DNA of 64,000 nt from an uncultured Nitrospiraceae bacterium (lineage in GTDB: Bacteria > Nitrospirota > Thermodesulfovibrionia > Thermodesulfovibrionales > Dissulfurispiraceae). Of this stretch, positions 1 through 64,000 are shown piece by piece. A model generated the notes under the pieces. That model did not search any database. It was not told the origin of the DNA and saw only the letters and a program-made list of their open reading frames with translations. Position numbers and translations under genes: made by a program. Position 1 is the first letter of the stretch, and each line of letters opens with the position of its first letter. The stretch spans positions 1 to 64,000 of the forward strand of contig CAIJNL010000037.1 of assembly GCA_903822005.1 (NCBI GenBank), given 5' to 3'.

Positions 1-37
1 ATGGTTTCCACTATCAGCATCTCCTTTCATCTGCTCC

Positions 38-61
38 TCTCTCTGTTTGGCTACAGAGAGA
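38..61. other. Short perfect hairpin near window start
   Basis: Positions 38-45 (TCTCTCTG) pair perfectly with 54-61 (CAGAGAGA) around an 8-nt loop. No U-run follows. It lies just outside the IS-type repeats at 79-137 and may belong to the same element remnant. Its function is unknown. Confidence 0.4.
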
Positions 62-78
62 ATAGAGGATATGCCGAG

Positions 79-137
79 GTGGGTCAATTTTGGACGCCGA
101 TTATGGCCTCAAGTGGGTCAATTTTGCACGCCGATTA
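79..137. repeat. Two tandem 25-bp terminal repeats, IS21-family-like end
   Basis: Positions 79-103 and 113-137 are two copies of a 25-bp sequence beginning GTGGGTCAATTTTG and ending GCCGATTA. They differ at one base and have a period of 34 bp. Multiple terminal repeats of this kind, with TGGGTCAATTTT at the core, are typical of the ends of IS21-family elements, where IstA binds. No istA or istB coding sequence is visible in the 78 bases to the left, so only the element edge is inside the window. The edge abuts the Fic gene and removes its natural 5' end. Family assignment is from memory of such ends. Confidence 0.6.
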
Positions 138-995
138 ACAGAACAGGTCAGCGATCTTGCACAAGGCCGTGAAATCATGGCAACGCGAAAAGACAAGCAG
201 GAAGTCTTGAATTATCTGAAAGTTTTGGAATCCGTAGGCAAATTAACAGACGGAAAAAAGATAACCGAAAAGAATCTTTTGCAAATCCATAAATCGATCA
301 CGCAAGGGACTCTGGAGAACCCTTCGGATTGCGGGGTTTACCGTACCCGATATGTCGTAGTCGGGAACAGACTGACCGGAGAGATCATTTTCAGGCCTCC
401 TTTAAATGAAGATGTACCGGCGTTAATGAAGGCATTGCTTGCATGGGTGGGCTCTAGTGACTCACAAAGTCTTGACCCGGTTATAGAGGCAGGCATTGCC
501 CACTACGAATTTGTCCGAATACATCCATTCGTGGACGGCAATGGAAGAACAGCCCGTGTCCTCGCAACCCTGATACTCTATCTCAGGGGTTTTGATGCAA
601 AGCAGTTTTTCTGTCTGGATGACTACTATGACTCAGACAGGCCGGCATATTACAGGGTTCTTCAGGGTGTGGATCAAAAGACACTGGATATAACCAACTG
701 GCTTGATTATTTTGTCGAAGGCGTTAAAGTCAGTATTTCTGCCGTGAAGGAGAGAGTCGTCCGACTCAGCAGCGAAAGACTGAGAAAGGCCAAGAAAGGG
801 CAGATTGCTCTGTCTGATAGACAGATGAAGATCGTGGAGTTTATAAATCAGAATGGAAAAATTACAAATCGGGATGTAAGAGATATGTTTAAAGTATCCG
901 ACGAAGCTGTGCGGAAGGAGATTGCCAAACTCATTAAATTGGGCGTTTTAAAGGGTCAAGGTAAAGGCCGGGCAGTCAGTTATGTACTCGTATAG
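90..995 (+). pseudogene. Fic-domain protein, 5'-truncated by an IS end
   Basis: Fic proteins transfer AMP or related groups from nucleotides to target hydroxyl side chains. The catalytic motif HPFVDGNGR is intact at residues 145-153 of this frame. A flap-like segment precedes it, and a C-terminal winged helix (about 240-300) resembles those of Fic proteins that bind DNA. The first ~18 codons are read from IS-type terminal repeats, so the ATG at 90 is accidental. Native homology begins near TEQVSDL (residue 18). The missing N-terminus would normally carry the (S/T)xxxE(G/N) inhibitory helix, so any product could be deregulated. An internal ATG at 177 is another possible start, without a convincing ribosome site. 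It may be a dead remnant or a shortened active enzyme. Confidence 0.75.
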
Positions 996-996
996 T

Positions 997-1032
997 GGTT
1001 GGCGATTAAGTTGGCATTTAGGTTGGCGATTA
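997..1032. repeat. Three tandem 12-bp units
   Basis: Units at 997-1008 and 1021-1032 are identical (GGTTGGCGATTA). The middle unit at 1009-1020 (AGTTGGCATTTA) is a diverged copy. The GGCGATTA core resembles GCCGATTA in the IS-type repeats at 79-137, so both sides of the Fic gene may carry ends of related elements. This link is inference. Confidence 0.5.
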
Positions 1033-1110
1033 GGAAAGGGCCGCTTTATGATTAAGTCACTGACAGGGCATGATCGGAAGGGTCAGGTCCTACTGACTGG
1101 CCAATACTGA

Positions 1111-1143
1111 GACCTTGATGAGGTAGGATGGCAAGGTTTTTTT
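1111..1143 (+). terminator. Weak intrinsic terminator upstream of lysS
   Basis: ACCTTG at 1112-1117 pairs with CAAGGT at 1132-1137, followed by an unbroken T run to 1143. The stem is only 6 bp with a 14-nt loop. It could end transcription from the Fic side or act as an attenuator ahead of lysS. Confidence 0.45.
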
Positions 1144-1257
1144 AATTTCCCCGCAACTGACAAAAAATGTTAACAGCAGTGCGTCTATTTAGGAATGCCT
1201 TTGAATTGCATCATAAAGTTGACTAACTCCTTCAATGCCCAGTATAATTTCAATTCC

Positions 1258-2733
1258 ATGGAAGAAATCAATGATTTAATCGAGATGCGGATCAAAAAGC
1301 TCAATGAGTTGAGAGAGCTTAAGATCGATCCGTACGGCGGCAGGTTTGAACCGAAGGACAAAGCGGCAGTCCTCAAGAATGTCCATGCCGCGGCATCCAA
1401 GGAACAGCTCGAGGCTGAAACTGTTCCTGCTTCATGCGCCGGAAGAATAATCTCCATGCGCGACTTCGGAAAAGGCTGCTTCGCGACCATTCAGGACGCG
1501 ACCGAAAGGATACAGCTATTTTTCAGCAAGGCGGTGCTTGGCGAGCAGTATGCAATCCTCAAGAAGCTCGACATCGGTGATATAATCGGCGTTTCGGGCA
1601 GACTATTCAGGACAAGGACCGAAGAACTGACCATAGAGGTGAATGATTTTCAGCTAATGAGCAAATCGCTCAGGCCGCTTCCGGAAAAGTGGCACGGGCT
1701 TAAGGATGTGGAGATGAGGTATCGGCAGCGGTACGTTGATCTCATTGTAAATCCGCAGGTCAAAGAGATATTCGCAAAGCGCAGCGCCATAATCAAGGCC
1801 TTGAGGGACTTCCTTGAGACGCATGATTTTATTGAGGTCGAGACCCCGATGATGCACCAGATACCGGGCGGCGCCGCGGCCAAACCATTCATGACCCATC
1901 ACAACGCGCTCGATCTCGATCTCTATCTCCGCATTGCCCCGGAGCTTTATCTTAAGCGCCTTCTGGTGGGCGGCTATGAGAGGGTCTACGAGCTTAACAA
2001 GAATTTCAGGAATGAAGGGATTTCGACCAAGCATAACCCTGAATTCACTATGATAGAATTTTATGTGGCCTACAGGGACTACAATTTCCTGATGGATTTC
2101 ACAGAGAAGATCTTTGCTCATGTTGCCGAGAAGGTGCTCGGCACCCTCAAGATACCGTACGGTGACGATGTTATTGACCTTACGCCGCCCTGGCCCAGGA
2201 TACCGCTTCTCGAGGCCCTGAAGCAGAAGGGCGTGCCCGACAGCGCGATCACCGACCGCGACAGCGCATTTGCCTGGGCGCGGGAGAAGAAGCTTAATAT
2301 AGCCTCAGGTGCTTCTCATGCGAAGATACTTGATGAGATATTCGGAGAGTTTGTTGAGCCGGAGCTTATTCAGCCTACATTCATCATAGATTATCCGGTC
2401 GAGCTTTCCCCGCTCTCCAAGAGGAAACCTGAGAATCCGGACCTTGTCGAGCGCTTTGAGCTTTTTATTACTGCGCGGGAGATAGCCAATGCTTTTTCCG
2501 AGCTCAATGATCCGGCAGACCAGAAAGAGCGTTTCCTTAAGCAGGTTGAGGCCAAGACCCAGGGCGATGACGAGGCCCACTGGATGGACGAGGATTATGT
2601 GAGGGCGCTCGAATACGGCATGCCGCCGGCAGCCGGAGAAGGCATAGGCATAGACAGGCTGGTGATGCTGCTTACCAATTCGTCTTCGATACGTGATGTC
2701 ATACTCTTTCCGCAGCTGAAGCCGGAACAATAG
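1258..2733 (+). CDS. lysS: Lysyl-tRNA synthetase, class II
   Basis: Charges tRNA-Lys with lysine in the cytoplasm. The 491-residue product has an N-terminal OB-fold anticodon-binding domain (about 50-150) and a class II core. Motif 2 is visible as FRNEGISTKHNPEF and motif 3 as GIGIDRLVM near the C-terminus. Length fits bacterial LysRS (about 490-510). I chose the ATG at 1258 because MEEINDLIEMRIKKL matches the usual start of the family. An in-frame ATG at 1195 would add 21 residues with no family likeness, and neither start has a strong Shine-Dalgarno sequence. lolC/E starts 8 bases after the stop, an arrangement common in Gram-negative anaerobes. Confidence 0.96.
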   Translation: MEEINDLIEMRIKKLNELRELKIDPYGGRFEPKDKAAVLKNVHAAASKEQLEAETVPASCAGRIISMRDFGKGCFATIQDATERIQLFFSKAVLGEQYAILKKLDIGDIIGVSGRLFRTRTEELTIEVNDFQLMSKSLRPLPEKWHGLKDVEMRYRQRYVDLIVNPQVKEIFAKRSAIIKALRDFLETHDFIEVETPMMHQIPGGAAAKPFMTHHNALDLDLYLRIAPELYLKRLLVGGYERVYELNKNFRNEGISTKHNPEFTMIEFYVAYRDYNFLMDFTEKIFAHVAEKVLGTLKIPYGDDVIDLTPPWPRIPLLEALKQKGVPDSAITDRDSAFAWAREKKLNIASGASHAKILDEIFGEFVEPELIQPTFIIDYPVELSPLSKRKPENPDLVERFELFITAREIANAFSELNDPADQKERFLKQVEAKTQGDDEAHWMDEDYVRALEYGMPPAAGEGIGIDRLVMLLTNSSSIRDVILFPQLKPEQ

Positions 2734-2740
2734 AATTTTC

Positions 2741-3979
2741 ATGAATCTTCCATACCAACTTTTCATTGCTGTCCGGTATCTGAGGTCCAAAAAAAAGCAC
2801 AAGGGCATCTCTTTCAATACAGCCATATCCATAGGCGGCGTGGCAGTCGGCGTAATGGCCCTGCTGGTCGTGCTTTCGGTCATGAGCGGTTTTCGCGAAG
2901 ACCTGCAGAAAAAGATCCTCGGCGCAACTTCGCACGCAGTAGTGCTCAGCTATACCGGGACCATAAAGGATTACAGGCCCGTAATGGAGCAGGTGAAGGC
3001 TGACCCGCGTGTAGTTAATGTGGCCCCCTTTGCGCTGGGGCAGGTGCTCGTATCGAGCGGAAAAAACGCGCATGGCATATTCATGAAGGGGATCGATGTT
3101 GTTGCCGAGGGCAGGACCACAGAGATATTGCAGCACATAAAGTTCGGCAAGCTGCCTGATCCGTCAAAAGCTGCCGGGCCCGATGGTGTCCCGTGGATCA
3201 TGATCGGGACAGAGCTGTCTGGCATGTTGGGTGTTTTTACAGGCGATGTCATAAACGTGATTTCTCCCATAGGCGAAATCGGGCCTCTAGGCCTGATGCC
3301 GAAGATGAAGCAGTTCAGGGTCGTGGCTTTATTCGACATGGGGATGTTCGAGTACGACGCTAACCTGGCTCTTACTGACCTTAAGTCAGCGCAGGATTTT
3401 TACAAGTTTGGCGATGCAGTTAACGGCATTGAGCTGAAGCTTGCTGATGTTAATGCGGCGCAGGAGGTGCGCAGGGACCTGCAGAGGCAGCTCGGTCCTC
3501 CTTTCTGGGTAAAGGACTGGATGATGATGAACAAGAACCTCTTTTCAGCGCTTGAACTCGAAAAGTTTGCGATGTTCATAGTCGTCCTTCTTGTCATCCT
3601 CGTCGCTTCTTTCAATATAGTAAGCACCCTCATGATGAACGTAATGGAGAAACAGAAGGAGATAGCGATACTGAAATCCATGGGCGCAAAGAACCAGGGA
3701 GTAATGCTGATCTTCATGTTCCAGGGCCTTTTCATAGGTGTCGTCGGGACGGTCATAGGGCTTGTCTGTGCTTCGGTCCTCTGTTATGTGCTCAATACAT
3801 ATGAGATCATCAAGCTGCCGCCAGAGGTTTACTACCTGAAAACATTGCCGGTCAAGGTGAATATATTTGACTTTGTGCTCGTTGCTGTCTCGGCAATAGC
3901 CATAAGCTTCCTGTCAACAGTCTATCCGTCCTATTACGCGGCACGCCTCAATCCGGTAGAGCCGCTGAGGTATGAATAA
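2741..3979 (+). CDS. lolC: Lipoprotein-releasing ABC transporter permease (LolC/LolE)
   Basis: Inner-membrane subunit of the LolCDE complex, which releases outer-membrane lipoproteins to the carrier LolA. The 412-residue protein has one membrane helix near the N-terminus (about 25-48), a large periplasmic domain (about 50-265) and three C-terminal helices (about 270-295, 315-345, 375-400), as in LolC/E and MacB-type permeases. It ends with the conserved RLNPVEPLRYE. Only one permease gene is present, so a homodimer probably serves in place of LolC plus LolE. The ATPase gene lolD follows after 30 bases. The preceding gene is lysS with an 8-base gap. Confidence 0.93.
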   Translation: MNLPYQLFIAVRYLRSKKKHKGISFNTAISIGGVAVGVMALLVVLSVMSGFREDLQKKILGATSHAVVLSYTGTIKDYRPVMEQVKADPRVVNVAPFALGQVLVSSGKNAHGIFMKGIDVVAEGRTTEILQHIKFGKLPDPSKAAGPDGVPWIMIGTELSGMLGVFTGDVINVISPIGEIGPLGLMPKMKQFRVVALFDMGMFEYDANLALTDLKSAQDFYKFGDAVNGIELKLADVNAAQEVRRDLQRQLGPPFWVKDWMMMNKNLFSALELEKFAMFIVVLLVILVASFNIVSTLMMNVMEKQKEIAILKSMGAKNQGVMLIFMFQGLFIGVVGTVIGLVCASVLCYVLNTYEIIKLPPEVYYLKTLPVKVNIFDFVLVAVSAIAISFLSTVYPSYYAARLNPVEPLRYE

Positions 3980-4009
3980 TGGCGCCTGTTTTTTTGAGGA
4001 CCTCTTGTC

Positions 4010-4741
4010 ATGAATAATCTTGTGACCGTAGAGGGGCTGACCAAGACCTTCAATACTCCGGCAGGCGGGCTCCAGGTCCTGAAGGGCATTGATATGACAC
4101 TCGGGGCCGGTGAGATGGTCGGCATCGTCGGGGCATCTGGGGCAGGCAAGAGCACGCTTCTGCATATACTCGGCACACTCGACACCCCCACTGAGGGCAG
4201 GATTACTTACAATATAGACGGGCCTGTTGATCCTTTCTCTCTGGGCAACGGCGCGATTGCCGCATTCAGGAACAGGATGATCGGATTTGTGTTCCAGTTC
4301 CATTATCTGCTGCCTGAGTTCAGTGCCCTCGAAAATGTGATGATGCCCGGCCTTTTATACCGCGGCTTGTCGAGTGCCGAGAGATCGAGGTTCGGCGACA
4401 GCAAATATGGCGGTATGAAGGAACTGACCGGGCGGGCAGAGCATCTGCTCGGCGTGCTCGGACTTCAGGACAGAAAAGGGCATAAGCCCGGGGAGCTTTC
4501 GGGAGGAGAACAGCAGAGGGTGGCAGTAGCACGGGCCCTGCTGCTTGAGCCGCGCATAGTTTTTGCGGACGAGCCCACAGGGAACCTCGACACAGCAACT
4601 GGAGAGGGGCTCTTTAAACAGGTAATGGACATAAACAGGGACCTCGGTATAACCTTCGTCATAGTCACCCACAACGAATCTCTCTCAAAGAGATGCCACC
4701 GGGTTGTAGAGATGGTCGATGGCAAGATGTTGAATCGCTGA
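4010..4741 (+). CDS. lolD: Lipoprotein-releasing ABC transporter ATPase
   Basis: ATP-binding subunit that powers the LolC/E permease encoded just upstream. Walker A is GASGAGKST, the ABC signature is LSGGEQQRVAVARAL, and Walker B is RIVFADEPTGNLD, followed by the switch histidine in VIVTHNE. All are complete. The length of 243 residues is slightly above the usual ~230; a short extra segment lies between the Q-loop and the signature. It belongs to the MacB/LolD family of cytoplasmic ATPases. Confidence 0.93.
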   Translation: MNNLVTVEGLTKTFNTPAGGLQVLKGIDMTLGAGEMVGIVGASGAGKSTLLHILGTLDTPTEGRITYNIDGPVDPFSLGNGAIAAFRNRMIGFVFQFHYLLPEFSALENVMMPGLLYRGLSSAERSRFGDSKYGGMKELTGRAEHLLGVLGLQDRKGHKPGELSGGEQQRVAVARALLLEPRIVFADEPTGNLDTATGEGLFKQVMDINRDLGITFVIVTHNESLSKRCHRVVEMVDGKMLNR

Positions 4742-4793
4742 CGCTCAATGGGCTATCATATACCTTATTATTTTATAAAGATTAATTTTCGGG

Positions 4794-4808
4794 GGAGGCA
4801 AGGCCATA
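4794..4808 (+). promoter_or_regulatory. Shine-Dalgarno and AUA start of thrS
   Basis: GGAGG at 4794-4798 stands 7 bases before ATA at 4806-4808. No ATG, GTG or TTG lies between the upstream in-frame stop (4776-4778) and 4806. The first in-frame conventional start, GTG at 4899, would cut the TGS domain in half. Confidence 0.75.
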
Positions 4809-6704
4809 AAACTTTTACTATCTGATGGTACCGCGAAGGAGATAGCTCCGCAGGACCTGAAAAAAGAACTCGAAGCGGTAAGCGCCATTGCCATCAGGGT
4901 GAACGGTGCTCCGAGAGACCTTTATCCGGCCATTACCGGTGATATTGATACGGCCTCCACTGTTGAGCCCATTGTTCCCGATTCAACCGAAGGACGCGAT
5001 ATTTACCGCCACAGCGTTTCGCATATAATGGCGCATGCTGTAAAGGACCTTTTCCCTGAAGTAAAGGTGGCTATCGGCCCGTCCATAGAGGATGGTTTTT
5101 ATTATGATTTTGAGCGGGAGACGCCTTTCAGCAGCGAAGACCTCGAAAAGATCGAAAAGCGTATGCTTGAGATCATCAAGAAGAGCAGCCCCTTTTCACG
5201 CAAGATCATGGACAGGAAAGAAGCCATAAACTTTTTCCGGGAAAAGGGCGAGGAATACAAGGTTGAGCTTCTGAATGAAATAACTGATGACGAGGTCAGT
5301 TTTTATGAAGAAGACGGTTTTATCGATCTCTGCCGAGGCCCTCATCTGCCGCGCACGGGCAGGGTAAAGGCCTTCAAGCTCCTCAGCGTTGCAGGCGCTT
5401 ACTGGCGGGGCGACGAAAAGAGAAAGATGCTCCAGCGCATATATGGCACTGCCTTTGCGACAAAGGAAGAGCTCAAGACATACCTCGAATTCCTCGAAGA
5501 GGTGAAGAGAAGGGACCACAGGAAGCTCGGCAAGGAACTCGACCTCTTCAGCATGAACGATGAAATAGGTTCCGGTCTTATTCTTTGGCACCCGAATGGA
5601 GCTACCATAAGGAAGACGATAGAGGATTTTTGGCGCGATGAGCATGTGAAGGCCGATTACGATCTGCTCTTCACACCGCATATTGCAAGGCTCGATCTCT
5701 GGAAGACGAGCGGCCATCTCGATTACTACACCGAGAACATGTACTCCCCGATGGATATAGACGGGGTGGATTACGAATTGAAACCTATGAACTGTCCGTT
5801 TCATATCCTGATCTACAAGAACGATCTCAAGAGCTATCGCGATCTGCCGGTCAGGTATGCCGAACTCGGCACCGTGTACCGTTATGAAAGGTCGGGAGTG
5901 CTTCACGGACTGCTCAGGGTCAGGGGCTTTACCCAGGATGACGCGCATATCTTCTGCAGGGAAGACCAGATAGAGGACGAGATACATAAGGTGCTGGAAT
6001 TTACGATATTTGTGCTCGAAACCTTCGGGTTCAAGGAATACAGCATCTATCTCTCGACTAGGCCCGAAAAATATGTCGGAACTCCCGAGAGCTGGGACCG
6101 GGCAACAGCCGCGCTGAAGATGGCGCTTGAGAAAAAAGATCTGAAGTACAGCGAAGATCCGGGCGGCGGGGCCTTCTACGGCCCCAAGATCGACATAAAG
6201 ATAAAGGACGCGCTGAACAGGTACTGGCAGTGCAGTACAATACAGGTTGACTTCAATAACCCCGAGCGTTTTGACATGACCTATCGCGGAAGCGACGGGG
6301 CCGAGCACAGGCCGATAATGATCCACCGCGCTCTGATGGGCTCTCTCGAAAGGTTCTTCGGGGTGCTCCTGGAGCATTACGGCGGCGCCTTCCCGTTATG
6401 GCTCGCGCCCATGCAGGCAAAGGTGCTTACAATTGCTGATCGTCATGACGAGTTTGCTCAGGAGGTCTGCAGCAGCATGAGGGCCGCCGGGCTGAGGGTG
6501 AGGACAGACCTCAGGAATGAGAAGATAGGCTATAAGATAAGGGAAGCCGCCTTAAGAAAAATTCCCTATTTAGTTATAATAGGAGACAAGGAAGTGGCTG
6601 ACCGTCAGATAACGGTCCGCAGGAAAAACGGAGACAATGCGGGACCCTACGGCGTTGATGAGTTCATCGGGATGATGCGCCAGGAGGTCTCTAACAAACA
6701 GTGA
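4806..6704 (+). CDS. thrS: Threonyl-tRNA synthetase with probable AUA start
   Basis: Charges tRNA-Thr and edits Ser-tRNA-Thr. From the AUA at 4806 the product is 632 residues, close to the family norm (~640). Order of domains: TGS (about 1-60), editing domain with HxxxH (HSVSHIMAH) and the CRGPH motif, class II core with MNCPFH, motif 2 (RYERSGVLHGL) and motif 3 (HRALMGSLERFFG), then the anticodon-binding domain. Residues KLLLSDGTAKEI directly after AUA match the first strand of TGS domains, so translation must begin upstream of the GTG at 4899. The Shine-Dalgarno spacing selects AUA. infC follows after 31 bases and also starts at AUA, so IF3 proofreading of start codons could control both genes. 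Confidence 0.93.
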   Translation: MKLLLSDGTAKEIAPQDLKKELEAVSAIAIRVNGAPRDLYPAITGDIDTASTVEPIVPDSTEGRDIYRHSVSHIMAHAVKDLFPEVKVAIGPSIEDGFYYDFERETPFSSEDLEKIEKRMLEIIKKSSPFSRKIMDRKEAINFFREKGEEYKVELLNEITDDEVSFYEEDGFIDLCRGPHLPRTGRVKAFKLLSVAGAYWRGDEKRKMLQRIYGTAFATKEELKTYLEFLEEVKRRDHRKLGKELDLFSMNDEIGSGLILWHPNGATIRKTIEDFWRDEHVKADYDLLFTPHIARLDLWKTSGHLDYYTENMYSPMDIDGVDYELKPMNCPFHILIYKNDLKSYRDLPVRYAELGTVYRYERSGVLHGLLRVRGFTQDDAHIFCREDQIEDEIHKVLEFTIFVLETFGFKEYSIYLSTRPEKYVGTPESWDRATAALKMALEKKDLKYSEDPGGGAFYGPKIDIKIKDALNRYWQCSTIQVDFNNPERFDMTYRGSDGAEHRPIMIHRALMGSLERFFGVLLEHYGGAFPLWLAPMQAKVLTIADRHDEFAQEVCSSMRAAGLRVRTDLRNEKIGYKIREAALRKIPYLVIIGDKEVADRQITVRRKNGDNAGPYGVDEFIGMMRQEVSNKQ

Positions 6705-6723
6705 ATATAATTCACTTAAAAAC

Positions 6724-6738
6724 GGAGGTGCAGGTATA
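6724..6738 (+). promoter_or_regulatory. Shine-Dalgarno and AUA start of infC
   Basis: GGAGG at 6724-6728 is followed after 7 bases by ATA at 6736-6738, the same spacing as at thrS. No ATG, GTG or TTG is available until ATG 6844, which would remove the first 36 residues of IF3. Rare AUU/AUA/AUC starts at infC are known to let IF3 repress its own synthesis. Confidence 0.8.
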
Positions 6739-7236
6739 AGCAAGGATATCAGGGTCAACGAAGGCATCAGGTCAAGAGAGGTCAGGCTCATCGATGAAGT
6801 TGGGGGACAGCAGGGCGTTGTAGCAATAGCAGATGCGCTGAAGATGTCCCGAGAACGGGGGTATGACCTTGTTGAGGTTGCGCCCGGTGCTGTGCCGCCG
6901 GTTTGCAGGATTATGGACTTCGGCAAGTACAAGTACCAGATGAGCAAGAAGCATTCCGCAAGGAAGACCATGGATGTCAAAGAGATCAAGATACGTCCGC
7001 AGATATCCGACCATGACCTCCAGTTGAAGATCAGGAACCTCAGGCGCTTTCTGGATGAAGGCGACAAGGCCAAGGTGATAATGTTCTTCAGGGGCCGTGA
7101 GATAGTAAGGCCCGAGCTGGGTATGAAGATTTTCCAGAAGGTTATAGAGACGCTTGAGGGTAAATTCACAGTGGAGTCAAATCCCAGGATGGAAGGCAAG
7201 TCGATAACCATGGTGCTGGCGCCTGGCGCCAAATAG
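6736..7236 (+). CDS. infC: Translation initiation factor IF-3 with AUA start
   Basis: Binds the 30S subunit and rejects wrong start codons and subunit joining. From AUA the protein is 166 residues. The N-domain opens with SKDIRVNEGIRSREVRLID, the classic IF3 beginning. The linker carries MDFGKYKYQ, and the C-domain includes EIKIRPQISDHDL and MFFRGREIVRPELG. The start is chosen from homology plus GGAGG 7 bases upstream. It lies 31 bases after thrS, probably in one transcript. The rare start is expected to give autoregulation by IF3 as in E. coli, where the codon is AUU. Confidence 0.95.
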   Translation: MSKDIRVNEGIRSREVRLIDEVGGQQGVVAIADALKMSRERGYDLVEVAPGAVPPVCRIMDFGKYKYQMSKKHSARKTMDVKEIKIRPQISDHDLQLKIRNLRRFLDEGDKAKVIMFFRGREIVRPELGMKIFQKVIETLEGKFTVESNPRMEGKSITMVLAPGAK

Positions 7237-7260
7237 TTGTTAGCAGACGGGAAGATGCGT

Positions 7261-7353
7261 AAATGAGTTTATCGGCGGGTGAGTGAGTAAGGACAAAAGC
7301 CCTTAAATCTTTTACCCATATACTAAACCGGTCATTTACTGATATACTCATTT
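7261..7353 (+). promoter_or_regulatory. Structured leader between infC and rpmI
   Basis: AAATGAGT (7261-7268) pairs with ACTCATTT (7346-7353), and TATC (7270-7273) with GATA (7341-7344), across one T.T mismatch. Inside, TAAGG pairs with a CCTTA further on, giving a nested hairpin. In E. coli a structured region between infC and rpmI binds ribosomal protein L20. A similar role is inferred from position only. Confidence 0.45.
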
Positions 7354-7380
7354 GCTGATTTTATAAAGAGGAGGATAGAG

Positions 7381-7578
7381 ATGCCTAAGATGAAGACCCA
7401 CAGGGGCGCTGCCAAGAGGATGAAAGTCACCGGCAGCGGCAAGATAATGCGCTACAAGGCAAACAGGAGCCATATCTTGACCCATAAATCCGCAAAAAGG
7501 ATGAGGAGACTCAGGAAGAGCGCCCTCGTGCCTGCAGTGCTTCTTCCGAATATCAGGAAGATGCTTCCATATGCCTAA
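7381..7578 (+). CDS. rpmI: 50S ribosomal protein L35
   Basis: Small, very basic 65-residue ribosomal protein. It opens [22 protein letters not shown] and carries [17 protein letters not shown], the family hallmarks. GGAGG lies just upstream of the ATG. Usually rplT follows directly, but here a strong terminator at 7601-7632 ends the transcript and rplT sits 2.2 kb away. Confidence 0.97.
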
Positions 7579-7600
7579 ATCGTAATCTTAAGATAACTGA

Positions 7601-7636
7601 AGGCATGCCGTTCGCGCGGCATGCCTTTTTGTTTTT
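7601..7636 (+). terminator. Strong intrinsic terminator after rpmI
   Basis: AGGCATGCCG (7601-7610) and CGGCATGCCT (7617-7626) form a 10-bp stem with a 6-nt loop, followed by a T-rich tail to 7637. This ends the thrS-infC-rpmI unit. Confidence 0.92.
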
Positions 7637-7668
7637 TGGATAAAACTATTTATTGGTCGGCGCCGGCT

Positions 7669-8883
7669 TCACTTCTGTTCCATGTGCTGTTGATAATGTT
7701 TTTTACCGCAATCCGGACAGCAGCTGTGGCTGAACATGGCCTCGGAACGATGGCTGATAAAAGTCTCCAGCGCATGCCAGTGGTCCTCATCATCACGGAT
7801 CTTTTTGCAAAAGCTGCAGATAGGCAGTATCCCTTCCAATTGCTTAACTTGTGCTAAGGCCTCTTGCAGTTCAATTATCAACCTCTCTCGTTCGGCTTCG
7901 GTCCGCTTGCGCTCGATAATTTCAGCCCGCAATTTTTCATTCGCGCTGACCATATTGAGCAATACAGCAGTGATAATCAGGATGAAAATGATGACGGTCG
8001 TTTCGGCAAGTATCAGCCAATTTTTCCGTTCGAATATCCGATTTTGCAGGTCCTCATCTGAAAACCCAACCACCATGACCAGAGGCAGCTCACCGACTGT
8101 TCTGTACATAAAGGTACGGTGGATATTGTCGAGCGCGCTCTGATTTTCATAGCTGCCGGCTTCCGCGTGTTCAAGGGCGGCCCAGATAGGGGATTCGGCG
8201 GGAACGGCCCACATGTCAATATCGGGTTCCGGCATGCGGGCCCTCAATCTTTTATCCCGGATTCCGACCAGAGAAGCTACGTTCTGTGATCCAATCTTCA
8301 GTTCATGGTAGTAGCGTGAAAAAGATTGGGGATTAACACTGGCAAGCACAATACCGCCAAAAGATCCATCCGGATTATTGATTCTTCGTGTAATGCGAAA
8401 GTGATATTTTCCAGTGACGTGTCCTTTCTCAACGGGTGATATGAAAAGTCTGTCTGAACGGGTTGACTGATGGTAGCGGAAATAATCGCGGTCATTCACC
8501 TTCAACGATTTTGCATCCTCACCATGAGAGTTGATGATTGTGCCGTTAGCACTGATAAGATAGACATTATCGATGACTGATTTGTCGAAATTCAGTCCAT
8601 CAATGAACCTCTCGGTGTCCTTTACGGAGCCGGCACGCAGATATAGCATTCTTACGCTGTGGAGAATAACGTCAACCTGATTTACGACCTGGATTGTATG
8701 CTGCTCAAATGCATCGACAGCAAGATTTGCCTCGCGGATGACCCGGGTCTTTTCGTCCTGATACAGCATCTCCAGCAGATACAGGTATCCCGCTATGCTG
8801 AGAACGATCAGGCATGCTGAGGCGCATAACAGCAGAAGCTTGTTTTTCCGAAAAGGCTTTAATTGTTGATGCATATCAATCAT
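7669..8883 (-). CDS. Membrane Cache-domain sensor with C-terminal Cys cluster
   Basis: A 404-residue protein with a membrane helix at about 17-38, a periplasmic double-Cache-type region (about 45-285), a second helix (about 292-314), a charged coiled coil (about 318-350) and a short cytoplasmic tail. The tail reads ILPICSFCKKIRDDEDHW followed by SHSCCPDCGKKHY, a two-CxxC motif that often ends PAS or response-regulator proteins in Geobacter-like bacteria and may bind metal. It has no kinase, GGDEF or methyl-accepting domain, so how it signals is unclear. It lies antisense within the split ribosomal protein block, tail to tail with rpmI. A second Met at residue 4 is an alternative start. Confidence 0.75.
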   Translation of the reverse strand: MIDMHQQLKPFRKNKLLLLCASACLIVLSIAGYLYLLEMLYQDEKTRVIREANLAVDAFEQHTIQVVNQVDVILHSVRMLYLRAGSVKDTERFIDGLNFDKSVIDNVYLISANGTIINSHGEDAKSLKVNDRDYFRYHQSTRSDRLFISPVEKGHVTGKYHFRITRRINNPDGSFGGIVLASVNPQSFSRYYHELKIGSQNVASLVGIRDKRLRARMPEPDIDMWAVPAESPIWAALEHAEAGSYENQSALDNIHRTFMYRTVGELPLVMVVGFSDEDLQNRIFERKNWLILAETTVIIFILIITAVLLNMVSANEKLRAEIIERKRTEAERERLIIELQEALAQVKQLEGILPICSFCKKIRDDEDHWHALETFISHRSEAMFSHSCCPDCGKKHYQQHMEQK

Positions 8884-9115
8884 GTCTCCGTGTAACCAGA
8901 TAAATATTAAAAAAGCACAAAAAAGTCCAACTAACCGTTTTACCGTTCAATGCTGCAAGAATATTTTTTTACGCAGTAAATATAATACCATGAATAAGCC
9001 GGGGCCGAACATGCAGGAGTGTCTATTCAGAGTTTGTTTCTACAGGCTTTATAAAAAAGGGGACGGCGACCATCATGGCAATGTTAATATAAAGCATTAA
9101 GGATGGTTAAAGGAC

Positions 9116-9346
9116 ATGATAAAAATCTTTAAATATATTGTTTCTATTGCGATAAGCGCCGTTATAGGCGCTTTTATTGGAATGAGTTCTGTGTTCGGCT
9201 GGTTTTTTTACACCGGCAGACAGGACGGCGGTCTGGAGTGGCATACTACGGGCAATCATATCGCCTTTTTTGGCGGCACTGCTTTTGGATTTATAGCATG
9301 CTTTTATATACTTTTTGTTATGTGGATAAAAAAGAGAAAAAGATGA
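9116..9346 (+). CDS. Small two-helix membrane protein, unknown
   Basis: A 76-residue protein not recognised as a family. A hydrophobic helix covers about residues 7-32, a polar stretch follows (TGRQDGGLEWHTTGNH), then a second helix (about 48-69) and a basic tail KKRKR. The basic end suggests the C-terminus is cytoplasmic. AAAGGA lies upstream of the ATG at 9116. It is followed 48 bases later by a DUF1161 gene on the same strand; both lie in the gap between rpmI and rplT. Confidence 0.6.
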   Translation: MIKIFKYIVSIAISAVIGAFIGMSSVFGWFFYTGRQDGGLEWHTTGNHIAFFGGTAFGFIACFYILFVMWIKKRKR

Positions 9347-9394
9347 TAAGGGGCGGCGGCCCTGCTGTTATATTCTGGTTCTGATGGAGGACGT

Positions 9395-9634
9395 ATGAAA
9401 ATTGCTGTGGCTTTGACTGTTGTCGTGATGGTGCTGGCATCTTCCATTGCCTTTGCCGAGATTAAGCCATGTGATGAGCTTAAGGGCGAGATTGATGCAA
9501 AGCTTCAGGCCAAAGGCGTAGTGAACTATACGCTCGAGATCATGCCTGCTGATGAGGACACGGACCATAAGGTAGTAGGTACTTGCGAGGCAGGCAAAAA
9601 GAAGATAGTTTACTCAAAGGGAAAGGCAAAATAA
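9395..9634 (+). CDS. DUF1161-family small periplasmic protein
   Basis: A 79-residue exported protein. A clear signal peptide (about 1-21, ending SIAFA) precedes a mature domain with CDELKGEIDAKLQAKGV, YTLEI, VVGTCEAGKKKIVY. These segments and the two cysteines are typical of the DUF1161 family (YnfD of E. coli is a member as I recall), whose function is unknown. A GGAGG sequence precedes the ATG. Its position next to rplT appears accidental. Confidence 0.75.
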   Translation: MKIAVALTVVVMVLASSIAFAEIKPCDELKGEIDAKLQAKGVVNYTLEIMPADEDTDHKVVGTCEAGKKKIVYSKGKAK

Positions 9635-9699
9635 GCCCTGAATTAAGAGGAAAGGGTAAGACCTGCCTTTTTGCCGGTTTGGCATTTGTTAACAAATAC

Positions 9700-9729
9700 T
9701 TGACTCTACATGGAATAATGGATTAAAAT
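9700..9729 (+). promoter_or_regulatory. Candidate promoter for rplT-pheS-pheT
   Basis: TTGACT at 9700-9705 and TAAAAT at 9724-9729 are separated by 18 bases, a good sigma70-type match. It supplies the promoter needed because rplT is cut off from the thrS-infC-rpmI transcript. Confidence 0.6.
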
Positions 9730-9730
9730 T

Positions 9731-9773
9731 CTATTCCAATTTTCAGGACCATAAATTGAATATACTGGAATAG
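9731..9773 (+). promoter_or_regulatory. Inverted repeat in the rplT leader
   Basis: CTATTCCA (9731-9738) is perfectly complementary to TGGAATAG (9766-9773). A further TGGAATA at 9711-9717 could pair with the same CTATTCCA segment. Since the -10 box ends at 9729, the first copy is probably not transcribed. The downstream pair could fold in the leader RNA and serve L20 autoregulation, which is inference from location. Confidence 0.4.
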
Positions 9774-9799
9774 AGCTTGCAGCACAAGAAGGAGGAAAC

Positions 9800-10147
9800 A
9801 TGCCAAGGGCTAAAGGTGGATTTAAAACAAAGAGATACCATAAAAAGGTACTCGATAAGGCAAAGGGATATTCAGGAGGCCGGTCAAGGCTGTTCAGGGT
9901 TGCGGCCCAGGCAGTTGACAAGGCACTTGTTGCAGCATACAAGGACAGAAGGCTGAAAAAGCGTGAGTTCAGGTCTCTCTGGATCATAAGGATAAACGCT
10001 GCTGTCCGTGCCCTCGGTCTTTCATACAGCACATTCATGAGCGGACTCAAGAAGGCTGATATCTCTCTCGACAGAAGGGTGTTGGCAGATCTCGCATACA
10101 ATGATCCCAAGGCTTTCAGCGATTTAGTAAACCAGGTCAAGGGATAG
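9800..10147 (+). CDS. rplT: 50S ribosomal protein L20
   Basis: 115-residue rRNA-binding protein that starts 50S assembly. The sequence [31 protein letters not shown] and [16 protein letters not shown] is typical. AAGGAGG precedes the ATG. It has its own promoter-like sequence upstream and is followed after 86 bases by pheS. Separation from rpmI by 2.2 kb, with a terminator and an antisense gene between, is unusual. Confidence 0.97.
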
Positions 10148-10159
10148 GACAACGGACCG

Positions 10160-10210
10160 GGATCAGGTACCTGACAGCATACGGCATTTCTGCCGGGCAG
10201 TCCCTGATCC
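10160..10210 (+). promoter_or_regulatory. Stem-loop between rplT and pheS
   Basis: GGATCAGG (10160-10167) pairs with CCTGATCC (10203-10210). Nested inside, CGGCA and TGCCG enclose the tetraloop TTTC. A short T stretch follows but is interrupted. It may tune read-through from rplT into pheST. Confidence 0.5.
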
Positions 10211-10233
10211 TGTTTACCCCCCCCTCTATTATT

Positions 10234-11244
10234 ATGAGTGATGACCTAAAACAGCCTTTTCTCGACGAACTCAAGTCTGTAACGAGTCTGTCGGATGCTG
10301 CTGCCCTTAAGGTCAAATATCTCGGCAAAAAAGGTTTAGTCACGGCGCAGATCAAATCGCTTTCCACCCTCTCTCCCGATGAGCGCAAGCAGGCCGGTCA
10401 GCAGATAAATGAACTCAAGCAGTTCATCGAGGCTGAATGCGACAAAAAAGAATCCGTATTCAAAAACGACGAACTTAAAATCAGGCTTCTTTCAGAATCC
10501 ATAGACATCACTCTCCCCGGCAAGTTTGCCGCATTCGGCAGCGAACATCCTCTCAGCAAGACTCTTGGTGAGGTTATCGATATCTTCACGAGAATGGGCT
10601 TCAGCGTTGAAGAAGGGCCAGAGGTCGAGCTGGACCAGTATAATTTCGAGGCCTTGAACATTCCAAAGGACCATCCTGCGAGGGACATGCAGGACACCTT
10701 TTATGTAAGCGATGACATAGTGCTCAGGACCCACACATCACCTGTTCAGGTCAGGGTAATGGAAAACAGGAAACCGCCGCTCAGGTTTATCGCGCCGGGC
10801 AAGGTTTACCGGTGCGATGCTGATGTTACCCACTCTCCAATGTTCCACCAGGTCGAGGGCCTGATGGTAGACAAAGATATAAAGTTCAGCCACCTTAAGG
10901 GCGTGCTTATAACCTTTCTGCGCCAGCTTTTCGGGCCTGACATCCCTGTGCGCTTCAGGCCGAGCTTCTTTCCTTTTACTGAACCATCCGCTGAGATAGA
11001 CATGGGCTGCATACTTTGCAAGAGCGCCGGATGCAGGGTCTGCAAGGGATCGGGCTGGCTCGAGATACTCGGCGCCGGCATGGTGAATCCGAAGGTCCTC
11101 GAAAATGTCGGATATGACCCCGAAGAATATACCGGCTTCGCTTTCGGCATGGGCATCGAGCGCATAGCAATGCTTAAATATTCGATTGACGATATACGCC
11201 TGCTGTTCGAAAACGACATCAGGTTCCTGAGGCAATTTTCATGA
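10234..11244 (+). CDS. pheS: Phenylalanyl-tRNA synthetase alpha subunit
   Basis: Catalytic subunit of the alpha2-beta2 enzyme. The 336 residues comprise an N-terminal coiled coil (about 1-90) and a class II core with THTSPVQVR, the motif 2 region (GKVYRCDADVTHSPMFHQVEG), the FRPSFFPFTEPSAE strand and a motif 3 region FGMGIERIAMLKY. All are in place and the length is normal. Its stop overlaps the pheT start as ATGA, which couples translation of the two subunits. Confidence 0.97.
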   Translation: MSDDLKQPFLDELKSVTSLSDAAALKVKYLGKKGLVTAQIKSLSTLSPDERKQAGQQINELKQFIEAECDKKESVFKNDELKIRLLSESIDITLPGKFAAFGSEHPLSKTLGEVIDIFTRMGFSVEEGPEVELDQYNFEALNIPKDHPARDMQDTFYVSDDIVLRTHTSPVQVRVMENRKPPLRFIAPGKVYRCDADVTHSPMFHQVEGLMVDKDIKFSHLKGVLITFLRQLFGPDIPVRFRPSFFPFTEPSAEIDMGCILCKSAGCRVCKGSGWLEILGAGMVNPKVLENVGYDPEEYTGFAFGMGIERIAMLKYSIDDIRLLFENDIRFLRQFS

Positions 11245-13325
11245 GAGCATCCTTCGACTGGCTGAAAGATTTTGTGAAGATAGATGCTGCGCCCGAGGCC
11301 GCTGCTGAAAAGCTGACCATGACAGGGCTTGAGGTGGAGGCCATCGAACGCATTGACGGTGATGCGGTGTTCGAGGTGAACGTCACCCCCAACAGGGCGG
11401 ACTGCCTTAGCATGATAGGCATAGCCCGCGAACTTTCTGCTTCGTATAATGTGCCGCTCGTATTTCCGGACCTCAATGTTGTTTCGGAATCAAAGGAACT
11501 CGATTTCAACGTGGAGATAACTGACCCTGAACTCTGCCGGCGTTATGCGGGCAGGATAGTGCGCAATCTCAGGGTAGGGCCTTCGCCTGACTGGATGAAG
11601 AAGCGTCTCGAAAAATGCGGCATACGCTCCATAAATAACGTTGTCGATGTTACCAACTATGTGCTCCTCGAATTTGGCCATCCTCTTCATGCCTTTGATC
11701 TCAAGACCCTGAAGGGCAGCATGATAAGGATAGGCACACCTAAAAGTGTTAAGGGCAGTGCAGGCCTGAAGTTCAAGACCCTTGACGGCACGGAACGCGA
11801 TATACCCGGCGATTCACTTATGATATGGGACGCAGAGCGCCCGATTGCGGTTGCTGGTGTGATGGGCGGCCTCGATACAGAGGTTACCGGAGCTACAACA
11901 GATATTTTTATAGAGAGCGCGTATTTTGAACCCACATCCATACGCCGCACCTCAAAAAAACTCGGGCTCAAGACCGACGCATCCTACAGGTTCGAGCGCG
12001 GCACAGACATAAAGGCCTTGGAGACGGCCCTCGACAGGTCGGCCATTCTCATGAAAGAGCTGGCTGGCGGCACGGTATACGGAAAGATCGACATCTATCC
12101 GAAGACATTCCATCCGATCGAGATCAATGTCCGCTACGAAAGGGTAAACAAGGTCCTCGGCATAAAGCTCGAGCCCAGGCAGATACTTGCCAGCCTCAAT
12201 GGTCTCGGCCTTGAGATAGAAGAGCAGGGCAGTGCCGCATTCAAGGTGCAGGTGCCGCCATACAGGAGCGATATCACCATGGAGGCCGACATCATCGAAG
12301 AGGTTGCGCGTCTTTATGGTTATGACAATATACCGGCAGAGCTGCCCGAGACATGCCTCGGAGGAGACCAGAAGAAGGAAGATATTTACTCGCAAGACCT
12401 GAAGCGCGATGTGAGGCAGTCGTTCCTGAAAGCAGGTTTCACGGAGGCTGTCAATCTCAGTTTCATAGGCGCTGATGAACTTGATCTTCTTTCGATACCG
12501 GCTGACGATGCCAGGAGAAAGCTTGTGCGGATCAAGAACCCTCTCAGGGAAGAAGAGGCCTTCATGCGCACGACCATCGTACCCGCGCTTATCAGGAACA
12601 TGCTGCATAATGTTTCGCACGGCAACAGGGACCTGAAGCTTTTCGAGGCTTCGCGCGTGTTTTTCAGCACAGGGCCTGATACGCTGCCTGAAGAAAAGGA
12701 GCGAATAGCCGCCCTCTATTTCAGGGAAAAGGCAAAGACCCTCTACAGGGAAGACGCACAGGATTTCTATGTGGTAAAAGGAATTCTTGAGGCAGTGCTT
12801 GCGGGCACGGGTATCACGGATGTTTCGTATGTCAGGTCGAGTGAGCCGTTTCTGCATCCCGGCCGCGCCGCTGACATTATCATAAACGGTCAGAAGGCAG
12901 GCTATATCGGGGCCCTTTCTCCGGCGGTAACGGAGAAACTCGATCTTAAGGCGAGCAAACCTTCGATAATCGTGCTGGACATTGACATTGCCTCCATCAT
13001 GTCTGCCTCAAAGAGAAAGGCCACTTACAGGCAGCTGCCGAAATATCCGTTTGTTGAGAGGGACACTGCGCTTGTGCTTGACGCGGCCATAGAGGCCGCC
13101 GAGATAATAGGGCATCTGAAGTCTTATCCTTCAGACCTGATAGAGGATGTTTCGATATTCGATGTTTATCAGGGCACAGGCATTGAGCCAGGCAAGAAGA
13201 GCGTTGCCTTCAATGTGCGCTACCGGTCGCCCGAAAAGACCCTTACCGATGCTGAGGTCGAAGCCCTCCACGCCAAACTTGTTGAACATATTGTCGGCAA
13301 GACAAAAGGGCAGGTAAGGGGCTAA
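11241..13325 (+). CDS. pheT: Phenylalanyl-tRNA synthetase beta subunit, short form lacking the OB domain
   Basis: Structural, editing and tRNA-binding subunit. At 694 residues it is about 100 shorter than the usual ~800. The N-terminal MRASFDWLKDFV and GLEVEAIERIDG runs straight into FEVNVTPNRADCLSMIGIARELSA, so the EMAP-type tRNA_bind OB domain normally inserted near residues 40-150 is absent. B3/B4 editing, B5 and core regions follow. The ferredoxin-like anticodon-binding domain is present at the end (about 600-690). No frameshift is seen, so this is a clean domain loss. The ATG overlaps the pheS stop. Confidence 0.95.
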   Translation: MRASFDWLKDFVKIDAAPEAAAEKLTMTGLEVEAIERIDGDAVFEVNVTPNRADCLSMIGIARELSASYNVPLVFPDLNVVSESKELDFNVEITDPELCRRYAGRIVRNLRVGPSPDWMKKRLEKCGIRSINNVVDVTNYVLLEFGHPLHAFDLKTLKGSMIRIGTPKSVKGSAGLKFKTLDGTERDIPGDSLMIWDAERPIAVAGVMGGLDTEVTGATTDIFIESAYFEPTSIRRTSKKLGLKTDASYRFERGTDIKALETALDRSAILMKELAGGTVYGKIDIYPKTFHPIEINVRYERVNKVLGIKLEPRQILASLNGLGLEIEEQGSAAFKVQVPPYRSDITMEADIIEEVARLYGYDNIPAELPETCLGGDQKKEDIYSQDLKRDVRQSFLKAGFTEAVNLSFIGADELDLLSIPADDARRKLVRIKNPLREEEAFMRTTIVPALIRNMLHNVSHGNRDLKLFEASRVFFSTGPDTLPEEKERIAALYFREKAKTLYREDAQDFYVVKGILEAVLAGTGITDVSYVRSSEPFLHPGRAADIIINGQKAGYIGALSPAVTEKLDLKASKPSIIVLDIDIASIMSASKRKATYRQLPKYPFVERDTALVLDAAIEAAEIIGHLKSYPSDLIEDVSIFDVYQGTGIEPGKKSVAFNVRYRSPEKTLTDAEVEALHAKLVEHIVGKTKGQVRG

Positions 13326-13441
13326 AACCCACGGCCTGCCTCAATCTGCTTGCAAAGTTCCTTTTAACCCATCAAGCGCAACTCATTGTAATCATACTAA
13401 AATTATGTTTTCTGAGGTTCTCGCATAGCCCCCAAAGCCTG

Positions 13442-13470
13442 TTGACATGAATTTTAAAATAAATTATAAT
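13442..13470 (+). promoter_or_regulatory. Consensus sigma70-type promoter of the FadR-type regulator
   Basis: TTGACA (13442-13447), 17 bases, TATAAT (13465-13470): exact consensus hexamers and spacing. AAATTATAA occurs at 13461-13469 and again at 13475-13483, 14 bases apart, overlapping the -10 and start region. It may be an operator for the regulator encoded 75 bases downstream. Confidence 0.8.
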
Positions 13471-13544
13471 GTATAAATTATAAAATAATATCATTGTTTA
13501 AGCTGTGAAATATACTCCTAATCCGCTTAAAGAGGGGACGAAAA

Positions 13545-14207
13545 ATGGAACATCCAATACTGCGCGATAAAGCCTACAGCACAATCAAGCAAAAACTCCT
13601 CCAGCGCGACATCCGGCCTGGCGAACGCATAAGGGAAGACCTGCTTGCTGAAGAGATCTCGATGAGCCGGACGCCTGTCCGCGAAGCCATCAGTCAGCTG
13701 ACAACTGAAGGATTCATAGTCAACCTGCCCAGAAAAGGGCTCTTCTGCGCGAGCATCGACAGGGAAGAGATGCTCGATTTCCTCAAGATCCGCGAGGCGC
13801 TGGAGACCCTGGCGGTTGAGGAATGCATCGATCGCGTGACTGATGAGGAGATACATCACCTGGACTTGATACTCATAAACTTCGAACAGGCGGTGATATC
13901 TGGTGACCGCCGCCAGGCCAGTGAGCTGGACAGCCAGTTCCACATAGCAATCGCAGAGATATCGAAGTCTAAAAAGCTTATCCGCTTTATCTCAGAGATG
14001 AGTGATTTCATGAGCCTTGCACGCTCGAAAGAGCGGCCTGATCTCACCGTTGAGGAAAAAGGGATGTCCATCAGCCAGCATCAGGAAATACTTTATGCTA
14101 TCAGACAGCGCGATATTCCGAAGGCCGTTGAGGCTGTGCGTGTCAACATTCGCGGGATGAAGCGCAAGCTTGGGCTGGAAGCGGCGGCCCATATCTCACA
14201 ATCCTGA
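13545..14207 (+). CDS. GntR-family regulator, FadR subfamily
   Basis: A 220-residue DNA-binding repressor or activator. The N-terminal winged helix (about 8-70) has GERIREDLLAEEISMSRTPVREAISQL, characteristic of GntR proteins. The C-terminal all-helical FCD domain (about 78-205) with its metal-binding His/Asp pattern binds small organic acids. It is the first gene of a same-strand group (cyclase, TRAP transporter, hydrolase) and is expected to control that pathway in response to the transported acid. AGAGGGG lies upstream of the ATG. Confidence 0.9.
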   Translation: MEHPILRDKAYSTIKQKLLQRDIRPGERIREDLLAEEISMSRTPVREAISQLTTEGFIVNLPRKGLFCASIDREEMLDFLKIREALETLAVEECIDRVTDEEIHHLDLILINFEQAVISGDRRQASELDSQFHIAIAEISKSKKLIRFISEMSDFMSLARSKERPDLTVEEKGMSISQHQEILYAIRQRDIPKAVEAVRVNIRGMKRKLGLEAAAHISQS

Positions 14208-14246
14208 TTTTAATCAGCAGCAGACAACTTATATGGAGGTGCTTCC

Positions 14247-14912
14247 TTGTCAAAGATCGTAGACCTGTCACATGTCATAGAGCCGGGAAAAACCGGCCGC
14301 AAATTTGCCCTTGAGATGATAGGGGCCGATTCGGTAAACCCCAACGTCGTGCGTCTTGAGAACCAGTGGTACATCATGCACAACATCAGCATGGTAAGCC
14401 ATATAGGCACCCACATTGAAGCCCCTTACCACCTTTTGAAGGACCAGGATGATCTTGCTGACCTGCCGCTCGAAAAGCTGATGGGGCCTGCTGTCATCCT
14501 TGATTTCAAGGGCTATCCCAAGAAGTCGGCCATACAGATCGAGCATGCGAAAAAGGCGGCTGACAAGGCAGGCGGCATTCGCAAAGGCGACATTGTTTTT
14601 GCAAACCTTGGCTATGCGCCGTTCTATGGAACTGATGAGTACTCCGGCACCCCGTATTTTCTTCCTGAAACCATAGCCTGGCTTGCTGATCAGGGGATGA
14701 AAATGATGGGCGTGGATGCGACCGGAGTTGAGGTGCCGGGCAGCGAGCAGCATGTGAGCCATCATGCCCTGTTTGACCGCGGGATTCCGCTGATCGAAAA
14801 CCTGAATAATCTGAACGGGCTCTCGAAACCGCGCGTGCAGGTATTCGCCTTTCCTATCGCGGTGCGCGGGCTGGAGTCGTTTCCTGTCCGGGTCGTAGCC
14901 CTGGAAGATTAA
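14247..14912 (+). CDS. Cyclase-family metal-dependent hydrolase (kynurenine formamidase-like)
   Basis: A 221-residue enzyme of the cyclase/KynB fold. The metal-binding motif is HIGTHIEAPYH near residues 52-62, with a later H-H-E pattern (SEQHVSHHALF, IPLIEN). Members hydrolyse amides, lactones or isatin. The substrate here is unknown but presumably belongs to the acid catabolism of this operon. The start is TTG at 14247, set by GGAGG at 14235-14239 seven bases upstream; no in-frame ATG fits. The gene sits between the FadR regulator and the TRAP binding protein. Confidence 0.85.
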   Translation: MSKIVDLSHVIEPGKTGRKFALEMIGADSVNPNVVRLENQWYIMHNISMVSHIGTHIEAPYHLLKDQDDLADLPLEKLMGPAVILDFKGYPKKSAIQIEHAKKAADKAGGIRKGDIVFANLGYAPFYGTDEYSGTPYFLPETIAWLADQGMKMMGVDATGVEVPGSEQHVSHHALFDRGIPLIENLNNLNGLSKPRVQVFAFPIAVRGLESFPVRVVALED

Positions 14913-14977
14913 TTCAGCTTGAGACAGACGGAAAATATTCACTGGAAAAACTAATGTTATTTTAAAAGGGGGAGATT

Positions 14978-15982
14978 ATGCAGCGTTTACTCAGCATTAT
15001 TAAGACGGTCACTTTCGTGGCGCTTCTCTTTGCGTTTATCGGTACGGGGACTCTGCATGCCGCTACTGTTCTTAAATTCGGTCATGCCCAGCCGCCCAGC
15101 AGCACTGTCAATATGGCAGCACTGGAATTCAAGAAGGCCGTTGAAAAGGCATCAAAAGGCGAGATTATTATCGAGGTATTTCCGGGCGGGGCGCTGGGCG
15201 GCAATCCTCAGATGGTGCAGGGCGTTCGTATGGGGTCGCTCGATATCACCACGAATGGAAACAGCTTTTATACGGCTTTTGCTCCCAAGCTTAACGTACT
15301 GGATTTACCTTACCTCTTCAACGGCTATCCGCATGTTGTTGCCGTTTTCGATGGACCGATAGGGCAAGCCCTGCTCGAGGAGTTTACGCAATATAATCTT
15401 AAGGGGCTGGCATTCCTCGACCAGGGATTCCGGCATACGACAAACAACGTACGTCCCATCCGCGTTCCTGATGATCTTAAGGGCATCAAGATAAGAGTTG
15501 CGCCTAACAAGGCCCATGTAATGTGTTTCCAGCTTCTCGGCGCAAACGTTGTTACCATGTCTTTCACCGAGGTCTACATGGCGATGCAGACCAATGCGGT
15601 AGATGCACAGGAAAACCCTATCAATGTAATTGAAGCCAACCGGTTCCAGGAGGTCCAGAAATACATGTCGCTTACCCGGCATGCATATACGGTAGGCCCG
15701 CTGGTGATGAACCTGAAGAAGTTTAACTCGCTGTCAAAGGCGCACCAGGCCATACTGATGGATGCTGCCAAGACCATGGCAAAGAACCTGCGTCGCACAC
15801 ATCAGAAGCTTGAGGCCGAGCAGTTGCAGAAGATGCGGGCCGGCGGCATGCAGATCATAACAAATATCAATGTGGAGCCATTCAAAAAGATTGTCGCTGA
15901 AAAGACGCGGGAGGAATACATCAGCAAGTTCGGACCGGACCTTCTCAACCAGATCATCAAGGCAGACGTCAAGAAAAAATAG
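14978..15982 (+). CDS. dctP: TRAP transporter solute-binding protein
   Basis: Periplasmic receptor of a TRAP importer. The signal peptide (about 1-28) ends LHA. The mature part begins ATVLKFGHAQPPSSTVNMAA, and the conserved carboxylate-binding Arg region appears in DLKGIKIRVAPN. The 334-residue length is standard for DctP. GGGGGAGA precedes the ATG. dctQ and dctM follow directly, so the full transporter is present. The ligand is likely a C4 to aromatic organic acid, judging from the neighbouring hydrolases. Confidence 0.93.
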   Translation: MQRLLSIIKTVTFVALLFAFIGTGTLHAATVLKFGHAQPPSSTVNMAALEFKKAVEKASKGEIIIEVFPGGALGGNPQMVQGVRMGSLDITTNGNSFYTAFAPKLNVLDLPYLFNGYPHVVAVFDGPIGQALLEEFTQYNLKGLAFLDQGFRHTTNNVRPIRVPDDLKGIKIRVAPNKAHVMCFQLLGANVVTMSFTEVYMAMQTNAVDAQENPINVIEANRFQEVQKYMSLTRHAYTVGPLVMNLKKFNSLSKAHQAILMDAAKTMAKNLRRTHQKLEAEQLQKMRAGGMQIITNINVEPFKKIVAEKTREEYISKFGPDLLNQIIKADVKKK

Positions 15983-15999
15983 GGAATGGGGAAGAGCGC

Positions 16000-16485
16000 A
16001 TGAAATTGTCGAAATGGTACAACTGCATGCTGGATGCAGCGATTGGAGGTTGCCTGCTGGTCATTGTCTGCCTTGTGTTGCTTCAGGTCGGAGCGCGCTT
16101 TTTCTTCGGGGGTGCCTTTACCTGGAGTGAAGAAGGCAACCTTTTTCTCTGGGGCTGGATGATACTTCTGGCAGCAATCAGGGCTGAACACATGCGGGTA
16201 GATTTTATAGCCAAATATTTTCCGGCCGCACTTCGCAAGGCGGTCATCATACTTATTGCATCAATATCACTCTTCCTGCTGGGCCTTCTCTTCTGGGGCG
16301 GCAAGGAGATGGTAGAACTGACTCAGTTTGACTACTATATAGCGCTGAATTGGCTCTCGGTAAAGTGGCTTTTTATCGCGCTGATGATTACCGCGGTGCT
16401 CTGGGCGATAAAGATCATTTTGGATACTGTATGTGCGCTCCGTTGCGAGTGCAAGAGCGCGGAGGGGGGGATTACAAATGGCTGA
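16000..16485 (+). CDS. dctQ: TRAP transporter small membrane subunit
   Basis: A 161-residue integral membrane protein with four predicted helices (about 14-35, 48-66, 88-108, 125-147), as in DctQ. The motif FTWSEEGNLFLWGWM matches the family. It lies 17 bases after dctP, and its end overlaps the start of dctM by 8 bases. Confidence 0.9.
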   Translation: MKLSKWYNCMLDAAIGGCLLVIVCLVLLQVGARFFFGGAFTWSEEGNLFLWGWMILLAAIRAEHMRVDFIAKYFPAALRKAVIILIASISLFLLGLLFWGGKEMVELTQFDYYIALNWLSVKWLFIALMITAVLWAIKIILDTVCALRCECKSAEGGITNG

Positions 16486-17767
16486 AGCAATCCTTATCGG
16501 CGGCATGATCCTCCTGAGCCTGATTGGCACTCCGCTCGTATTCGGGGTCCTTTTTGTTTCCTTTGTTGCTGTTGTAGTATTCCGGCCTGAGATGCCCTGG
16601 GCGTTCTTTGCCCAGACGTTTATATCCGGTCTTGACCATTATTCGCTTATGGCCATTGCCTTTTTCTTTCTGGCGGGCGAACTGATGAACTTCGGCGGGA
16701 TAACGCAGCGCCTTGTTGACTTCGCAAACAGCATAGTCGGACATATAAGGGGCGGTCTGGCCCATGTAACTGTCGCTACAAGTATGTTCATGGCCGGGAT
16801 ATCCGGTTCGGCTGTAGCTGACGCGGCTGCCGTAGGCGCAGTACTGATCCCCTCGATGAAAAAGGCAGGCTATACGCCCGCATTTGCTGCTGCTGTGACC
16901 GAGACCGCATCCGTGATCGGTCCTATTATTCCGCCGTCGATACCAATGATCATCTACGCGGTGCTGGCCGAAGTCTCTGTCGGGAGAATGTTCCTTGGAG
17001 GAGTTATTCCCGGCATCATTGTGGGCCTCGCCCTTATGGCGTTCATTTATTACATCAGCAAAAAGCGCGGATATCCGCGCGGCGACACAAAACCTACGTT
17101 TGCATCCATTGGCCGCGCTGCGCTACTGGCCGCTCTTCCGCTATTGGCCCCGGTGTTGATCGTTGGAGGTATTCTCTTTGGCGTATTCACAGCCACAGAG
17201 GCCGGTGCAGTAGCCTGCCTTTATGCGGTTATTGTAGGAGGCCTGATCTACAGGCAGTTGTCCCTGAAGGACATATGGGGCTCACTGCTACGTGCTGCCC
17301 ACGGCACTGCCAAGGTTATGATCATCATCGGGTCATGCACAGTTTTTGCGTGGGTCGTTGCCGACCTGAGGATCAGTGAAAAGGCCGCCGACCTTATATT
17401 CAGCATCAGCAGGGAACCCTGGATGGTACTGCTTATGCTAACCATATTTCTCTTTATAGTAGGACTTTTCCTTGATCCTACTCCATCGCTGATAATCCTT
17501 GTCCCGATCCTGCTGCCTATTACAACACAGCTCGGCATTGACCCCATTCATTTTGGTGTGCTGATGGTAATAAACCTGCTCATTGGTCTCTGTACGCCGC
17601 CGGTAGGCTTCCTAATCTACCTGTCGGCATCAATAGCGGACTGCAGTTCGGAAGATGTAATAAGGGAGTCTGTTCCCTTTATCGCGGTGCTTGTTGTTGT
17701 GCTTATTCTTTGCACTTACGTGCCGTCGCTCGTAATGGCGCTGCCCAATTATTTTTATGGAAAATAG
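16478..17767 (+). CDS. dctM: TRAP transporter large membrane subunit
   Basis: A 429-residue, roughly 12-helix permease of the DctM family that moves the substrate with Na+ or H+. Conserved segments include FFLAGELMNFGGIT, GGLAHVTVATSMFMAGISGSA and IGPIIPPSIPMIIYAV. The ATG at 16478 is preferred over an upstream in-frame start at 16433 because GGAGGGGGG precedes it and family homology begins there. The last gene of the group starts 24 bases further on. Confidence 0.93.
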   Translation: MAEAILIGGMILLSLIGTPLVFGVLFVSFVAVVVFRPEMPWAFFAQTFISGLDHYSLMAIAFFFLAGELMNFGGITQRLVDFANSIVGHIRGGLAHVTVATSMFMAGISGSAVADAAAVGAVLIPSMKKAGYTPAFAAAVTETASVIGPIIPPSIPMIIYAVLAEVSVGRMFLGGVIPGIIVGLALMAFIYYISKKRGYPRGDTKPTFASIGRAALLAALPLLAPVLIVGGILFGVFTATEAGAVACLYAVIVGGLIYRQLSLKDIWGSLLRAAHGTAKVMIIIGSCTVFAWVVADLRISEKAADLIFSISREPWMVLLMLTIFLFIVGLFLDPTPSLIILVPILLPITTQLGIDPIHFGVLMVINLLIGLCTPPVGFLIYLSASIADCSSEDVIRESVPFIAVLVVVLILCTYVPSLVMALPNYFYGK

Positions 17768-17791
17768 CGTTGTGCGGAGGGGTTACGGCAA

Positions 17792-18637
17792 ATGAACCCG
17801 GACGGCACAGGCAGGAAGCCGAGGCTGTATGCTCCTTCCGGAGCCTGCGATTGCCATATTCATATCTTTGGTCGCCGCGAGTTGTTCCCGCTCGCGGCTG
17901 ATCTTGCATACACGCCGGGTGAAGCCACGGTGGAAGCATATATGGTTGTCCGCCAAAGGCTCGGCATCGAGCGCACCGTAGTTATACAGCCCAGCGCTTA
18001 CGGCACTGACAATAGCTGCCTGCTGGATGCCCTCTCTCAATTTTCAATGACTGCGCGGGGCATTGCAGTCGTTGATCCTTCAATATCTGACCATGAGCTG
18101 GAAAAGCTCCATAATGCAGGTATTCGCGGATTGAGGTTCTCGCTGGTCGTCAAGAATGCAATGCGGCCGGAATGCATGGAGCTGATGGCGCACCGCATCC
18201 GGCCGTTCGGCTGGCACATCCAGTTCAGGTCAACGCATCGGGATTTGCCTGACATGGAATTCCTGCTCGCGCGGTTGCCGGTGGATGTATGCCTTGACCA
18301 CTTCGGAAGCATACCGCCCGAAGAGCCTATCACGCATCCGGCCTGGCAATCGATCTTCCGCATGCTTGACAGGGGCGGTTGCTGGGTAAAGCTGTCTGCC
18401 CCTTACCAGCTCTCGCGCATGCCGGGCCCGGGGTATGCGGATTTTGCAACTAAAGTCTTCGCGCTGGTAAAGGCTGCGCCTGATCGGCTTGTATGGGGCA
18501 CCAACTGGCCGCATCCATCGGTGACTTATATGCCAGACGACGCTGATTTACTAGACAGTCTGGGTGAGTGGATAGCTGACGCCTCGCTCCGCAGGGCCAT
18601 ACTGGTTGACAATCCGGCAGTGCTGTATGGCTTTTAG
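17792..18637 (+). CDS. Amidohydrolase, 2-pyrone-4,6-dicarboxylate hydrolase (LigI)-like
   Basis: A 281-residue TIM-barrel hydrolase of the amidohydrolase-2 group. The first metal motif is CDCHIHIFG. Other barrel signatures are VIQPSAYGTDN, LDHFG, WVKLSAPYQ and LVWGTNWPHP. These match LigI and related lactonases that open cyclic dicarboxylate lactones without a bound metal or with one. It closes the regulator-cyclase-TRAP operon, so the transported compound may be a cyclic or lactone acid. The exact substrate cannot be read from the sequence. Confidence 0.82.
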   Translation: MNPDGTGRKPRLYAPSGACDCHIHIFGRRELFPLAADLAYTPGEATVEAYMVVRQRLGIERTVVIQPSAYGTDNSCLLDALSQFSMTARGIAVVDPSISDHELEKLHNAGIRGLRFSLVVKNAMRPECMELMAHRIRPFGWHIQFRSTHRDLPDMEFLLARLPVDVCLDHFGSIPPEEPITHPAWQSIFRMLDRGGCWVKLSAPYQLSRMPGPGYADFATKVFALVKAAPDRLVWGTNWPHPSVTYMPDDADLLDSLGEWIADASLRRAILVDNPAVLYGF

Positions 18638-18756
18638 CCTGTTGTCTGAGAAATGAAATATTTGATGTCAGGGACCGCAAAATTCAGCCATGCTTAATCG
18701 TTTTAAGGTGTACGGACCAGCCTGAATTAAACTCATCTCCACCCCAATAAATTGTA

Positions 18757-18785
18757 TTGCTTATGACCCGGCATTGTGCTATAGT
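18757..18785 (+). promoter_or_regulatory. Candidate promoter for the dicarboxylate symporter
   Basis: TTGCTT (18757-18762), 17 bases, TATAGT (18780-18785). The 307-base gap between the hydrolase and the symporter holds no gene and becomes A+T-rich toward its 3' half. A GGAG sequence stands before the symporter ATG. Confidence 0.55.
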
Positions 18786-18944
18786 TTTGTAATTATAAAA
18801 GAGTGTTCATATGCGGGCTTCTGGCGTTTACTTTTGAACCAGGCCAGGAATGCAAGCATAAAAAAATATTATTTGAAAAAATTATGGGACTGCCGTCCTG
18901 TCTGATAAAGATGCCGAATAATTTACAAAAGGAGATGGATAGAC

Positions 18945-20207
18945 ATGAGTATTGTCGAACATGAGCATGGGAAGTCCACCGGTTTTTTGAAGAAGACCCC
19001 GCTTTGGGTGCAGATTTTCGTCGGTCTCGTGTTGGGGGCAGCGGTCGGACTGCTCTTCCCTGATTTTGCCAAGTCGCTTCAACCCATCGGTAACGCATTT
19101 ATCAAGGCGATCAAGATGATAGTCATACCGCTGGTATTTGCTGCCGTAACCCTGGGCATATATACCATGGGCTCGAACCTCAAGGAGCTTGGAAGACTCG
19201 GCGTAATAGCCTTTGTCTGGTTTTACATAGCGACGGCCATTGCTATAGCACTGGGCATAACGCTTAACGAGATATTTCATCCGGCAGCCGGGATACAGCT
19301 CGAAAAGACCGGCGAGATACCGGCCAATCTTTCGACCTCGATCAACTGGGTCAACTTTTTCCTGGACATCATACCTGCCAATGTTGTTGATGCTATGCAG
19401 AACCAGAAGATCATACCGACCCTCTTTTTTGCGGTCTGTTTCGGGCTGGCATTGTCCAAGGCAGGAGAGATGGGCACCAAGGTAGTGAAGATACTCGAAG
19501 GCATACTTGGTGCCATGTTTAAACTCACTCAGGGCATAGTCAACACAGCTCCGCTGGCTGTTTTCGCCCTTATCGGCTGGGTAGTAGCGGCCCAGGGACA
19601 TACCCTTCTCATCGCGATGGCCAAACTGATCGGAGTTATGTATATCGGTCTTGGCTGCATGGCGGTGGTATTCCTCGTTGTTGTCAAACTGCTCGGGTTC
19701 AAACCGCTTGAGATAATGAAGAAGGTCATGGAGCCCCTGCTCCTGGCATTTTCGACAGCGTCATCGGAAGTAACGCTGCCTGTGCATATGAGGATACTTG
19801 AGAACACAGGTATCCCGAACAAGGTAGTTGCGTTTGTGCTGCCGCTTGGATACAGCTTTAACCTCGACGGCGCCGCATTCGGGCAGGCCATGTACACTTG
19901 CTTCCTTGCCGAGGCATACGGCATTCACCTGACGCTGCCCGCTATGCTGACTATTTTGCTGACGGCCCTGGTAGCGAACAAGGGTACCGCTAATGTGCCC
20001 GGCGCATCCCTGGTAGTTATGGCTGTTCTGCTGACATCTCTAGGGCTGCCCGTTGAGGCCATAGCGATAATCGCCGGTATCGACCGTTTTGGCGACATGG
20101 GCCGTACGACGATCAACGTTTTCGGCAACACGGTGGCGGCGCTTGCGCTCTGGAAATGGGGCGGCAAGGGAATTTCTGACGTAACTGCTGAGACAGAAAC
20201 AGCATAA
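18945..20207 (+). CDS. Dicarboxylate/amino acid:cation symporter (DAACS family)
   Basis: A 420-residue GltP/DctA-type inner-membrane symporter that takes up C4-dicarboxylates or acidic amino acids with Na+ or H+. It has the glutamate-transporter fold: eight helices plus two re-entrant loops. The HP1 serine-rich stretch is AFSTASSEVTLPVHMR, the NMDGT-equivalent is FNLDGAAFGQAMY, and HP2 is near GTANVPGASLVVMA. The start has GGAG upstream. It has its own promoter and a strong terminator, so it is a separate unit but possibly related in function to the preceding TRAP operon. Confidence 0.92.
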   Translation: MSIVEHEHGKSTGFLKKTPLWVQIFVGLVLGAAVGLLFPDFAKSLQPIGNAFIKAIKMIVIPLVFAAVTLGIYTMGSNLKELGRLGVIAFVWFYIATAIAIALGITLNEIFHPAAGIQLEKTGEIPANLSTSINWVNFFLDIIPANVVDAMQNQKIIPTLFFAVCFGLALSKAGEMGTKVVKILEGILGAMFKLTQGIVNTAPLAVFALIGWVVAAQGHTLLIAMAKLIGVMYIGLGCMAVVFLVVVKLLGFKPLEIMKKVMEPLLLAFSTASSEVTLPVHMRILENTGIPNKVVAFVLPLGYSFNLDGAAFGQAMYTCFLAEAYGIHLTLPAMLTILLTALVANKGTANVPGASLVVMAVLLTSLGLPVEAIAIIAGIDRFGDMGRTTINVFGNTVAALALWKWGGKGISDVTAETETA

Positions 20208-20219
20208 AGAAATTTATCG

Positions 20220-20265
20220 GGCGGTTCTATTTGGTCGTGGAGAACAAATAGAACCGTCTTTTTTT
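20220..20265 (+). terminator. Strong intrinsic terminator after the symporter
   Basis: CGGTTCTATTTG (20222-20233) pairs perfectly with CAAATAGAACCG (20245-20256), extended by two outer pairs, followed by seven T (20259-20265). Confidence 0.95.
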
Positions 20266-20343
20266 ACACAATTGTATTTTCGGGCAGTCCTGCCGCGGTC
20301 CGCTGTTTTTCTCCTTTTTGATATATTTTTATTAGCAGGGTCA

Positions 20344-20360
20344 TGATATAATACATGTAT
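20344..20360 (+). promoter_or_regulatory. Extended -10 promoter with palindromic operator for the toxin-antitoxin pair
   Basis: TG-A-TATAAT (20344-20352) is an extended -10 element. ATACATGTAT at 20351-20360 is a perfect 10-bp palindrome overlapping its end, a fitting site for autorepression by a ribbon-helix-helix antitoxin. Confidence 0.6.
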
Positions 20361-20386
20361 CGCAGTTGAAGGGAGGCTCTAAAATT

Positions 20387-20614
20387 ATGCCTGTTTCAAT
20401 CAGACTACCTGAAAAGATAGAGAAACGACTTGACCGCCTGGCCGAAAAAACTGGCAGAAGCAAAACGTTCTATATCACGGAAGCTATCATTGAGCATCTG
20501 GAAGACCTTGAAGACAGTTATCTGGCAGCAAGGCGCGTTGAAGATGTGCTTAAAGGCAAAAGCAGGACTTATTCGCTGGAAGAGGTGAGGGCGAAACTTG
20601 GGCTGGACGATTAA
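20387..20614 (+). CDS. Ribbon-helix-helix antitoxin (RelB/StbD-like)
   Basis: A 75-residue antitoxin. The N-terminal PVSIRLPEKIEKRLDRLAEKTG is a ribbon-helix-helix DNA-binding domain. The rest (ITEAIIEHLEDLEDSYLAARRVEDVLKG, SLEEVRAKLGLDD) is the toxin-binding tail found with RelE partners. The ATG at 20387 has GGGAGG upstream; an in-frame TTG at 20366 overlaps that ribosome site and is rejected. The toxin gene overlaps its end by 17 bases. Confidence 0.9.
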   Translation: MPVSIRLPEKIEKRLDRLAEKTGRSKTFYITEAIIEHLEDLEDSYLAARRVEDVLKGKSRTYSLEEVRAKLGLDD

Positions 20615-20867
20615 GCTCGAAGACGCCGCTTTAAAAGAACTGAAGAAAATAGGTAAGACTGACGCGCGACGTATTGTCGATTTTCTGTCTAAACGCGTTG
20701 CTCCGCTGAAAGATCCCCGCAGCATAGGTCAGGCGCTTAAAGGGCCGCATCTTGGTAAATTCTGGAAATACCGAGTAGGGGATTACCGTATTATCTGTGA
20801 TATACAGGACAAGGTACTGCTTGTTCTTGTTGTGCGCGTCGCAAATCGCCGTGATGCTTATAAATAG
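20598..20867 (+). CDS. RelE/ParE-family toxin
   Basis: An 89-residue toxin of the RelE fold, expected to cleave mRNA in the ribosome. Recognisable parts are WTIKLEDAALKELKKI, IGQALKGPHLGKFWKYRVGDYRIICDI and a basic C-terminal RVANRRDAYK, which carries residues used in catalysis by RelE. The start is TTG at 20598, inside the antitoxin gene; no ATG is available. Overlap with the antitoxin couples translation. Confidence 0.9.
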   Translation: MGWTIKLEDAALKELKKIGKTDARRIVDFLSKRVAPLKDPRSIGQALKGPHLGKFWKYRVGDYRIICDIQDKVLLVLVVRVANRRDAYK

Positions 20868-20972
20868 GGTCGCATCGACTGAACCCTGAACCCCCGCAGA
20901 CTTTGCTATCATAAAAAAACAAATATACTGTATATAGTCAGCAAAACTCAGAGTGGGGTGACTTTTGTGGCC

Positions 20973-21374
20973 ATGATAGAATGGAATAAAAGCATGTCGG
21001 TTGGCATCAAGGAGTTCGATACCCATCATCGCAGGATAATCGACCATATTAATGAGCTTTCCGGCTCTCTGGCAACAGCCAATGCCGGGAAAGTTGCAGA
21101 GGAAGCGTTGACCGAGCTTTCAAACTATTGCGCCTACCATTTCCTTGCCGAAGAGTCGGCGATGGCGATATACAAGGTCCCGGAACTTGCTGCCCACAAG
21201 GAAGAGCATCGGATGTTCATCGACAAGCTCTTTCAGCTCACGGGGCATATGCAGACAAATAAGGAGTGCGTGCCCAGAGAGTTGCTGGATTTTCTGTGGG
21301 AATGGTTAAGCAAGCATATACTCGAAACCGATAAAAAGTATACAGTAGCACTGCGCGCCGCCGGGATGGACTAA
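20973..21374 (+). CDS. Bacteriohemerythrin
   Basis: A 133-residue four-helix protein that binds O2 at a di-iron centre. Ligand pattern: IEWNKSMSVGIKEFDTHHRR, YCAYHFLAEE, HKEEHRMF and a final SKHILETDKKY, which supply the usual five His and two carboxylates. It probably acts as an oxygen sink or sensor. ATG 20973 is chosen because family proteins begin near IEWN; an in-frame TTG at 20958 would add five residues. Confidence 0.92.
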   Translation: MIEWNKSMSVGIKEFDTHHRRIIDHINELSGSLATANAGKVAEEALTELSNYCAYHFLAEESAMAIYKVPELAAHKEEHRMFIDKLFQLTGHMQTNKECVPRELLDFLWEWLSKHILETDKKYTVALRAAGMD

Positions 21375-21382
21375 GAGGAATA

Positions 21383-21940
21383 GTGATATATATGCAGCAT
21401 GGTGACGATATGAAAACACAAAATATCGCAGGTCAGTCAACAGAGCGAAAAGTCAGGAACTGCTTAAGATCAATTGGTCTCGAATCCGAGAAACCCAAGA
21501 GGGACATAGGCGTAGATTTGGAAATCTGGCACTCCTCGAAGCCTGAAAGAAGCGTCAATGTTCAGATCAAGGGACGCGGGAGGATACAAACGAACAGAAA
21601 GTACAGGTGGTTTCAAATAATAACTACTCAGCAACAGAAAGATGATGCGAAGACGGATGGATTGCCAGTTTCTGAGGTCTGGCGGAAAGAAGTAAATTTA
21701 TGTGATTACTTAATTTTTGTTTCTGAGAAATATAACGAGTGTTGGGTTTTCCCAAAAGATGTTGTATGCGAAATTATTGAAATAAATCGCGCGAAATACG
21801 GCAACGGAAAAGATGATGAGGACGGGCGACAAGCTGAGATGGACCTCGATATCGAGTATAATGGCTTACCGCTGACGGAGATATACGCAGAGTATCTTAA
21901 TAATTTTCAGATCATAAAAGGCGCGTTACTGAGGAAGTAA
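21383..21940 (+). CDS. DUF4365-like protein, possible PD-(D/E)XK nuclease fold
   Basis: A 185-residue protein of uncertain function. An early helix (STERKVRNCLRSIG) is followed by DIGVDLEIW and, ~18 residues on, VNVQIKGR. The D...QxK spacing resembles nuclease-fold proteins such as DUF4365 or Holliday-junction-resolvase relatives. A long polar middle and an acidic C-terminal helix follow. The GTG start at 21383 has GAGGA upstream; ATGs at 21392 and 21410 are alternatives. Base composition is poorer in G+C than its neighbours, and it sits beside a toxin-antitoxin pair, so it may be a mobile defence-type gene. Confidence 0.55.
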   Translation: MIYMQHGDDMKTQNIAGQSTERKVRNCLRSIGLESEKPKRDIGVDLEIWHSSKPERSVNVQIKGRGRIQTNRKYRWFQIITTQQQKDDAKTDGLPVSEVWRKEVNLCDYLIFVSEKYNECWVFPKDVVCEIIEINRAKYGNGKDDEDGRQAEMDLDIEYNGLPLTEIYAEYLNNFQIIKGALLRK

Positions 21941-21972
21941 AAAGGTACAGGCCGCTTTTCCACTAGGGGGGA

Positions 21973-22026
21973 ATGAACATGACGTCTGCTCTGAAACCGG
22001 CTAAGGAGGCAAATGCTGAATTTTAA
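21973..22026 (+). CDS. 17-residue upstream ORF overlapping the next gene
   Basis: ATG at 21973 directly after AGGGGGGA opens a 17-codon frame (MNMTSALKPAKEANAEF) that ends at 22026, inside the start of the membrane protein gene at 22013. The downstream gene has its own AAGGAGG inside this small frame. It could be a leader that couples translation, or chance. Confidence 0.3.
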   Translation: MNMTSALKPAKEANAEF

Positions 22027-22654
22027 TCCGCTGATTATCATCTCAATACTTTTTGCACTGCTCGCATTGCTGTCTCTTATCGGGACCATCAGGGCGTTGA
22101 GGAAAAGAGCATTATTCGGCTCGACACTGAGGTTCGTGATAACGCTGCTTATGCTTTCATTGTCCGCGCTCTTTGGCACTATAAGCATTGCTGTCCAGGG
22201 ATATCACGCCCTGACCCGGGAAGATCTTGCGGCGGTCGTGAAAATTGAACCGACAGGTGCGCAGAAGTTTACGGCCCGGTTTCTCTTCTCTGACGGCAGC
22301 GAAAAGGCGTTCAATCTATCCGGCGATCAGCTCTATGTTGACGCCCACATCTTAAAGTGGAAACCTATAGCAAATATTTTCGGGCTGCATACTGACTACG
22401 AACTGGATCGGGTGGCCGGCCGCTATGAAAACCTTGATGATGAAATGAACAAGGCCCGCACGGTTTATACAATCTCAAAGGACAAACCGTTGGACATGTT
22501 CTATCTCCGGAGAACATTTGAAATACTCGGGCCTCTTGTGGACGTTGACTACGGTTCAGCCACATTTGTCGATCTAAGCAGGGCCGAAGAATTTAAAATA
22601 ATGGTCTCGACCTCGGGGCTGCTGATCAGAAAGACCGGGGAAGAAACCAGGTAG
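22013..22654 (+). CDS. Two-helix membrane protein, family often mislabelled as cation/multidrug efflux pump
   Basis: A 213-residue protein. Helices at about 6-27 and 39-61 are followed by a soluble domain. Segments AVQGYHALTREDLAAVVKIE, SGDQLYVDAHILKWKPIANIFGLHTDYELDRVAGRY and VDVDYGSATFV match a family found in many Gram-negative bacteria and labelled cation/multidrug efflux pump without evidence. Two helices cannot make a transporter alone, so the function is open. AAGGAGG precedes the ATG. Confidence 0.7.
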   Translation: MLNFNPLIIISILFALLALLSLIGTIRALRKRALFGSTLRFVITLLMLSLSALFGTISIAVQGYHALTREDLAAVVKIEPTGAQKFTARFLFSDGSEKAFNLSGDQLYVDAHILKWKPIANIFGLHTDYELDRVAGRYENLDDEMNKARTVYTISKDKPLDMFYLRRTFEILGPLVDVDYGSATFVDLSRAEEFKIMVSTSGLLIRKTGEETR

Positions 22655-22697
22655 CTGCCGTCACGTTGCAATCAATCCCGTGGCGGAACTGAACGGT

Positions 22698-22901
22698 CTA
22701 TTTCAAAATCTGATACCCGGCGTTTTCAATGGCTTTATTTATTTCATTTTCGGACAGCTTTGCTTCATCATATGAAATAACGGCCTTGCCGATAGTTACA
22801 TCGGCTTTGGATATGCCTGCAAGCGCCTCCAGTGCTTTTTTGACTCTCTTCACACAATGCCCGCAACTCATTCCCCCGATAGTAATGGCAGTCTCTTTCA
22901 A
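22698..22901 (-). CDS. copZ: Heavy-metal-associated domain copper chaperone
   Basis: A 67-residue single HMA domain. The metal-binding GGMSCGHC motif sits at about residues 9-16 and the ferredoxin-like fold is complete (VKRVKKALEAL, ADVTIGKAVISYDE, INKAIENAGYQI). Such proteins deliver Cu(I) to ATPases or regulators. No copper ATPase is in the window. It is convergent with the upstream membrane protein gene. Confidence 0.93.
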   Translation of the reverse strand: MKETAITIGGMSCGHCVKRVKKALEALAGISKADVTIGKAVISYDEAKLSENEINKAIENAGYQILK

Positions 22902-23004
22902 TTCGGTCTCCTTTGCATGTTTACTGATTATAGTATTACAGTTTTATGCCTGTAACGCTATCGATGACCAGTGCGCGATATCTCTTGCGGCAGTGAAATA
23001 AATT

Positions 23005-23661
23005 TTACTCGTGTGCCACTTTGAGGGCCGGAACCAGGATACCCCATATAGCGTCACCGGTCAATCTGACAGGCTCTTCAGTCCCGGCCTGCAGCAGCTG
23101 TTCATCAAGCTGCTCCGGCGTTATTTCTGTTGTTACCTTCCTGGTTCCGCCGGGTCCCTCAGCCATGTGCCTGTTCGATTCAATAGTCGCTTCAATGGCT
23201 GCTTCGCACAGCTGCCGTCTCATTGGCGCATCAATCGCAGCGTAAGACGCGAGAGTTATATTCTTTATAGACTCAACGAGTGCGGCTGGTGCGCTATTTA
23301 TCTTGTCTTTTAACCGTGCATTGTCGGGACTGCGTTCAAGTGCCTTTTCATAGTTTTCGAGCGCTTCTTTCAGGTGCCTGTTCTGAAGTTCCAGGTCTCC
23401 CATGATTTCGTAAGGCGACGAAAGATTGGGACATTTGGACAGGGCATCTTTACACTCTTTTGTAAGCCCTGCAGTCTCTGTTTTTGGAACACTGCCTTCA
23501 GCATAGCGGCGCAAATCCTTGTCATACTCGTCACAGCTCTTGCTGCAGCCGGCAAGAGCGGAAAATAAAAAAACGAAAATAATAAAGGTAATAGAGATGC
23601 GGGGCAACAACTTTTTCAGTTCTGCTGAACTTACAACTCCACGGCAATCTGGTTCTTTCAT
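23005..23661 (-). CDS. Lipoprotein with TPR-like segment
   Basis: A 218-residue predicted lipoprotein. A hydrophobic helix and lipobox (LFSALAGC, Cys at about residue 39) follow a longer-than-usual N-terminal tail, so translation may start further in. A TPR-like unit is visible in the middle (SSPYEIMGDLELQNRHLKEALENYEKALERSPDNARL). The C-terminal third contains EITPEQLDEQL. Four cysteines after the lipid Cys may form disulfides. No specific function is known. Confidence 0.7.
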   Translation of the reverse strand: MKEPDCRGVVSSAELKKLLPRISITFIIFVFLFSALAGCSKSCDEYDKDLRRYAEGSVPKTETAGLTKECKDALSKCPNLSSPYEIMGDLELQNRHLKEALENYEKALERSPDNARLKDKINSAPAALVESIKNITLASYAAIDAPMRRQLCEAAIEATIESNRHMAEGPGGTRKVTTEITPEQLDEQLLQAGTEEPVRLTGDAIWGILVPALKVAHE

Positions 23662-23814
23662 ATCCGAGCTGGTCTTCCTTTCAGATTATTTTACCGCCCG
23701 CCAAAATAAAGCATGTGTCTATTTATAACTTATCGACAAAAATAAAGCAATTTACGATAGTCTAATTAATCTAAAACAGGAAGACAGGATATCATCGGTA
23801 CAGTGATAACTGTC

Positions 23815-24408
23815 TTACTTTGAGATAACGAAGATGGCATTCAGCGCGAACAGGTTGGGCATGAAGTGGACCAGCTTGTCTTCGCCAAGGTAGTATCTGT
23901 TGAGCACCTTCAATTTTTTGTGGCTGCAATAGTCCTCGAAGTCGCGAATGCTCAGAAAGTGGAGATTTGGGGTCTGGTACCACTGATTCGGCAAGGATTC
24001 CGTGACAGGGACCTTGCCGCCGAAAAAGACATCAAGGCGGGCCTTGTAATAAGCAAAATTCGAAAAACCGATGATGACTTTCTGGCCGACGCGAAGGGCC
24101 TCATTAAGCACGTACTCCGCTTTTATAACTTCCTGCAGGCTCTGGTTCAGGATTATGTAGTCAAAGGATTTGTCGGGATATTCGGACAGGCCTATATCGA
24201 GGTCTCCGTGGAATACACTCGCACCCTTCTCGACACATTCGTATATCTTGTCATCCGAGACCTCAATGCCCTGGACCCGCGCATTATTATGTGTCGCAAG
24301 CAGCAGCATCAGGGAGCCGTCGCCGCATCCAAGATCCAGAACCCTGGAATTGGGCGCGACCACATCGCATATTATACGATGGTCGAGGCGTACTTCGTCA
24401 TTTAGCAT
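23815..24408 (-). CDS. metW: Methionine biosynthesis protein MetW
   Basis: A 197-residue methyltransferase-fold protein that works with MetX in methionine synthesis. MetW features: [69 protein letters not shown] and a C-terminal [12 protein letters not shown] chose the ATG at 24408 ([11 protein letters not shown]), because an upstream in-frame extension lies inside metX and has no family likeness. It overlaps the metX end by 11 bases, consistent with a coupled metX-metW pair. Confidence 0.93.
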
Positions 24409-25537
24409 TCCGGCCTCTTTCTGCAAATATTCTGCCGAGGAAATGGCGAATAAGCATGGTCTCCTCCTCGACTTCGAGGAGAAACGCGTCATGTCCATAA
24501 GTGGACCGAATCTCCATATAGGTGGCGTCCATATGTCGCATCTTCAGCTGGCGAACGATCTCCTGGGACTGGTAGGGCGGATAGAGCCAGTCCGACTTGA
24601 ACGCGATTACAAGAAAGGCGACATCAAGGCTCTTTCCGGTCGGAATCAGCTTTGCGCCCGACAGGTCAAAATAGTCTATGGCCTTGGTTATGTAAAGATA
24701 GGAGTTTGCATCGAAGCGCCGCACGAAGCTGTCACCCTGGTACCTGAGATAACCTTCCACCTCGAAATCAGCGTCAAATTTATAGTTTGAGTCTTTTTCC
24801 TTCAGCTTGCGCGAGAACTTTTCCTCCATGGATTTATCGCTCATGTAAGTTATGTGGCCTACCATGCGGGCCACGGCAAGGCCGCGTTCGGGCCTCGACT
24901 TGCCGTAATAGTTGCCATGGTTCCATTCCACGTCTGCCATTACAGCCTGGCGTCCGACTTCATTAAACGCGATCTGCTGCGGGGAATGCTTGAGCGCCGT
25001 GGCTATGGGGATTGCAGAACGTATCCGCTCGGGATATGCCGCAACCCACTGGAGCGCCTGCATCCCGCCCATGGATCCGCCGATGACGCTCAGCAGTTTG
25101 TGGATGCCGAGATGGTCGATGAGGCGTCTTTGGGCGTTGACCATGTCAGCTATAGTGACCACCGGAAAATCCAGTGCATAAGGTTTGCCGGTCTTGGGAT
25201 TTTTTGAACTCGGCCCTGTGCTGCCCTTGCACCCGCCGATAATATTGGAAGAGATCACAAAATATTTGTCGGTATCGAGGGCCTTGCCTGGCCCGATCAT
25301 ATCGTCCCACCAGCCCGGTTTCTTGTCTCCCTTGTAATAACCCGCAGCGTGCGCATCTCCTGAAAAGGCATGCAGGACCAGAATAGCGTTGCTCGCATCC
25401 TGGTTAAGGTCACCGTAGGTCTCGTATGCAAGGGTTATCGGCCCGAGCTTCTGTCCCGATTCAAAAAGGAGTTCGTTCGGCGGTTCGGCAAAGGTAAATA
25501 ACTTTGTCTCGACATTTACTAATGTTTTTTTCTTCAA
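24398..25537 (-). CDS. metX: Homoserine O-acetyltransferase
   Basis: Acylates homoserine from an acyl-CoA in the first step committed to methionine. It is an alpha/beta-hydrolase of ~379 residues with the nucleophile elbow [12 protein letters not shown] (Ser), NPKTGKPY, and the C-terminal Asp/His in FKSDWLYPP and [10 protein letters not shown] prefer a TTG start at 25537 that overlaps the cysK stop as TTGA, with GGAG eight bases upstream. An ATG at 25561 would run 28 bases into cysK. Operon order is cysK-metX-metW. Confidence 0.93.
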
Positions 25538-26466
25538 CCCAGATACTCCTGGAAAAGCCATGTAGAGAGATAGCGCTCGCCGGTATCAGGCAGCAGGACA
25601 ACTATGGTCTTGCCTTCTGATTCAGGGCGTTTAGCGATCTCAAGGCCCGCCCAAAGGGCCGCGCCGCTCGAAATGCCGACGAAGATACCTTCCATGCGCG
25701 CCAGCCGGCGGGCCGCTTCACCTGAATCGTCATTAGAGACCTTTATTATCTCGTCATAAATATGTGTATTCAGCACCTTGGGCACAAAGCCGGCGCCTAT
25801 GCCCTGGATCTTGTGAGGGCCCGCTTTGCCCCCTGACAGCACAGGCGAATCTGCCGGCTCAACAGCAATGATTTTTACAGAGGGTTTGTTATTTTTCAAT
25901 ACCTCACCCACGCCGGTAATGGTACCGCCCGTGCCTATGCCGGCGACAAAGACGTCCACAGAGCCATCGGTGTCATTCCATATCTCTTCCGCCGTGGTCC
26001 TGCGATGGACCTCAGGATTGGCCGGATTGCCAAACTGCTGGGGCATAAAGCTCTTTGGATGCTCTTTCAATATCTCTTCTGCCTTGTCAATGGCCCCGCG
26101 CATGCCTTTGGCGCCTTCAGTCAAAACTACTTCGGCCCCGAATATCTTCAGCAGCTGGCGCCTTTCGAGGCTCATGGTCTCGGGCATGGTGAGTATAAGC
26201 CGGTATCCCCTTGCAGCGCATACAAAGGCGAGCGCTATTCCTGTGTTGCCGCTTGTCGGTTCCACAATAACTGTGTCCTTGTCGAGCAGGCCGGCTTTCT
26301 CAGCCGCATCTATCATCGCGACCCCGATGCGGTCTTTCACGCTCGAGAGGGGATTGAAGGATTCGAGTTTCACAAGCAAAGTCGCCTTGAGTCCCGCAGT
26401 GAGGCGGTTTATCCTCACCAGCGGTGTCTTGCCGATCGTTTTGGTTATGTCTTCATATATATTCAT
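25534..26466 (-). CDS. cysK: Cysteine synthase A (O-acetylserine sulfhydrylase)
   Basis: PLP enzyme making cysteine from O-acetylserine and sulfide. The PLP lysine is in [11 protein letters not shown], the substrate loop is [11 protein letters not shown], and the phosphate-binding loop is [12 protein letters not shown]; all are intact in 310 residues. It lies between metY and metX on the minus strand, so one transcript provides both sulfide-fixing enzymes. It overlaps the proposed metX start by four bases. Confidence 0.96.
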
Positions 26467-26503
26467 GTCAATCCCCTATTATAGCAGTTTAATTTGGCCT
26501 GCA

Positions 26504-27820
<1,317 letters not shown>

Positions 27821-27918
27821 TTATTTTAAATAAATTACCAGGAAAATGCATGCTAAAAAAAGACAGTTATTCCCCCTGTATCCCCTTTGTGTAATTCTGA
27901 ATAGAAAGGTTTATTAAA

Positions 27919-28350
27919 TTATATATAGTAAGTCAATTGCTCGTTCTTGAGGCTGGAAATGAGGTCTTCAAAAGTCACATCATCCAGCTGTCCGGCCATG
28001 CAGCTGCTTATCGAACTCCACTTTCTAAGGACTATTTCTCTTCCCTTGGGGCCTCCTGCTATTTCGGCCTCGCTCTGTATATCAAAAAGGCTGTTGTCCA
28101 CGGCCTTTACCACATCGGCCAGGGTAATATCTGCCGGGTCTTTTGTCAAAAAATATCCGCCTGCCATGCCGCGGGCGCTACCCACAAGGTGCGCTGCCTT
28201 GAGCCTCTGGAGTATCTGTGTCAGGAACTTTTCTGGTATTTCCTGCGCCCCTGCTATCTCTGTCAGCTGAACAGGGGCATTGTCATGGTAACGCATGCCT
28301 AGTTCAAGTACTGCCATGCAAGCATATTCAACCTTTGCTGAGAGCCTCAT
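27919..28350 (-). CDS. Rrf2-family regulator, CymR-like
   Basis: A 143-residue winged-helix regulator. RLSAKVEYACMAVLELG and LTEIAGAQEIPEKFLTQILQRLKAAHLVGSARGMAGGYFL are typical of Rrf2 proteins. It lacks the three-cysteine cluster used by IscR and NsrR to hold iron-sulfur, so a CymR-like role in sulfur control fits better. In CymR systems the regulator pairs with CysK, and cysK is in this operon. GGAGG precedes the ATG. Confidence 0.9.
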   Translation of the reverse strand: MRLSAKVEYACMAVLELGMRYHDNAPVQLTEIAGAQEIPEKFLTQILQRLKAAHLVGSARGMAGGYFLTKDPADITLADVVKAVDNSLFDIQSEAEIAGGPKGREIVLRKWSSISSCMAGQLDDVTFEDLISSLKNEQLTYYI

Positions 28351-28397
28351 TTATGTACGCCTCCTGAATAGATAACTAAATTGATTAACATAGTCAT

Positions 28398-28426
28398 AGA
28401 TTATCCTAAAAAAGGCGAAATGTCAA
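28398..28426 (-). promoter_or_regulatory. Promoter of the Rrf2-metY-cysK-metX-metW operon
   Basis: On the minus strand, TTGACA (28426-28421), 17 bases, TAATCT (28403-28398). Between it and the gene lies the sequence ACTA...TAGT spaced over 20 bases, a possible operator half-site pair. Confidence 0.7.
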
Positions 28427-28899
28427 GAGGAAAAGTTATAATTTAAATAAAGCTGTAATAACAGGGGTATTTAGATGCTTTCGCAGGCTCTAAAAAAAAG
28501 CAGATGGACGCCCATGCTGATTAGAAAGCCGAATTAGCATCACCTTGCTTTAACGCCGTCGTTGGCAGCCGTATCTCGGCTTGCTGAATTATTGTGGGTA
28601 ACCTCGGTAAACGCCGGCTCTGGCAAAACGCTCGTATTTGTCTCTATGTTTGGGACTGGCACGGCGACGCTGCGCTGTCGATCCGGCCACCGCCGACGGC
28701 TACCGATAGGAAACTAGCGCATGCGGATGGAACAGGCAGGGGCAGCCGATTCGATGTCTCGCTGTGACCTTGCTTTAGATGATAAACGGCCGTGGGCAAC
28801 ATGCGTCTTTAAGATTCTGCGGTTGTAAAGGTAGAGTGGTCTTATTCAGCGAGACAAGAGGCGGTTGCTCCTGCCTGTTATCGATTATAATGTATAAGC
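28427..28899. ncRNA. 470-bp noncoding stretch with long imperfect stem, possible structured RNA or MITE
   Basis: No frame over 60 codons occurs here. The arms 28729-28764 and 28847-28882 are complementary over about 34 bases: AACAGGCAGG pairs with CCTGCCTGTT at the base, TGTCTCGCTG with CAGCGAGACA at the top, and the middle pairs with a few wobbles. The loop is 82 nt. Smaller hairpins lie upstream (GCTGATT/AATTAGC near 28520; GCAGCCG/CGGC near 28567). ACCTTGCTTTA occurs twice, near 28544 and 28767. I found no hallmark of tmRNA, RNase P, SRP or 6S RNA. It may be a MITE-like element or an unrecognised RNA. Confidence 0.4.
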
Positions 28900-28929
28900 T
28901 TGTTGAAATATTTTTCTGCTGGATACCTT

Positions 28930-29670
28930 ATGAAAAACTGGAAAGATAATATCTCCTTTATACTGGTCGAGCCGCGGGAGCCGGGAAATATTGGCGCCTC
29001 GGCGCGCGCGCTGAAGAACATGGGTTTCAGTCAGCTCTCGCTCGTCAACCCGGTGCCGATATCCGACGAGACCAAATGGCTCGCCCACAATGCCCTCGAC
29101 ATCATCGAGGCAGCCCCGGTCCATTCTGCCCTTGCTGATGCAATCCGGGACAAGGCCATTGTTGTTGGCGTCACGCGGAGAAAGGGAAAGAAGAGGGGCA
29201 TTATTTATAATGTTGACGAGGGCGCGAAAAAGATCCGCGAACTGGCCGCTTCAAGCAAAGTAGCGCTCCTCTTCGGCAGGGAAGACAGGGGCCTTTATAA
29301 CGAAGAAGTAGAGGAGTGCGGATTTCTTGTTTCTATCCCTGCCAGCAGCGAACATCCATCTCTCAATCTGTCGCAGGCCATACTTATAGTCGCTTACGAA
29401 CTTTCCCGTGCAGAGTACCGTCAACCGGAATCAGGCGGCAAGGGAAAGGAAGAGCTGGTCACTCATGATGAATTGACGACCCTCTACGGCCGGATAACAG
29501 AAACACTGAGGATTCTCGAATATTTCCCGCTAGGAGACCGCGACATAGAGAAAAAAATCATGATGAACCTGAAACACTTCATAGGCAGGGCAGGGATCAC
29601 GGATTGGGAGTGCAAGATGTTGCATGGGATCTGTACCAGGATAGAGCGGAAGATAAAAGGATTGAAGTGA
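28930..29670 (+). CDS. trmJ: tRNA 2'-O-methyltransferase, TrmJ/SpoU family
   Basis: SPOUT-fold enzyme that methylates a ribose in the tRNA anticodon loop. The 246 residues show ISFILVEPREPGNIGASARALKNMGF (motif 1), ALLFGREDRGLYNEE (motif 2) and SLNLSQAILIVAYEL (motif 3, knot), in the order expected for TrmJ, with a C-terminal helical extension. ATG 28930 places motif 1 at the correct distance; an in-frame TTG at 28900 is an alternative. It stands alone, convergent with the large regulator gene. Confidence 0.9.
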   Translation: MKNWKDNISFILVEPREPGNIGASARALKNMGFSQLSLVNPVPISDETKWLAHNALDIIEAAPVHSALADAIRDKAIVVGVTRRKGKKRGIIYNVDEGAKKIRELAASSKVALLFGREDRGLYNEEVEECGFLVSIPASSEHPSLNLSQAILIVAYELSRAEYRQPESGGKGKEELVTHDELTTLYGRITETLRILEYFPLGDRDIEKKIMMNLKHFIGRAGITDWECKMLHGICTRIERKIKGLK

Positions 29671-29734
29671 GTTGTGCTGTGAAATAATAAAAATGATATT
29701 TGGTTTTCCGCATTCAGGCATCCACCCGCATTAC

Positions 29735-32700
29735 CTAAGGATATTTTTCGGGCAGGAGAGTGAACCCTATGGCATTTGTACCATGGATTATTTTATCCAG
29801 CCCAGCAGTATGCGTTTCAGGTGAAGAATATACAGATAGTCTTCTCAATTTTCTTTTAATAATCGGGATGCTGCTGGATGCCATGCTCAGACTCACTATG
29901 CCCAATTTGAGCAGTAATTCCGTGGCATTTTGATTCCCGGCTACTTCACCACACAAACAAATGGGTATATTTTTTTGTTTCCCTATGGAGACAACGTGGC
30001 TTATCAGTCTTATTATTGCGCTATCCAAGGGCTTATATAAATAATCTAGGTCGCAGTTTTCACGGTCAGCAGCAAAAACATATTGTGTCAAGTCATTGGT
30101 TCCGATACTAAAGAAATCCACCTCATCCGCGATGAGGTCGGCATTAATTGCCGCTGCTGGGACTTCTATCAGTGCGCCTATACGTATATTTTCCGCTACG
30201 CGAATGCCTTCTTCTTTTAATTCATTTTTAACTCTTAATACTAAGTTTTTAGTTTCCCTGATTTCATCTACGGTAGAAATCATCGGGAACAAAATCGACA
30301 GATTGCCCCAAAGTGATGCTTTCAATAATGCCCGAAGCTGAGTAATGAAAGGCTTCTGTTCTTTCAAGCATAATCTGATCCCCCGACGGCCGAGGGCAGG
30401 ATTTTTTTCCAAAACAACCGGAAAGTAAGGAAGGTTCTTGTCAAACCCTACATCAATAGTCCTTACAACAACCGGCTTATTTTGCATTTTCAATAAAACA
30501 TTTCTATAAATGGCTTCCTGTTCTGCTTCGCTCGGGAATTTTTCATCGCTTACACAAAGGAACTCGGTTCTAAAAAGACCTATACCCTGAGCTCCATTTT
30601 TTAAGGCAATGTCAACTTCTTTCAGATTGCCGATGGTTGCGAACAAGGAAATTTCATGACCATCTATGGTTACTGCAGGTTGATTCAGTGCCTGCTGCAG
30701 TTCTTCAAGCTCTTTTTTGTTTTGTTCAATCCTGAACGCATAATATTTGCAGGTATTGGCATCCGGATTTACAATTATATTTCCGTTATCCGCATCCACT
30801 ATAATTTGTTGATTGTCACTTACATCTTCCATAATTCCCTTGACGCCGACTACAGATGGAATGCCCAGAGCCCTTGAAAGTATGGATATATGACTTGATC
30901 TCCCCCCTTTTTCTGTCACTATGGCTGCCACACGGGCCGGATCAAAAAAGAAAACTTCCGATACCCCCAAGTCATACGCAACTATCACGCTTCCCTCAGG
31001 CAATATGCTTATTTTTCCGGCACCATTAATGTGAGAAAGCAAACGTCGGTAAATTTCGGCAAAGCAGGAAGAGCGCTTTTTAAAATAATCATTTCTCATA
31101 TTTTCAAAAATATTTATGTGTTTCTTAAGAACCGAATCGACTGCATAACTTGCTGTTCTGCATTCCATAGTAATCATAGAATGTATCTCTTTCAGGAACT
31201 TGGCATCTTCCAGTACAAGAAAATTAGCCCGAATTATTTCCAATTCTTTTTCTGATACAAATGTTTTACCTTCCCGCAGAATTTGCTGAAGCTCTTGCCT
31301 GTATTTCTTTATGCTTTCGTCCAGCAGGTCGGTTTGTGGTTTAATTTCGTTCGAGGGAATTATTTTATTGTCAATGCTGGTTTTGTCAATGATGCGTATA
31401 ATATTGCCTAGAGCCACACCCCATGATACTCCCAGTCCTGAATATGTTATAGAATGGTCTGTTATTATATTTTTCTGATTATATTCCGGAATTGCACATA
31501 TATCATCACTTTCAATTATTTCGTCCTGATAACCGCAATTGATGATCCAGTCACCGGGTACTAAATTGTTCATTCTCTCTTCATTTAAAACATCAGTTTT
31601 TATATCTATATGTTCAGGCAGGTTTTCCACTGTAACCTGGAATTTGGATTTATTTTGCGCCGAATAGGTCAAGAAACATTTGGCGGAAATAACCTGTATG
31701 TCGCTTCTGAGCTGCCCTGCATTTCCCGGACAGTCATATATCAGCAATGATTTAATAACGTCTTTGGAAATGTAGAAATTCTTATGCGTACGTAAAGCTT
31801 CATTTAAAAAGAAATGGCGAATAATTTCTGCTCTTTCTTCCATGGATCGGTCTATTAAGGCAGGCATTCTGATTAATACCGGCAGTCTGCGCCGGAATGT
31901 AATAAGGAGTGATGATTCCGGATCTTCCGTCGTGGCGGCGATAATTGTAACATATACCTTATTGCAGGCACTTGTTTCGCCTAAACGGCGGAATTCGCCA
32001 TGGTCCAGGATCTGAAATAACACTTCCTGGCCTTCGGCTGGCAAACGATGTATTTCATCCAGAAATAATAGCCCATTGTCTGCCCTGTCTATCAATCCCT
32101 CTTTCTTATTATCAGCGTTTGTAAAAGCGCCTTTTACGTGTCCGAATAATTGGGACAGCAATAATTGCGGGTTTTCACTATAATCTGCACAGTTGAAAGT
32201 TACAAGCGGAATTGTATCCCCTTTGATCAATTGAAGAAAGCGATGCATGGCACCGACCAAAAGGGTTTTGCCAACACCGGAGGGCCCTACAATGAGGGTA
32301 TGCAGTCCCCTGGGAGGATACATCATGGATGCTTTTGCCAATTGAATTTGAGGCGATAAATTACCGGCATAACCAATTATTGAACAGAAAGGATCTTCAA
32401 CTGCATCGTTTTGTTGGCGTGCAGCATCCAAAATTGCGCAGTTATTTCTATTTTGCAATGATTGATTGGATTTCTGCAAATCATTATTTTCATTTATCTT
32501 TATTTCAGAAAAAAGCGTATTGATAATAAAACGGGTTACATCATACCCTTCTTTTTGAAGAATTTCCGTTATGCTTTTGGCACTGCCTCCCCTAGCCATA
32601 AAATTGGCAACTAAAGGTCGGAGATGATTCCTCAATCTGTCTCTTGAATCCGGGATATGCAGGTTTTTCCTGAGGATAGTAACGTAAGCTCTTGAAACAT

Positions 32701-32785
32701 TTAACTTTTTTGCAATATCTAAATCTGACAAGAGTTGTTTTATATTTTCCTGTTCAATAATTTTCTTGAGTTTAGCAGGCGCCAT
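29735..32785 (-). CDS. LevR-type sigma54-activator AAA+ domain fused to PTS enzyme I
   Basis: A 1016-residue fusion. Residues 1-60: helix-turn-helix (DLDIAKKLNVSRAYVTILRK). Residues 130-395: AAA+ module like LevR, with Walker A GPSGVGKT (167-174), GAFTNA (219-224) in place of GAFTGA, Walker B LLFLDE (239-244), IAATTEDPESS and CPGNAGQL. Residues ~447-1000: full enzyme I. This comprises an N-terminal strand (GLGVSWGVALG), an HPr-binding-like helical region, the phosphohistidine loop GGRSSH with His632, and the PEP barrel with GLFRTEF, RTIDVGFDK, NPALGRRGIR, IEVPAAA, GTNDLTQY and the catalytic Cys945 in CGEVAG. All enzyme I residues I can check are kept, so PEP-driven phosphorylation is plausible. 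Usual LevR proteins carry PRD and EII domains instead. DNA here is A+T-rich. It is divergent from the hydroxyacid operon it probably controls. Confidence 0.85.
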   Translation of the reverse strand: MAPAKLKKIIEQENIKQLLSDLDIAKKLNVSRAYVTILRKNLHIPDSRDRLRNHLRPLVANFMARGGSAKSITEILQKEGYDVTRFIINTLFSEIKINENNDLQKSNQSLQNRNNCAILDAARQQNDAVEDPFCSIIGYAGNLSPQIQLAKASMMYPPRGLHTLIVGPSGVGKTLLVGAMHRFLQLIKGDTIPLVTFNCADYSENPQLLLSQLFGHVKGAFTNADNKKEGLIDRADNGLLFLDEIHRLPAEGQEVLFQILDHGEFRRLGETSACNKVYVTIIAATTEDPESSLLITFRRRLPVLIRMPALIDRSMEERAEIIRHFFLNEALRTHKNFYISKDVIKSLLIYDCPGNAGQLRSDIQVISAKCFLTYSAQNKSKFQVTVENLPEHIDIKTDVLNEERMNNLVPGDWIINCGYQDEIIESDDICAIPEYNQKNIITDHSITYSGLGVSWGVALGNIIRIIDKTSIDNKIIPSNEIKPQTDLLDESIKKYRQELQQILREGKTFVSEKELEIIRANFLVLEDAKFLKEIHSMITMECRTASYAVDSVLKKHINIFENMRNDYFKKRSSCFAEIYRRLLSHINGAGKISILPEGSVIVAYDLGVSEVFFFDPARVAAIVTEKGGRSSHISILSRALGIPSVVGVKGIMEDVSDNQQIIVDADNGNIIVNPDANTCKYYAFRIEQNKKELEELQQALNQPAVTIDGHEISLFATIGNLKEVDIALKNGAQGIGLFRTEFLCVSDEKFPSEAEQEAIYRNVLLKMQNKPVVVRTIDVGFDKNLPYFPVVLEKNPALGRRGIRLCLKEQKPFITQLRALLKASLWGNLSILFPMISTVDEIRETKNLVLRVKNELKEEGIRVAENIRIGALIEVPAAAINADLIADEVDFFSIGTNDLTQYVFAADRENCDLDYLYKPLDSAIIRLISHVVSIGKQKNIPICLCGEVAGNQNATELLLKLGIVSLSMASSSIPIIKRKLRRLSVYSSPETHTAGLDKIIHGTNAIGFTLLPEKYP

Positions 32786-33114
32786 TGTCGACCATCACAG
32801 TGTTATTTTTACAGTCGGTTAAACTGTATACTTTTGTGCGGATAGTATACCTTGTAACATTATTTTGTCAAACAATTACATTATTGCATAAACAGGCGAA
32901 AAAAGTTAATCGCATAGAAATTAATGATAACAGGGAGCTGAAAACTTGCAATAAAAAATCTGATAACATCTTGGTTGATAAGCATAAAAACAATTCGATA
33001 TTACGCATAAAGAAATGCACAAAGTGTTTCTATTTTAAAGATTCCATATGGAATGGTATTTGCAATGCTAGTGTTAAAGGACTAAGTTGCTCATTTCATT
33101 GGGAGGTAAATTAA
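32785..33114 (+). CDS. Possible small Cys-rich protein, start uncertain
   Basis: An open frame of up to 109 codons ending 2 bases before the dehydrogenase gene. The last 33 residues read KKCTKCFYFKDS..., with CxxC, then C and C-x-x-H in a pattern seen in small metal or iron-sulfur proteins. The upstream half is hydrophobic then Lys/Asn-rich and may be untranslated leader, because no ATG with a ribosome site is visible. The frame also covers the candidate sigma54 promoter at 33049-33064, so both cannot easily be right for the same transcript. Confidence 0.3.
   Translation: MSTITVLFLQSVKLYTFVRIVYLVTLFCQTITLLHKQAKKVNRIEINDNRELKTCNKKSDNILVDKHKNNSILRIKKCTKCFYFKDSIWNGICNASVKGLSCSFHWEVN
32825..32870 (-). 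promoter_or_regulatory. Promoter of the AAA+/enzyme I regulator with paired GTATAC sites
   Basis: On the minus strand TTGACA (32870-32865), 16 bases, TATACT (32848-32843). Self-complementary GTATAC occurs at 32844-32849, over the -10 box, and again at 32825-32830, 19 bases away. The two sites on one DNA face suggest an operator, possibly for autoregulation by the encoded helix-turn-helix. Confidence 0.6.
33049..33064 (+). promoter_or_regulatory. Candidate sigma54 (-24/-12) promoter
   Basis: TGGAATGGTATTTGCA has GG (33050-33051) and GC (33062-33063) separated by exactly 10 bases, with a perfect TTGCA at -12. The -24 half (TGGAAT) only partly matches TGGCAC. Initiation near 33075 would give a short leader with the GGGAGG and ATG (33117) of the dehydrogenase gene. 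Confidence 0.4.
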
Positions 33115-33116
33115 TA

Positions 33117-34118
33117 ATGGCGAGAAATTTTGTTGTCGCGAATTTAGGACCGGACAAGAGAAAGGGGGTTCCTGAAATTTGGGCAACCTTAAAGAACTAT
33201 GGGGATATTGAATATCGGGAAATCCCTCATCCAACAGCAGATATGCCCGGATTTTTAAGCGCTGTTCAAGAAATTGATGTGATCATATGCGGTCTGGAGA
33301 AGATAACGGCTGAAATGATGGGGAAAGGCGTCAACCTTAAAGCAGCAATGAAACGGGGGGTCGGCTACGATAATTTTGATCTGGAAGCTGCTACTAAATT
33401 GGGCATACATGTCGTTGTTGGCTCAGGAAATCATTATTCAGTTGCAGAAGCTGCGGTTACCCTGATGTTGTCATGTGCCAGAAATCTTATGTACTGGCAT
33501 AGAAACACTGTAAGAGATAACAATACTTTGGGAATTGAGATGTACGAAAAAACGCTGGGCTGCGTCGGATTCGGACGGATTGGCAATCATGTTGCCAAAA
33601 TTGCCGGGGGACTTGGTATGAACGTTATCGTATACGACCCCTTTGTGCCTGATAGCGTGAAGGTAAATAGCGCTGTGCGTTTTGTCGAGTTTGATGCCTT
33701 GCTTAAGGAAAGTGATGTTATTACCCTGCATTGTCCGCTTAGTGCTGATACGCGCAACCTGATTGGAATGAAGGAACTGAAGAAGATGAAGCCTACCGCA
33801 ATATTGGTAAACACAGCGCGTGGCGGCTTGATTAATGAACAGGAACTGGCTCAGGCAGTGCAGGAGGGAGTTATTGCAGGTGCCGGCGTTGACGTTCTTG
33901 TCAATGAAAACAATGTAGCGGAATCGCCGCTGATTAAGGTCGATAAAATCATTGTTACTCCTCATAAACTTATAGGCACTGCCGAAGTCCTGCAAAGAGT
34001 CATTGGCAGCTTGCGAGATTCAGTTGTCAGCATATATAAGGGCCAAATCCCGGAAAGCTCCGTTAACAAGGGGAAAATTGCCCCCGGCGTTGATCGTATT
34101 CTTAACATGAAAAAGTAG
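33117..34118 (+). CDS. D-2-hydroxyacid dehydrogenase, phosphoglycerate dehydrogenase-like
   Basis: A 333-residue NAD(P)-dependent enzyme that interconverts 2-hydroxy and 2-keto acids. The Rossmann motif is GCVGFGRIG, the substrate Arg lies in VNTARGGLI, and a catalytic His is in VTPHKLIG. The usual Glu region reads VLVNENN. The C-terminus lacks the ACT domain of SerA. GGGAGG stands 11 bases before the ATG. It is the first gene of the operon facing the AAA+/enzyme I regulator, so its acid is probably the pathway substrate or product. Confidence 0.85.
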   Translation: MARNFVVANLGPDKRKGVPEIWATLKNYGDIEYREIPHPTADMPGFLSAVQEIDVIICGLEKITAEMMGKGVNLKAAMKRGVGYDNFDLEAATKLGIHVVVGSGNHYSVAEAAVTLMLSCARNLMYWHRNTVRDNNTLGIEMYEKTLGCVGFGRIGNHVAKIAGGLGMNVIVYDPFVPDSVKVNSAVRFVEFDALLKESDVITLHCPLSADTRNLIGMKELKKMKPTAILVNTARGGLINEQELAQAVQEGVIAGAGVDVLVNENNVAESPLIKVDKIIVTPHKLIGTAEVLQRVIGSLRDSVVSIYKGQIPESSVNKGKIAPGVDRILNMKK

Positions 34119-34147
34119 TGATTAAATAATCAAGAGGAGGCAAATGC

Positions 34148-34921
34148 ATGAGTCAGCAAAAATTTATGAGATTTGAAGCAAAAGGCCAGACTTTAAAAGG
34201 TATCGTTGAAGGGGAGACTGTTTCATTAATAGAAGGCTGCATGCTCGGAGAGTGGAAGAAAACGGGGGAATTGCTTTCGCTTGCCGCAGTCGAAAAATAT
34301 CTGCCGCCGATAGAAAATCCATCCAAAGTTCTTGGCATCGGGCTGAATTATCGTGATCATGCGGAAGAAGGCGGACATCCGATACCCGAAGAACCCATTA
34401 TGTTCTTTATATCCCAAACGGCGCTTACAGGACATAAATGTCCGATAATTTATCCGGCTGTCAGCAAATTAGTTGAATATGAGGTTGAACTGGCAGTCGT
34501 AATCGGCAAGACCGCAAAAAAGGTGCCGATTGAATCCGCACTGGATTACGTATTCGGCTATACCATCTCCAATGATTTCTCGGCAAGAGATATTCAGCGC
34601 AGAGACAAGCAATGGTCACGCGGGAAATCCTTTGATACCTTTAAGCCGATGGGACCATGGATTGTTACCGGGATTAAGCCGGAAGGTCATGATATCGGCG
34701 TTATTCATAATGGCGAAAAAACCCAAAAATCAAATACAAGCAATTTCATATTTGATGTGCCTAAGATCATCAGCGTGATTTCGATGACCATGGCACTATT
34801 GCCCGGAGACATTATTCTTACCGGGACCCCCGGCGGGGTCAGGGCGATAAAGCCCGGGGATAAAATTGAATCATATATCGACGGAATCGGGGTTCTTGAA
34901 AATACGGTTATAGCCGAGTAA
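34148..34921 (+). CDS. Fumarylacetoacetate hydrolase-family protein
   Basis: A 257-residue FAH-fold enzyme; relatives hydrolyse, decarboxylate or isomerise beta-diketo or ketodioic acids. The family core appears as GIGLNYRDHAEEGG, the metal site in EYEVELAVVIGK with YVFGYTISNDFSARDIQ, KSFDTFKPMGPWIV and LTGTPGGV. All look complete. The gene follows the dehydrogenase by 29 bases with GAGGAGG upstream. The neighbourhood suggests breakdown of a 2-keto acid. Confidence 0.88.
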   Translation: MSQQKFMRFEAKGQTLKGIVEGETVSLIEGCMLGEWKKTGELLSLAAVEKYLPPIENPSKVLGIGLNYRDHAEEGGHPIPEEPIMFFISQTALTGHKCPIIYPAVSKLVEYEVELAVVIGKTAKKVPIESALDYVFGYTISNDFSARDIQRRDKQWSRGKSFDTFKPMGPWIVTGIKPEGHDIGVIHNGEKTQKSNTSNFIFDVPKIISVISMTMALLPGDIILTGTPGGVRAIKPGDKIESYIDGIGVLENTVIAE

Positions 34922-34938
34922 CATTAGGCTTTGTGTTC

Positions 34939-34984
34939 GGCAGGCAAGAAACATTTCGAATTATTTCGGTGTTTTTTGCCTGCC
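34939..34984 (+). promoter_or_regulatory. 15-bp stem-loop between FAH-like and creatininase-like genes
   Basis: GGCAGGCAAGAAACA (34939-34953) pairs with TGTTTTTTGCCTGCC (34970-34984) with only one G.U pair, around a 16-nt loop. The U-run is inside the stem, not after it, so it is unlikely to terminate. It may protect the upstream mRNA or modulate the creatininase-like gene 48 bases downstream. Confidence 0.6.
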
Positions 34985-35031
34985 AAAGTATTCCGCCCTT
35001 ACTATTACTTTTTACGAAAGGATGTGGGAGA

Positions 35032-35796
35032 ATGTACCTCGAATCATTGACCTGGGAAACAGCACAGTCTTACATCACGGAAAAGACCATAACCATAATT
35101 CCAGTCGGAAGCATCTGCCAGCATGGCCCGGGATGTCCACTTGGTACGGACTACGTGGTTCCCACCGAACTGGTGAGGCAGATCGATGATGAATATAAGA
35201 ATGAAGTGCTTGTTCTACCGGCAGTGCCATTTGGCGTTTGCGACAATCACATGGATTTTTGCGGGACAATCAGTGTTGGCGACGAAGTTTTTTACTCGTA
35301 CATGAGTGAAATAACAAAAAGCATGATGAAACATGGTGCCAGGAAATTCCTGTTTCATAATGGAAATGCCGGCAATGATCCGGTATTGAACCGTGTTGCG
35401 CTAGACATATACAATGCCGGCGGTCTTTCAATTATATTTAACTGGCAAAGTGTAGTGGGGCAGATTAAATCCGACTGGCAGGGAGGCCATGGTGGGGCGC
35501 AGGAAATCGCAATGATCATGCACTTGCGGCCTGAATGGACGGTCTCCGTTGATTTTGCCGAAGACAGACAGCACCTCAGCAATTCCATGCGCAGCGAAAG
35601 CTTTACGGATGTTAAATTCAACGACGCAATCATCCGGATCAACCGTTCGAGCATGGCCGTATCCGGCAATGGGCACATTAAAGGACCGGATGACCCGCCA
35701 AGCAGAGCAAATGACAAATGGGGCCGGAGAATGTTCGAAACTATCGGAGCATACACGAATAATCTGATCGAAGAATTTATCAGGATATCCAGGTGA
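35032..35796 (+). CDS. Creatininase-family protein with altered metal ligands
   Basis: A 254-residue member of the creatininase/MftE amidohydrolase family. The normal GSxEQHGPHLPLxTD motif is here GSICQHGPGCPLGTD: the metal-binding Glu is replaced by Cys. The NGHGGN motif is NGNAGN, with its His replaced by Asn. His36 and Asp45 equivalents are kept, and GGHGGAQEIA supplies His and Glu near the end of the domain. It may bind a different metal or be non-hydrolytic. ATG 35032 is chosen by homology and GGGAGA upstream; an in-frame extension back to 34933 runs through the stem-loop. Confidence 0.8.
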   Translation: MYLESLTWETAQSYITEKTITIIPVGSICQHGPGCPLGTDYVVPTELVRQIDDEYKNEVLVLPAVPFGVCDNHMDFCGTISVGDEVFYSYMSEITKSMMKHGARKFLFHNGNAGNDPVLNRVALDIYNAGGLSIIFNWQSVVGQIKSDWQGGHGGAQEIAMIMHLRPEWTVSVDFAEDRQHLSNSMRSESFTDVKFNDAIIRINRSSMAVSGNGHIKGPDDPPSRANDKWGRRMFETIGAYTNNLIEEFIRISR

Positions 35797-35902
35797 TTTA
35801 CAGAGGCGCATTGAGACATCATTGCTGTCACGCTAAAGTGATGACGAGTGTTTCTGTAACTTTTCAATTCAGACATACTAACCAGTACAAGGGAGGCGAG
35901 TC

Positions 35903-37171
35903 ATGATGCTTTGGATAGGCGCCATAATTATCATTGCCACAGTTGTTGCGATTGCGAAACGACAGGAGACAAGGCTGATCCTGTTCCTGGCTGGCACTCT
36001 AATGGCTATTTTAGCGGGTCATCCCATGGCAATTATAGATTCATTTGTAAACACAATGACTTCCAAGTCGTTTGTTCCGGTTATATGCATAGTGATGGGA
36101 TTTGTCTTCGTTTTAAAAATAACAAAATGTGATGCGCACCTTGTGCATGCGCTTTCGAGCTCAATCGGCAGGTTCCCAAGATTGCTAATTCCGGGGGCGA
36201 TAATTGTTACTTTTTTGGTAGGCATCCCTTTGACCAGTGCTGCAGCTCTTGGGGCCGCAGTTGGCTCTATCGTGATCCCAACATTAATAGCTAATGGCGT
36301 TCGTCCGGCAATGGCGGCCTCTGCTGTTCTTGCCGGATCCTGGGGTTGCATGTTCAGCCCGGGTTCTGCCCATCTTCCGGTGATTGCAAAATTGGCGGAT
36401 ACGGACATTGTTTCGGTTATGATTAATCATGCCTTGGCCACGGTAGTATGTCTTGCGATTGTGGTGATAGGCCTCACATTAATTGCTGCATTTCTTAAAG
36501 AGGATGGGCGTGGTAGCAGCCCGGCTGCCATCACAGCAGCAACGCCAGCCGAAAAATTCAAGGTAAATTACGTCAAAGCATTTGTCCCGATTTTACCCTT
36601 GCTTTTACTGCTGCTTGCTTCAAATCAGATCGGTTTAATACCCAAGATATTCCAGTCGGTTCCGTTATGCATGTTTATAGGCATAGCAGCCTGTTTCGCT
36701 GTTACATTGCATAAGCCAGCCGAGATATCAAAAGAATTTTTTGCTGGTATGGGTGACGCCTATGGCAGTATCATTGGTATTATTATTGCTGCCAGCGTAT
36801 TTACTGCAGGCATGGATGCTATTGGACTTACAAGTGCGTTAACGAATGCAATGAAGGAAACCCAGGCTATGGCAAATATTTCAGCTACTTTTGGACCTTT
36901 CATTATATCCGTTTTGTCCGGTTCAGCAGATGCCACTGTAATGGCTTTCAATACAACTATTACACCGCATGCTGAGCAATTCGGCCTGCATGTATCACAA
37001 TTGGGCTCACAAGCTTTCCTTGCGGGTGTATTAGGGCGCTCAATGTCACCGGTTGCTGGAGTCGCCATTATCTGCGCGGGAATGGCTGGCGTACACCCGT
37101 TCGAACTCGCACGCCGAAACTGCTTACCGATGCTTGTAGCGGCAGTAGTCGCAATGTTTATTTTATTGTAA
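35903..37171 (+). CDS. DcuC-type C4-dicarboxylate carrier
   Basis: A 422-residue membrane protein of about 12 helices resembling DcuC. Signatures include FVLKITKCDAHLVHAL, GIPLTSAAALGAAVGSIVIPTL, GSWGCMFSPGSAHLP and the C-terminal GVLGRSMSPVAGVAIICAGMA. DcuC carriers exchange or export C4-dicarboxylates in anaerobes. It closes the dehydrogenase/FAH/creatininase-like operon and probably transports its substrate or product. GGGAGG precedes the ATG. Confidence 0.85.
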   Translation: MMLWIGAIIIIATVVAIAKRQETRLILFLAGTLMAILAGHPMAIIDSFVNTMTSKSFVPVICIVMGFVFVLKITKCDAHLVHALSSSIGRFPRLLIPGAIIVTFLVGIPLTSAAALGAAVGSIVIPTLIANGVRPAMAASAVLAGSWGCMFSPGSAHLPVIAKLADTDIVSVMINHALATVVCLAIVVIGLTLIAAFLKEDGRGSSPAAITAATPAEKFKVNYVKAFVPILPLLLLLLASNQIGLIPKIFQSVPLCMFIGIAACFAVTLHKPAEISKEFFAGMGDAYGSIIGIIIAASVFTAGMDAIGLTSALTNAMKETQAMANISATFGPFIISVLSGSADATVMAFNTTITPHAEQFGLHVSQLGSQAFLAGVLGRSMSPVAGVAIICAGMAGVHPFELARRNCLPMLVAAVVAMFILL

Positions 37172-37285
37172 CATCTTCTTTTTTAGGATCTCGCAAACCG
37201 GGTTTTGGAGGTGCACCCCGCTGATTTGCAGGAAATGACGCTCATCTCAGCTTCAGGGGAGAATTATAAAAAAAGGAGGCAACAG

Positions 37286-39040
37286 ATGGAAAAGCTGAAG
37301 AAGTTTTCAATTCTCCTGGTGATCATGCTTGGAATGTTGCTGTTCGTTTCCCAGCTCGCAATCGCCAAGGAGCAGCCCCAGGAATGGGAAATCATCAACC
37401 CGATGGGCATTATCGAGGTCAAACACTTTGACCTGGCCAAGCGGTTGTCAACGCTTGAAGGAAAGACCATTGTGTTGAGGTGGAATGACAAGCATAACGG
37501 AAATAATTTTCTTGACAGGGTAGCAGAGCTTTTAAAGGAAAAAGTCCCGTCGGCTAAAGTCATCAAGCTTTATGAAATTGACAGGACGACAATAAAGATC
37601 AGCGGGTCAGCCCAGGAGTCTGCCCGTATCGCAAAGGTCATCAAGGGGCTGAATGCTGACCTTGTCATAGCCGCACAGACCGATTGAGGGTCCTGCACAT
37701 CATGGCTGGTGGTCGACCAGTCCGAGGTTGAGAAATTAGGAATCCCTACAGTTACCGTTTCATCAGATCAGTTTATCGGTCTGGCAAAAAGTACAGTTAC
37801 AAGCACCGGTCTTCCGGACATGGCATTTGTTGAAGCGCCTCATCCGTTCGGAATGATTCCTCTTAACGAAATACGGGCAAAAGCTGATCAGGTATTCCCT
37901 GAAATCCTTCGCATGGCCACTCAGTGGAAACCTGCTGTTGCTATCAGGGCCGCTTCAAAACCGACTTATCCTGCAGAACGCATTAAATTCAGGGGAACGT
38001 ATGAAGCTTTGAACAAGATGTTTTATGACAGGAAATGGTCGTTGGGAATGCCGATCATTCCGCCAACCCCGGAGGCTGTTGCCGCAATGCTGAAAGGCAC
38101 AAAGCACAAACCCGGCGAAGTCGTCTGGGTTGTCCCGCCGCGTCAGGGGCAGCTGACTGTTGAACTGGTAGCAACGCTTGGAGTGATGTCAGGTTGCAAA
38201 CCGGAACATATGCCGCTTTTGCTAGCCATAGTGAAGGCTATCAGCCATCCTCACTATGACTGGAGGGGCAACAGCACAACAACGGCCCCGACAAATCCCA
38301 TGATCATAATAAACGGCCCTATCGTCAAGGAATTGGGCATAGCTTATTCCACCGGCGTCCTGGGCGGGGAGCAGCCCGTAAATATAGCACTCGGCTATTT
38401 CATCAACCTGGTCGGCGATATTGTTGGTGGATCAGTTCCTCCTGATGTGGACAAGAGCACACAGGGCAGCAGGGGCGATCTTGTAGCTTGGGTACTGGGC
38501 GAGAATGAGGATGCAAATCCCTGGAAGAAGTCTTATGCTGTTGAACACGGATTTAAAGCTACTGACAGCGTTGTCACAGCTTTTGGCGCTTATCTTGGAA
38601 CCAATAACACTGACCATACCAGCGTCAAGGGAAAAGATCTGCTTAATACCTTTGCCATAGGCGCAGCTGGTGTGGCGAGCGGCATCTATTCATGCCTCTC
38701 AAGGTATGATCAGCCTTTTTCATGGCTGAATTCAGTGAAGTATATGTACTTCTTTGTGGGGCCTGAACATGCTGATACGATGTACCGTGATTTTCCGACC
38801 AAGCGGTCGGTGCAGGAGTACCTCGTAAAGAAAATAGCAGTTCCCCTGTGGGGATATGCGCCGGATCAGTGCAAGATCCCGAAAGAATTTGGCGCATATG
38901 ATGAAAACACCCTCATCCCGCGCTTTACCACCCCTGAGCAGATACATATTGTTGTCACGGGAGGCGCCGGCAAACAGTCACAGATCTGGCCGCCTTTCCC
39001 GACAGGGATGGCGCCGGTCTTCGTCGTAGTCGAAAAGTAA
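37286..39040 (+). CDS. Exported UGSC-family selenoprotein, in-frame TGA read as selenocysteine
   Basis: Two open frames in the same phase, 37286-37684 and 37688-39040, are split only by TGA at 37685-37687. Read through, the junction is QTD-U-GSCTSW, the signature of UGSC-family selenoproteins, giving Sec134 and Cys137 in a UxxC redox motif. The 584-residue product has a signal peptide (1-27, ending AIA) and a UGSC domain (~30-200). A second domain (~220-584) has MPIIPPTPEAV, VVPPRQGQ, GVMSGCKPEHMP and IINGPIVKELG, a family that often accompanies UGSC proteins. AAGGAGG precedes ATG 37286. A SECIS-like hairpin follows the TGA. Secretion of a Sec-containing protein is notable. Function is unknown; a reductive or thiol-dependent step on a small molecule is possible. 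Confidence 0.85.
37685..37722 (+). promoter_or_regulatory. TGA selenocysteine codon with bacterial SECIS-like hairpin
   Basis: After TGA (37685-37687) and 16 bases, GGCTGGT (37704-37710) pairs with ACCAGTC (37716-37722) around loop GGTCG. An apical GGUC loop on a short stem this far downstream of UGA resembles the E. coli fdhF SECIS. Confidence 0.75.
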
Positions 39041-39065
39041 GAATAGACAGGGAAAGGAGAATGAA

Positions 39066-40058
39066 ATGAGTAATTCCGGATCAGAAAGCAAAAAGTACAG
39101 CAGAAGAGATGTGCTGAAGACCGCAGGCGTTCTGGGAGCAGCAGCGCTTGCCGGCGGGTTGCTGCCGATCAAGGCTGAGGCGGCCCCTGAAAACGTTCTT
39201 TCAGGCGTAATAGAAATGCATGTGCATTCAGATCCCGACATAAGGCCGCGTTCCATCAATGATATCGAGCTTGCGCGCAAGGCCAAAGAGATGGGAATGC
39301 GTGGAGTCGTTATCAAGAACCATGACTTCCTTACGAACGACCGCGCATACCTTGTGCGGCAGATCGTTCCCGGGATCGAGATTTTCGGCGGCATTGTCCT
39401 CAACTATCCTGTCGGCGGCGTCAATCCGGTTGCTGTCGAAACAATGCTGAAATTCAGCGGCGGTTACGGCAAGATAGTATGGCTTCCGACCTATCAGTCC
39501 TCTTTTGAATGGGAGCATCTCAAGAAAAAAGAACAAGGGGTCCGGGTTGTAGACAAGGCCGGGAAAGTGCTTCCTGAGGTAAAAAAGGTCATGGAGCTTG
39601 TGGCAAAAGCAGATATAGCCCTGGGAACCGGCCATATTTCGCCTGCCGAGTCCATTACTATATCCCGCATGGCAAAAGAGATGGGACTCAAGAAGGTAAT
39701 TATCACGCATGCTATGCAGGACCCGTTTTTACTGACCCTTGACGACATGAAGCGCTGCGTGGAGGCGGGTGCCATTGTTGAACACTGCTATCTCTCGTAT
39801 CTCATGGGGCCGCTCTGTCCAGTGCCTGCATACAGGAGCTCCAAACACATCCCCATGGACGAGTTTGTAAAGGCAATTACAGCACTTGGCGCTGAAAACT
39901 GCATTGTTGCGACAGACCTCGGACAGTCATTGAATCCGGTGCCGTCAGTTGGAATGGCTGATTTCATCTCACAGCTTATGAGAAAAGGAATCACAAAGGC
40001 ACAGATTGATACCATGACGAAAGCAAACCCGGCAAAGATGCTGGGACTGGAAGTGTAA
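39066..40058 (+). CDS. Tat-exported DUF6282-type metal-dependent hydrolase
   Basis: A 330-residue protein with twin-arginine signal SRRDVLK plus hydrophobic stretch to about residue 40, so it is exported folded, likely with metal bound. The mature part begins IEMHVHSDPDIRPRS (a metal-binding HxH), followed by VVIKNHD, ALGTGHISPAES, VIITHAMQDPF and IVATDLGQS, as in amidohydrolase/PHP-like barrels; DUF6282 is the closest family I recognise. It lies 25 bases after the selenoprotein with AAAGGAG upstream, so the two exported proteins probably act on the same compound. Confidence 0.8.
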   Translation: MSNSGSESKKYSRRDVLKTAGVLGAAALAGGLLPIKAEAAPENVLSGVIEMHVHSDPDIRPRSINDIELARKAKEMGMRGVVIKNHDFLTNDRAYLVRQIVPGIEIFGGIVLNYPVGGVNPVAVETMLKFSGGYGKIVWLPTYQSSFEWEHLKKKEQGVRVVDKAGKVLPEVKKVMELVAKADIALGTGHISPAESITISRMAKEMGLKKVIITHAMQDPFLLTLDDMKRCVEAGAIVEHCYLSYLMGPLCPVPAYRSSKHIPMDEFVKAITALGAENCIVATDLGQSLNPVPSVGMADFISQLMRKGITKAQIDTMTKANPAKMLGLEV

Positions 40059-40105
40059 CCAGCGCTGATCTCCGTCTGACAGCGTGAAATTCAACAAGTC
40101 TGTTG

Positions 40106-40139
40106 CGGGCAGATGGGTCTATGATTCATCTGCCCGTTT
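40106..40139 (+). terminator. Intrinsic terminator after the UGSC/DUF6282 pair
   Basis: CGGGCAGATG (40106-40115) pairs perfectly with CATCTGCCCG (40127-40136), loop 11 nt, followed by only three T. A strong stem with a weak tail. Confidence 0.75.
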
Positions 40140-40215
40140 CGGCTTGCATATTTTGGGGTCATTTCTATTGAAATGATTGGAACAGTTACGGATAAAATAT
40201 GCTATCATTCATTTT

Positions 40216-41373
40216 ATGAAACTGGAAACGAATGGTCTGGAAACGCGAAATCGTTTTGACCGTATGGAGTGGGCCGGGGCCTTTGGCGATCTCGGAACTC
40301 TGATTCCCTTTGTTGTGGCCTACATTGGTGTCGCCAAGGTTGATCCGCTAGGCGTGCTGCTCGCATTCGGCTTGGCTCTGATCGCTTGCGGTGCCTACTA
40401 TCGCACCCCCTTTCCTGTCCAGCCTATGAAAGCCATAGGCGCGGTCGCCGCTACGCAGGCTGTTCAAACCGCTGCAATCACGCCATCTGTAATATACGCC
40501 GCCGGTCTTGTAACGGGCGTCATATGGCTGCTGATCGGCTTGTCCGGTGCTGCGGGCAAGATTGCAAAGCTGGTAGACCGACCTGTCCTGATCGGAATCA
40601 TCCTGGGGCTTGGCATGGGCTTCATGATAGAGGGTGTGAAGATGATGGCAACCAACTGGATTTTTGCTGCTATAGGATTTGTCGGGACAGTGCTGCTCCT
40701 TACAAACCGTTCCGTACCCGCCATGCTCCTGCTCATTTTTTTCGGAGCAGTCTGCGGGGCGATTCAGAATCCGGAATTCGTTTCCTCCCTTGCCGGTGTG
40801 TCGATAGAATTCAGGCTCCCGGAGTTTGCGTTAGCTCAAGTCACATGGTCCGACCTGCTGATTGCTTCAGTCTTCCTTGCAATCCCCCAGGTTCCACTTA
40901 CCCTGGGAAATGCGATGATTGCTATACGCGAAGAGAACAATCTGCTTTTCCCGAACAGGCCTGTTACCGATAAAGGGGTCGCTGTTTCGACCGGAGTAAT
41001 GAATTTATTCAGCTCGTCCATCGGCGGAATTCCGATGTGCCACGGCGCCGGAGGCATGGCCGGTCATGTCGCCTTTGGGGCGAGGACTGGCGGCGCTCCC
41101 ATCTTATTGGGCGCAATATTGTTGCTGATAGCGCTGTTTCTGAGCGGGTCGGTTGATATCGTGTTTCGTCTATTGCCTGCAGCAATACTCGGCGTTGTTT
41201 TATTCATTACCGGGGCGCAGCTTGCCCTGGGTTCCTGCGATCTCAGCAAAGACAAAGGAGAGCGCTTTATCACGCTGATTACCGCTGCGTTTGCCATCTG
41301 GAACGTTGGTCTGGCTTTTATTGTCGGAATTGGCGGGGCCTACATCAACAGACGTGGCTGGCTGCGTCTCTGA
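40216..41373 (+). CDS. MOT1-family sulfate/molybdate transporter
   Basis: A 385-residue, about 10-helix protein of the MOT1 branch of the SulP-like fold. The early motif FDRMEWAGAFGDLGTLIPFV and the later IPMCHGAGGMAGHVAFGARTGGAP are the two conserved repeats. Members take up molybdate or sulfate, and molybdate would suit an anaerobe. ATG 40216 (MKLETNG) is preferred to the TTG at 40177. A methyltransferase gene follows after 50 bases. Confidence 0.88.
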   Translation: MKLETNGLETRNRFDRMEWAGAFGDLGTLIPFVVAYIGVAKVDPLGVLLAFGLALIACGAYYRTPFPVQPMKAIGAVAATQAVQTAAITPSVIYAAGLVTGVIWLLIGLSGAAGKIAKLVDRPVLIGIILGLGMGFMIEGVKMMATNWIFAAIGFVGTVLLLTNRSVPAMLLLIFFGAVCGAIQNPEFVSSLAGVSIEFRLPEFALAQVTWSDLLIASVFLAIPQVPLTLGNAMIAIREENNLLFPNRPVTDKGVAVSTGVMNLFSSSIGGIPMCHGAGGMAGHVAFGARTGGAPILLGAILLLIALFLSGSVDIVFRLLPAAILGVVLFITGAQLALGSCDLSKDKGERFITLITAAFAIWNVGLAFIVGIGGAYINRRGWLRL

Positions 41374-41423
41374 GTTATTCAAAAGGGAGCACCTATTTCT
41401 GGAAATATATGCACGGGAGGAAC

Positions 41424-42197
41424 ATGGACCACAACGAAACAATACGAAGGGAATTTACACATCAGGCCGAGAGTTTTGGCAAACCGGGGCTGACGCTTTC
41501 GAGCCAGGAGTATCTGGCATGGATGGTTGACATCCTGCCGCTTAATCCGGAATTCCGGGTTCTCGATGTTGCAACAGGCACAGGTCATTTGAGCAGGGCC
41601 ATTGCGCCACATGTCAGTCAGGTTGTTGCCATTGACATGACGCCAAAGATGCTTGAGAAAGCGAAAGAGGAAGCAGCAAAAGCAGGTCTTGGCAATATTA
41701 TTTTCGAGGAAGGCGATGCCGCGGCGCTTCCATATCAGGATAATTCCTTTGATATGGTAGTTTCGAGGCTTGCCATACACCATTTTGAGAAGCCGCAGTT
41801 GCAGCTCAGGGAAATGATCAGGGTCTGCAAGACAGATCATGCCGTCGGCATTATTGATCTGCTCTCTCCGTCCGATCAATCCGTGATTGAGACATACAAC
41901 CGGCTTGAACGAATGAGAGATGCGTCCCATACCCTTGCACTGACGAAAGACCAGCTTGCCGAGGCAATGGAGGCAGCAGGACTTTCTATTTCCGGGATGG
42001 ACTCGCGTGACATCCAGGTCGATTTCGGCCTGTGGGCCGAAATGACCGCCACGGACCCTCATACAAAGGGCGAGATCAGCAAAGAGCTGGAACAGGAACT
42101 GAGGGGCGGCGCGAAGACCGGAATGCGACCGTTTATGCAGGATGGCAAGCTAAAGTTTCTCCATACCTGGTGTGTTGCAATCGGAATTAAAAAATAA
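41424..42197 (+). CDS. Class I SAM-dependent methyltransferase
   Basis: A 257-residue methyltransferase of the UbiE/Methyltransf_11 type. Motif I is VLDVATGTGHLS, motif II VVAIDMTPKMLEKA, motif III EGDAAALPYQDNSFDMVVSRLAIHHF. The substrate is unknown; the protein is not close enough to UbiE to call it so. GGGAGG lies only 3 bases before ATG 41424; the in-frame ATG at 41409 is another choice. It ends convergently with the GntR-type regulator of the malonate cluster. Confidence 0.85.
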   Translation: MDHNETIRREFTHQAESFGKPGLTLSSQEYLAWMVDILPLNPEFRVLDVATGTGHLSRAIAPHVSQVVAIDMTPKMLEKAKEEAAKAGLGNIIFEEGDAAALPYQDNSFDMVVSRLAIHHFEKPQLQLREMIRVCKTDHAVGIIDLLSPSDQSVIETYNRLERMRDASHTLALTKDQLAEAMEAAGLSISGMDSRDIQVDFGLWAEMTATDPHTKGEISKELEQELRGGAKTGMRPFMQDGKLKFLHTWCVAIGIKK

Positions 42198-42225
42198 TCC
42201 GGGCAGACTGAGTGAAGGTGCCAGA

Positions 42226-42912
42226 TTAGACGGAAGCGGCAGAGAGAGTCTGTTCTTTGATTGTAGCCATCAGGTCTGCGAAACGCTCTCCCTGGATGAC
42301 TATATGCTTCCTGATGACATCAGCGGCCAGTTCGCCATCACCCGAAAGGATCGCTTCAAGTATATTTGAATGCTCTATGTATGACGAGGAAACCCGGTCA
42401 CGCACCCTGAGCTGAAGACGCCTGTAAGCTGATAGGCGTCGCTGAAGCGAGGTGGCCTCTTCGATCAAAAACGTGTTGTGGCTTGCATCATAGAGAGCCA
42501 GATGAAAACGTTCGTTCCTTCTGTAATACTCGTCAGGGTCTTCCGAAGCGCAGGCTTCTTCGCAGGATTTGTGGATATCAGTCATCACCTGTCTGTCTGT
42601 ATCTGTCAGGCGTCGCGCAGCCAGACGACCGCACATCGCCTCAATCTCTGCCATGACCTCAAACATCTCATACAACCTTTGAGGGCTGATTTCCGCTACA
42701 ATTGCGCCGCGCCTCGGCCTCATAACGATTAAACCCGGAATAGAGAGCTGCATCAACGCTTCGCGTATCGGTGTCCGGGACGTGCTGAATTCCGTTGCAA
42801 GTGCCACTTCATCAAGCCTCATACCCGGAAGGTATTGGCCTGTAGCTATTCGCTCTTCTATAAGCTCTCGCAAGCGATCAGACTGGCGAATAGGGGTGCA
42901 TCTGTTCTGCAT
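42226..42912 (-). CDS. GntR-family regulator (FadR type) of the malonate cluster
   Basis: A 228-residue regulator divergent from the mad operon. The winged helix has GMRLDEVALATEFSTSRTPIREALMQL; the FCD effector domain (about 80-215) contains the expected Asp/His metal site (ERFHLALYDASHN, and a later HSNILEAI, HI). It probably responds to malonate or malonyl-CoA. GGAGG precedes the ATG. Its own promoter and that of madL lie in the 399-base intergenic region. Confidence 0.9.
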   Translation of the reverse strand: MQNRCTPIRQSDRLRELIEERIATGQYLPGMRLDEVALATEFSTSRTPIREALMQLSIPGLIVMRPRRGAIVAEISPQRLYEMFEVMAEIEAMCGRLAARRLTDTDRQVMTDIHKSCEEACASEDPDEYYRRNERFHLALYDASHNTFLIEEATSLQRRLSAYRRLQLRVRDRVSSSYIEHSNILEAILSGDGELAADVIRKHIVIQGERFADLMATIKEQTLSAASV

Positions 42913-42947
42913 TCAAACCTCCAGAATAAATGTAAGTGAGTACATAC

Positions 42948-42976
42948 ATTATATAGAATATTGCAGCTAAAATCAA
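42948..42976 (-). promoter_or_regulatory. Promoter of the malonate regulator gene
   Basis: Minus strand TTGATT (42976-42971), 17 bases, TATAAT (42953-42948). ATGTA (42930-42934) and TACAT (42941-42945) form an inverted pair just downstream, a possible autoregulatory site. Confidence 0.6.
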
Positions 42977-42999
42977 AATAACAAATTCAAAAATAATCC

Positions 43000-43036
43000 T
43001 TGACTTCGTTACCGGCAAGGTGTATTGTGTATGCAA
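43000..43036 (+). promoter_or_regulatory. mad operon promoter with overlapping operator
   Basis: TTGACT (43000-43005), 17 bases, TATTGT (43023-43028). The sequence TGTATGCAA starts on the last base of the -10 box (43028-43036), where a bound repressor would block initiation. Confidence 0.65.
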
Positions 43037-43120
43037 GAAGGTAAATATTGTACACAAAAAAGCATTGTTGTGATATGCGCTAATATAAAAAACATGCAAT
43101 ATTGAGCAGCATGTATGCAA
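43028..43120. repeat. Paired TGTATGCAA sites, candidate regulator operators
   Basis: TGTATGCAA occurs at 43028-43036 and 43112-43120, exactly 84 bases apart, about eight DNA turns. A related near-palindrome TTGTACACAA lies at 43048-43057. The arrangement suits repression by looping by the divergent FadR-type protein. Confidence 0.45.
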
Positions 43121-43311
43121 TAAAATTTGCACAGTTTACGCACAAATGCCGGATGAATTAACAATTGAGACATCTGCCCGGCTCATAAAAAAATTTTATT
43201 CATCAGGAAGGGAGGTTGATTGCAGAGTTCCAGCAGCAAAAAGAGGGTTGCAGGTTAATCAGTAATAATCCTAATCATATTGCTTATGGACATTACAAGG
43301 GGGAAAACAGC

Positions 43312-43719
43312 ATGAACACTATTATCATCGGAACAGCAATGCTGGCGCTGTGCCATCTCACAGGACTATTTCTGGGTGACGTATTGGGTTGGGCCATCGG
43401 GGCGAGGGCCAACGTCGGCGGTGTTGGTATAGCAATGCTTATGTTAGTACTCATTCGTCTGTACATGGTAAAAAAAGGCATCCTTGGGAAAAAATTTGAG
43501 GAAGGCGTCAATTACTGGGGGGCCATGTATATCCCCGTTGTAGTCGCCATGGCTGCCCAGCAGAATGTGGTTGCAGCGCTGCGAGGCGGACATGTGGCGC
43601 TTCTTGCGGCAGTTGTAACATTCACTTCCTGCTTCTGCATCATCTCATTTATGAATCGTATGGAGAGTAAAGAATCAATCGAAAAGGGCATGGCTGTCAT
43701 CAAAGATAAGGAACACTGA
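43312..43719 (+). CDS. madL: Malonate:sodium symporter subunit MadL
   Basis: A 135-residue membrane protein with four helices, the small subunit of the MadLM Na+/malonate symporter. The beginning MNTIIIGTAMLALCHLTGLFLGDVLGW and the pattern GARANVGGVGIAMLMLV match MadL. ATG 43312 follows AAGGGGGAAA. madM follows after 92 bases. MadL and MadM act only together. Confidence 0.92.
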   Translation: MNTIIIGTAMLALCHLTGLFLGDVLGWAIGARANVGGVGIAMLMLVLIRLYMVKKGILGKKFEEGVNYWGAMYIPVVVAMAAQQNVVAALRGGHVALLAAVVTFTSCFCIISFMNRMESKESIEKGMAVIKDKEH

Positions 43720-43811
43720 CCAATCTGCAGTGAAGTAAACGGCCTGTGATTAATGGCAGGCTGCAATATGCAGACTGAAACATTACGGAAATAATCGAGG
43801 GGGATAAAGAT

Positions 43812-44576
43812 ATGCTGGAAATGCTCAAGGCTGTAACGCTGCATAATGGTCTGGTCTTTGCATTCGCTTTCATCGGCGTAATAATGCTGATGTCCCAGCA
43901 GCTGTCGCGCACGCTCACTTTTGGCCGCGTTCACGGTTCTGCCATCGCGATCCTTATTGGCCTGGGACTGGCCTATTGGGGCGGTATCGAGACAGGCGGA
44001 TCAAAGGGACTGGCTGACGTAAAAATCTTTGCCGGAGTCGGCCTGATGGGCGGCGCGATGTTCCGGGATTTTGCCATTGTCTCGACCGCTTTTGAAGTCC
44101 ATGCGGAAGAAGCGGCAAGGGCGGGTGTGGTCGGTTTTGTCGCGTTATTCATCGGCACCATAGTTCCGTTTATCATCGGCGCTTCTATTGCCTATGCGTT
44201 CGGTTATACTGACGCGATCGCCATGACTACCATTGGCGCCGGCGCAGTCACCTATATCGTCGGACCTGTGACAGGCGCGGCAATAGGCGCCAGTTCAGAC
44301 CTCATGGCGTTGAGCATTGCCACCGGAGTCATCAAGGCAATCTGCGTCATGGTCTTTACGCCAGTTGCGGCAAAGTTCATGCGCCTCCAGACTCCAAGAG
44401 CTGCCATGGTGTTCGGCGGTCTCGCCGGCACTGTTAGTGGAGTTACGGCCGGGCTGGCTGCCACAGACCGCGCCCTTGTTCCGTATGGCGCCCTGACAGC
44501 AACCTTCCACACAGGTCTTGGCTGCCTGATGTGTCCTTCGGTTTTGTATCTTGCGGTCAAGGCTATATTTGGATAA
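43812..44576 (+). CDS. madM: Malonate:sodium symporter subunit MadM
   Basis: A 254-residue membrane protein of about eight helices, the larger symporter subunit. Segments VKIFAGVGLMGGAMFRDFAIVSTAFEVHAEEA, GAGAVTYIVGPVTGAAIGASSDL and FHTGLGCLMCPSVLYLAVKA are characteristic. It imports malonate with Na+, using the gradient that MadB regenerates. AGGGGGA precedes the ATG. Confidence 0.92.
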   Translation: MLEMLKAVTLHNGLVFAFAFIGVIMLMSQQLSRTLTFGRVHGSAIAILIGLGLAYWGGIETGGSKGLADVKIFAGVGLMGGAMFRDFAIVSTAFEVHAEEAARAGVVGFVALFIGTIVPFIIGASIAYAFGYTDAIAMTTIGAGAVTYIVGPVTGAAIGASSDLMALSIATGVIKAICVMVFTPVAAKFMRLQTPRAAMVFGGLAGTVSGVTAGLAATDRALVPYGALTATFHTGLGCLMCPSVLYLAVKAIFG

Positions 44577-44684
44577 TGCCGGGTGATTTTTCGCAAAAAA
44601 ATGTTATTTGCCGATAAGCAAATAAGCATACATGAAAAAATGGCAGGATTCTGCCTGAATGACTAACCGAAAGGATAAGTGAAA

Positions 44685-44861
44685 ATGGAAATAGTTCCAA
44701 TGACAGTGCCTGATACGTTAGAAGGCGCATATGTTTTAAGCGTCGTAGACTTCTTTCTCAGTATCGTCATCATCTGGGCCATCAGCCTGGTGCTCTATCT
44801 TCTGCCTTACCTGAACAAGCTCGGAGATGTGACTGACGAATCACTAAAGGGCGGACACTGA
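44685..44861 (+). CDS. Small single-helix membrane protein in the mad operon
   Basis: A 58-residue protein with one hydrophobic helix (about 18-42) and a polar C-terminal tail (NKLGDVTDESLKGGH). It lies between madM and madB, and its size and topology recall the gamma (OadG-like) subunits that anchor related Na+-pumping decarboxylases, though OadG's C-terminal metal-binding region is not evident. AAGGA lies 9 bases before ATG 44685; the GTG at 44679 is an alternative. Function is inferred from position only. Confidence 0.6.
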   Translation: MEIVPMTVPDTLEGAYVLSVVDFFLSIVIIWAISLVLYLLPYLNKLGDVTDESLKGGH

Positions 44862-44894
44862 ATAACGTCACTAATGATATAAGGAAGGTATTTT

Positions 44895-46028
44895 ATGATT
44901 GAACAATTCTTGGGCCTCTTGCTCGCGCTGGTTGATCAAACTGGGCTTATGTCCATAACGCCCGGCAATCTGCTTATGATTGTTGTCGGGGGCGTGCTCA
45001 TTTATCTCGCGCTGGCAAAGAAATACGAACCATTCTTACTCATAGGCATCGGGTTTTCGTGCATAGTTGCAAACGTCCCGGGATCAGATCTGACGGCGCC
45101 CGGCGGACTGTTCCACTATGCCTACAGCGGGCTCGAAAAGGTCATAATCCCGCCGCTTATTTTCCTCGGCGTAGGCGCAATGGTCGACTTTGGGCCGATG
45201 ATAGCGAGGCCGAGCCTGATGATCCTGGGCGCGGCTGCCCATGCAGGTATCTTTATCGCCATCATTCTGGCAAAAGCGACAGGCATGTTTACTATCGCGG
45301 AAGCTGGTGCAATCGGAATAATCGGCGGAGCAGACGGCCCGATGGCCATCTTCGTCACCATGAAACTTGCTCCTCACCTTCTGCCGCAGGTTGCCGTAGC
45401 AGCTTACTCCTATATGGCGCTGATGCCGCTGATTCAGCCCCCGGTCATGAAACTGCTTACCACCAAAGCTGAGCGCTCGATTGAGATGACCCAGATCAGA
45501 CATGTGACGCGTCTCGAAAAGATAGTGTTCCCGTTTGTTATCGCAATTATCGTCAACCTGCTTCTGCCGCCCGTCGCTCCGCTGATTACCATGCTGATGC
45601 TGGGCAACCTGTTGCGCGAAGTCCTCATGGTTGAACGGCTTGCCAAGACTGTTGCGAACGACCTTATGAATGTCATCACCATCATACTGACGGTCGCGGT
45701 CGGTTCAACTATGGCTGCCGAGACATTTCTTACCTTCAAGACTTTGCTGATCCTCGGACTCGGTTTGATCGCCTTCATAGGCGGTACTGCTTCCGGCGTG
45801 ATCGGCGCGAAAATGATGAACTGGTTCCTGAAAGATAAGATCAATCCGCTTCTCGGTTCCGCTGGCATAGCCTCGGTTCCCATTGCTGCCCGCGTGGCTC
45901 ATGTGGTCGCTCTCAAGGAAAACCCTTACAACTTCATCATAATGCATGCCATGGGGCCGAACCTGGCAGGCGTTTTTGGTACGGCGATATCCGGCGGCAT
46001 TATGCTGGCGCTCCTGGGTGTCAAATAA
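44895..46028 (+). CDS. madB: Carboxybiotin decarboxylase, Na+-pumping beta subunit MadB
   Basis: A 377-residue integral membrane protein of the OadB/GcdB/MmdB family. It decarboxylates carboxybiotin and exports Na+. Conserved segments are AGAIGIIGGADGP, with the essential Asp, YSYMALMPLIQPP and NFIIMHAMGPNLAGVFGTAISGG. In this cluster it completes malonate decarboxylation and makes it energy-conserving. AAGGAAGG stands before the ATG. The start lies 33 bases after the small membrane protein. Confidence 0.95.
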   Translation: MIEQFLGLLLALVDQTGLMSITPGNLLMIVVGGVLIYLALAKKYEPFLLIGIGFSCIVANVPGSDLTAPGGLFHYAYSGLEKVIIPPLIFLGVGAMVDFGPMIARPSLMILGAAAHAGIFIAIILAKATGMFTIAEAGAIGIIGGADGPMAIFVTMKLAPHLLPQVAVAAYSYMALMPLIQPPVMKLLTTKAERSIEMTQIRHVTRLEKIVFPFVIAIIVNLLLPPVAPLITMLMLGNLLREVLMVERLAKTVANDLMNVITIILTVAVGSTMAAETFLTFKTLLILGLGLIAFIGGTASGVIGAKMMNWFLKDKINPLLGSAGIASVPIAARVAHVVALKENPYNFIIMHAMGPNLAGVFGTAISGGIMLALLGVK

Positions 46029-46052
46029 GTACGGATTTTGGAGGTGACAACA

Positions 46053-46187
46053 GTGAATGAAACTGCTTTGATAGTCGGGTGCGCAGTTGCCCTTGGGTAT
46101 TATTTCTATGCAAGACGGAGGGAGAGACTTTTATCAAGACGAAATGCCGCTTCCGAAGTACAGCAGCAAGAGACAATAAAAACATAA
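46053..46187 (+). CDS. 44-residue single-helix protein in the mad operon
   Basis: GTG at 46053, eight bases after GGAGG (46040-46044), opens a 44-codon frame ending TAA at 46185-46187. Its product starts MNETALIVGCAVALGYYFYARRRERL: a membrane helix (about 4-20), then a strongly basic stretch and a Gln-rich tail. It fits exactly between madB and madF. It may anchor the cytoplasmic biotin carrier or transferase to MadB. It is too short for ordinary gene calling. Confidence 0.55.
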   Translation: MNETALIVGCAVALGYYFYARRRERLLSRRNAASEVQQQETIKT

Positions 46188-46212
46188 ATAAAAAAAAGGA
46201 AAGGTGAAAAAA

Positions 46213-46422
46213 ATGAACATCAATGCACCAATGCCCGGAAAAATAATATCGATCAAGGTCAATGTAGGCGACAGCGTAACAAAAGACCAGGTGCTGCTCG
46301 TGATGGAGTCCCTGAAGATGGAAAATGGGATACGTACGCGCAATGAAGGCGTTGTAAAAGAAATCTTTGTAAAGGCTGGTGAGCAGGTCCAGACAGGAAG
46401 CCCGTTGGTCTCGGTAGAATAG
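46213..46422 (+). CDS. madF: Biotin carrier protein MadF
   Basis: A 69-residue biotinyl domain carrying CO2 from malonyl-ACP to MadB. The hammerhead fold is complete: INAPMPGKIISIKVNVGDSV, the biotin site in VMESLKMEN, and KAGEQVQTGSPLVSVE. The usual AMKM around the biotin Lys is SLKM here, still compatible with biotinylation. ATG 46213 is chosen; an upstream GTG at 46204 adds three residues. There is no linker or N-terminal domain. Confidence 0.93.
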   Translation: MNINAPMPGKIISIKVNVGDSVTKDQVLLVMESLKMENGIRTRNEGVVKEIFVKAGEQVQTGSPLVSVE

Positions 46423-46454
46423 TCTCTCGTTTTCAAACAATTAAGGAGAATACG

Positions 46455-48119
46455 ATGAAAGAGACAAAAAAATGGGACACTCGAAAGACTGATTACCAGG
46501 AACGGATGAATGGCGCAGCCCAGTATATCCGAAATGGTAAGGTTGTGGCACCCGGGGACACCATCAAGGTACTCGAAGCCGTCATTCGCCCCTTTGACCG
46601 GGTCAATATTGAAGGAAACAACCAGAAACAGGCCGACTTTCTGGCCAACTGCCTTGTGAAATGCGATACGCAGCGCATCCACGACCTGCATATGGTGCAG
46701 TCTGCCGTGCCTCTGCCTGTACATCTCGACATGTTCGATGTCGGTATTGCCAAAAAGCTGGACTTCGCCTTTGGCGGCCCGATGGCAGCGCGTGTTGCCA
46801 CTGCCATTAAGGAAGGCAAGCTTGAACTGGGCGCGATCCATACTTATCTGGAGCTCTTTGCCCGTTATTTTGTGGACCTGACTCCTCGCGTATCGCTGAT
46901 CTGCGCTTATGAGGGCGATGCCAACGGAAATCTCTATACCGGCTTTAATACTGAGGATACGCCGGTCATCGCGGAAGCTACCAAGTTCCGTCAGGGAATA
47001 GTTATTGCCCAGGTGAACAAGCTGGTGGACAAGGTAACACGTGTGGACATACCGGGAGGCTGGGTTGACATGGTGATCGAGTCGCCAAAACCCTTCTTCC
47101 TCGAACCACTGTTTACACGCGACCCGGGGGGTATTACCGACACACAGGTGCTCATGGCAATGATGGCCATAAAGGGCATATATGCGGAATATGGCATCAA
47201 GCGTCTCAACCACGGCCTTGGCTTTAACACCGCAGCCATTGAACTGCTTCTGCCGACTTACGGAGAAGAGCTGGGCCTGAAGGGAAAGATCTGCACGGAG
47301 TGGGCCCTTAACCCGCATCCTACCCTGATCCCTGCCATAGAAAGCGGCTGGGTAAAATCCATCCATTGCTTCGGCGGGGAGCTTGGGATGCAGCGATATT
47401 GTGAAGCCCGCGGTGACGTATTTTTCCTGGGCCCTGAAGGCACCATGCGTTCCAACCGCTGCTTCAGCCAGATGGCTGGCCATTATTCGGTTGACATGTT
47501 CATCGGCGGCACTTTGCAGATCGATAAATATGGCAACAGCAGCACGGCGACTGCCAACCGTGTTGCGGGTTTCGGCGGAGCGCCCAATATGGGGTGTGAT
47601 GCGAAAGGCAGGCGTCATTCGACTGAAGCCTGGCTCAAATGCGGAGCAGAATTTGTCTCGCAGGACGAATACCTCGGCACCATGCCCCGCGGCAAGCGGC
47701 TCGTGGTGCAGATGGTCGAAACCTTTGGAGAAAAAATGGCCCCTGCATTCGTGAATGAACTGGATGCCTGTAAACTGGCCAAAAATGCGAAGCTACCCCT
47801 GCCGCCGGTCATGATCTATTCCGATGACCTGACTCATATACTCACCGAGGAAGGCATTGCATTCCTGAACAAATGCCGCGGGCTCGAAGAGCGCATGGCA
47901 GCCATTCGGGGCGTTGCCGGGTTGACCGAAGTCGGTCTTGCCGCAAAACCTGCGGAGACCAGGTTGCTGCGTGAAAAAGGCATCATCAAGACTGTCGACG
48001 ATCTGGGCATTGATGTGAGCCGTGCAAACCGTTCCCTGCTGGCGGCCAAAAATATAAGAGAACTGGTGGATTGGTCAGGCGGCCTTTACGATCCCCCCGC
48101 GCGCTTCAGGAACTGGTAG
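46455..48119 (+). CDS. madA: Malonate decarboxylase alpha subunit (acetyl-ACP:malonate ACP transferase)
   Basis: A 554-residue CoA-transferase-like enzyme that swaps acetate for malonate on the acyl carrier protein. The MdcA/MadA family is recognised by WDTRKTDYQERM, EGNNQKQADFLA, HDLHMVQSAVPLPVHLDMF and LYDPPARFRNW at the end. Full length is kept. AAGGAG precedes the ATG. It is followed by the carrier protein and the carboxyltransferase subunits in the same order as in Malonomonas rubra (A-E-C-D-H). Confidence 0.95.
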   Translation: MKETKKWDTRKTDYQERMNGAAQYIRNGKVVAPGDTIKVLEAVIRPFDRVNIEGNNQKQADFLANCLVKCDTQRIHDLHMVQSAVPLPVHLDMFDVGIAKKLDFAFGGPMAARVATAIKEGKLELGAIHTYLELFARYFVDLTPRVSLICAYEGDANGNLYTGFNTEDTPVIAEATKFRQGIVIAQVNKLVDKVTRVDIPGGWVDMVIESPKPFFLEPLFTRDPGGITDTQVLMAMMAIKGIYAEYGIKRLNHGLGFNTAAIELLLPTYGEELGLKGKICTEWALNPHPTLIPAIESGWVKSIHCFGGELGMQRYCEARGDVFFLGPEGTMRSNRCFSQMAGHYSVDMFIGGTLQIDKYGNSSTATANRVAGFGGAPNMGCDAKGRRHSTEAWLKCGAEFVSQDEYLGTMPRGKRLVVQMVETFGEKMAPAFVNELDACKLAKNAKLPLPPVMIYSDDLTHILTEEGIAFLNKCRGLEERMAAIRGVAGLTEVGLAAKPAETRLLREKGIIKTVDDLGIDVSRANRSLLAAKNIRELVDWSGGLYDPPARFRNW

Positions 48120-48137
48120 TTAAAGGAGGCTAACCTT

Positions 48138-48455
48138 ATGGCAAAACAACTTAGAGAACTCAACTTCGAGTTTAAAGCGGAAACACCAAAGGATTTTCCG
48201 GCAGGCTTCCTTCACTACGGGGTGGTAGGGTCCGGAGACATGGAAGTCATCATCGAAAAGAAGGCCATGAGCGGCGCGGTCAAGTTCAAGGTTGTCACGC
48301 CGGTCACCGGGTTTGATGAAGTCTGGCGGCGGGTGCTTGAGCGTTTCGTAAACGAAACCGGCATAAGCAATGCCAGTCTTGAAATCAACGACTGCAATGC
48401 GACTCCGGTGGTGGTCTCACTGCGGCTGCGCCAGGCGCTGGCTGAAATAGGATAA
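48138..48455 (+). CDS. madE: Malonate decarboxylase acyl carrier protein (delta subunit)
   Basis: A 105-residue carrier homologous to MdcC/CitD. It is modified on the Ser of GVVGSGDMEV with a phosphoribosyl-dephospho-CoA group, which holds acetyl or malonyl thioesters. The second half (GFDEVWRRVLERFVNETGISNASLEINDCNATPVVVSLRLRQAL) is typical. GGAGG precedes the ATG. Charging and reactivation enzymes (MadG, MadH) are encoded downstream. Confidence 0.93.
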   Translation: MAKQLRELNFEFKAETPKDFPAGFLHYGVVGSGDMEVIIEKKAMSGAVKFKVVTPVTGFDEVWRRVLERFVNETGISNASLEINDCNATPVVVSLRLRQALAEIG

Positions 48456-48466
48456 GGGGGTTAAGG

Positions 48467-49429
48467 ATGTCTAATAAATGGGATACACTCCAAAGTCAGA
48501 GCTTCCTTGAGTGCAACGCGCGTCAGCGCGCTGTAGGCCTCGTGGATGCCGGTACCTTCACAGAATTTATCGGTCCCAAAGACCGTATGTCGAGTCCTCA
48601 CCTCCCTCTCATGGGCGAGGCGATTGAGTTTGATGATGGTATCGTTACAGGAGTAGGGCTAATAGGCAAAAGGCCCGTATTTGTCGCTTCCCAGGAAGGC
48701 CGTTTCATCGGCGGTGCTGTGGGAGAAGTGCATGGCGCGAAGCTGGTCAACATCGTTCGCATAGCGCGCGAGTCCTATGACAAGATGCTTGCGGCCAACC
48801 CCAAACTGCCCGAGGGAAAACGTCCGGCCGTGGTTATATCCTTTGATACAGGTGGTGTGCGGCTGCATGAGGCGAATGCGGGCCTCCTGGCCCATGCTGA
48901 ACTCATGGACCAGTTCCAGGACTGTAAGGGCAAGGTACCCGTCATTTCGGTCATAGGAAGCAGGGTGGGCTGCTTTGGCGGGATGGGATTTGTTGCCGCT
49001 GCCACGGACGTGATCATTATGAGTCCGCTCGGCCGTCTCGGTCTGACAGGACCCGAAGTCATCGAACAGGAAATGGGCAAGGATGAGTTTGACGCATCCG
49101 ACCGAGGCATGGTTTACCGCACAACAGGCGGCAAGCATAAATATATCATGGGTGACTGCAATGTCCTGGTAGCGGATTCCATTGAGGCCTTCCGGAAGGC
49201 CCTTGGCGAGGTGCTTGCGAAGCCTTATGCGGATTTGGCCGCCATGCGCAGGATCGGCAGCCTTGAGAAAGTACAGTACCAGCTCAAACTGGTCGACCTC
49301 TGCGTCAAAATAGCCCCCAAGGATTCCAAGGATGTCTGGAAATACGCCGGCAACAAGAACCCCGACGCCTTGGTGGATATGCCGCTCGACCTGTTCCTGA
49401 AAACAGCCGAACGGCTCAAAATTGCCTGA
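48467..49429 (+). CDS. madC: Malonyl-ACP:biotin carboxyltransferase subunit, beta (MdcD-like)
   Basis: A 320-residue crotonase-superfamily carboxyltransferase subunit. With MadD it moves the carboxyl of malonyl-ACP to biotin. Motifs: SFLECNARQRAVGLVDAGTFTEF, AIEFDDGIVTGVGLIGKRPVFVASQEG and ISFDTGGVRLHEAN, with the oxyanion Gly pair in GCFGGMGFVAA. Starts 11 bases after madE. Confidence 0.94.
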   Translation: MSNKWDTLQSQSFLECNARQRAVGLVDAGTFTEFIGPKDRMSSPHLPLMGEAIEFDDGIVTGVGLIGKRPVFVASQEGRFIGGAVGEVHGAKLVNIVRIARESYDKMLAANPKLPEGKRPAVVISFDTGGVRLHEANAGLLAHAELMDQFQDCKGKVPVISVIGSRVGCFGGMGFVAAATDVIIMSPLGRLGLTGPEVIEQEMGKDEFDASDRGMVYRTTGGKHKYIMGDCNVLVADSIEAFRKALGEVLAKPYADLAAMRRIGSLEKVQYQLKLVDLCVKIAPKDSKDVWKYAGNKNPDALVDMPLDLFLKTAERLKIA

Positions 49430-49444
49430 CAGGGAGATAACTAT

Positions 49445-50323
49445 ATGGATAATTTGATCGGACAAGGCCGTGCGGCCATAGGAATGATTGTTGATCCTGA
49501 CAGCTTTAAAGAAGGCGTGGTGGGTGATCTGAATATCACCGACCCTGAGTTCGGGCCGGGCGCTGTTATTGGAACGGCCATGCTCAAGGGCGAAACCTGT
49601 ACCGTTATTGCCAACGACGCGATGACTGTCAACCCCAAGTTTCCGGTTGTGTATGCCGGGATCATAGGAATGGAAGAGGGTTATAAAATGGCCCTTGCAG
49701 TATACAACAGCATAAAGGCGGACAAGGACAGACCCCTTGGCAAAAAACGCCCAATACTTCTCATAGTTGATACTCCCGGTAACGGACCCGGCAAACAGGA
49801 AGAAATATTTGGAATGAACAAGGCCACAGGAGCTTATCAGCTTGCCCTTGCAGAGGCCCGCAAAGAGGGCCATCCCATTGTGGCTATGGTTGTAGGCCGC
49901 GCCATATCGGGCGCCTTTCTTTGCCATGGTCTGCAGGCGGACCACATCCTGTCCCTGTCGGCTGAATTCAGCACTCAGATTCATGTCATGCCCATCACCA
50001 GTATTTCTCGTATTACCAAGCTTGATATTGAATGGCTTCAGGAACTGGCAAAGAGCAACCCTGTATTTGCTGCCGGCCCTAATTTCTTTTTCAAGCTGGG
50101 CGGTGTTGAGGAGATCATTGACAGTATCGAGGCCATGCGTGACCGTATTGTGGCCCATGTGGCCCAGGTGCGTGTCCTGAAACTCGCCGGGAAAAATGAT
50201 GAACTCGGCCCATGGGGACGCGGTACATTGGGTGTTGAACGCGGGGGCCGCAAGACCCGCGCTAAAGTCATTGAGGTCATGAACGAAGAGTTTGCTGCGG
50301 TGGCCGACAGATATCTTAAATGA
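49445..50323 (+). CDS. madD: Malonyl-ACP:biotin carboxyltransferase subunit, gamma (MdcE-like)
   Basis: A 292-residue partner of MadC. Recognisable segments are FGPGAVIGTAMLKGETCTVIANDAM, ILLIVDTPGNGPGKQEEIFGMNKATGAYQLALAEARKEGHPIVAMVVGRAISGAFLCHGLQAD and FFFKLGGVEEIIDS. It begins 15 bases after madC. Together these subunits act as in biotin-dependent acyl-CoA carboxyltransferases but on an ACP thioester. Confidence 0.94.
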   Translation: MDNLIGQGRAAIGMIVDPDSFKEGVVGDLNITDPEFGPGAVIGTAMLKGETCTVIANDAMTVNPKFPVVYAGIIGMEEGYKMALAVYNSIKADKDRPLGKKRPILLIVDTPGNGPGKQEEIFGMNKATGAYQLALAEARKEGHPIVAMVVGRAISGAFLCHGLQADHILSLSAEFSTQIHVMPITSISRITKLDIEWLQELAKSNPVFAAGPNFFFKLGGVEEIIDSIEAMRDRIVAHVAQVRVLKLAGKNDELGPWGRGTLGVERGGRKTRAKVIEVMNEEFAAVADRYLK

Positions 50324-50386
50324 GTGCAGAGCCCGCTGATTATCTGCAGTCAGCGGGCGTAAATTGATTATGTGAGGGGAAGAGAC

Positions 50387-51499
50387 ATGTCCGACATATT
50401 GCGAGACCTGGAGAGCATGGTCAATGACTTTGGCACTGCGCCCACTCTTGAGATGGTAGAACGGCGTACGCTTGCAGACAAGGGGATTAACGGCGCGACT
50501 GCCGCGCATGTAATCGAGGAGATCCATACTCCCTACAACCTGGCCTTTGTGAGCTTTACGACCGGATCCACGGCCTTTCAGAACATCGTGGGAGTTACTC
50601 ATGCTGAACTACCGGACAGGATCGATGCCTCGCTAAAGGCCTTTTCCCTGGCAGGCGTTGCTCAGGGCAGCCATGCGCTGGTTTCCTACGCGCCGCTGGT
50701 TAATGTGTTTCCGCTGGCTGCACTGACCAGGTATGGACTTACCTGGAACTTCCCGCAGCGCTCAAGCCGCGATGCGTTTCTGCTTTCCTTGTGCCGTGAC
50801 AAACCAGGTCTTGTGGTGGGTGAGTCGAGCTTTATCCGTGCCGCATTGACGGACGCACTTTCTTTGGGCCTTGCAGACGAGATTCCGCGCGGGATCATTG
50901 TATTTACGGCCGGAACCACCCTGGACCTGGATTTATTGCCCATCGCGGAACGCTATGGCTGGCATGTTCATGATATCTACGGCTGTCAGGAGTTCGGCTG
51001 GCTCACACTGGACGGCATTCCGCTGCGCGGCGACATCAGTCTTATTCCCTCTCCGGAGCAGGAGACATACTGCGAACTGGTCGTAGGCGGACTGCCAATG
51101 GCAGACAGTTTTCCTGTCAGCAAATCAGGCCATGTCTGCCGTCTGCCCGGTCAGGCGCCGGGGGAAATCATCACCTATCGGCGTCGTAGAACTCATCCCG
51201 AGTATGAAGTATACGTGGCTGCCACTACACTGAACTCGGCCGAGACTGCCGGCCGTGTGGCCAGGACCATCGTCCGCATCAAGGGCAGGGTGGTAAAAGT
51301 GAGGCCGGACGTGCGAATCAGCGCTCCTGCCACTGTTCTGGAACTGGTACCGGGCGTGGCTGGGCGCGAGCATTGTCCGGAAGCGGCGGCAGTTATCACC
51401 GGTCCGGAAAAAACCCGTATGTTCGATCTTATGGTCGAGGCGCAGCTTAACCTGCAGCAAACTTCCAAGACCGACCCAACATGGAACAAGGTGCGCTGA
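50387..51499 (+). CDS. madH: MadH-like deacetyl-ACP:acetate ligase
   Basis: A 370-residue adenylate-forming-like enzyme. Visible elements are SFTTGSTAFQNI (phosphate-loop-like), VFTAGTTLDLDLLPIAERYG and DIYGCQEFGWLTLDG (the YGxxE motif of acyl-AMP ligases). In M. rubra MadH re-acetylates the thiol of the carrier protein with ATP and acetate, and gene order supports the same role. ATG 50387 follows GAGGGGA; the GTG at 50372 is less likely. The last 19 bases overlap madG. Confidence 0.7.
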   Translation: MSDILRDLESMVNDFGTAPTLEMVERRTLADKGINGATAAHVIEEIHTPYNLAFVSFTTGSTAFQNIVGVTHAELPDRIDASLKAFSLAGVAQGSHALVSYAPLVNVFPLAALTRYGLTWNFPQRSSRDAFLLSLCRDKPGLVVGESSFIRAALTDALSLGLADEIPRGIIVFTAGTTLDLDLLPIAERYGWHVHDIYGCQEFGWLTLDGIPLRGDISLIPSPEQETYCELVVGGLPMADSFPVSKSGHVCRLPGQAPGEIITYRRRRTHPEYEVYVAATTLNSAETAGRVARTIVRIKGRVVKVRPDVRISAPATVLELVPGVAGREHCPEAAAVITGPEKTRMFDLMVEAQLNLQQTSKTDPTWNKVR

Positions 51500-52227
51500 G
51501 CAGGGTAGGTATTCGGTTTATGGACCTTAAGCGCCATACGTTGGTCGATGTTTCTGACGAAGGGCGAGAGTTTATTCTTGCGGAACTTGCGGGAAGCGGC
51601 AATGACAGCGATGTCCTCCGGGACAAGTTTGGACGCATACTTCTGCCACATAAGGCAGGAGTACGCGTTCCGGGCATTGTCAGACGGGAAGAGGAATCTC
51701 CGCGTTCAGGCTCTCTGCCCCTCGGCTTCTGCGAGCCCGTATTACGGGGAGAAAGCCGTTTGCGCATAGCTGCCTTTGCCAGAATGGAGGATGTGGTCCG
51801 GGTGGTCACCCCGTATGAGCTCATTTCGACGGATATTCCCACGCGTACGGCCAGTATGGCTGCTCTTGCTGATGCTGTGCTTCTGGCGAATGAGCTGGAC
51901 ATTGTTCCGGGTGTCTGGGGCTCAGCAGCAATGGAGCTATACACCGGGCTGCCCTGTACCCATGCGGGATCTGACCTTGACCTGCTTGTTGCCGCTGCTC
52001 CCCATGAAAGACTTTTCCTTTTTATGAAAGAGATTAAGTTGATGGAGCGGCGCTTTGCCCTTCGTATAGATGTGGAACTGGACCATCCAAACGGTTACGG
52101 TGTGCAGCTTAAGGAATTCTTTGGACAGGGCCGCACTGTCCTGGGTAAAAGCATTAAAGGTGTTGAGCTTTTTCCAAGGGAACAGTTGGTGGACGAACTG
52201 CCCAATGGTCCTTCAGTAACTTCCTGA
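51481..52227 (+). CDS. madG: Malonate decarboxylase holo-ACP synthase (MdcG/MadG)
   Basis: A 248-residue nucleotidyltransferase that attaches the phosphoribosyl-dephospho-CoA prosthetic group to the MadE carrier. The catalytic GSDLDLL motif lies near residue 162 after WGSAAMELYTGLPCT. The N-terminal half (HTLVDVSDEGREFIL) matches MdcG. ATG 51481 overlaps madH; ATG 51520 (MDLKRH) is an alternative. MdcB, which makes the prosthetic group precursor, is not in the window and must lie elsewhere or be shared with a citrate lyase system. Confidence 0.82.
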   Translation: MEQGALSRVGIRFMDLKRHTLVDVSDEGREFILAELAGSGNDSDVLRDKFGRILLPHKAGVRVPGIVRREEESPRSGSLPLGFCEPVLRGESRLRIAAFARMEDVVRVVTPYELISTDIPTRTASMAALADAVLLANELDIVPGVWGSAAMELYTGLPCTHAGSDLDLLVAAAPHERLFLFMKEIKLMERRFALRIDVELDHPNGYGVQLKEFFGQGRTVLGKSIKGVELFPREQLVDELPNGPSVTS

Positions 52228-52258
52228 GAGAGTCCCGGCCATTTTGAGCTGTCGAGCT

Positions 52259-53404
52259 TTAAAAATGCTCGCTTTCTTCATGCTCTCCCTGGGTATTCCT
52301 GTGCCCGTGTTCATCATCCTCGTCCCATACGATTACCTGCCAGTTGTCTCTTCTTGTCCTTGTGGGAAGCCATGGGGGAAGGGTGATCATAAAATAGGAT
52401 GCAAGGGCATTGGCATACGGTTCATACATCATCCTCAATTCCAGAAGCCTTTGGCGCGCGGGTTCTCCGTCCTGAAGTTTCAGCCCGACGGCTTTCAGGT
52501 TTGCGCGGAGTTCCGCAAGTTTATCTTGAGGCAGGCGGTCATGAGTCGGCTTTGAAGGCTGCTGCACGAATACCAGACAGAGGTCAACCATGGCATGGCG
52601 GGCCATGGCAAAGGTAAGTTCAGCCTGCCGCTTGCAGGCGCCCTCAGGTCCGACCATGACGAGAGCACAAGTATCGAGGATGGCGGTAAGGGCGCTCAAC
52701 CACGACTGGTTGTCATGCTGGGACCGGAAGTATGCAAGTACCGGATAAGAAAGATGGTCTTCCAGGAATTCTGCTGACCAGCGTTCCCATTCTTCAAGGA
52801 GCTGGCGCAGCGCGTACGTGCCGTGCTTGCTGTAGTGCCTGTGAAGCATCTCGGCCGCGCTTGGCGGTGATCCGGCACGGGCGTCGAGGAGCGAGATGTT
52901 CACTTCCCTGCGGGAGAAGGACTGATTAAGGGCGGGGATATAACTGATTATAAGAGCGAGGAAGCCGAATCCAAGCCCCGCCTCGGTTACCGTGAGGATA
53001 CGGGCAACTGTTGTGCTTGGGACCACATCTCCAAGCCCCAGGGTGAAGAAGGTGGTGCCGCTGAGATAGAGGTCGTTGATAAAACCGGTGCTGCCGTCGG
53101 CTGCGCGTAGTGATGAGCCCGTTCCCCAGTATAGCATCGCAAACCCGAGTATCAGACCCAATACCCATACGCTCAGCATTACAATGATAAAGAGCGGGCC
53201 GTAAAAACTGAGCCAGGTCTCACGAAACTTCGTGGGGGCAAACGCACTAACTATTATCTTCCAGGCATGCCATAAAAAGGTAAAGAAATGGCGGCTAAAC
53301 CGGAACCGACGTGTTACTCGGCGGGGCAGGATGATTATCTCGAATCCTTCCAGCAGGATAACGGCGATCAGGGTTGTTCCCGCCAATGCCGCCAATATCT
53401 CCAT
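52259..53404 (-). CDS. Potassium-channel-like two-helix pore protein
   Basis: A 381-residue protein. Helices at about 4-25, 70-97 and 148-170 surround a pore loop reading TTFFTLGLGDVVPST. The filter is GLGD instead of the K+-channel GYGD, so selectivity may be changed. A cytoplasmic helical domain (about 180-355) has no RCK/TrkA fold that I recognise. The C-terminus is His/Glu-rich (HGHRNTQGEHEESEH), a possible metal-binding tail. The start at 53404 is set by GGGAGG seven bases upstream; in-frame ATGs further up lack ribosome sites. It converges with madG. Confidence 0.8.
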   Translation of the reverse strand: MEILAALAGTTLIAVILLEGFEIIILPRRVTRRFRFSRHFFTFLWHAWKIIVSAFAPTKFRETWLSFYGPLFIIVMLSVWVLGLILGFAMLYWGTGSSLRAADGSTGFINDLYLSGTTFFTLGLGDVVPSTTVARILTVTEAGLGFGFLALIISYIPALNQSFSRREVNISLLDARAGSPPSAAEMLHRHYSKHGTYALRQLLEEWERWSAEFLEDHLSYPVLAYFRSQHDNQSWLSALTAILDTCALVMVGPEGACKRQAELTFAMARHAMVDLCLVFVQQPSKPTHDRLPQDKLAELRANLKAVGLKLQDGEPARQRLLELRMMYEPYANALASYFMITLPPWLPTRTRRDNWQVIVWDEDDEHGHRNTQGEHEESEHF

Positions 53405-53542
53405 TCCTGAACCTCCCGGCTTTAATATCATCGAAAGTTGTTTTTTGTTCGACATTATAAATATAACTTCAAACAGGTCTGGCCACAACGGAGGGCATGG
53501 GCAAAATAATTCTCGGCCCTGTCAGTGAGGGGGAAAGCACTT

Positions 53543-53572
53543 TTACAGCAATAAGTTATTTCTTAGTATAAT
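53543..53572 (+). promoter_or_regulatory. Candidate promoter of the zwf-pgl-gnd group
   Basis: TATAAT at 53567-53572 is preceded 18 bases upstream by TTACAG (53543-53548), a partial -35. GAGGAG stands before the zwf ATG. Confidence 0.5.
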
Positions 53573-53613
53573 TTGAAAATAAGAGAGTCCTGATTATTGA
53601 GGAGCATCCACAA

Positions 53614-55152
53614 ATGCGTGACATAATAGACAGCAGGTTCCTGCAGACCTGCGACATAACTTCGGGTGATGAAGGCATAAAACCTTTCACCCTTGTGATA
53701 TTCGGGGCCACAGGAAGCCTGAACAGTCTGAAGCTGATGCCCGCGATATTCAGGCTTTATCAAAGTGGGGCTTTGCCCGAATATTTTTCGATACTCGGAT
53801 TTGGACGCACAGAGCTTGCGGAAGAGGGATTTCGTGTGCTGATGAAGGAAGCTGTCACAAAGGCCTCTGATGGACCTGTTTCAGCAACGCAGTGGGAAGG
53901 GTTCACGAGCCACCTCTTTTATATGCCCGGCAATGTCGAAGAGGATGAGACGATGAAGCGCCTGACGGGCCGTATTGAAACTCTTTCTGTAAGGACTGAG
54001 AAGGGAAATAAAGAGGTCATTTATTATATGGCTGTGCCTCCTGAGACGACCACAGGCATAGTGAAACGACTTGAGAAATGCAATCTCTGCCATGGCCGGT
54101 TCAATACCAAAATTATGGTGGAGAAGCCTTTTGGCGTGAATAGAGATTCCGCGCGAAAATTGAACACTATGCTGCTGGAGGCCTTTGCCGAAGAACAGAT
54201 ATACCGCACTGACCACTATCTTGGCAAGGAACCTGTGCAGAACATCCTTTTTTTCCGCTTTACCAACACGATCTTCGAACAGCTCTGGAACTGGCGGTAT
54301 ATCGACAACGTGCAGATAACCATAGCCGAAGACATAGGCATCCAGCACAGGGGAGAATTCTATGAAAAAGCGGGAATACTGCGGGACATCATCCAGAACC
54401 ATGCCATGCAGCTTATTGGCATGATAGCCATGGAACCGCCGGTCGGATTTACCGCTGACTTTATAAGGGATGAAAAGATAAAGGTCTTCCGGTCTCTCAG
54501 GGGAACGGACAACAAATATATTGACGAGTATATGGTGCGCGGGCAGTATGCCGGCGGCAATGTGAACGGCGTCAATGCAGTAGGCTACCGGGCAGAAGAC
54601 AAGGTATCCGCCTCTTCCCTGACGCCGACTTTTTTCGCGGGGAAGTTTTATATCGACAACCTCAGGTGGGCGACAGTTCCTTTTTATGTGCGTGCCGGGA
54701 AACGGTTGAAAAGACAGATTACCGAAATCTGTATCCAGTTCAGGCAGCTTCCGCTCAGGCTCTTCGGCCGCACCTGTGATGTCATAGAGCCTAATGTATT
54801 AGTGCTGACAGTCAATCCGGACGAAAATATTTCCCTGCGTTTTGGCGTCAAGTATCCATATGCGCAAAATCAGATTTATACCGCAAACATGGATTTTAAT
54901 TACCGGGAAGTCTTCAGAAAGCCGCATCAGGATGCTTATGAAAGGCTTCTGCTGGATTGTATCAAGGGCGACCTTACGCTCTTTGGCAGGGCGGACATGT
55001 TAGAGGTGATGTGGGATGTTATAGACCCCGTGACAGAAAGATGGGAAGCCATGCAACCCGCAGATTTTCCCAATTACGAAGCCGGGACGTGGGGACCGGA
55101 GGAAGCAGACCGTCTCATCGGTAATGACGGACGTCACTGGCTTACTTTATAG
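53614..55152 (+). CDS. zwf: Glucose-6-phosphate dehydrogenase
   Basis: First enzyme of the oxidative pentose-phosphate pathway, making NAD(P)H. The 512 residues carry RTDHYLGKEPVQN, with the catalytic His region, MVEKPFG and IEPNVLVLTVNPDE-type C-terminal segments. The nucleotide fingerprint is GATGSLNSLKLMPA, with Ser where most have Asp (GASGDL). pgl starts two bases after the stop and gnd follows, so all three pathway steps are co-transcribed. Confidence 0.95.
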   Translation: MRDIIDSRFLQTCDITSGDEGIKPFTLVIFGATGSLNSLKLMPAIFRLYQSGALPEYFSILGFGRTELAEEGFRVLMKEAVTKASDGPVSATQWEGFTSHLFYMPGNVEEDETMKRLTGRIETLSVRTEKGNKEVIYYMAVPPETTTGIVKRLEKCNLCHGRFNTKIMVEKPFGVNRDSARKLNTMLLEAFAEEQIYRTDHYLGKEPVQNILFFRFTNTIFEQLWNWRYIDNVQITIAEDIGIQHRGEFYEKAGILRDIIQNHAMQLIGMIAMEPPVGFTADFIRDEKIKVFRSLRGTDNKYIDEYMVRGQYAGGNVNGVNAVGYRAEDKVSASSLTPTFFAGKFYIDNLRWATVPFYVRAGKRLKRQITEICIQFRQLPLRLFGRTCDVIEPNVLVLTVNPDENISLRFGVKYPYAQNQIYTANMDFNYREVFRKPHQDAYERLLLDCIKGDLTLFGRADMLEVMWDVIDPVTERWEAMQPADFPNYEAGTWGPEEADRLIGNDGRHWLTL

Positions 55153-55154
55153 GC

Positions 55155-55919
55155 ATGGAGAACCGCAATCCCCGCATATTCGTGTTTAATGACGGTAAAG
55201 AAATTGCCGCATTTCTGATCAGGCGCTGGTGCGAGATAGCTGAAGAGGCATTGGACGGCAAAGGTTTTTTTGCCGTAGCGCTTTCTGGTGGAACGGCGGC
55301 TGTTGATTTTTACAGCCAGCTCCCGAAACTGAAGGAAAACTTTCGATGGGACAGGACACATATTTTTCTTGTGGATGAGAGGTTTGTGTCTTACAGAAGC
55401 AAAGACAGCAACCTCGGACTCATGCGGGAACTGTTCCTGCGAGGTATAAATATCCCGGCCGGAAATGTTCATGCTGTTGATACAGGAAAAGGTTCCGCAT
55501 CACAGGCTGCAGAGCTGTATGAAAAAGAGTTGCGGCAATTCTTCGGGCTTTCGGGAAATGAATTGCCAGCATTTGATTTTGTGGGACTCGGTATTGGTGA
55601 GGACGGGCATACGGCGTCGCTCTTCCCGGGCGGCCCGGAAGTCCTCGAAAAAGAGCGCTTGGTAATTACGAGTGAAAATCCGGGAGTAAGGCATAAGAGA
55701 ATAAGCCTTACACTTCCGGTCTTTAATAACGCCCGGCATGTAATATTCATTGCCTCCGGGAGGCGGAAGGCCGAAATACTTAAACGCGTTATCGAGGAAG
55801 GTGACAGGTCGCTGCCCGCGGCAGGGATAATGCCTCCGGAAGGAGAACTTGCATTTGTCATTGACAGGGCGGCCGCCTCTTTATTGAACACTGAACAGGA
55901 ATCTGTATATTTAAAATAG
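55155..55919 (+). CDS. pgl: 6-phosphogluconolactonase (DevB type)
   Basis: A 254-residue lactonase of the NagB/DevB fold. The sugar-phosphate loop is ALSGGTAAVDFY; further signatures are FLVDERFVSYRSKDSN and DFVGLGIGEDGHTASLFPG, with the catalytic His. It hydrolyses the lactone released by Zwf. Starts two bases after zwf with no separate strong ribosome site, suggesting translational coupling. Confidence 0.95.
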   Translation: MENRNPRIFVFNDGKEIAAFLIRRWCEIAEEALDGKGFFAVALSGGTAAVDFYSQLPKLKENFRWDRTHIFLVDERFVSYRSKDSNLGLMRELFLRGINIPAGNVHAVDTGKGSASQAAELYEKELRQFFGLSGNELPAFDFVGLGIGEDGHTASLFPGGPEVLEKERLVITSENPGVRHKRISLTLPVFNNARHVIFIASGRRKAEILKRVIEEGDRSLPAAGIMPPEGELAFVIDRAAASLLNTEQESVYLK

Positions 55920-55963
55920 AATGAAAAGCATTAATAGGAACCGTCTCAAACAGGAGGGTCGGC

Positions 55964-56890
55964 ATGCAGGTAGGAATGGTAGGGTTGGGCCGCATGGGCA
56001 TGAACATGGCAATACGCCTGCTCAGGGGCGGACAGGAAGTGGTCGCTTATAACAGGACCGCTGACAAAGTCGATGCGCTGGTGAAAGACGAGGGGGCCCT
56101 GGGTGCTTACTCGCTTGAGGAGCTCGTGAAAAAGCTTACTCCCCCGAGGTTTATATGGTTGATGCTTCCTGCAGGGAAAACCGTTGACGAATGCATAGAG
56201 AAGCTTGCCGGACTGTTACAAAAAGGCGACACTATAATAGACGGAGGAAACAGCTTTTACAAGGATGATCTGAGAAGAAGCGGGGAACTCAGGACGGCCG
56301 GGATCAATTATCTCGATATAGGTGTGAGCGGCGGAATCTGGGGGCTGAAAGTCGGATATTGCCAGATGGTGGGAGGAGACCGGGAGGTCTTTGAGAGGAT
56401 TGAGCCTGCCATAGCCGTGCTTGCTCCGAAGGATGGATATATGTTCTGCGGGCCTTCAGGCGCAGGCCATTTTGTGAAGATGGTGCACAACGGCATCGAA
56501 TACGGAATGATGGAAGCAATTGGAGAAGGCTTTGCGATCATGAACGGATCACAGTATCGCGAGAGTCTCGATCTTTCGAAGGTTGCCCATCTCTGGAACC
56601 AGGGCAGTGTTGTCCGTTCATGGCTGATGGAACTGGCACACGATGCGCTTACAAAAGACCCGCCGCTTGCGCAGATCAGGGGTCATATTGAAGACTCAGG
56701 CGAAGGACGCTGGACCGTTCTGCAGGCCATAGAGGAGTCTGTGCCTGCTCCAGTGCTCGCCCTGTCACTTTTTCAGCGTTTCCGCTCGCGGGAAGAAGAG
56801 TCTTTCAGCGACAGGCTCATTGCTGCCTTGAGGAATGAATTCGGCGGGCATGCTGTGCAGAAGAGAAACGACACAGGCAAGTCCGCATAA
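55964..56890 (+). CDS. gnd: 6-phosphogluconate dehydrogenase, short (GndA/YqeC-like) form
   Basis: Oxidatively decarboxylates 6-phosphogluconate to ribulose-5-phosphate. The Rossmann motif is GLGRMGMNMA, the substrate loop GVSGGIWGLKVGYCQMVGG, and the catalytic Lys is in GHFVKMVHNGIEYGMM. At 308 residues it is the short, often NAD-specific form, without the C-terminal half of the 470-residue E. coli type. CAGGAGGG precedes the ATG. Confidence 0.94.
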   Translation: MQVGMVGLGRMGMNMAIRLLRGGQEVVAYNRTADKVDALVKDEGALGAYSLEELVKKLTPPRFIWLMLPAGKTVDECIEKLAGLLQKGDTIIDGGNSFYKDDLRRSGELRTAGINYLDIGVSGGIWGLKVGYCQMVGGDREVFERIEPAIAVLAPKDGYMFCGPSGAGHFVKMVHNGIEYGMMEAIGEGFAIMNGSQYRESLDLSKVAHLWNQGSVVRSWLMELAHDALTKDPPLAQIRGHIEDSGEGRWTVLQAIEESVPAPVLALSLFQRFRSREEESFSDRLIAALRNEFGGHAVQKRNDTGKSA

Positions 56891-56957
56891 ACAGATTCCG
56901 GCGTGTGGGACCCGACATTGGGAGCAAAGATATTATTTTGCAGGGAAAATATAAATT

Positions 56958-58625
56958 ATGGATAAAATTCTGATTAACGATGATATGAAGAAAATCCTGG
57001 CCGAGACCTTCAAGGCGCTTCGTGACGAAGTCTCAGTAGAGGTCTTCACGAAGAAAGGGCTCAATGATGCGTTCAATGAGGCGGTGGAGGCAGTAATCAA
57101 AATGCTCCCCGAGATTTCGTCTCTTATCAGGGTGAACTTTTTTGAGGTTGGGGACGAACAATCGATCAGGCGGGCAGTGCAGCAGTCGCCGACTGTCCTT
57201 ATTGCACCCGACAAATATTCGATCCGGTTCACCGGCGCACCTATTGGCGAAGAGGGACGGTCGCTGATCCTTACACTCCTTATGGTATCGACAGGCAGCG
57301 TCATACTCAAAAACGAATCGGTCATGCGGCTGGCCGATTTAAAGGAAAAGCGTCAAATCGAGGTCTTTGTCAGTCCGACCTGTCCGTATTGTCCTGAACA
57401 GGTCCTTTTTGCCGTCTCAGCCGCTATTGCCCGCAAGGACCTGGTCTCGGTTGAGGTGATAGAGATATTCGAGAACCAGGAGCGGGCCCGGCTGCGCGGT
57501 GTCATTTCTGTCCCGCATGTCTTCATGAACGGTACGCTGATAATGCCCGGCGCGCTTAACGAGGAATTATTCATCGAATCCCTTGTCACCCTCAAAAGGC
57601 CCGAGGTCCTTACGACCGGGTTTTCCGATGTCCCGGTCGAAAAGGACATTCTTATTGTCGGGGCCGGTCCGGCCGGACTTACTGCGGCCATATACGCGGA
57701 GCGCTCCGGACTGAAGACGGTCGTTATGGAGAAGGATGCAATAGGCGGTCAAATAATGATAACGCCTGTGGTAGAAAATTACCCCGGATTTTCGCGGGTC
57801 GCGGGCAGGTCCCTGGTCGATATGATATCGCAGCAGGCACTCCAGTATGCCGAGATCCATCTTGGAGAAGACATACAGGAGGTGGTAAAAGATTATGCGC
57901 ATTTCAAGGTGCGAACCAATGCAAGGATTTATATTGTGAAAGGCATCATTATAGCGTCCGGCGCGAAGAGCCGGCTGCTTCAGGTCCCGGGCGAAGACCG
58001 ACTCTATGGCAAGGGGGTGAGCACCTGTGCCGAATGCGACGGCTATTATTTCAAGGACGGGAAAAAAGTGGGCGTTGTCGGTGGAGGGAATACCGCTGCC
58101 ACCTATGCCCTTTACCTCCACCACCTCGGCGCCAGCGTCACACTGGTCCATCGCGGCGCTGAGCTGCGGGCCGAAAAAAGGCTCCGGGACAGCCTGATTG
58201 CCGAGAAGATAGAGATAATATTTGAATCTGAAGTAAAAGAAATCCTTGGCTTAAAAACGGTAGAGGGACTGAAGCTTGCGAATAAAAAGGACGGCACGAC
58301 AAAGGAGCTGCCGGTCGACGGGGTGTTCATTGCCATTGGGTATGAGCCCAATAATGCAGTCGCCAAAATGATCGGGCTGAAAATGGATGATTACGGGTAC
58401 ATCGTTTCGGATGAAAGGCAGAGGACTTCCATGCCCGGTGTTTACGCGGCAGGCGATATTGCGGGCGGGGTAAAACAGATCGTAGTTGCCGTGGCGCAGG
58501 GCTCAGTGGCTGCCATATCAGCTTTTGAGGATATAACAAATCCGTACTGGACCAGGAAGGAGCAGCAGGAAACTGCCCCGGCCGCCGGGAGCGGACAAAA
58601 TAAGGAACACCAGGGAGGCATATAA
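56958..58625 (+). CDS. Thioredoxin-reductase-like flavoprotein with N-terminal double thioredoxin fold (AhpF-like)
   Basis: A 555-residue protein resembling AhpF and glutaredoxin-like PDO-TrxR fusions. Residues 1-220 form two thioredoxin-like folds, the second with the redox motif CPYC (142-145). Residues 228-540 are a thioredoxin reductase: FAD motif GAGPAG (235-240), redox CAEC (357-360), NAD(P) motif GVVGGGNTAATYAL, and AAGDIAGG. No peroxiredoxin gene (ahpC) lies beside it, so its partner is unknown. It directly precedes a UspA gene by two bases. Confidence 0.88.
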   Translation: MDKILINDDMKKILAETFKALRDEVSVEVFTKKGLNDAFNEAVEAVIKMLPEISSLIRVNFFEVGDEQSIRRAVQQSPTVLIAPDKYSIRFTGAPIGEEGRSLILTLLMVSTGSVILKNESVMRLADLKEKRQIEVFVSPTCPYCPEQVLFAVSAAIARKDLVSVEVIEIFENQERARLRGVISVPHVFMNGTLIMPGALNEELFIESLVTLKRPEVLTTGFSDVPVEKDILIVGAGPAGLTAAIYAERSGLKTVVMEKDAIGGQIMITPVVENYPGFSRVAGRSLVDMISQQALQYAEIHLGEDIQEVVKDYAHFKVRTNARIYIVKGIIIASGAKSRLLQVPGEDRLYGKGVSTCAECDGYYFKDGKKVGVVGGGNTAATYALYLHHLGASVTLVHRGAELRAEKRLRDSLIAEKIEIIFESEVKEILGLKTVEGLKLANKKDGTTKELPVDGVFIAIGYEPNNAVAKMIGLKMDDYGYIVSDERQRTSMPGVYAAGDIAGGVKQIVVAVAQGSVAAISAFEDITNPYWTRKEQQETAPAAGSGQNKEHQGGI

Positions 58626-58627
58626 TA

Positions 58628-59101
58628 ATGAGAAAGATACTGGTCGCATTAGACGGGTCCGAAAATTCCTTGAAGGCCGTCCATTATGCCGGAACTCAAT
58701 TCGGATGCAGCGATGATATACGGATAGTCCTTTGTAACGTCCTGCCGATTGTTCCTGCCGAGTTTTGGGACGATGGGCACATACTGACTGAAAAAGAGAG
58801 GACAGACAGAAAGAATGTGATCGACAAATGGATCGAAAACCAGAAGTTGCAGCTCGACCCAATGTTTGCTGCCGCTAAAAATACTTTAAGTGCGGCCGGG
58901 GTTGAAGCTGACCAGGTAACAACGAAGCTGCTCTCTGATTCTCTCGATATTGCCGCCAGCATTTGTGAAGAGGCCCGCACCGGAGGTTATCAGACACTTG
59001 TCATAGGCAGGTGCGGCCGTTCGGACCCGCAAGGCCGGATAGGGATGATCGCCGAAAAGATAGCCAGACTCGGCGCGGTCATTCCTGTATGTATTGTCTA
59101 A
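58628..59101 (+). CDS. Universal stress protein, UspA family
   Basis: A 157-residue single Usp domain. It begins RKILVALDGSENSLKAVHYA and ends in an RCGRSDPQGRIGMIAEKIARL segment, close to the ATP-binding G-2x-G-9x-G(S/T) pattern. Starts two bases after the flavoprotein gene with GGGAGG overlapping its end, so the two are translationally linked and may respond together to redox stress. Confidence 0.9.
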   Translation: MRKILVALDGSENSLKAVHYAGTQFGCSDDIRIVLCNVLPIVPAEFWDDGHILTEKERTDRKNVIDKWIENQKLQLDPMFAAAKNTLSAAGVEADQVTTKLLSDSLDIAASICEEARTGGYQTLVIGRCGRSDPQGRIGMIAEKIARLGAVIPVCIV

Positions 59102-59113
59102 GGAGGGATTGCC

Positions 59114-60196
59114 ATGAAGAGAACATTTTCGACAAGGAAAGCCTTATTTGTAACTGCGGTTGCCGTTATGTCATTGCTTGTATGGTCAATGGAGTCTGCG
59201 GCAGAGCCGCCGCCTGTATCTGCTCCAATAGTTCGTGAGGGTGATTTCGCTTTGGAACTGGCACGGGCCCTTAAAGCCGGAGAACCCGAGACTGACGTTG
59301 AGGCTGAAAGCATGCTTGGTACAGCGGGAGTGGCCCCGCGCAATGGATGGATAGCCGATTATCCGGTAACTCCTGATATCATAGGAGAACTCAGGGATTC
59401 CATTATCTATGCGGCGCAGGCCAGGACCATTCCTATGGACAGGGACACAGCCTTAAAGGTATTCGAAGGAGTCCAGTCCATGATGTATTTATCAGTCACT
59501 CCGGCTGTCGCCGGTCCTCCGGCCAGCGCGCGGGGAACAGTCAGCGATACGGGCACGGCAGAGGTTGCCTATCCTGATGAAGAGACGCAGGCTGAGTATT
59601 ATTCCGATGAAGGCCCACCGGTAGTCACATATTACGCTCCTCCACCGGCATACTCCTATCTGTATGCCTGGGTACCATATCCTTTCTGGTGGACTGATGT
59701 CTGGTTCGGCGGTTTTTTTGTGCTGCGCGATTTTCACAGGGACCACTGGCGTGACGGCCGCCATTCAATAGTCAGCAACCATTTTAATGATGTCTCTGCC
59801 CACAGGGTCTTCAGGGTAGATCCTGTGAACAGGCACAACGGAAGGACGTTCGCAGGGGTAGGGGCCCCCAAAGCGAATAACTTCATAGGGACCGGAGTGC
59901 AGAGATCTCCTGAAAGAATATTCAATAACAGGCGGCCATCAGGGCAGGGTTTAGTAGCTCCGCAAAAAAGCGCGACGGTCAGAGAGCCTGCCTCAAGAGG
60001 ATACCGCTCCACAAACCCATTTCCGCAGGACAGGGTTTACAGTCAACCAGCTGGAGCGGGCAGGACGTATGCCCCGCGTTCCGCGGCGCCTTCCGGAGGA
60101 GGGGGAAGAGCGGTCACTGCGCCCAGTGGCGGTGGCAGGTCAGCCAGTCCTCCGGGCGGCGGCAGCAGAGGGCATGAAGGGGGCGGCAGAAGGTAG
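59114..60196 (+). CDS. Exported protein with Gly/Ser-rich tail, unknown
   Basis: A 360-residue secreted protein. A signal peptide (about 1-30, ending SAA) precedes an acidic N-terminal domain, a Pro/Tyr-rich stretch (PPPAYSYLYAWVPYPFWWTD), a His/Arg-rich segment and a low-complexity C-terminus of SGGG/PGGG repeats ending GGGRR. The composition resembles surface or envelope proteins of Geobacter-like bacteria, but I recognise no domain. GGAGG precedes the ATG. Last gene of the zwf-side group. Confidence 0.75.
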   Translation: MKRTFSTRKALFVTAVAVMSLLVWSMESAAEPPPVSAPIVREGDFALELARALKAGEPETDVEAESMLGTAGVAPRNGWIADYPVTPDIIGELRDSIIYAAQARTIPMDRDTALKVFEGVQSMMYLSVTPAVAGPPASARGTVSDTGTAEVAYPDEETQAEYYSDEGPPVVTYYAPPPAYSYLYAWVPYPFWWTDVWFGGFFVLRDFHRDHWRDGRHSIVSNHFNDVSAHRVFRVDPVNRHNGRTFAGVGAPKANNFIGTGVQRSPERIFNNRRPSGQGLVAPQKSATVREPASRGYRSTNPFPQDRVYSQPAGAGRTYAPRSAAPSGGGGRAVTAPSGGGRSASPPGGGSRGHEGGGRR

Positions 60197-60281
60197 AAAT
60201 TAAACCGTGCGTCCAGGTTTGGTCCGGGAGCATAGACTAGTTGCAAAAATTATGAGCTGGAAACCGGAAAACAAATATTAA

Positions 60282-60314
60282 AAATGGGGCAGGGATGTGA
60301 TTACTGCCCCATTT
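60282..60314 (-). terminator. Terminator between convergent genes
   Basis: AAATGGGGCAG (60282-60292) and CTGCCCCATTT (60304-60314) form an 11-bp stem. Read on the minus strand it ends in TTTTTAAT, so it mainly serves the racemase gene, but could also stop the plus-strand group. Confidence 0.85.
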
Positions 60315-60346
60315 ATCAAGCCGACAGAAGCATCCTCTCGTCACAT

Positions 60347-61630
60347 TCAGCCCGCAGGCCTGATCACCGGCAGCATGTCAGGTGCGTGCGTAAGAACGGT
60401 GATTCTTGCATTCTTCCCTTTTTCCCGCAATGCCGAATCAAGTGCATCCTGAACAGTACTGAAATATCTGAATCCCAGTTTATTGGCGTCGTCACTGCAA
60501 ATCCCGCTGGATACGATATAAACGCTTTCCCTCTCTTTCACCTGGGCCCACGCAATAGCAAGGGCCGCTGCAACTTCGTCATGCAGCTGTTTGCAGGAAA
60601 CCATTTCGCGTATGCCGCAGGCATCCTTGTGAGTGACCTCTAAAATATCCTTGTGCGTCACCGCAACGCCTTCGTGGCACGGGGTCGCGATTATAATGAT
60701 TCCGCCGGCCTTGACTGCAAGGTCGGAAGGGTACAGGGTTTTGTGCGCCTGCCAGAACTCGAGATCACAGGGATATGAACTCGACAGGACTATATCGGCT
60801 TCTTCAGGAATTTCCACAGAATAGACCGTCTTTGACAGAGCCACTCCCTGGTTAAAGGCCGCTGTCACATCGCCGAAGAAGGCTTGTACAACCTCGCCGT
60901 TCCGGTTCAGGACAGTGTTCAGAATTGTATTCAGCCCCACACTGCGGGCGATGGAGTTCAGCTCAGTCCGGACCGGATTGTCAGTTACCCCCAAATAAGA
61001 ACGGAGCGCCCTGACGCTGAGCAGGTGGGTTTCTGCCGTCGTTTCTTCACCGCATATGCCGGGCTGTACTATTTTGGCCCCGCCCGAAAAGCCGGGTATG
61101 TGGTGCGGCACGATACTGCCGACCCCGATTTTAAAATCAGCGGCAAATGTCTCTCGGTTTATTGTTACATGCGTGCCATTCGGCGTCGTACCAAGGTCGA
61201 CCAGCTCTGACCTGTTCTTGTAATCGTGGTTTTTTATGACCACGCGGTTTACGACTTCCCGGCCGAATTTCCGCAGGATTTCTTCCGGAGTCATGAAGCG
61301 GTGGGTGCCCAAGGCAATGATGATGGTAATTTGTGAATCCGTCACCCCTGTTGCATTCATTTCGTCGAGAAGCACAGGTATAATCTTGTCCGTCGGTGTC
61401 AGGCGCGTGTTGTCGTCTGCTACGATGACCACACTGCCGGCGCCCTTAAGCAGTTCCCCGAGCGGATTACATCCAATCGGGGAACTGAGCGATCTCATCA
61501 CCTCAGCCCTCACATCACTTACGGGGCTGACATCCTTAGGTGAATAAACGCCGATCAGGTTTCTAAACGGAATATTGACATGGACCGTTTCTTTTCCATA
61601 CGGTAGTGTTACTGATACATTCGTTATCAA
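60347..61630 (-). CDS. larA: LarA-type nickel-pincer racemase/epimerase family
   Basis: A 427-residue enzyme of the lactate racemase family, which uses a nickel-pincer nucleotide for hydride transfer on 2-hydroxyacids. Motifs: DDNTRLTP, ALGTHR, KNHDYKN, and GFSGGAKIVQPGICGEETTAETH carrying the cofactor Lys and a Ni-binding His. The specific substrate is unknown, since many relatives act on other hydroxyacids. A TTG start at 61630 is set by GGAGG five bases upstream; the frame extends to 61660 without a ribosome site. No larB, larC or larE is in the window. Confidence 0.85.
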   Translation of the reverse strand: MITNVSVTLPYGKETVHVNIPFRNLIGVYSPKDVSPVSDVRAEVMRSLSSPIGCNPLGELLKGAGSVVIVADDNTRLTPTDKIIPVLLDEMNATGVTDSQITIIIALGTHRFMTPEEILRKFGREVVNRVVIKNHDYKNRSELVDLGTTPNGTHVTINRETFAADFKIGVGSIVPHHIPGFSGGAKIVQPGICGEETTAETHLLSVRALRSYLGVTDNPVRTELNSIARSVGLNTILNTVLNRNGEVVQAFFGDVTAAFNQGVALSKTVYSVEIPEEADIVLSSSYPCDLEFWQAHKTLYPSDLAVKAGGIIIIATPCHEGVAVTHKDILEVTHKDACGIREMVSCKQLHDEVAAALAIAWAQVKERESVYIVSSGICSDDANKLGFRYFSTVQDALDSALREKGKNARITVLTHAPDMLPVIRPAG

Positions 61631-61730
61631 TCCTGCCTCCACAGATACGTCCCGCAACAACAGATTATGCTAATTAAATACCTTAATTAATTGCAAACCT
61701 GCTACGGGAAGAAATGTTGCAGGACCAAAG

Positions 61731-63521
61731 CTATGATTTAAAGTCTTTAAAAACTACCCTGTTGCGCCCATCGTTCTTTGCCTGGTACAGGGCCTGATCA
61801 GCGGCCTTGATTAATTCTACAAGTGCCATGTCCTGCCGGGGCAGAGCTGTCACCACTCCGATGCTTATTGTGATATAACTGCTTATGTCCGACTCTTTAT
61901 GGGGTATCCCCAGAGACTCCACATGCCGGCAGGTTTTTTCGGCTATCTGAACGGCGCTCTGCGCATTTGTCATGGGTAACAGAACAACAAACTCTTCACC
62001 GCCGAAACGCGCAACTACATCGCCCGGCCTGCGCGCTATGGTTTTCAATATATTCGCGACCTGTACAAGGCTGTCATCACCTTTCAGATGACCATAAGTG
62101 TCATTGTATTGTTTGAAAAAATCGATATCTATCATCATTATCGAAATCTGATAATTACTCCTGAGCGCCCGCCGCCATTCATCGTCAAAAAACTCATCAA
62201 ATCCACGGCGGTTGGTAAGACCGGTCAGGGTATCAATAATCAATTCGCGCCGCAGGCGGCTGTTCTCCTGTGCAAGCTCGTGATATTTGCGCACCTTGAT
62301 CTGGGCGGCTACCTGCGCAAGCAGTTCTTCTCGGGTAAAGGGCTTGTCAAGATAGTCGTTGGCGCCGCTGGCAAAGCCTTCTGTCAGGTCTGCAAGGCGA
62401 CTTTTGGCAGTCAGCATTACAACCGGAAGTTCGGCAGTGTTGTAGTGGCGGCGCAGCTGTCTGCAGACCTCAAATCCGGTCATGCCCGGCATCACGACAT
62501 CGAGCAGCACCAGGTCAAAGGGCCTGCTAGTTTCAACGAGCGTCAGCGCATCGGCGCCATTTGCGGCAGTGGTAACAGACATCCCTTCGAGTCCGAGATC
62601 ATTGAGCAGCACCTGGAGGCTGACCGGGTCATCGTCTACAGCAAGGATCCTGGGGGCCTCCGGGTGCGGTGAGGGAATCGGGATTGACGAACGTGTATAT
62701 ATTCCGGCAGGCAGGACTGTTGTCCTATCGCGTGGTTCCGCACCCTCCTGAGACGATATCGGAATAGTGAATACAAAGATAGAGCCTGAGCCCGGGGTCG
62801 ATATGGCGCGCAGTCCGCCACCGTGGAGTTCGCACAGGCGGCGGGTGATGGCCAGGCCGAGTCCCGGCTCAGCATGACCGCCGCTCCCTGAAGCGGAAGT
62901 TTGAACGGAGGGAAGAAAGATTTTATCGAGCCTGTCGGCGGGTATTCCGATGCCGGTGTCGATAACAGCAATCTCTGCCCGGCGGTTGTCGGCCGTTGCA
63001 GAAATTGTGATTGAGCCCTTGTCAGTGAACTTTATCGCATTACCTATCAGGTTATATAGAATCTGCTGAAGCCGGTCTTTGTCCGCATTCACAGCCGGGA
63101 AGTCAGAAGGCACAGCATTTACCAGGGTAAGTTTCCTGTCAAAGATCAGCGCGCTGCAGACTGCAAGCACCCTGTCGGACAGGACACGAAGATTTGTCGG
63201 CGCTATGTTGAGCTTGACGTCTCCTTTCCTGAGACGGGACATGTCGAGTATATCACTCACCAGATTGTTCAGGCGACGGGCGCTGCCAGAGATCATCTCC
63301 AGGTTGGCAAGGGCCTGCTCATTGGGGAGGCCGGCAGCACCGGCGCCGAGAGAATCAGCCAGGCCGATTATGCCATTCAGGGGTGTCCGGAGTTCGTGAG
63401 CGGTATTGGCCAGGAACTCGTCCTTGAGTCTGTCCAGACGGGTCCTTTCAGAAAGCTCTTCTTCAAGGATTCTATTGCGCTCCGTAAGTTCTATCAGTTT
63501 TTTGTTAAGTCCTGATTCCAT
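61731..63521 (-). CDS. Hybrid histidine kinase - receiver - GGDEF protein
   Basis: A 596-residue cytoplasmic signalling protein. A short coiled coil (1-35) leads to HisKA with phospho-His42 in AHELRTPLNG, then a HATPase domain (about 140-255, NLIGNAIKFTD, DTGIGIP). Next come a receiver (about 290-405, VDDD and LLDVVMPG with the phospho-Asp) and a GGDEF domain (about 440-590) with intact GGEEF. It has no sensor domain, so input must come from a partner. It should make cyclic di-GMP under control of phosphorylation. Confidence 0.93.
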   Translation of the reverse strand: MESGLNKKLIELTERNRILEEELSERTRLDRLKDEFLANTAHELRTPLNGIIGLADSLGAGAAGLPNEQALANLEMISGSARRLNNLVSDILDMSRLRKGDVKLNIAPTNLRVLSDRVLAVCSALIFDRKLTLVNAVPSDFPAVNADKDRLQQILYNLIGNAIKFTDKGSITISATADNRRAEIAVIDTGIGIPADRLDKIFLPSVQTSASGSGGHAEPGLGLAITRRLCELHGGGLRAISTPGSGSIFVFTIPISSQEGAEPRDRTTVLPAGIYTRSSIPIPSPHPEAPRILAVDDDPVSLQVLLNDLGLEGMSVTTAANGADALTLVETSRPFDLVLLDVVMPGMTGFEVCRQLRRHYNTAELPVVMLTAKSRLADLTEGFASGANDYLDKPFTREELLAQVAAQIKVRKYHELAQENSRLRRELIIDTLTGLTNRRGFDEFFDDEWRRALRSNYQISIMMIDIDFFKQYNDTYGHLKGDDSLVQVANILKTIARRPGDVVARFGGEEFVVLLPMTNAQSAVQIAEKTCRHVESLGIPHKESDISSYITISIGVVTALPRQDMALVELIKAADQALYQAKNDGRNRVVFKDFKS

Positions 63522-63842
63522 TCCTCAGCTCCTAAAACGGCAACACATGGATATAATGAGTGTACACCACCATCCTGAATTATAGTCAATAAGCACAGGC
63601 ATTCTCATCATACCTACATATTATCCTCTTTAGTATCATTCCGGTAACTGTCCGGCATACAATGGATACAAGTGTATCAGCAAAAAGAGATGCTGAGTAA
63701 TTTGTAACTGACGAACAGCAGCAGGTTTGAGGTGTCTTATTTGCAGAAACTTTCCCTTCAGGCTATTATTATCAATGTTTACTCCTGTAAAAGTTTTGAA
63801 ACCTGTCAGACCGCAGCTGCAAATTTTCAGGAAAGGATAATA
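63522..63842. other. Intergenic region without recognised gene
   Basis: A 321-base gap between divergently transcribed genes. I see no tRNA, no manganese (yybP-ykoY) riboswitch core and no strong terminator. AAAGGA near its end is the ribosome site of the following gene. A 72-codon plus-strand frame here (63732-63950) has no family likeness and continues into the next gene in another phase. Confidence 0.5.
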
Positions 63843-64000
63843 TGGTTGGTCTGCATCTGCTTTCTGTTCTGCTGCTTTCGGTGTCGACTAATCTCGACAA
63901 TTTCGGGGTTGGCTTTGCCTATGGTATCAGGCGGATCTGCATCCCCCTGAGGACAAATGTCCTGATCGCTTTTGTTAACGCTGCAGGCACTCTGGTCTCT
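63843..64000 (+). CDS. MntP/YtaF-family membrane protein, partial
   Basis: Only the first 52 codons are in the window. MVGLHLLSVLLLSVSTNLDNFGVGFAYGIRRICIP shows the S-x-N-L-D-N/D motif in the first helix that characterises the MntP family of manganese exporters. The NLDNFGVGxAYGxR form is nearer to the YtaF branch. AAAGGA lies before the ATG at 63843. The frame is cut by the window end. Confidence 0.8.

Follow-up and report, generated by a model that had tools for sequence, protein, structure and literature searches.

The UGSC proteins were described in 2008 as a selenoprotein family, together with a form in which the UGSC domain is fused to another conserved domain, UGSC/Unknown_1 (PMC2398784, Figure S1A). 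A 2026 review lists them with selenoproteins of largely uncharacterised function (PMC13188914). The gene analysed here lies in a stretch of 64,000 nucleotides, referred to as the window, and its product also joins a UGSC domain to a second domain. This is very likely the domain of the published fusion, but the passages of the 2008 report on UGSC/Unknown_1 make no mention of export or operon context, unlike the window case (PMC2398784). With the family as curated (NF041046, PF24696) the window protein shares the domain, the UGSC motif, selenocysteine (Sec) or Cys at the site and a bacterial SECIS element (bSECIS) downstream. In many bacteria a UGSC protein of ~180 aa and a protein of ~350 aa corresponding to the second domain are encoded by adjacent separate genes. 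The family and the fusion are already known, and the two-gene form is common. Relative to the UGSC family of the Global Ocean Sampling selenoproteome, the window protein has a signal peptide and a fused C-terminal domain, and its genome holds seven Sec paralogues.

Selenoproteins outside the cytoplasm are also known. Formate dehydrogenase-N and [NiFeSe] hydrogenase are periplasmic metalloenzymes that carry a UGA-encoded Sec and are exported by the Tat pathway. A sequence-only reading of the window had called an exported selenoprotein unusual, which these two enzymes show to be overstated. The window protein would be like them in export and in UGA-encoded Sec; it differs in being unrelated in sequence, in having a Sec-type signal and in showing no metal-site signature.

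The gene and its in-frame TGA

The gene occupies 37286-39040 of the forward strand. From ATG 37286, with an AGGAGG-type ribosome site ~10 bases 5' of it, to TAA 39038-39040 it keeps one phase, and the sole internal stop is TGA 37685-37687. Translation across this TGA gives a complete protein of 584 residues with QTD-U-GSCTSW at the site, placing Sec134 and Cys137 (37694-37696) in a UxxC pair. The sequence-only reading had named two same-phase frames parted only by this TGA, with the family signature appearing on read-through; its coordinates are exact and the UGSC motif is in frame at the site. It had also expected ordinary annotation to divide the gene, and plain ORF calling does cut it into two pieces, 37205-37687 and 37709-39040. 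The protein consists of a signal peptide (residues 1-27), the UGSC domain (about 35-212) and the C-terminal domain (about 230-584). The UGSC domain (37388-37921, forward strand) matches Pfam PF24696 at 127.4 bits (E 8e-37, cut-off 25) in an alignment that crosses the TGA, and the protein halves on either side each match the corresponding adjacent half of the model. NCBIfam NF041046 gives 126.2 bits for the domain alone and 122.2 for the full-length protein, which places the latter just below the curated cut-off of 125.

Mechanical annotation, by splitting the gene, treats the TGA as a true stop, and a sequencing error or a pseudogene would likewise leave two separate proteins. Such a stop, however, would halve the conserved UGSC domain, and the homologues refute it. 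First, all seven UGSC genes of the window genome have exactly one TGA, at the Sec site. Second, in the 66 loci that cover the Sec site, taken from public genomes, relatives and the window genome itself, the codon is TGA in 58 and TGC in eight and nothing else, so that dozens of homologues share the TGA and nothing but Cys replaces it. The TGA-bearing homologues span many phyla. Such an exchange of Sec and Cys codons is what a selenoprotein would be expected to show, and it excludes sequencing error, a pseudogene and a tryptophan reading. Third, the codons of the SECIS stem are frozen (see below). A pair of separate proteins is thus scarcely credible. Homologues that always end before the site would, by the sequence-only reading's own terms, have spoken against the selenoprotein; those found instead continue past it with TGA or TGC. 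Neighbouring genes end on TGA as an ordinary stop, so the genetic code is not altered genome-wide. The UGSC family is rare in the phylum of the window organism (3 of 396 genomes), and the seven copies in one genome therefore represent a local expansion.

The same reading had asked for the selenocysteine machinery. The window genome (3.23 Mb, rated 100% complete) encodes SelA, SelB and SelD, and selD (L030, C14 of the same genome) has an in-frame TGA of its own in the N-terminal part and is itself a selenoprotein gene. A divergent type-II tRNA with a UCA anticodon and the loop CUUCAAA (C48:32483-32566, L012) is the best candidate for tRNA-Sec and a plausible one; it scores 38.8 bits against an Rfam gathering score of 47, is uncalled by ARAGORN and is the single soft point in the selenocysteine case. 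In other genomes, eight beta/gammaproteobacterial loci have selB immediately 3' of the UGSC module and one Desulfovibrio locus has it beside the module (L044, L045, L046, L050, L051, L053, L057, L058 and L094 together, nine of the 66 loci); selA is close to the module in L071.

The predicted apical stem-loop of the bSECIS spans 37704-37722 on the forward strand. The strand GGCTGGT (37704-37710) pairs with ACCAGTC (37716-37722) around the loop GGTCG (37711-37715), and the onset is 16 bases past the TGA, exactly as claimed beforehand. A bSECIS is expected to form a stem-loop ~16-37 nt from the UGA and to have a G early in the loop; here the loop lies 24-28 nt past the TGA and has this G. Taken singly, the hairpin is weak evidence. 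Shuffled sequences do as well (z = +0.58), and so do recodings of the peptide with synonymous codons: p is 0.47 when pairs are counted and 0.16 when energy is compared, and 47% of the recodings pair as well as the native hairpin. The reason is that the residues LVVDQ by themselves go halfway towards specifying the hairpin. Its use as stand-alone evidence was dropped after these tests.

Comparison of codons across homologues is more telling. The stem codons Leu141 CTG, Asp144 GAC and Gln145 CAG are invariant in 15/15 exported homologues and rank 1, 2 and 4 among 76 conserved degenerate columns. In these 15 genes the mean excess codon identity is 0.29 in the hairpin segment against 0.03 elsewhere (permutation p < 5e-5). 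The L024 gene, the second copy in L053 and the Dehalococcoidia genes have other residues at the stem, yet they keep a different hairpin (CTACG-CGTGA-CGTAG in L024, for example), and in stand-alone UGSC genes the hairpin has 8 bp and sits about five bases closer. These alternative hairpins in distant Sec genes and stand-alone UGSC genes are mostly beyond synonymous expectation; in the eight Cys genes a hairpin is not consistently present. Energy and codon tests were used since the hairpins of L024, L049 and L055 are shifted and are missed at a fixed pairing register.

The selenoprotein claim draws support from the paralogues and other homologues, from the replacements by Cys, from the frozen stem codons and from the machinery for selenocysteine. 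They argue strongly that UGA134 is decoded as selenocysteine, a step in which SelB and tRNA-Sec would act through the hairpin at 37704-37722. The gene almost certainly encodes, despite its in-frame stop, a single exported protein that contains selenium.

Export and the C-terminal domain

The signal peptide (MEKLKKFSILLVIMLGMLLFVSQLAIA, 37286-37366, forward strand) has a predicted cleavage site after AIA27, and residues 2-24 form a helix in the predicted structure. Signal peptides, called by a heuristic that combines a hydrophobic core with an AxA motif, occur in 18 fusions, with lipobox forms in two, and in 0/14 of the other UGSC-containing proteins checked. Sec-type signals are found in the seven copies of the window genome and in those from Desulfovibrio, Mailhella, Syntrophaceae and the same order; in the Syntrophomonadaceae and Thermacetogenium copies the signals are of the lipoprotein type. 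The Sec signal peptide proposed for the window protein is in this way upheld by all its paralogues and close relatives. A tree of 35 fusions places 16 of its 18 exported members in a single clade with support 100/100. The remaining two, L024 of the window genome and the second Desulfovibrio copy (L053), form a separate lineage, also at 100/100, and the tree therefore requires at least two changes of the export label. The genome encodes Omp85, which identifies the compartment as the periplasm. Export of the window selenoprotein to the periplasm is strongly supported by these sequence features.

The C-terminal domain (37976-39037, forward strand) is of the Unknown_1 type, has no Pfam model and is a separate gene in many genomes. 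Its motif reads DG-LP-PPTPE-V-ML ... MAGC-P-MP ... ENE ... GG. Fusion to a second domain, as originally proposed, is supported here and had been published in 2008 as UGSC/Unknown_1 (PMC2398784). An AlphaFold2 model built from 68 sequences predicts both domains with confidence (pLDDT 92.4, pTM 0.91) and supersedes an earlier, poor model from seven sequences. The joint model and the adjacent split genes support a predicted interaction of the UGSC and C-terminal domains. A fold search with the model listed 50 PDB matches, all with TM < 0.2 on the query, and gave no assignment for the C-terminal domain; a sequence search for solved structural relatives found none. Some proteins with this C-terminal domain carry an N-terminal redoxin/AhpC-type domain, the match being significant in L077 and weak in L056 and L072. 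This fusion hints at what the electron donor may be.

Probable remote relation to selenoprotein B

The Sec-containing region of the UGSC domain resembles that of PrdB and GrdB, the selenoprotein B subunits of the reductases for D-proline and glycine. When 21 UGSC domains were aligned with 12 PrdB-like selenoproteins of the same phylum by hhalign, the match had P = 7e-6 and a probability of 84%; in the reverse direction it had P = 5e-7 and 93%. U-G-S-C is superimposed on U-G-L-C, Sec on Sec, and the next helix and the E-x-x-G-I-P-T strand are matched. Thus in both families U-G-x-C appears equally placed in an alpha/beta unit that ends in E-x-x-G-I-P-T. Profile matches point the same way. Selenoprotein B models of glycine (9), D-proline (6), sarcosine (6), mixed (3) and betaine (3) type are hit among the 21 UGSC members with a best E of 2e-4, HMM E-values overall ranging from 1e-4 to 1e-2, and apart from the UGSC family itself no NCBIfam families but these Grd/Prd selenoprotein B models turn up in three or more of the 21. 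The window protein itself matches TIGR04483 and TIGR01917 at E 0.002-0.005, far below the curated cut-offs. The relation is best read as remote homology, not as membership, and there is moderate reason to regard the UGSC domain as a diverged relative of these selenoprotein B subunits.

The window protein differs from PrdB/GrdB (TIGR04483, TIGR01917) in being exported and in its second domain. Neither PF07355 (GrdB) nor PF09338 (the pyruvoyl-type partner) matched in the window genome, in searches where the controls were silent too; if the protein is a reductase, its chemistry may therefore differ from that of a simple glycine reductase. From the relation to selenoprotein B, Sec134 and Cys137 most likely work together as a redox pair on a small substrate.

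The main rival to this substrate-specific role is a general one, in which the exported selenoprotein would handle thiols and disulfides or scavenge peroxides in the manner of thioredoxins or peroxiredoxins, a role already conjectured in 2008. The UxxC motif would suit it, and a thioredoxin-like fold was suggested for UGSC in the family passages of the 2008 report (PMC2398784). The profile matches, however, point to PrdB/GrdB and not to thioredoxins. They give no support to a thioredoxin fold for the UGSC domain, and that assignment was rejected.

Neighbouring genes and proposed function

Six forward-strand genes in close succession make up a putative operon, in which the window gene comes fifth. 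The first three encode a 2-hydroxyacid dehydrogenase (33114-34118), a fumarylacetoacetate hydrolase family protein (34148-34921) and a creatininase family protein (about 35032-35796). A DcuC-family C4-dicarboxylate transporter (35903-37171) lies directly upstream of the selenoprotein gene, and a Tat-exported, amidohydrolase-like DUF6282 protein (39066-40058) is its downstream partner. A divergent gene on the reverse strand (29735-32785) encodes a regulator with a sigma-54 AAA domain and PTS enzyme-I-like PEP-utiliser domains; it distantly resembles DagR and PrdR. A scan for sigma-54 promoters gave results at chance level. Farther along the window, at 43216-46028, are genes for the MadL/MadM malonate transporter followed by the beta subunit of a Na+-pumping decarboxylase.

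Five loci link DUF6282 with exported UGSC genes. In four Desulfovibrionaceae loci its homologues (43-45% identity) lie 3' of an exported UGSC gene and adjoin an exported gene for the C-terminal domain only. Three other UGSC copies of the window genome adjoin a paralogue of this domain-only type, each with a hydrophobic, signal-peptide-like N-terminal segment. Other neighbours occur in one to three loci each and are absent from the window: MauE/DoxX genes beside other UGSC copies, and, directly upstream of the copy in L026 (6518-7433), an exported rhodanese (YCDCGPGE loop) with an exported multihaem cytochrome c. Similar rhodanese genes adjoin UGSC copies in L097 and L098.

These MauE/DoxX, rhodanese and cytochrome neighbours, and the redoxin-type domain fused to the C-terminal domain in L077, would also fit the general thiol or peroxide role. 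A large conserved C-terminal domain and a catabolic operon suit a metabolic enzyme better, and seven paralogues in differing regulatory contexts suggest substrate diversity; the general role is accordingly rated unlikely. A further alternative is an exported substrate-binding or sensing protein, whose C-terminal domain would bind a ligand while the Sec/Cys pair senses redox state and signals to adjacent sensor kinases. Several UGSC copies do adjoin two-component systems or LysR regulators, but the window copy has no adjoining sensor kinase, and a strictly conserved Sec/Cys pair, the fusion to a redoxin domain and the link with DUF6282 suggest catalysis. A sensing role is quite improbable.

The preferred reading, which is held as probable, is a periplasmic selenoprotein that acts as a Sec/Cys reductase on a small substrate and passes the product to the adjoining catabolic genes. 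The chain would leave by the Sec pathway in a cell with an outer membrane, as the signal peptide and Omp85 indicate. Sec134 and Cys137 are most likely to work as a selenenyl-sulfide redox pair, attacking the substrate and reductively cleaving or reducing it. The C-terminal domain most likely binds the substrate or contributes half of the active site, and the neighbours suggest thiol or cytochrome carriers of the periplasm as a possible source of electrons. The Tat-exported DUF6282 hydrolase would take over the product, the DcuC transporter would import it, and the hydrolases and the dehydrogenase of the same putative operon would degrade it. A broader proposal, advanced tentatively, is a periplasmic Sec-dependent substrate-reductase system in which a relative of PrdB/GrdB, fused to a new substrate domain, works with the Tat-exported DUF6282 hydrolase; it would have multiplied to seven paralogues in one genome so as to serve several substrates beyond the cytoplasmic membrane.

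A search of open-licence papers found none that describes an exported UGSC subfamily, a link to DUF6282 or a relation to PrdB/GrdB. Three elements look new: the exported subfamily; its periplasmic neighbourhood of Tat-exported DUF6282, exported second-domain paralogues, rhodanese, cytochrome c and MauE; and the putative remote homology of UGSC to PrdB/GrdB with Sec aligned on Sec. Automated annotation can split such genes and overlook them just below the curated cut-off. The link to PrdB/GrdB and the exported subfamily with its partners (DUF6282, the exported C-terminal-domain protein, the redoxin fusion and selB) provide concrete hypotheses, open to testing, about the function of this selenoprotein family.
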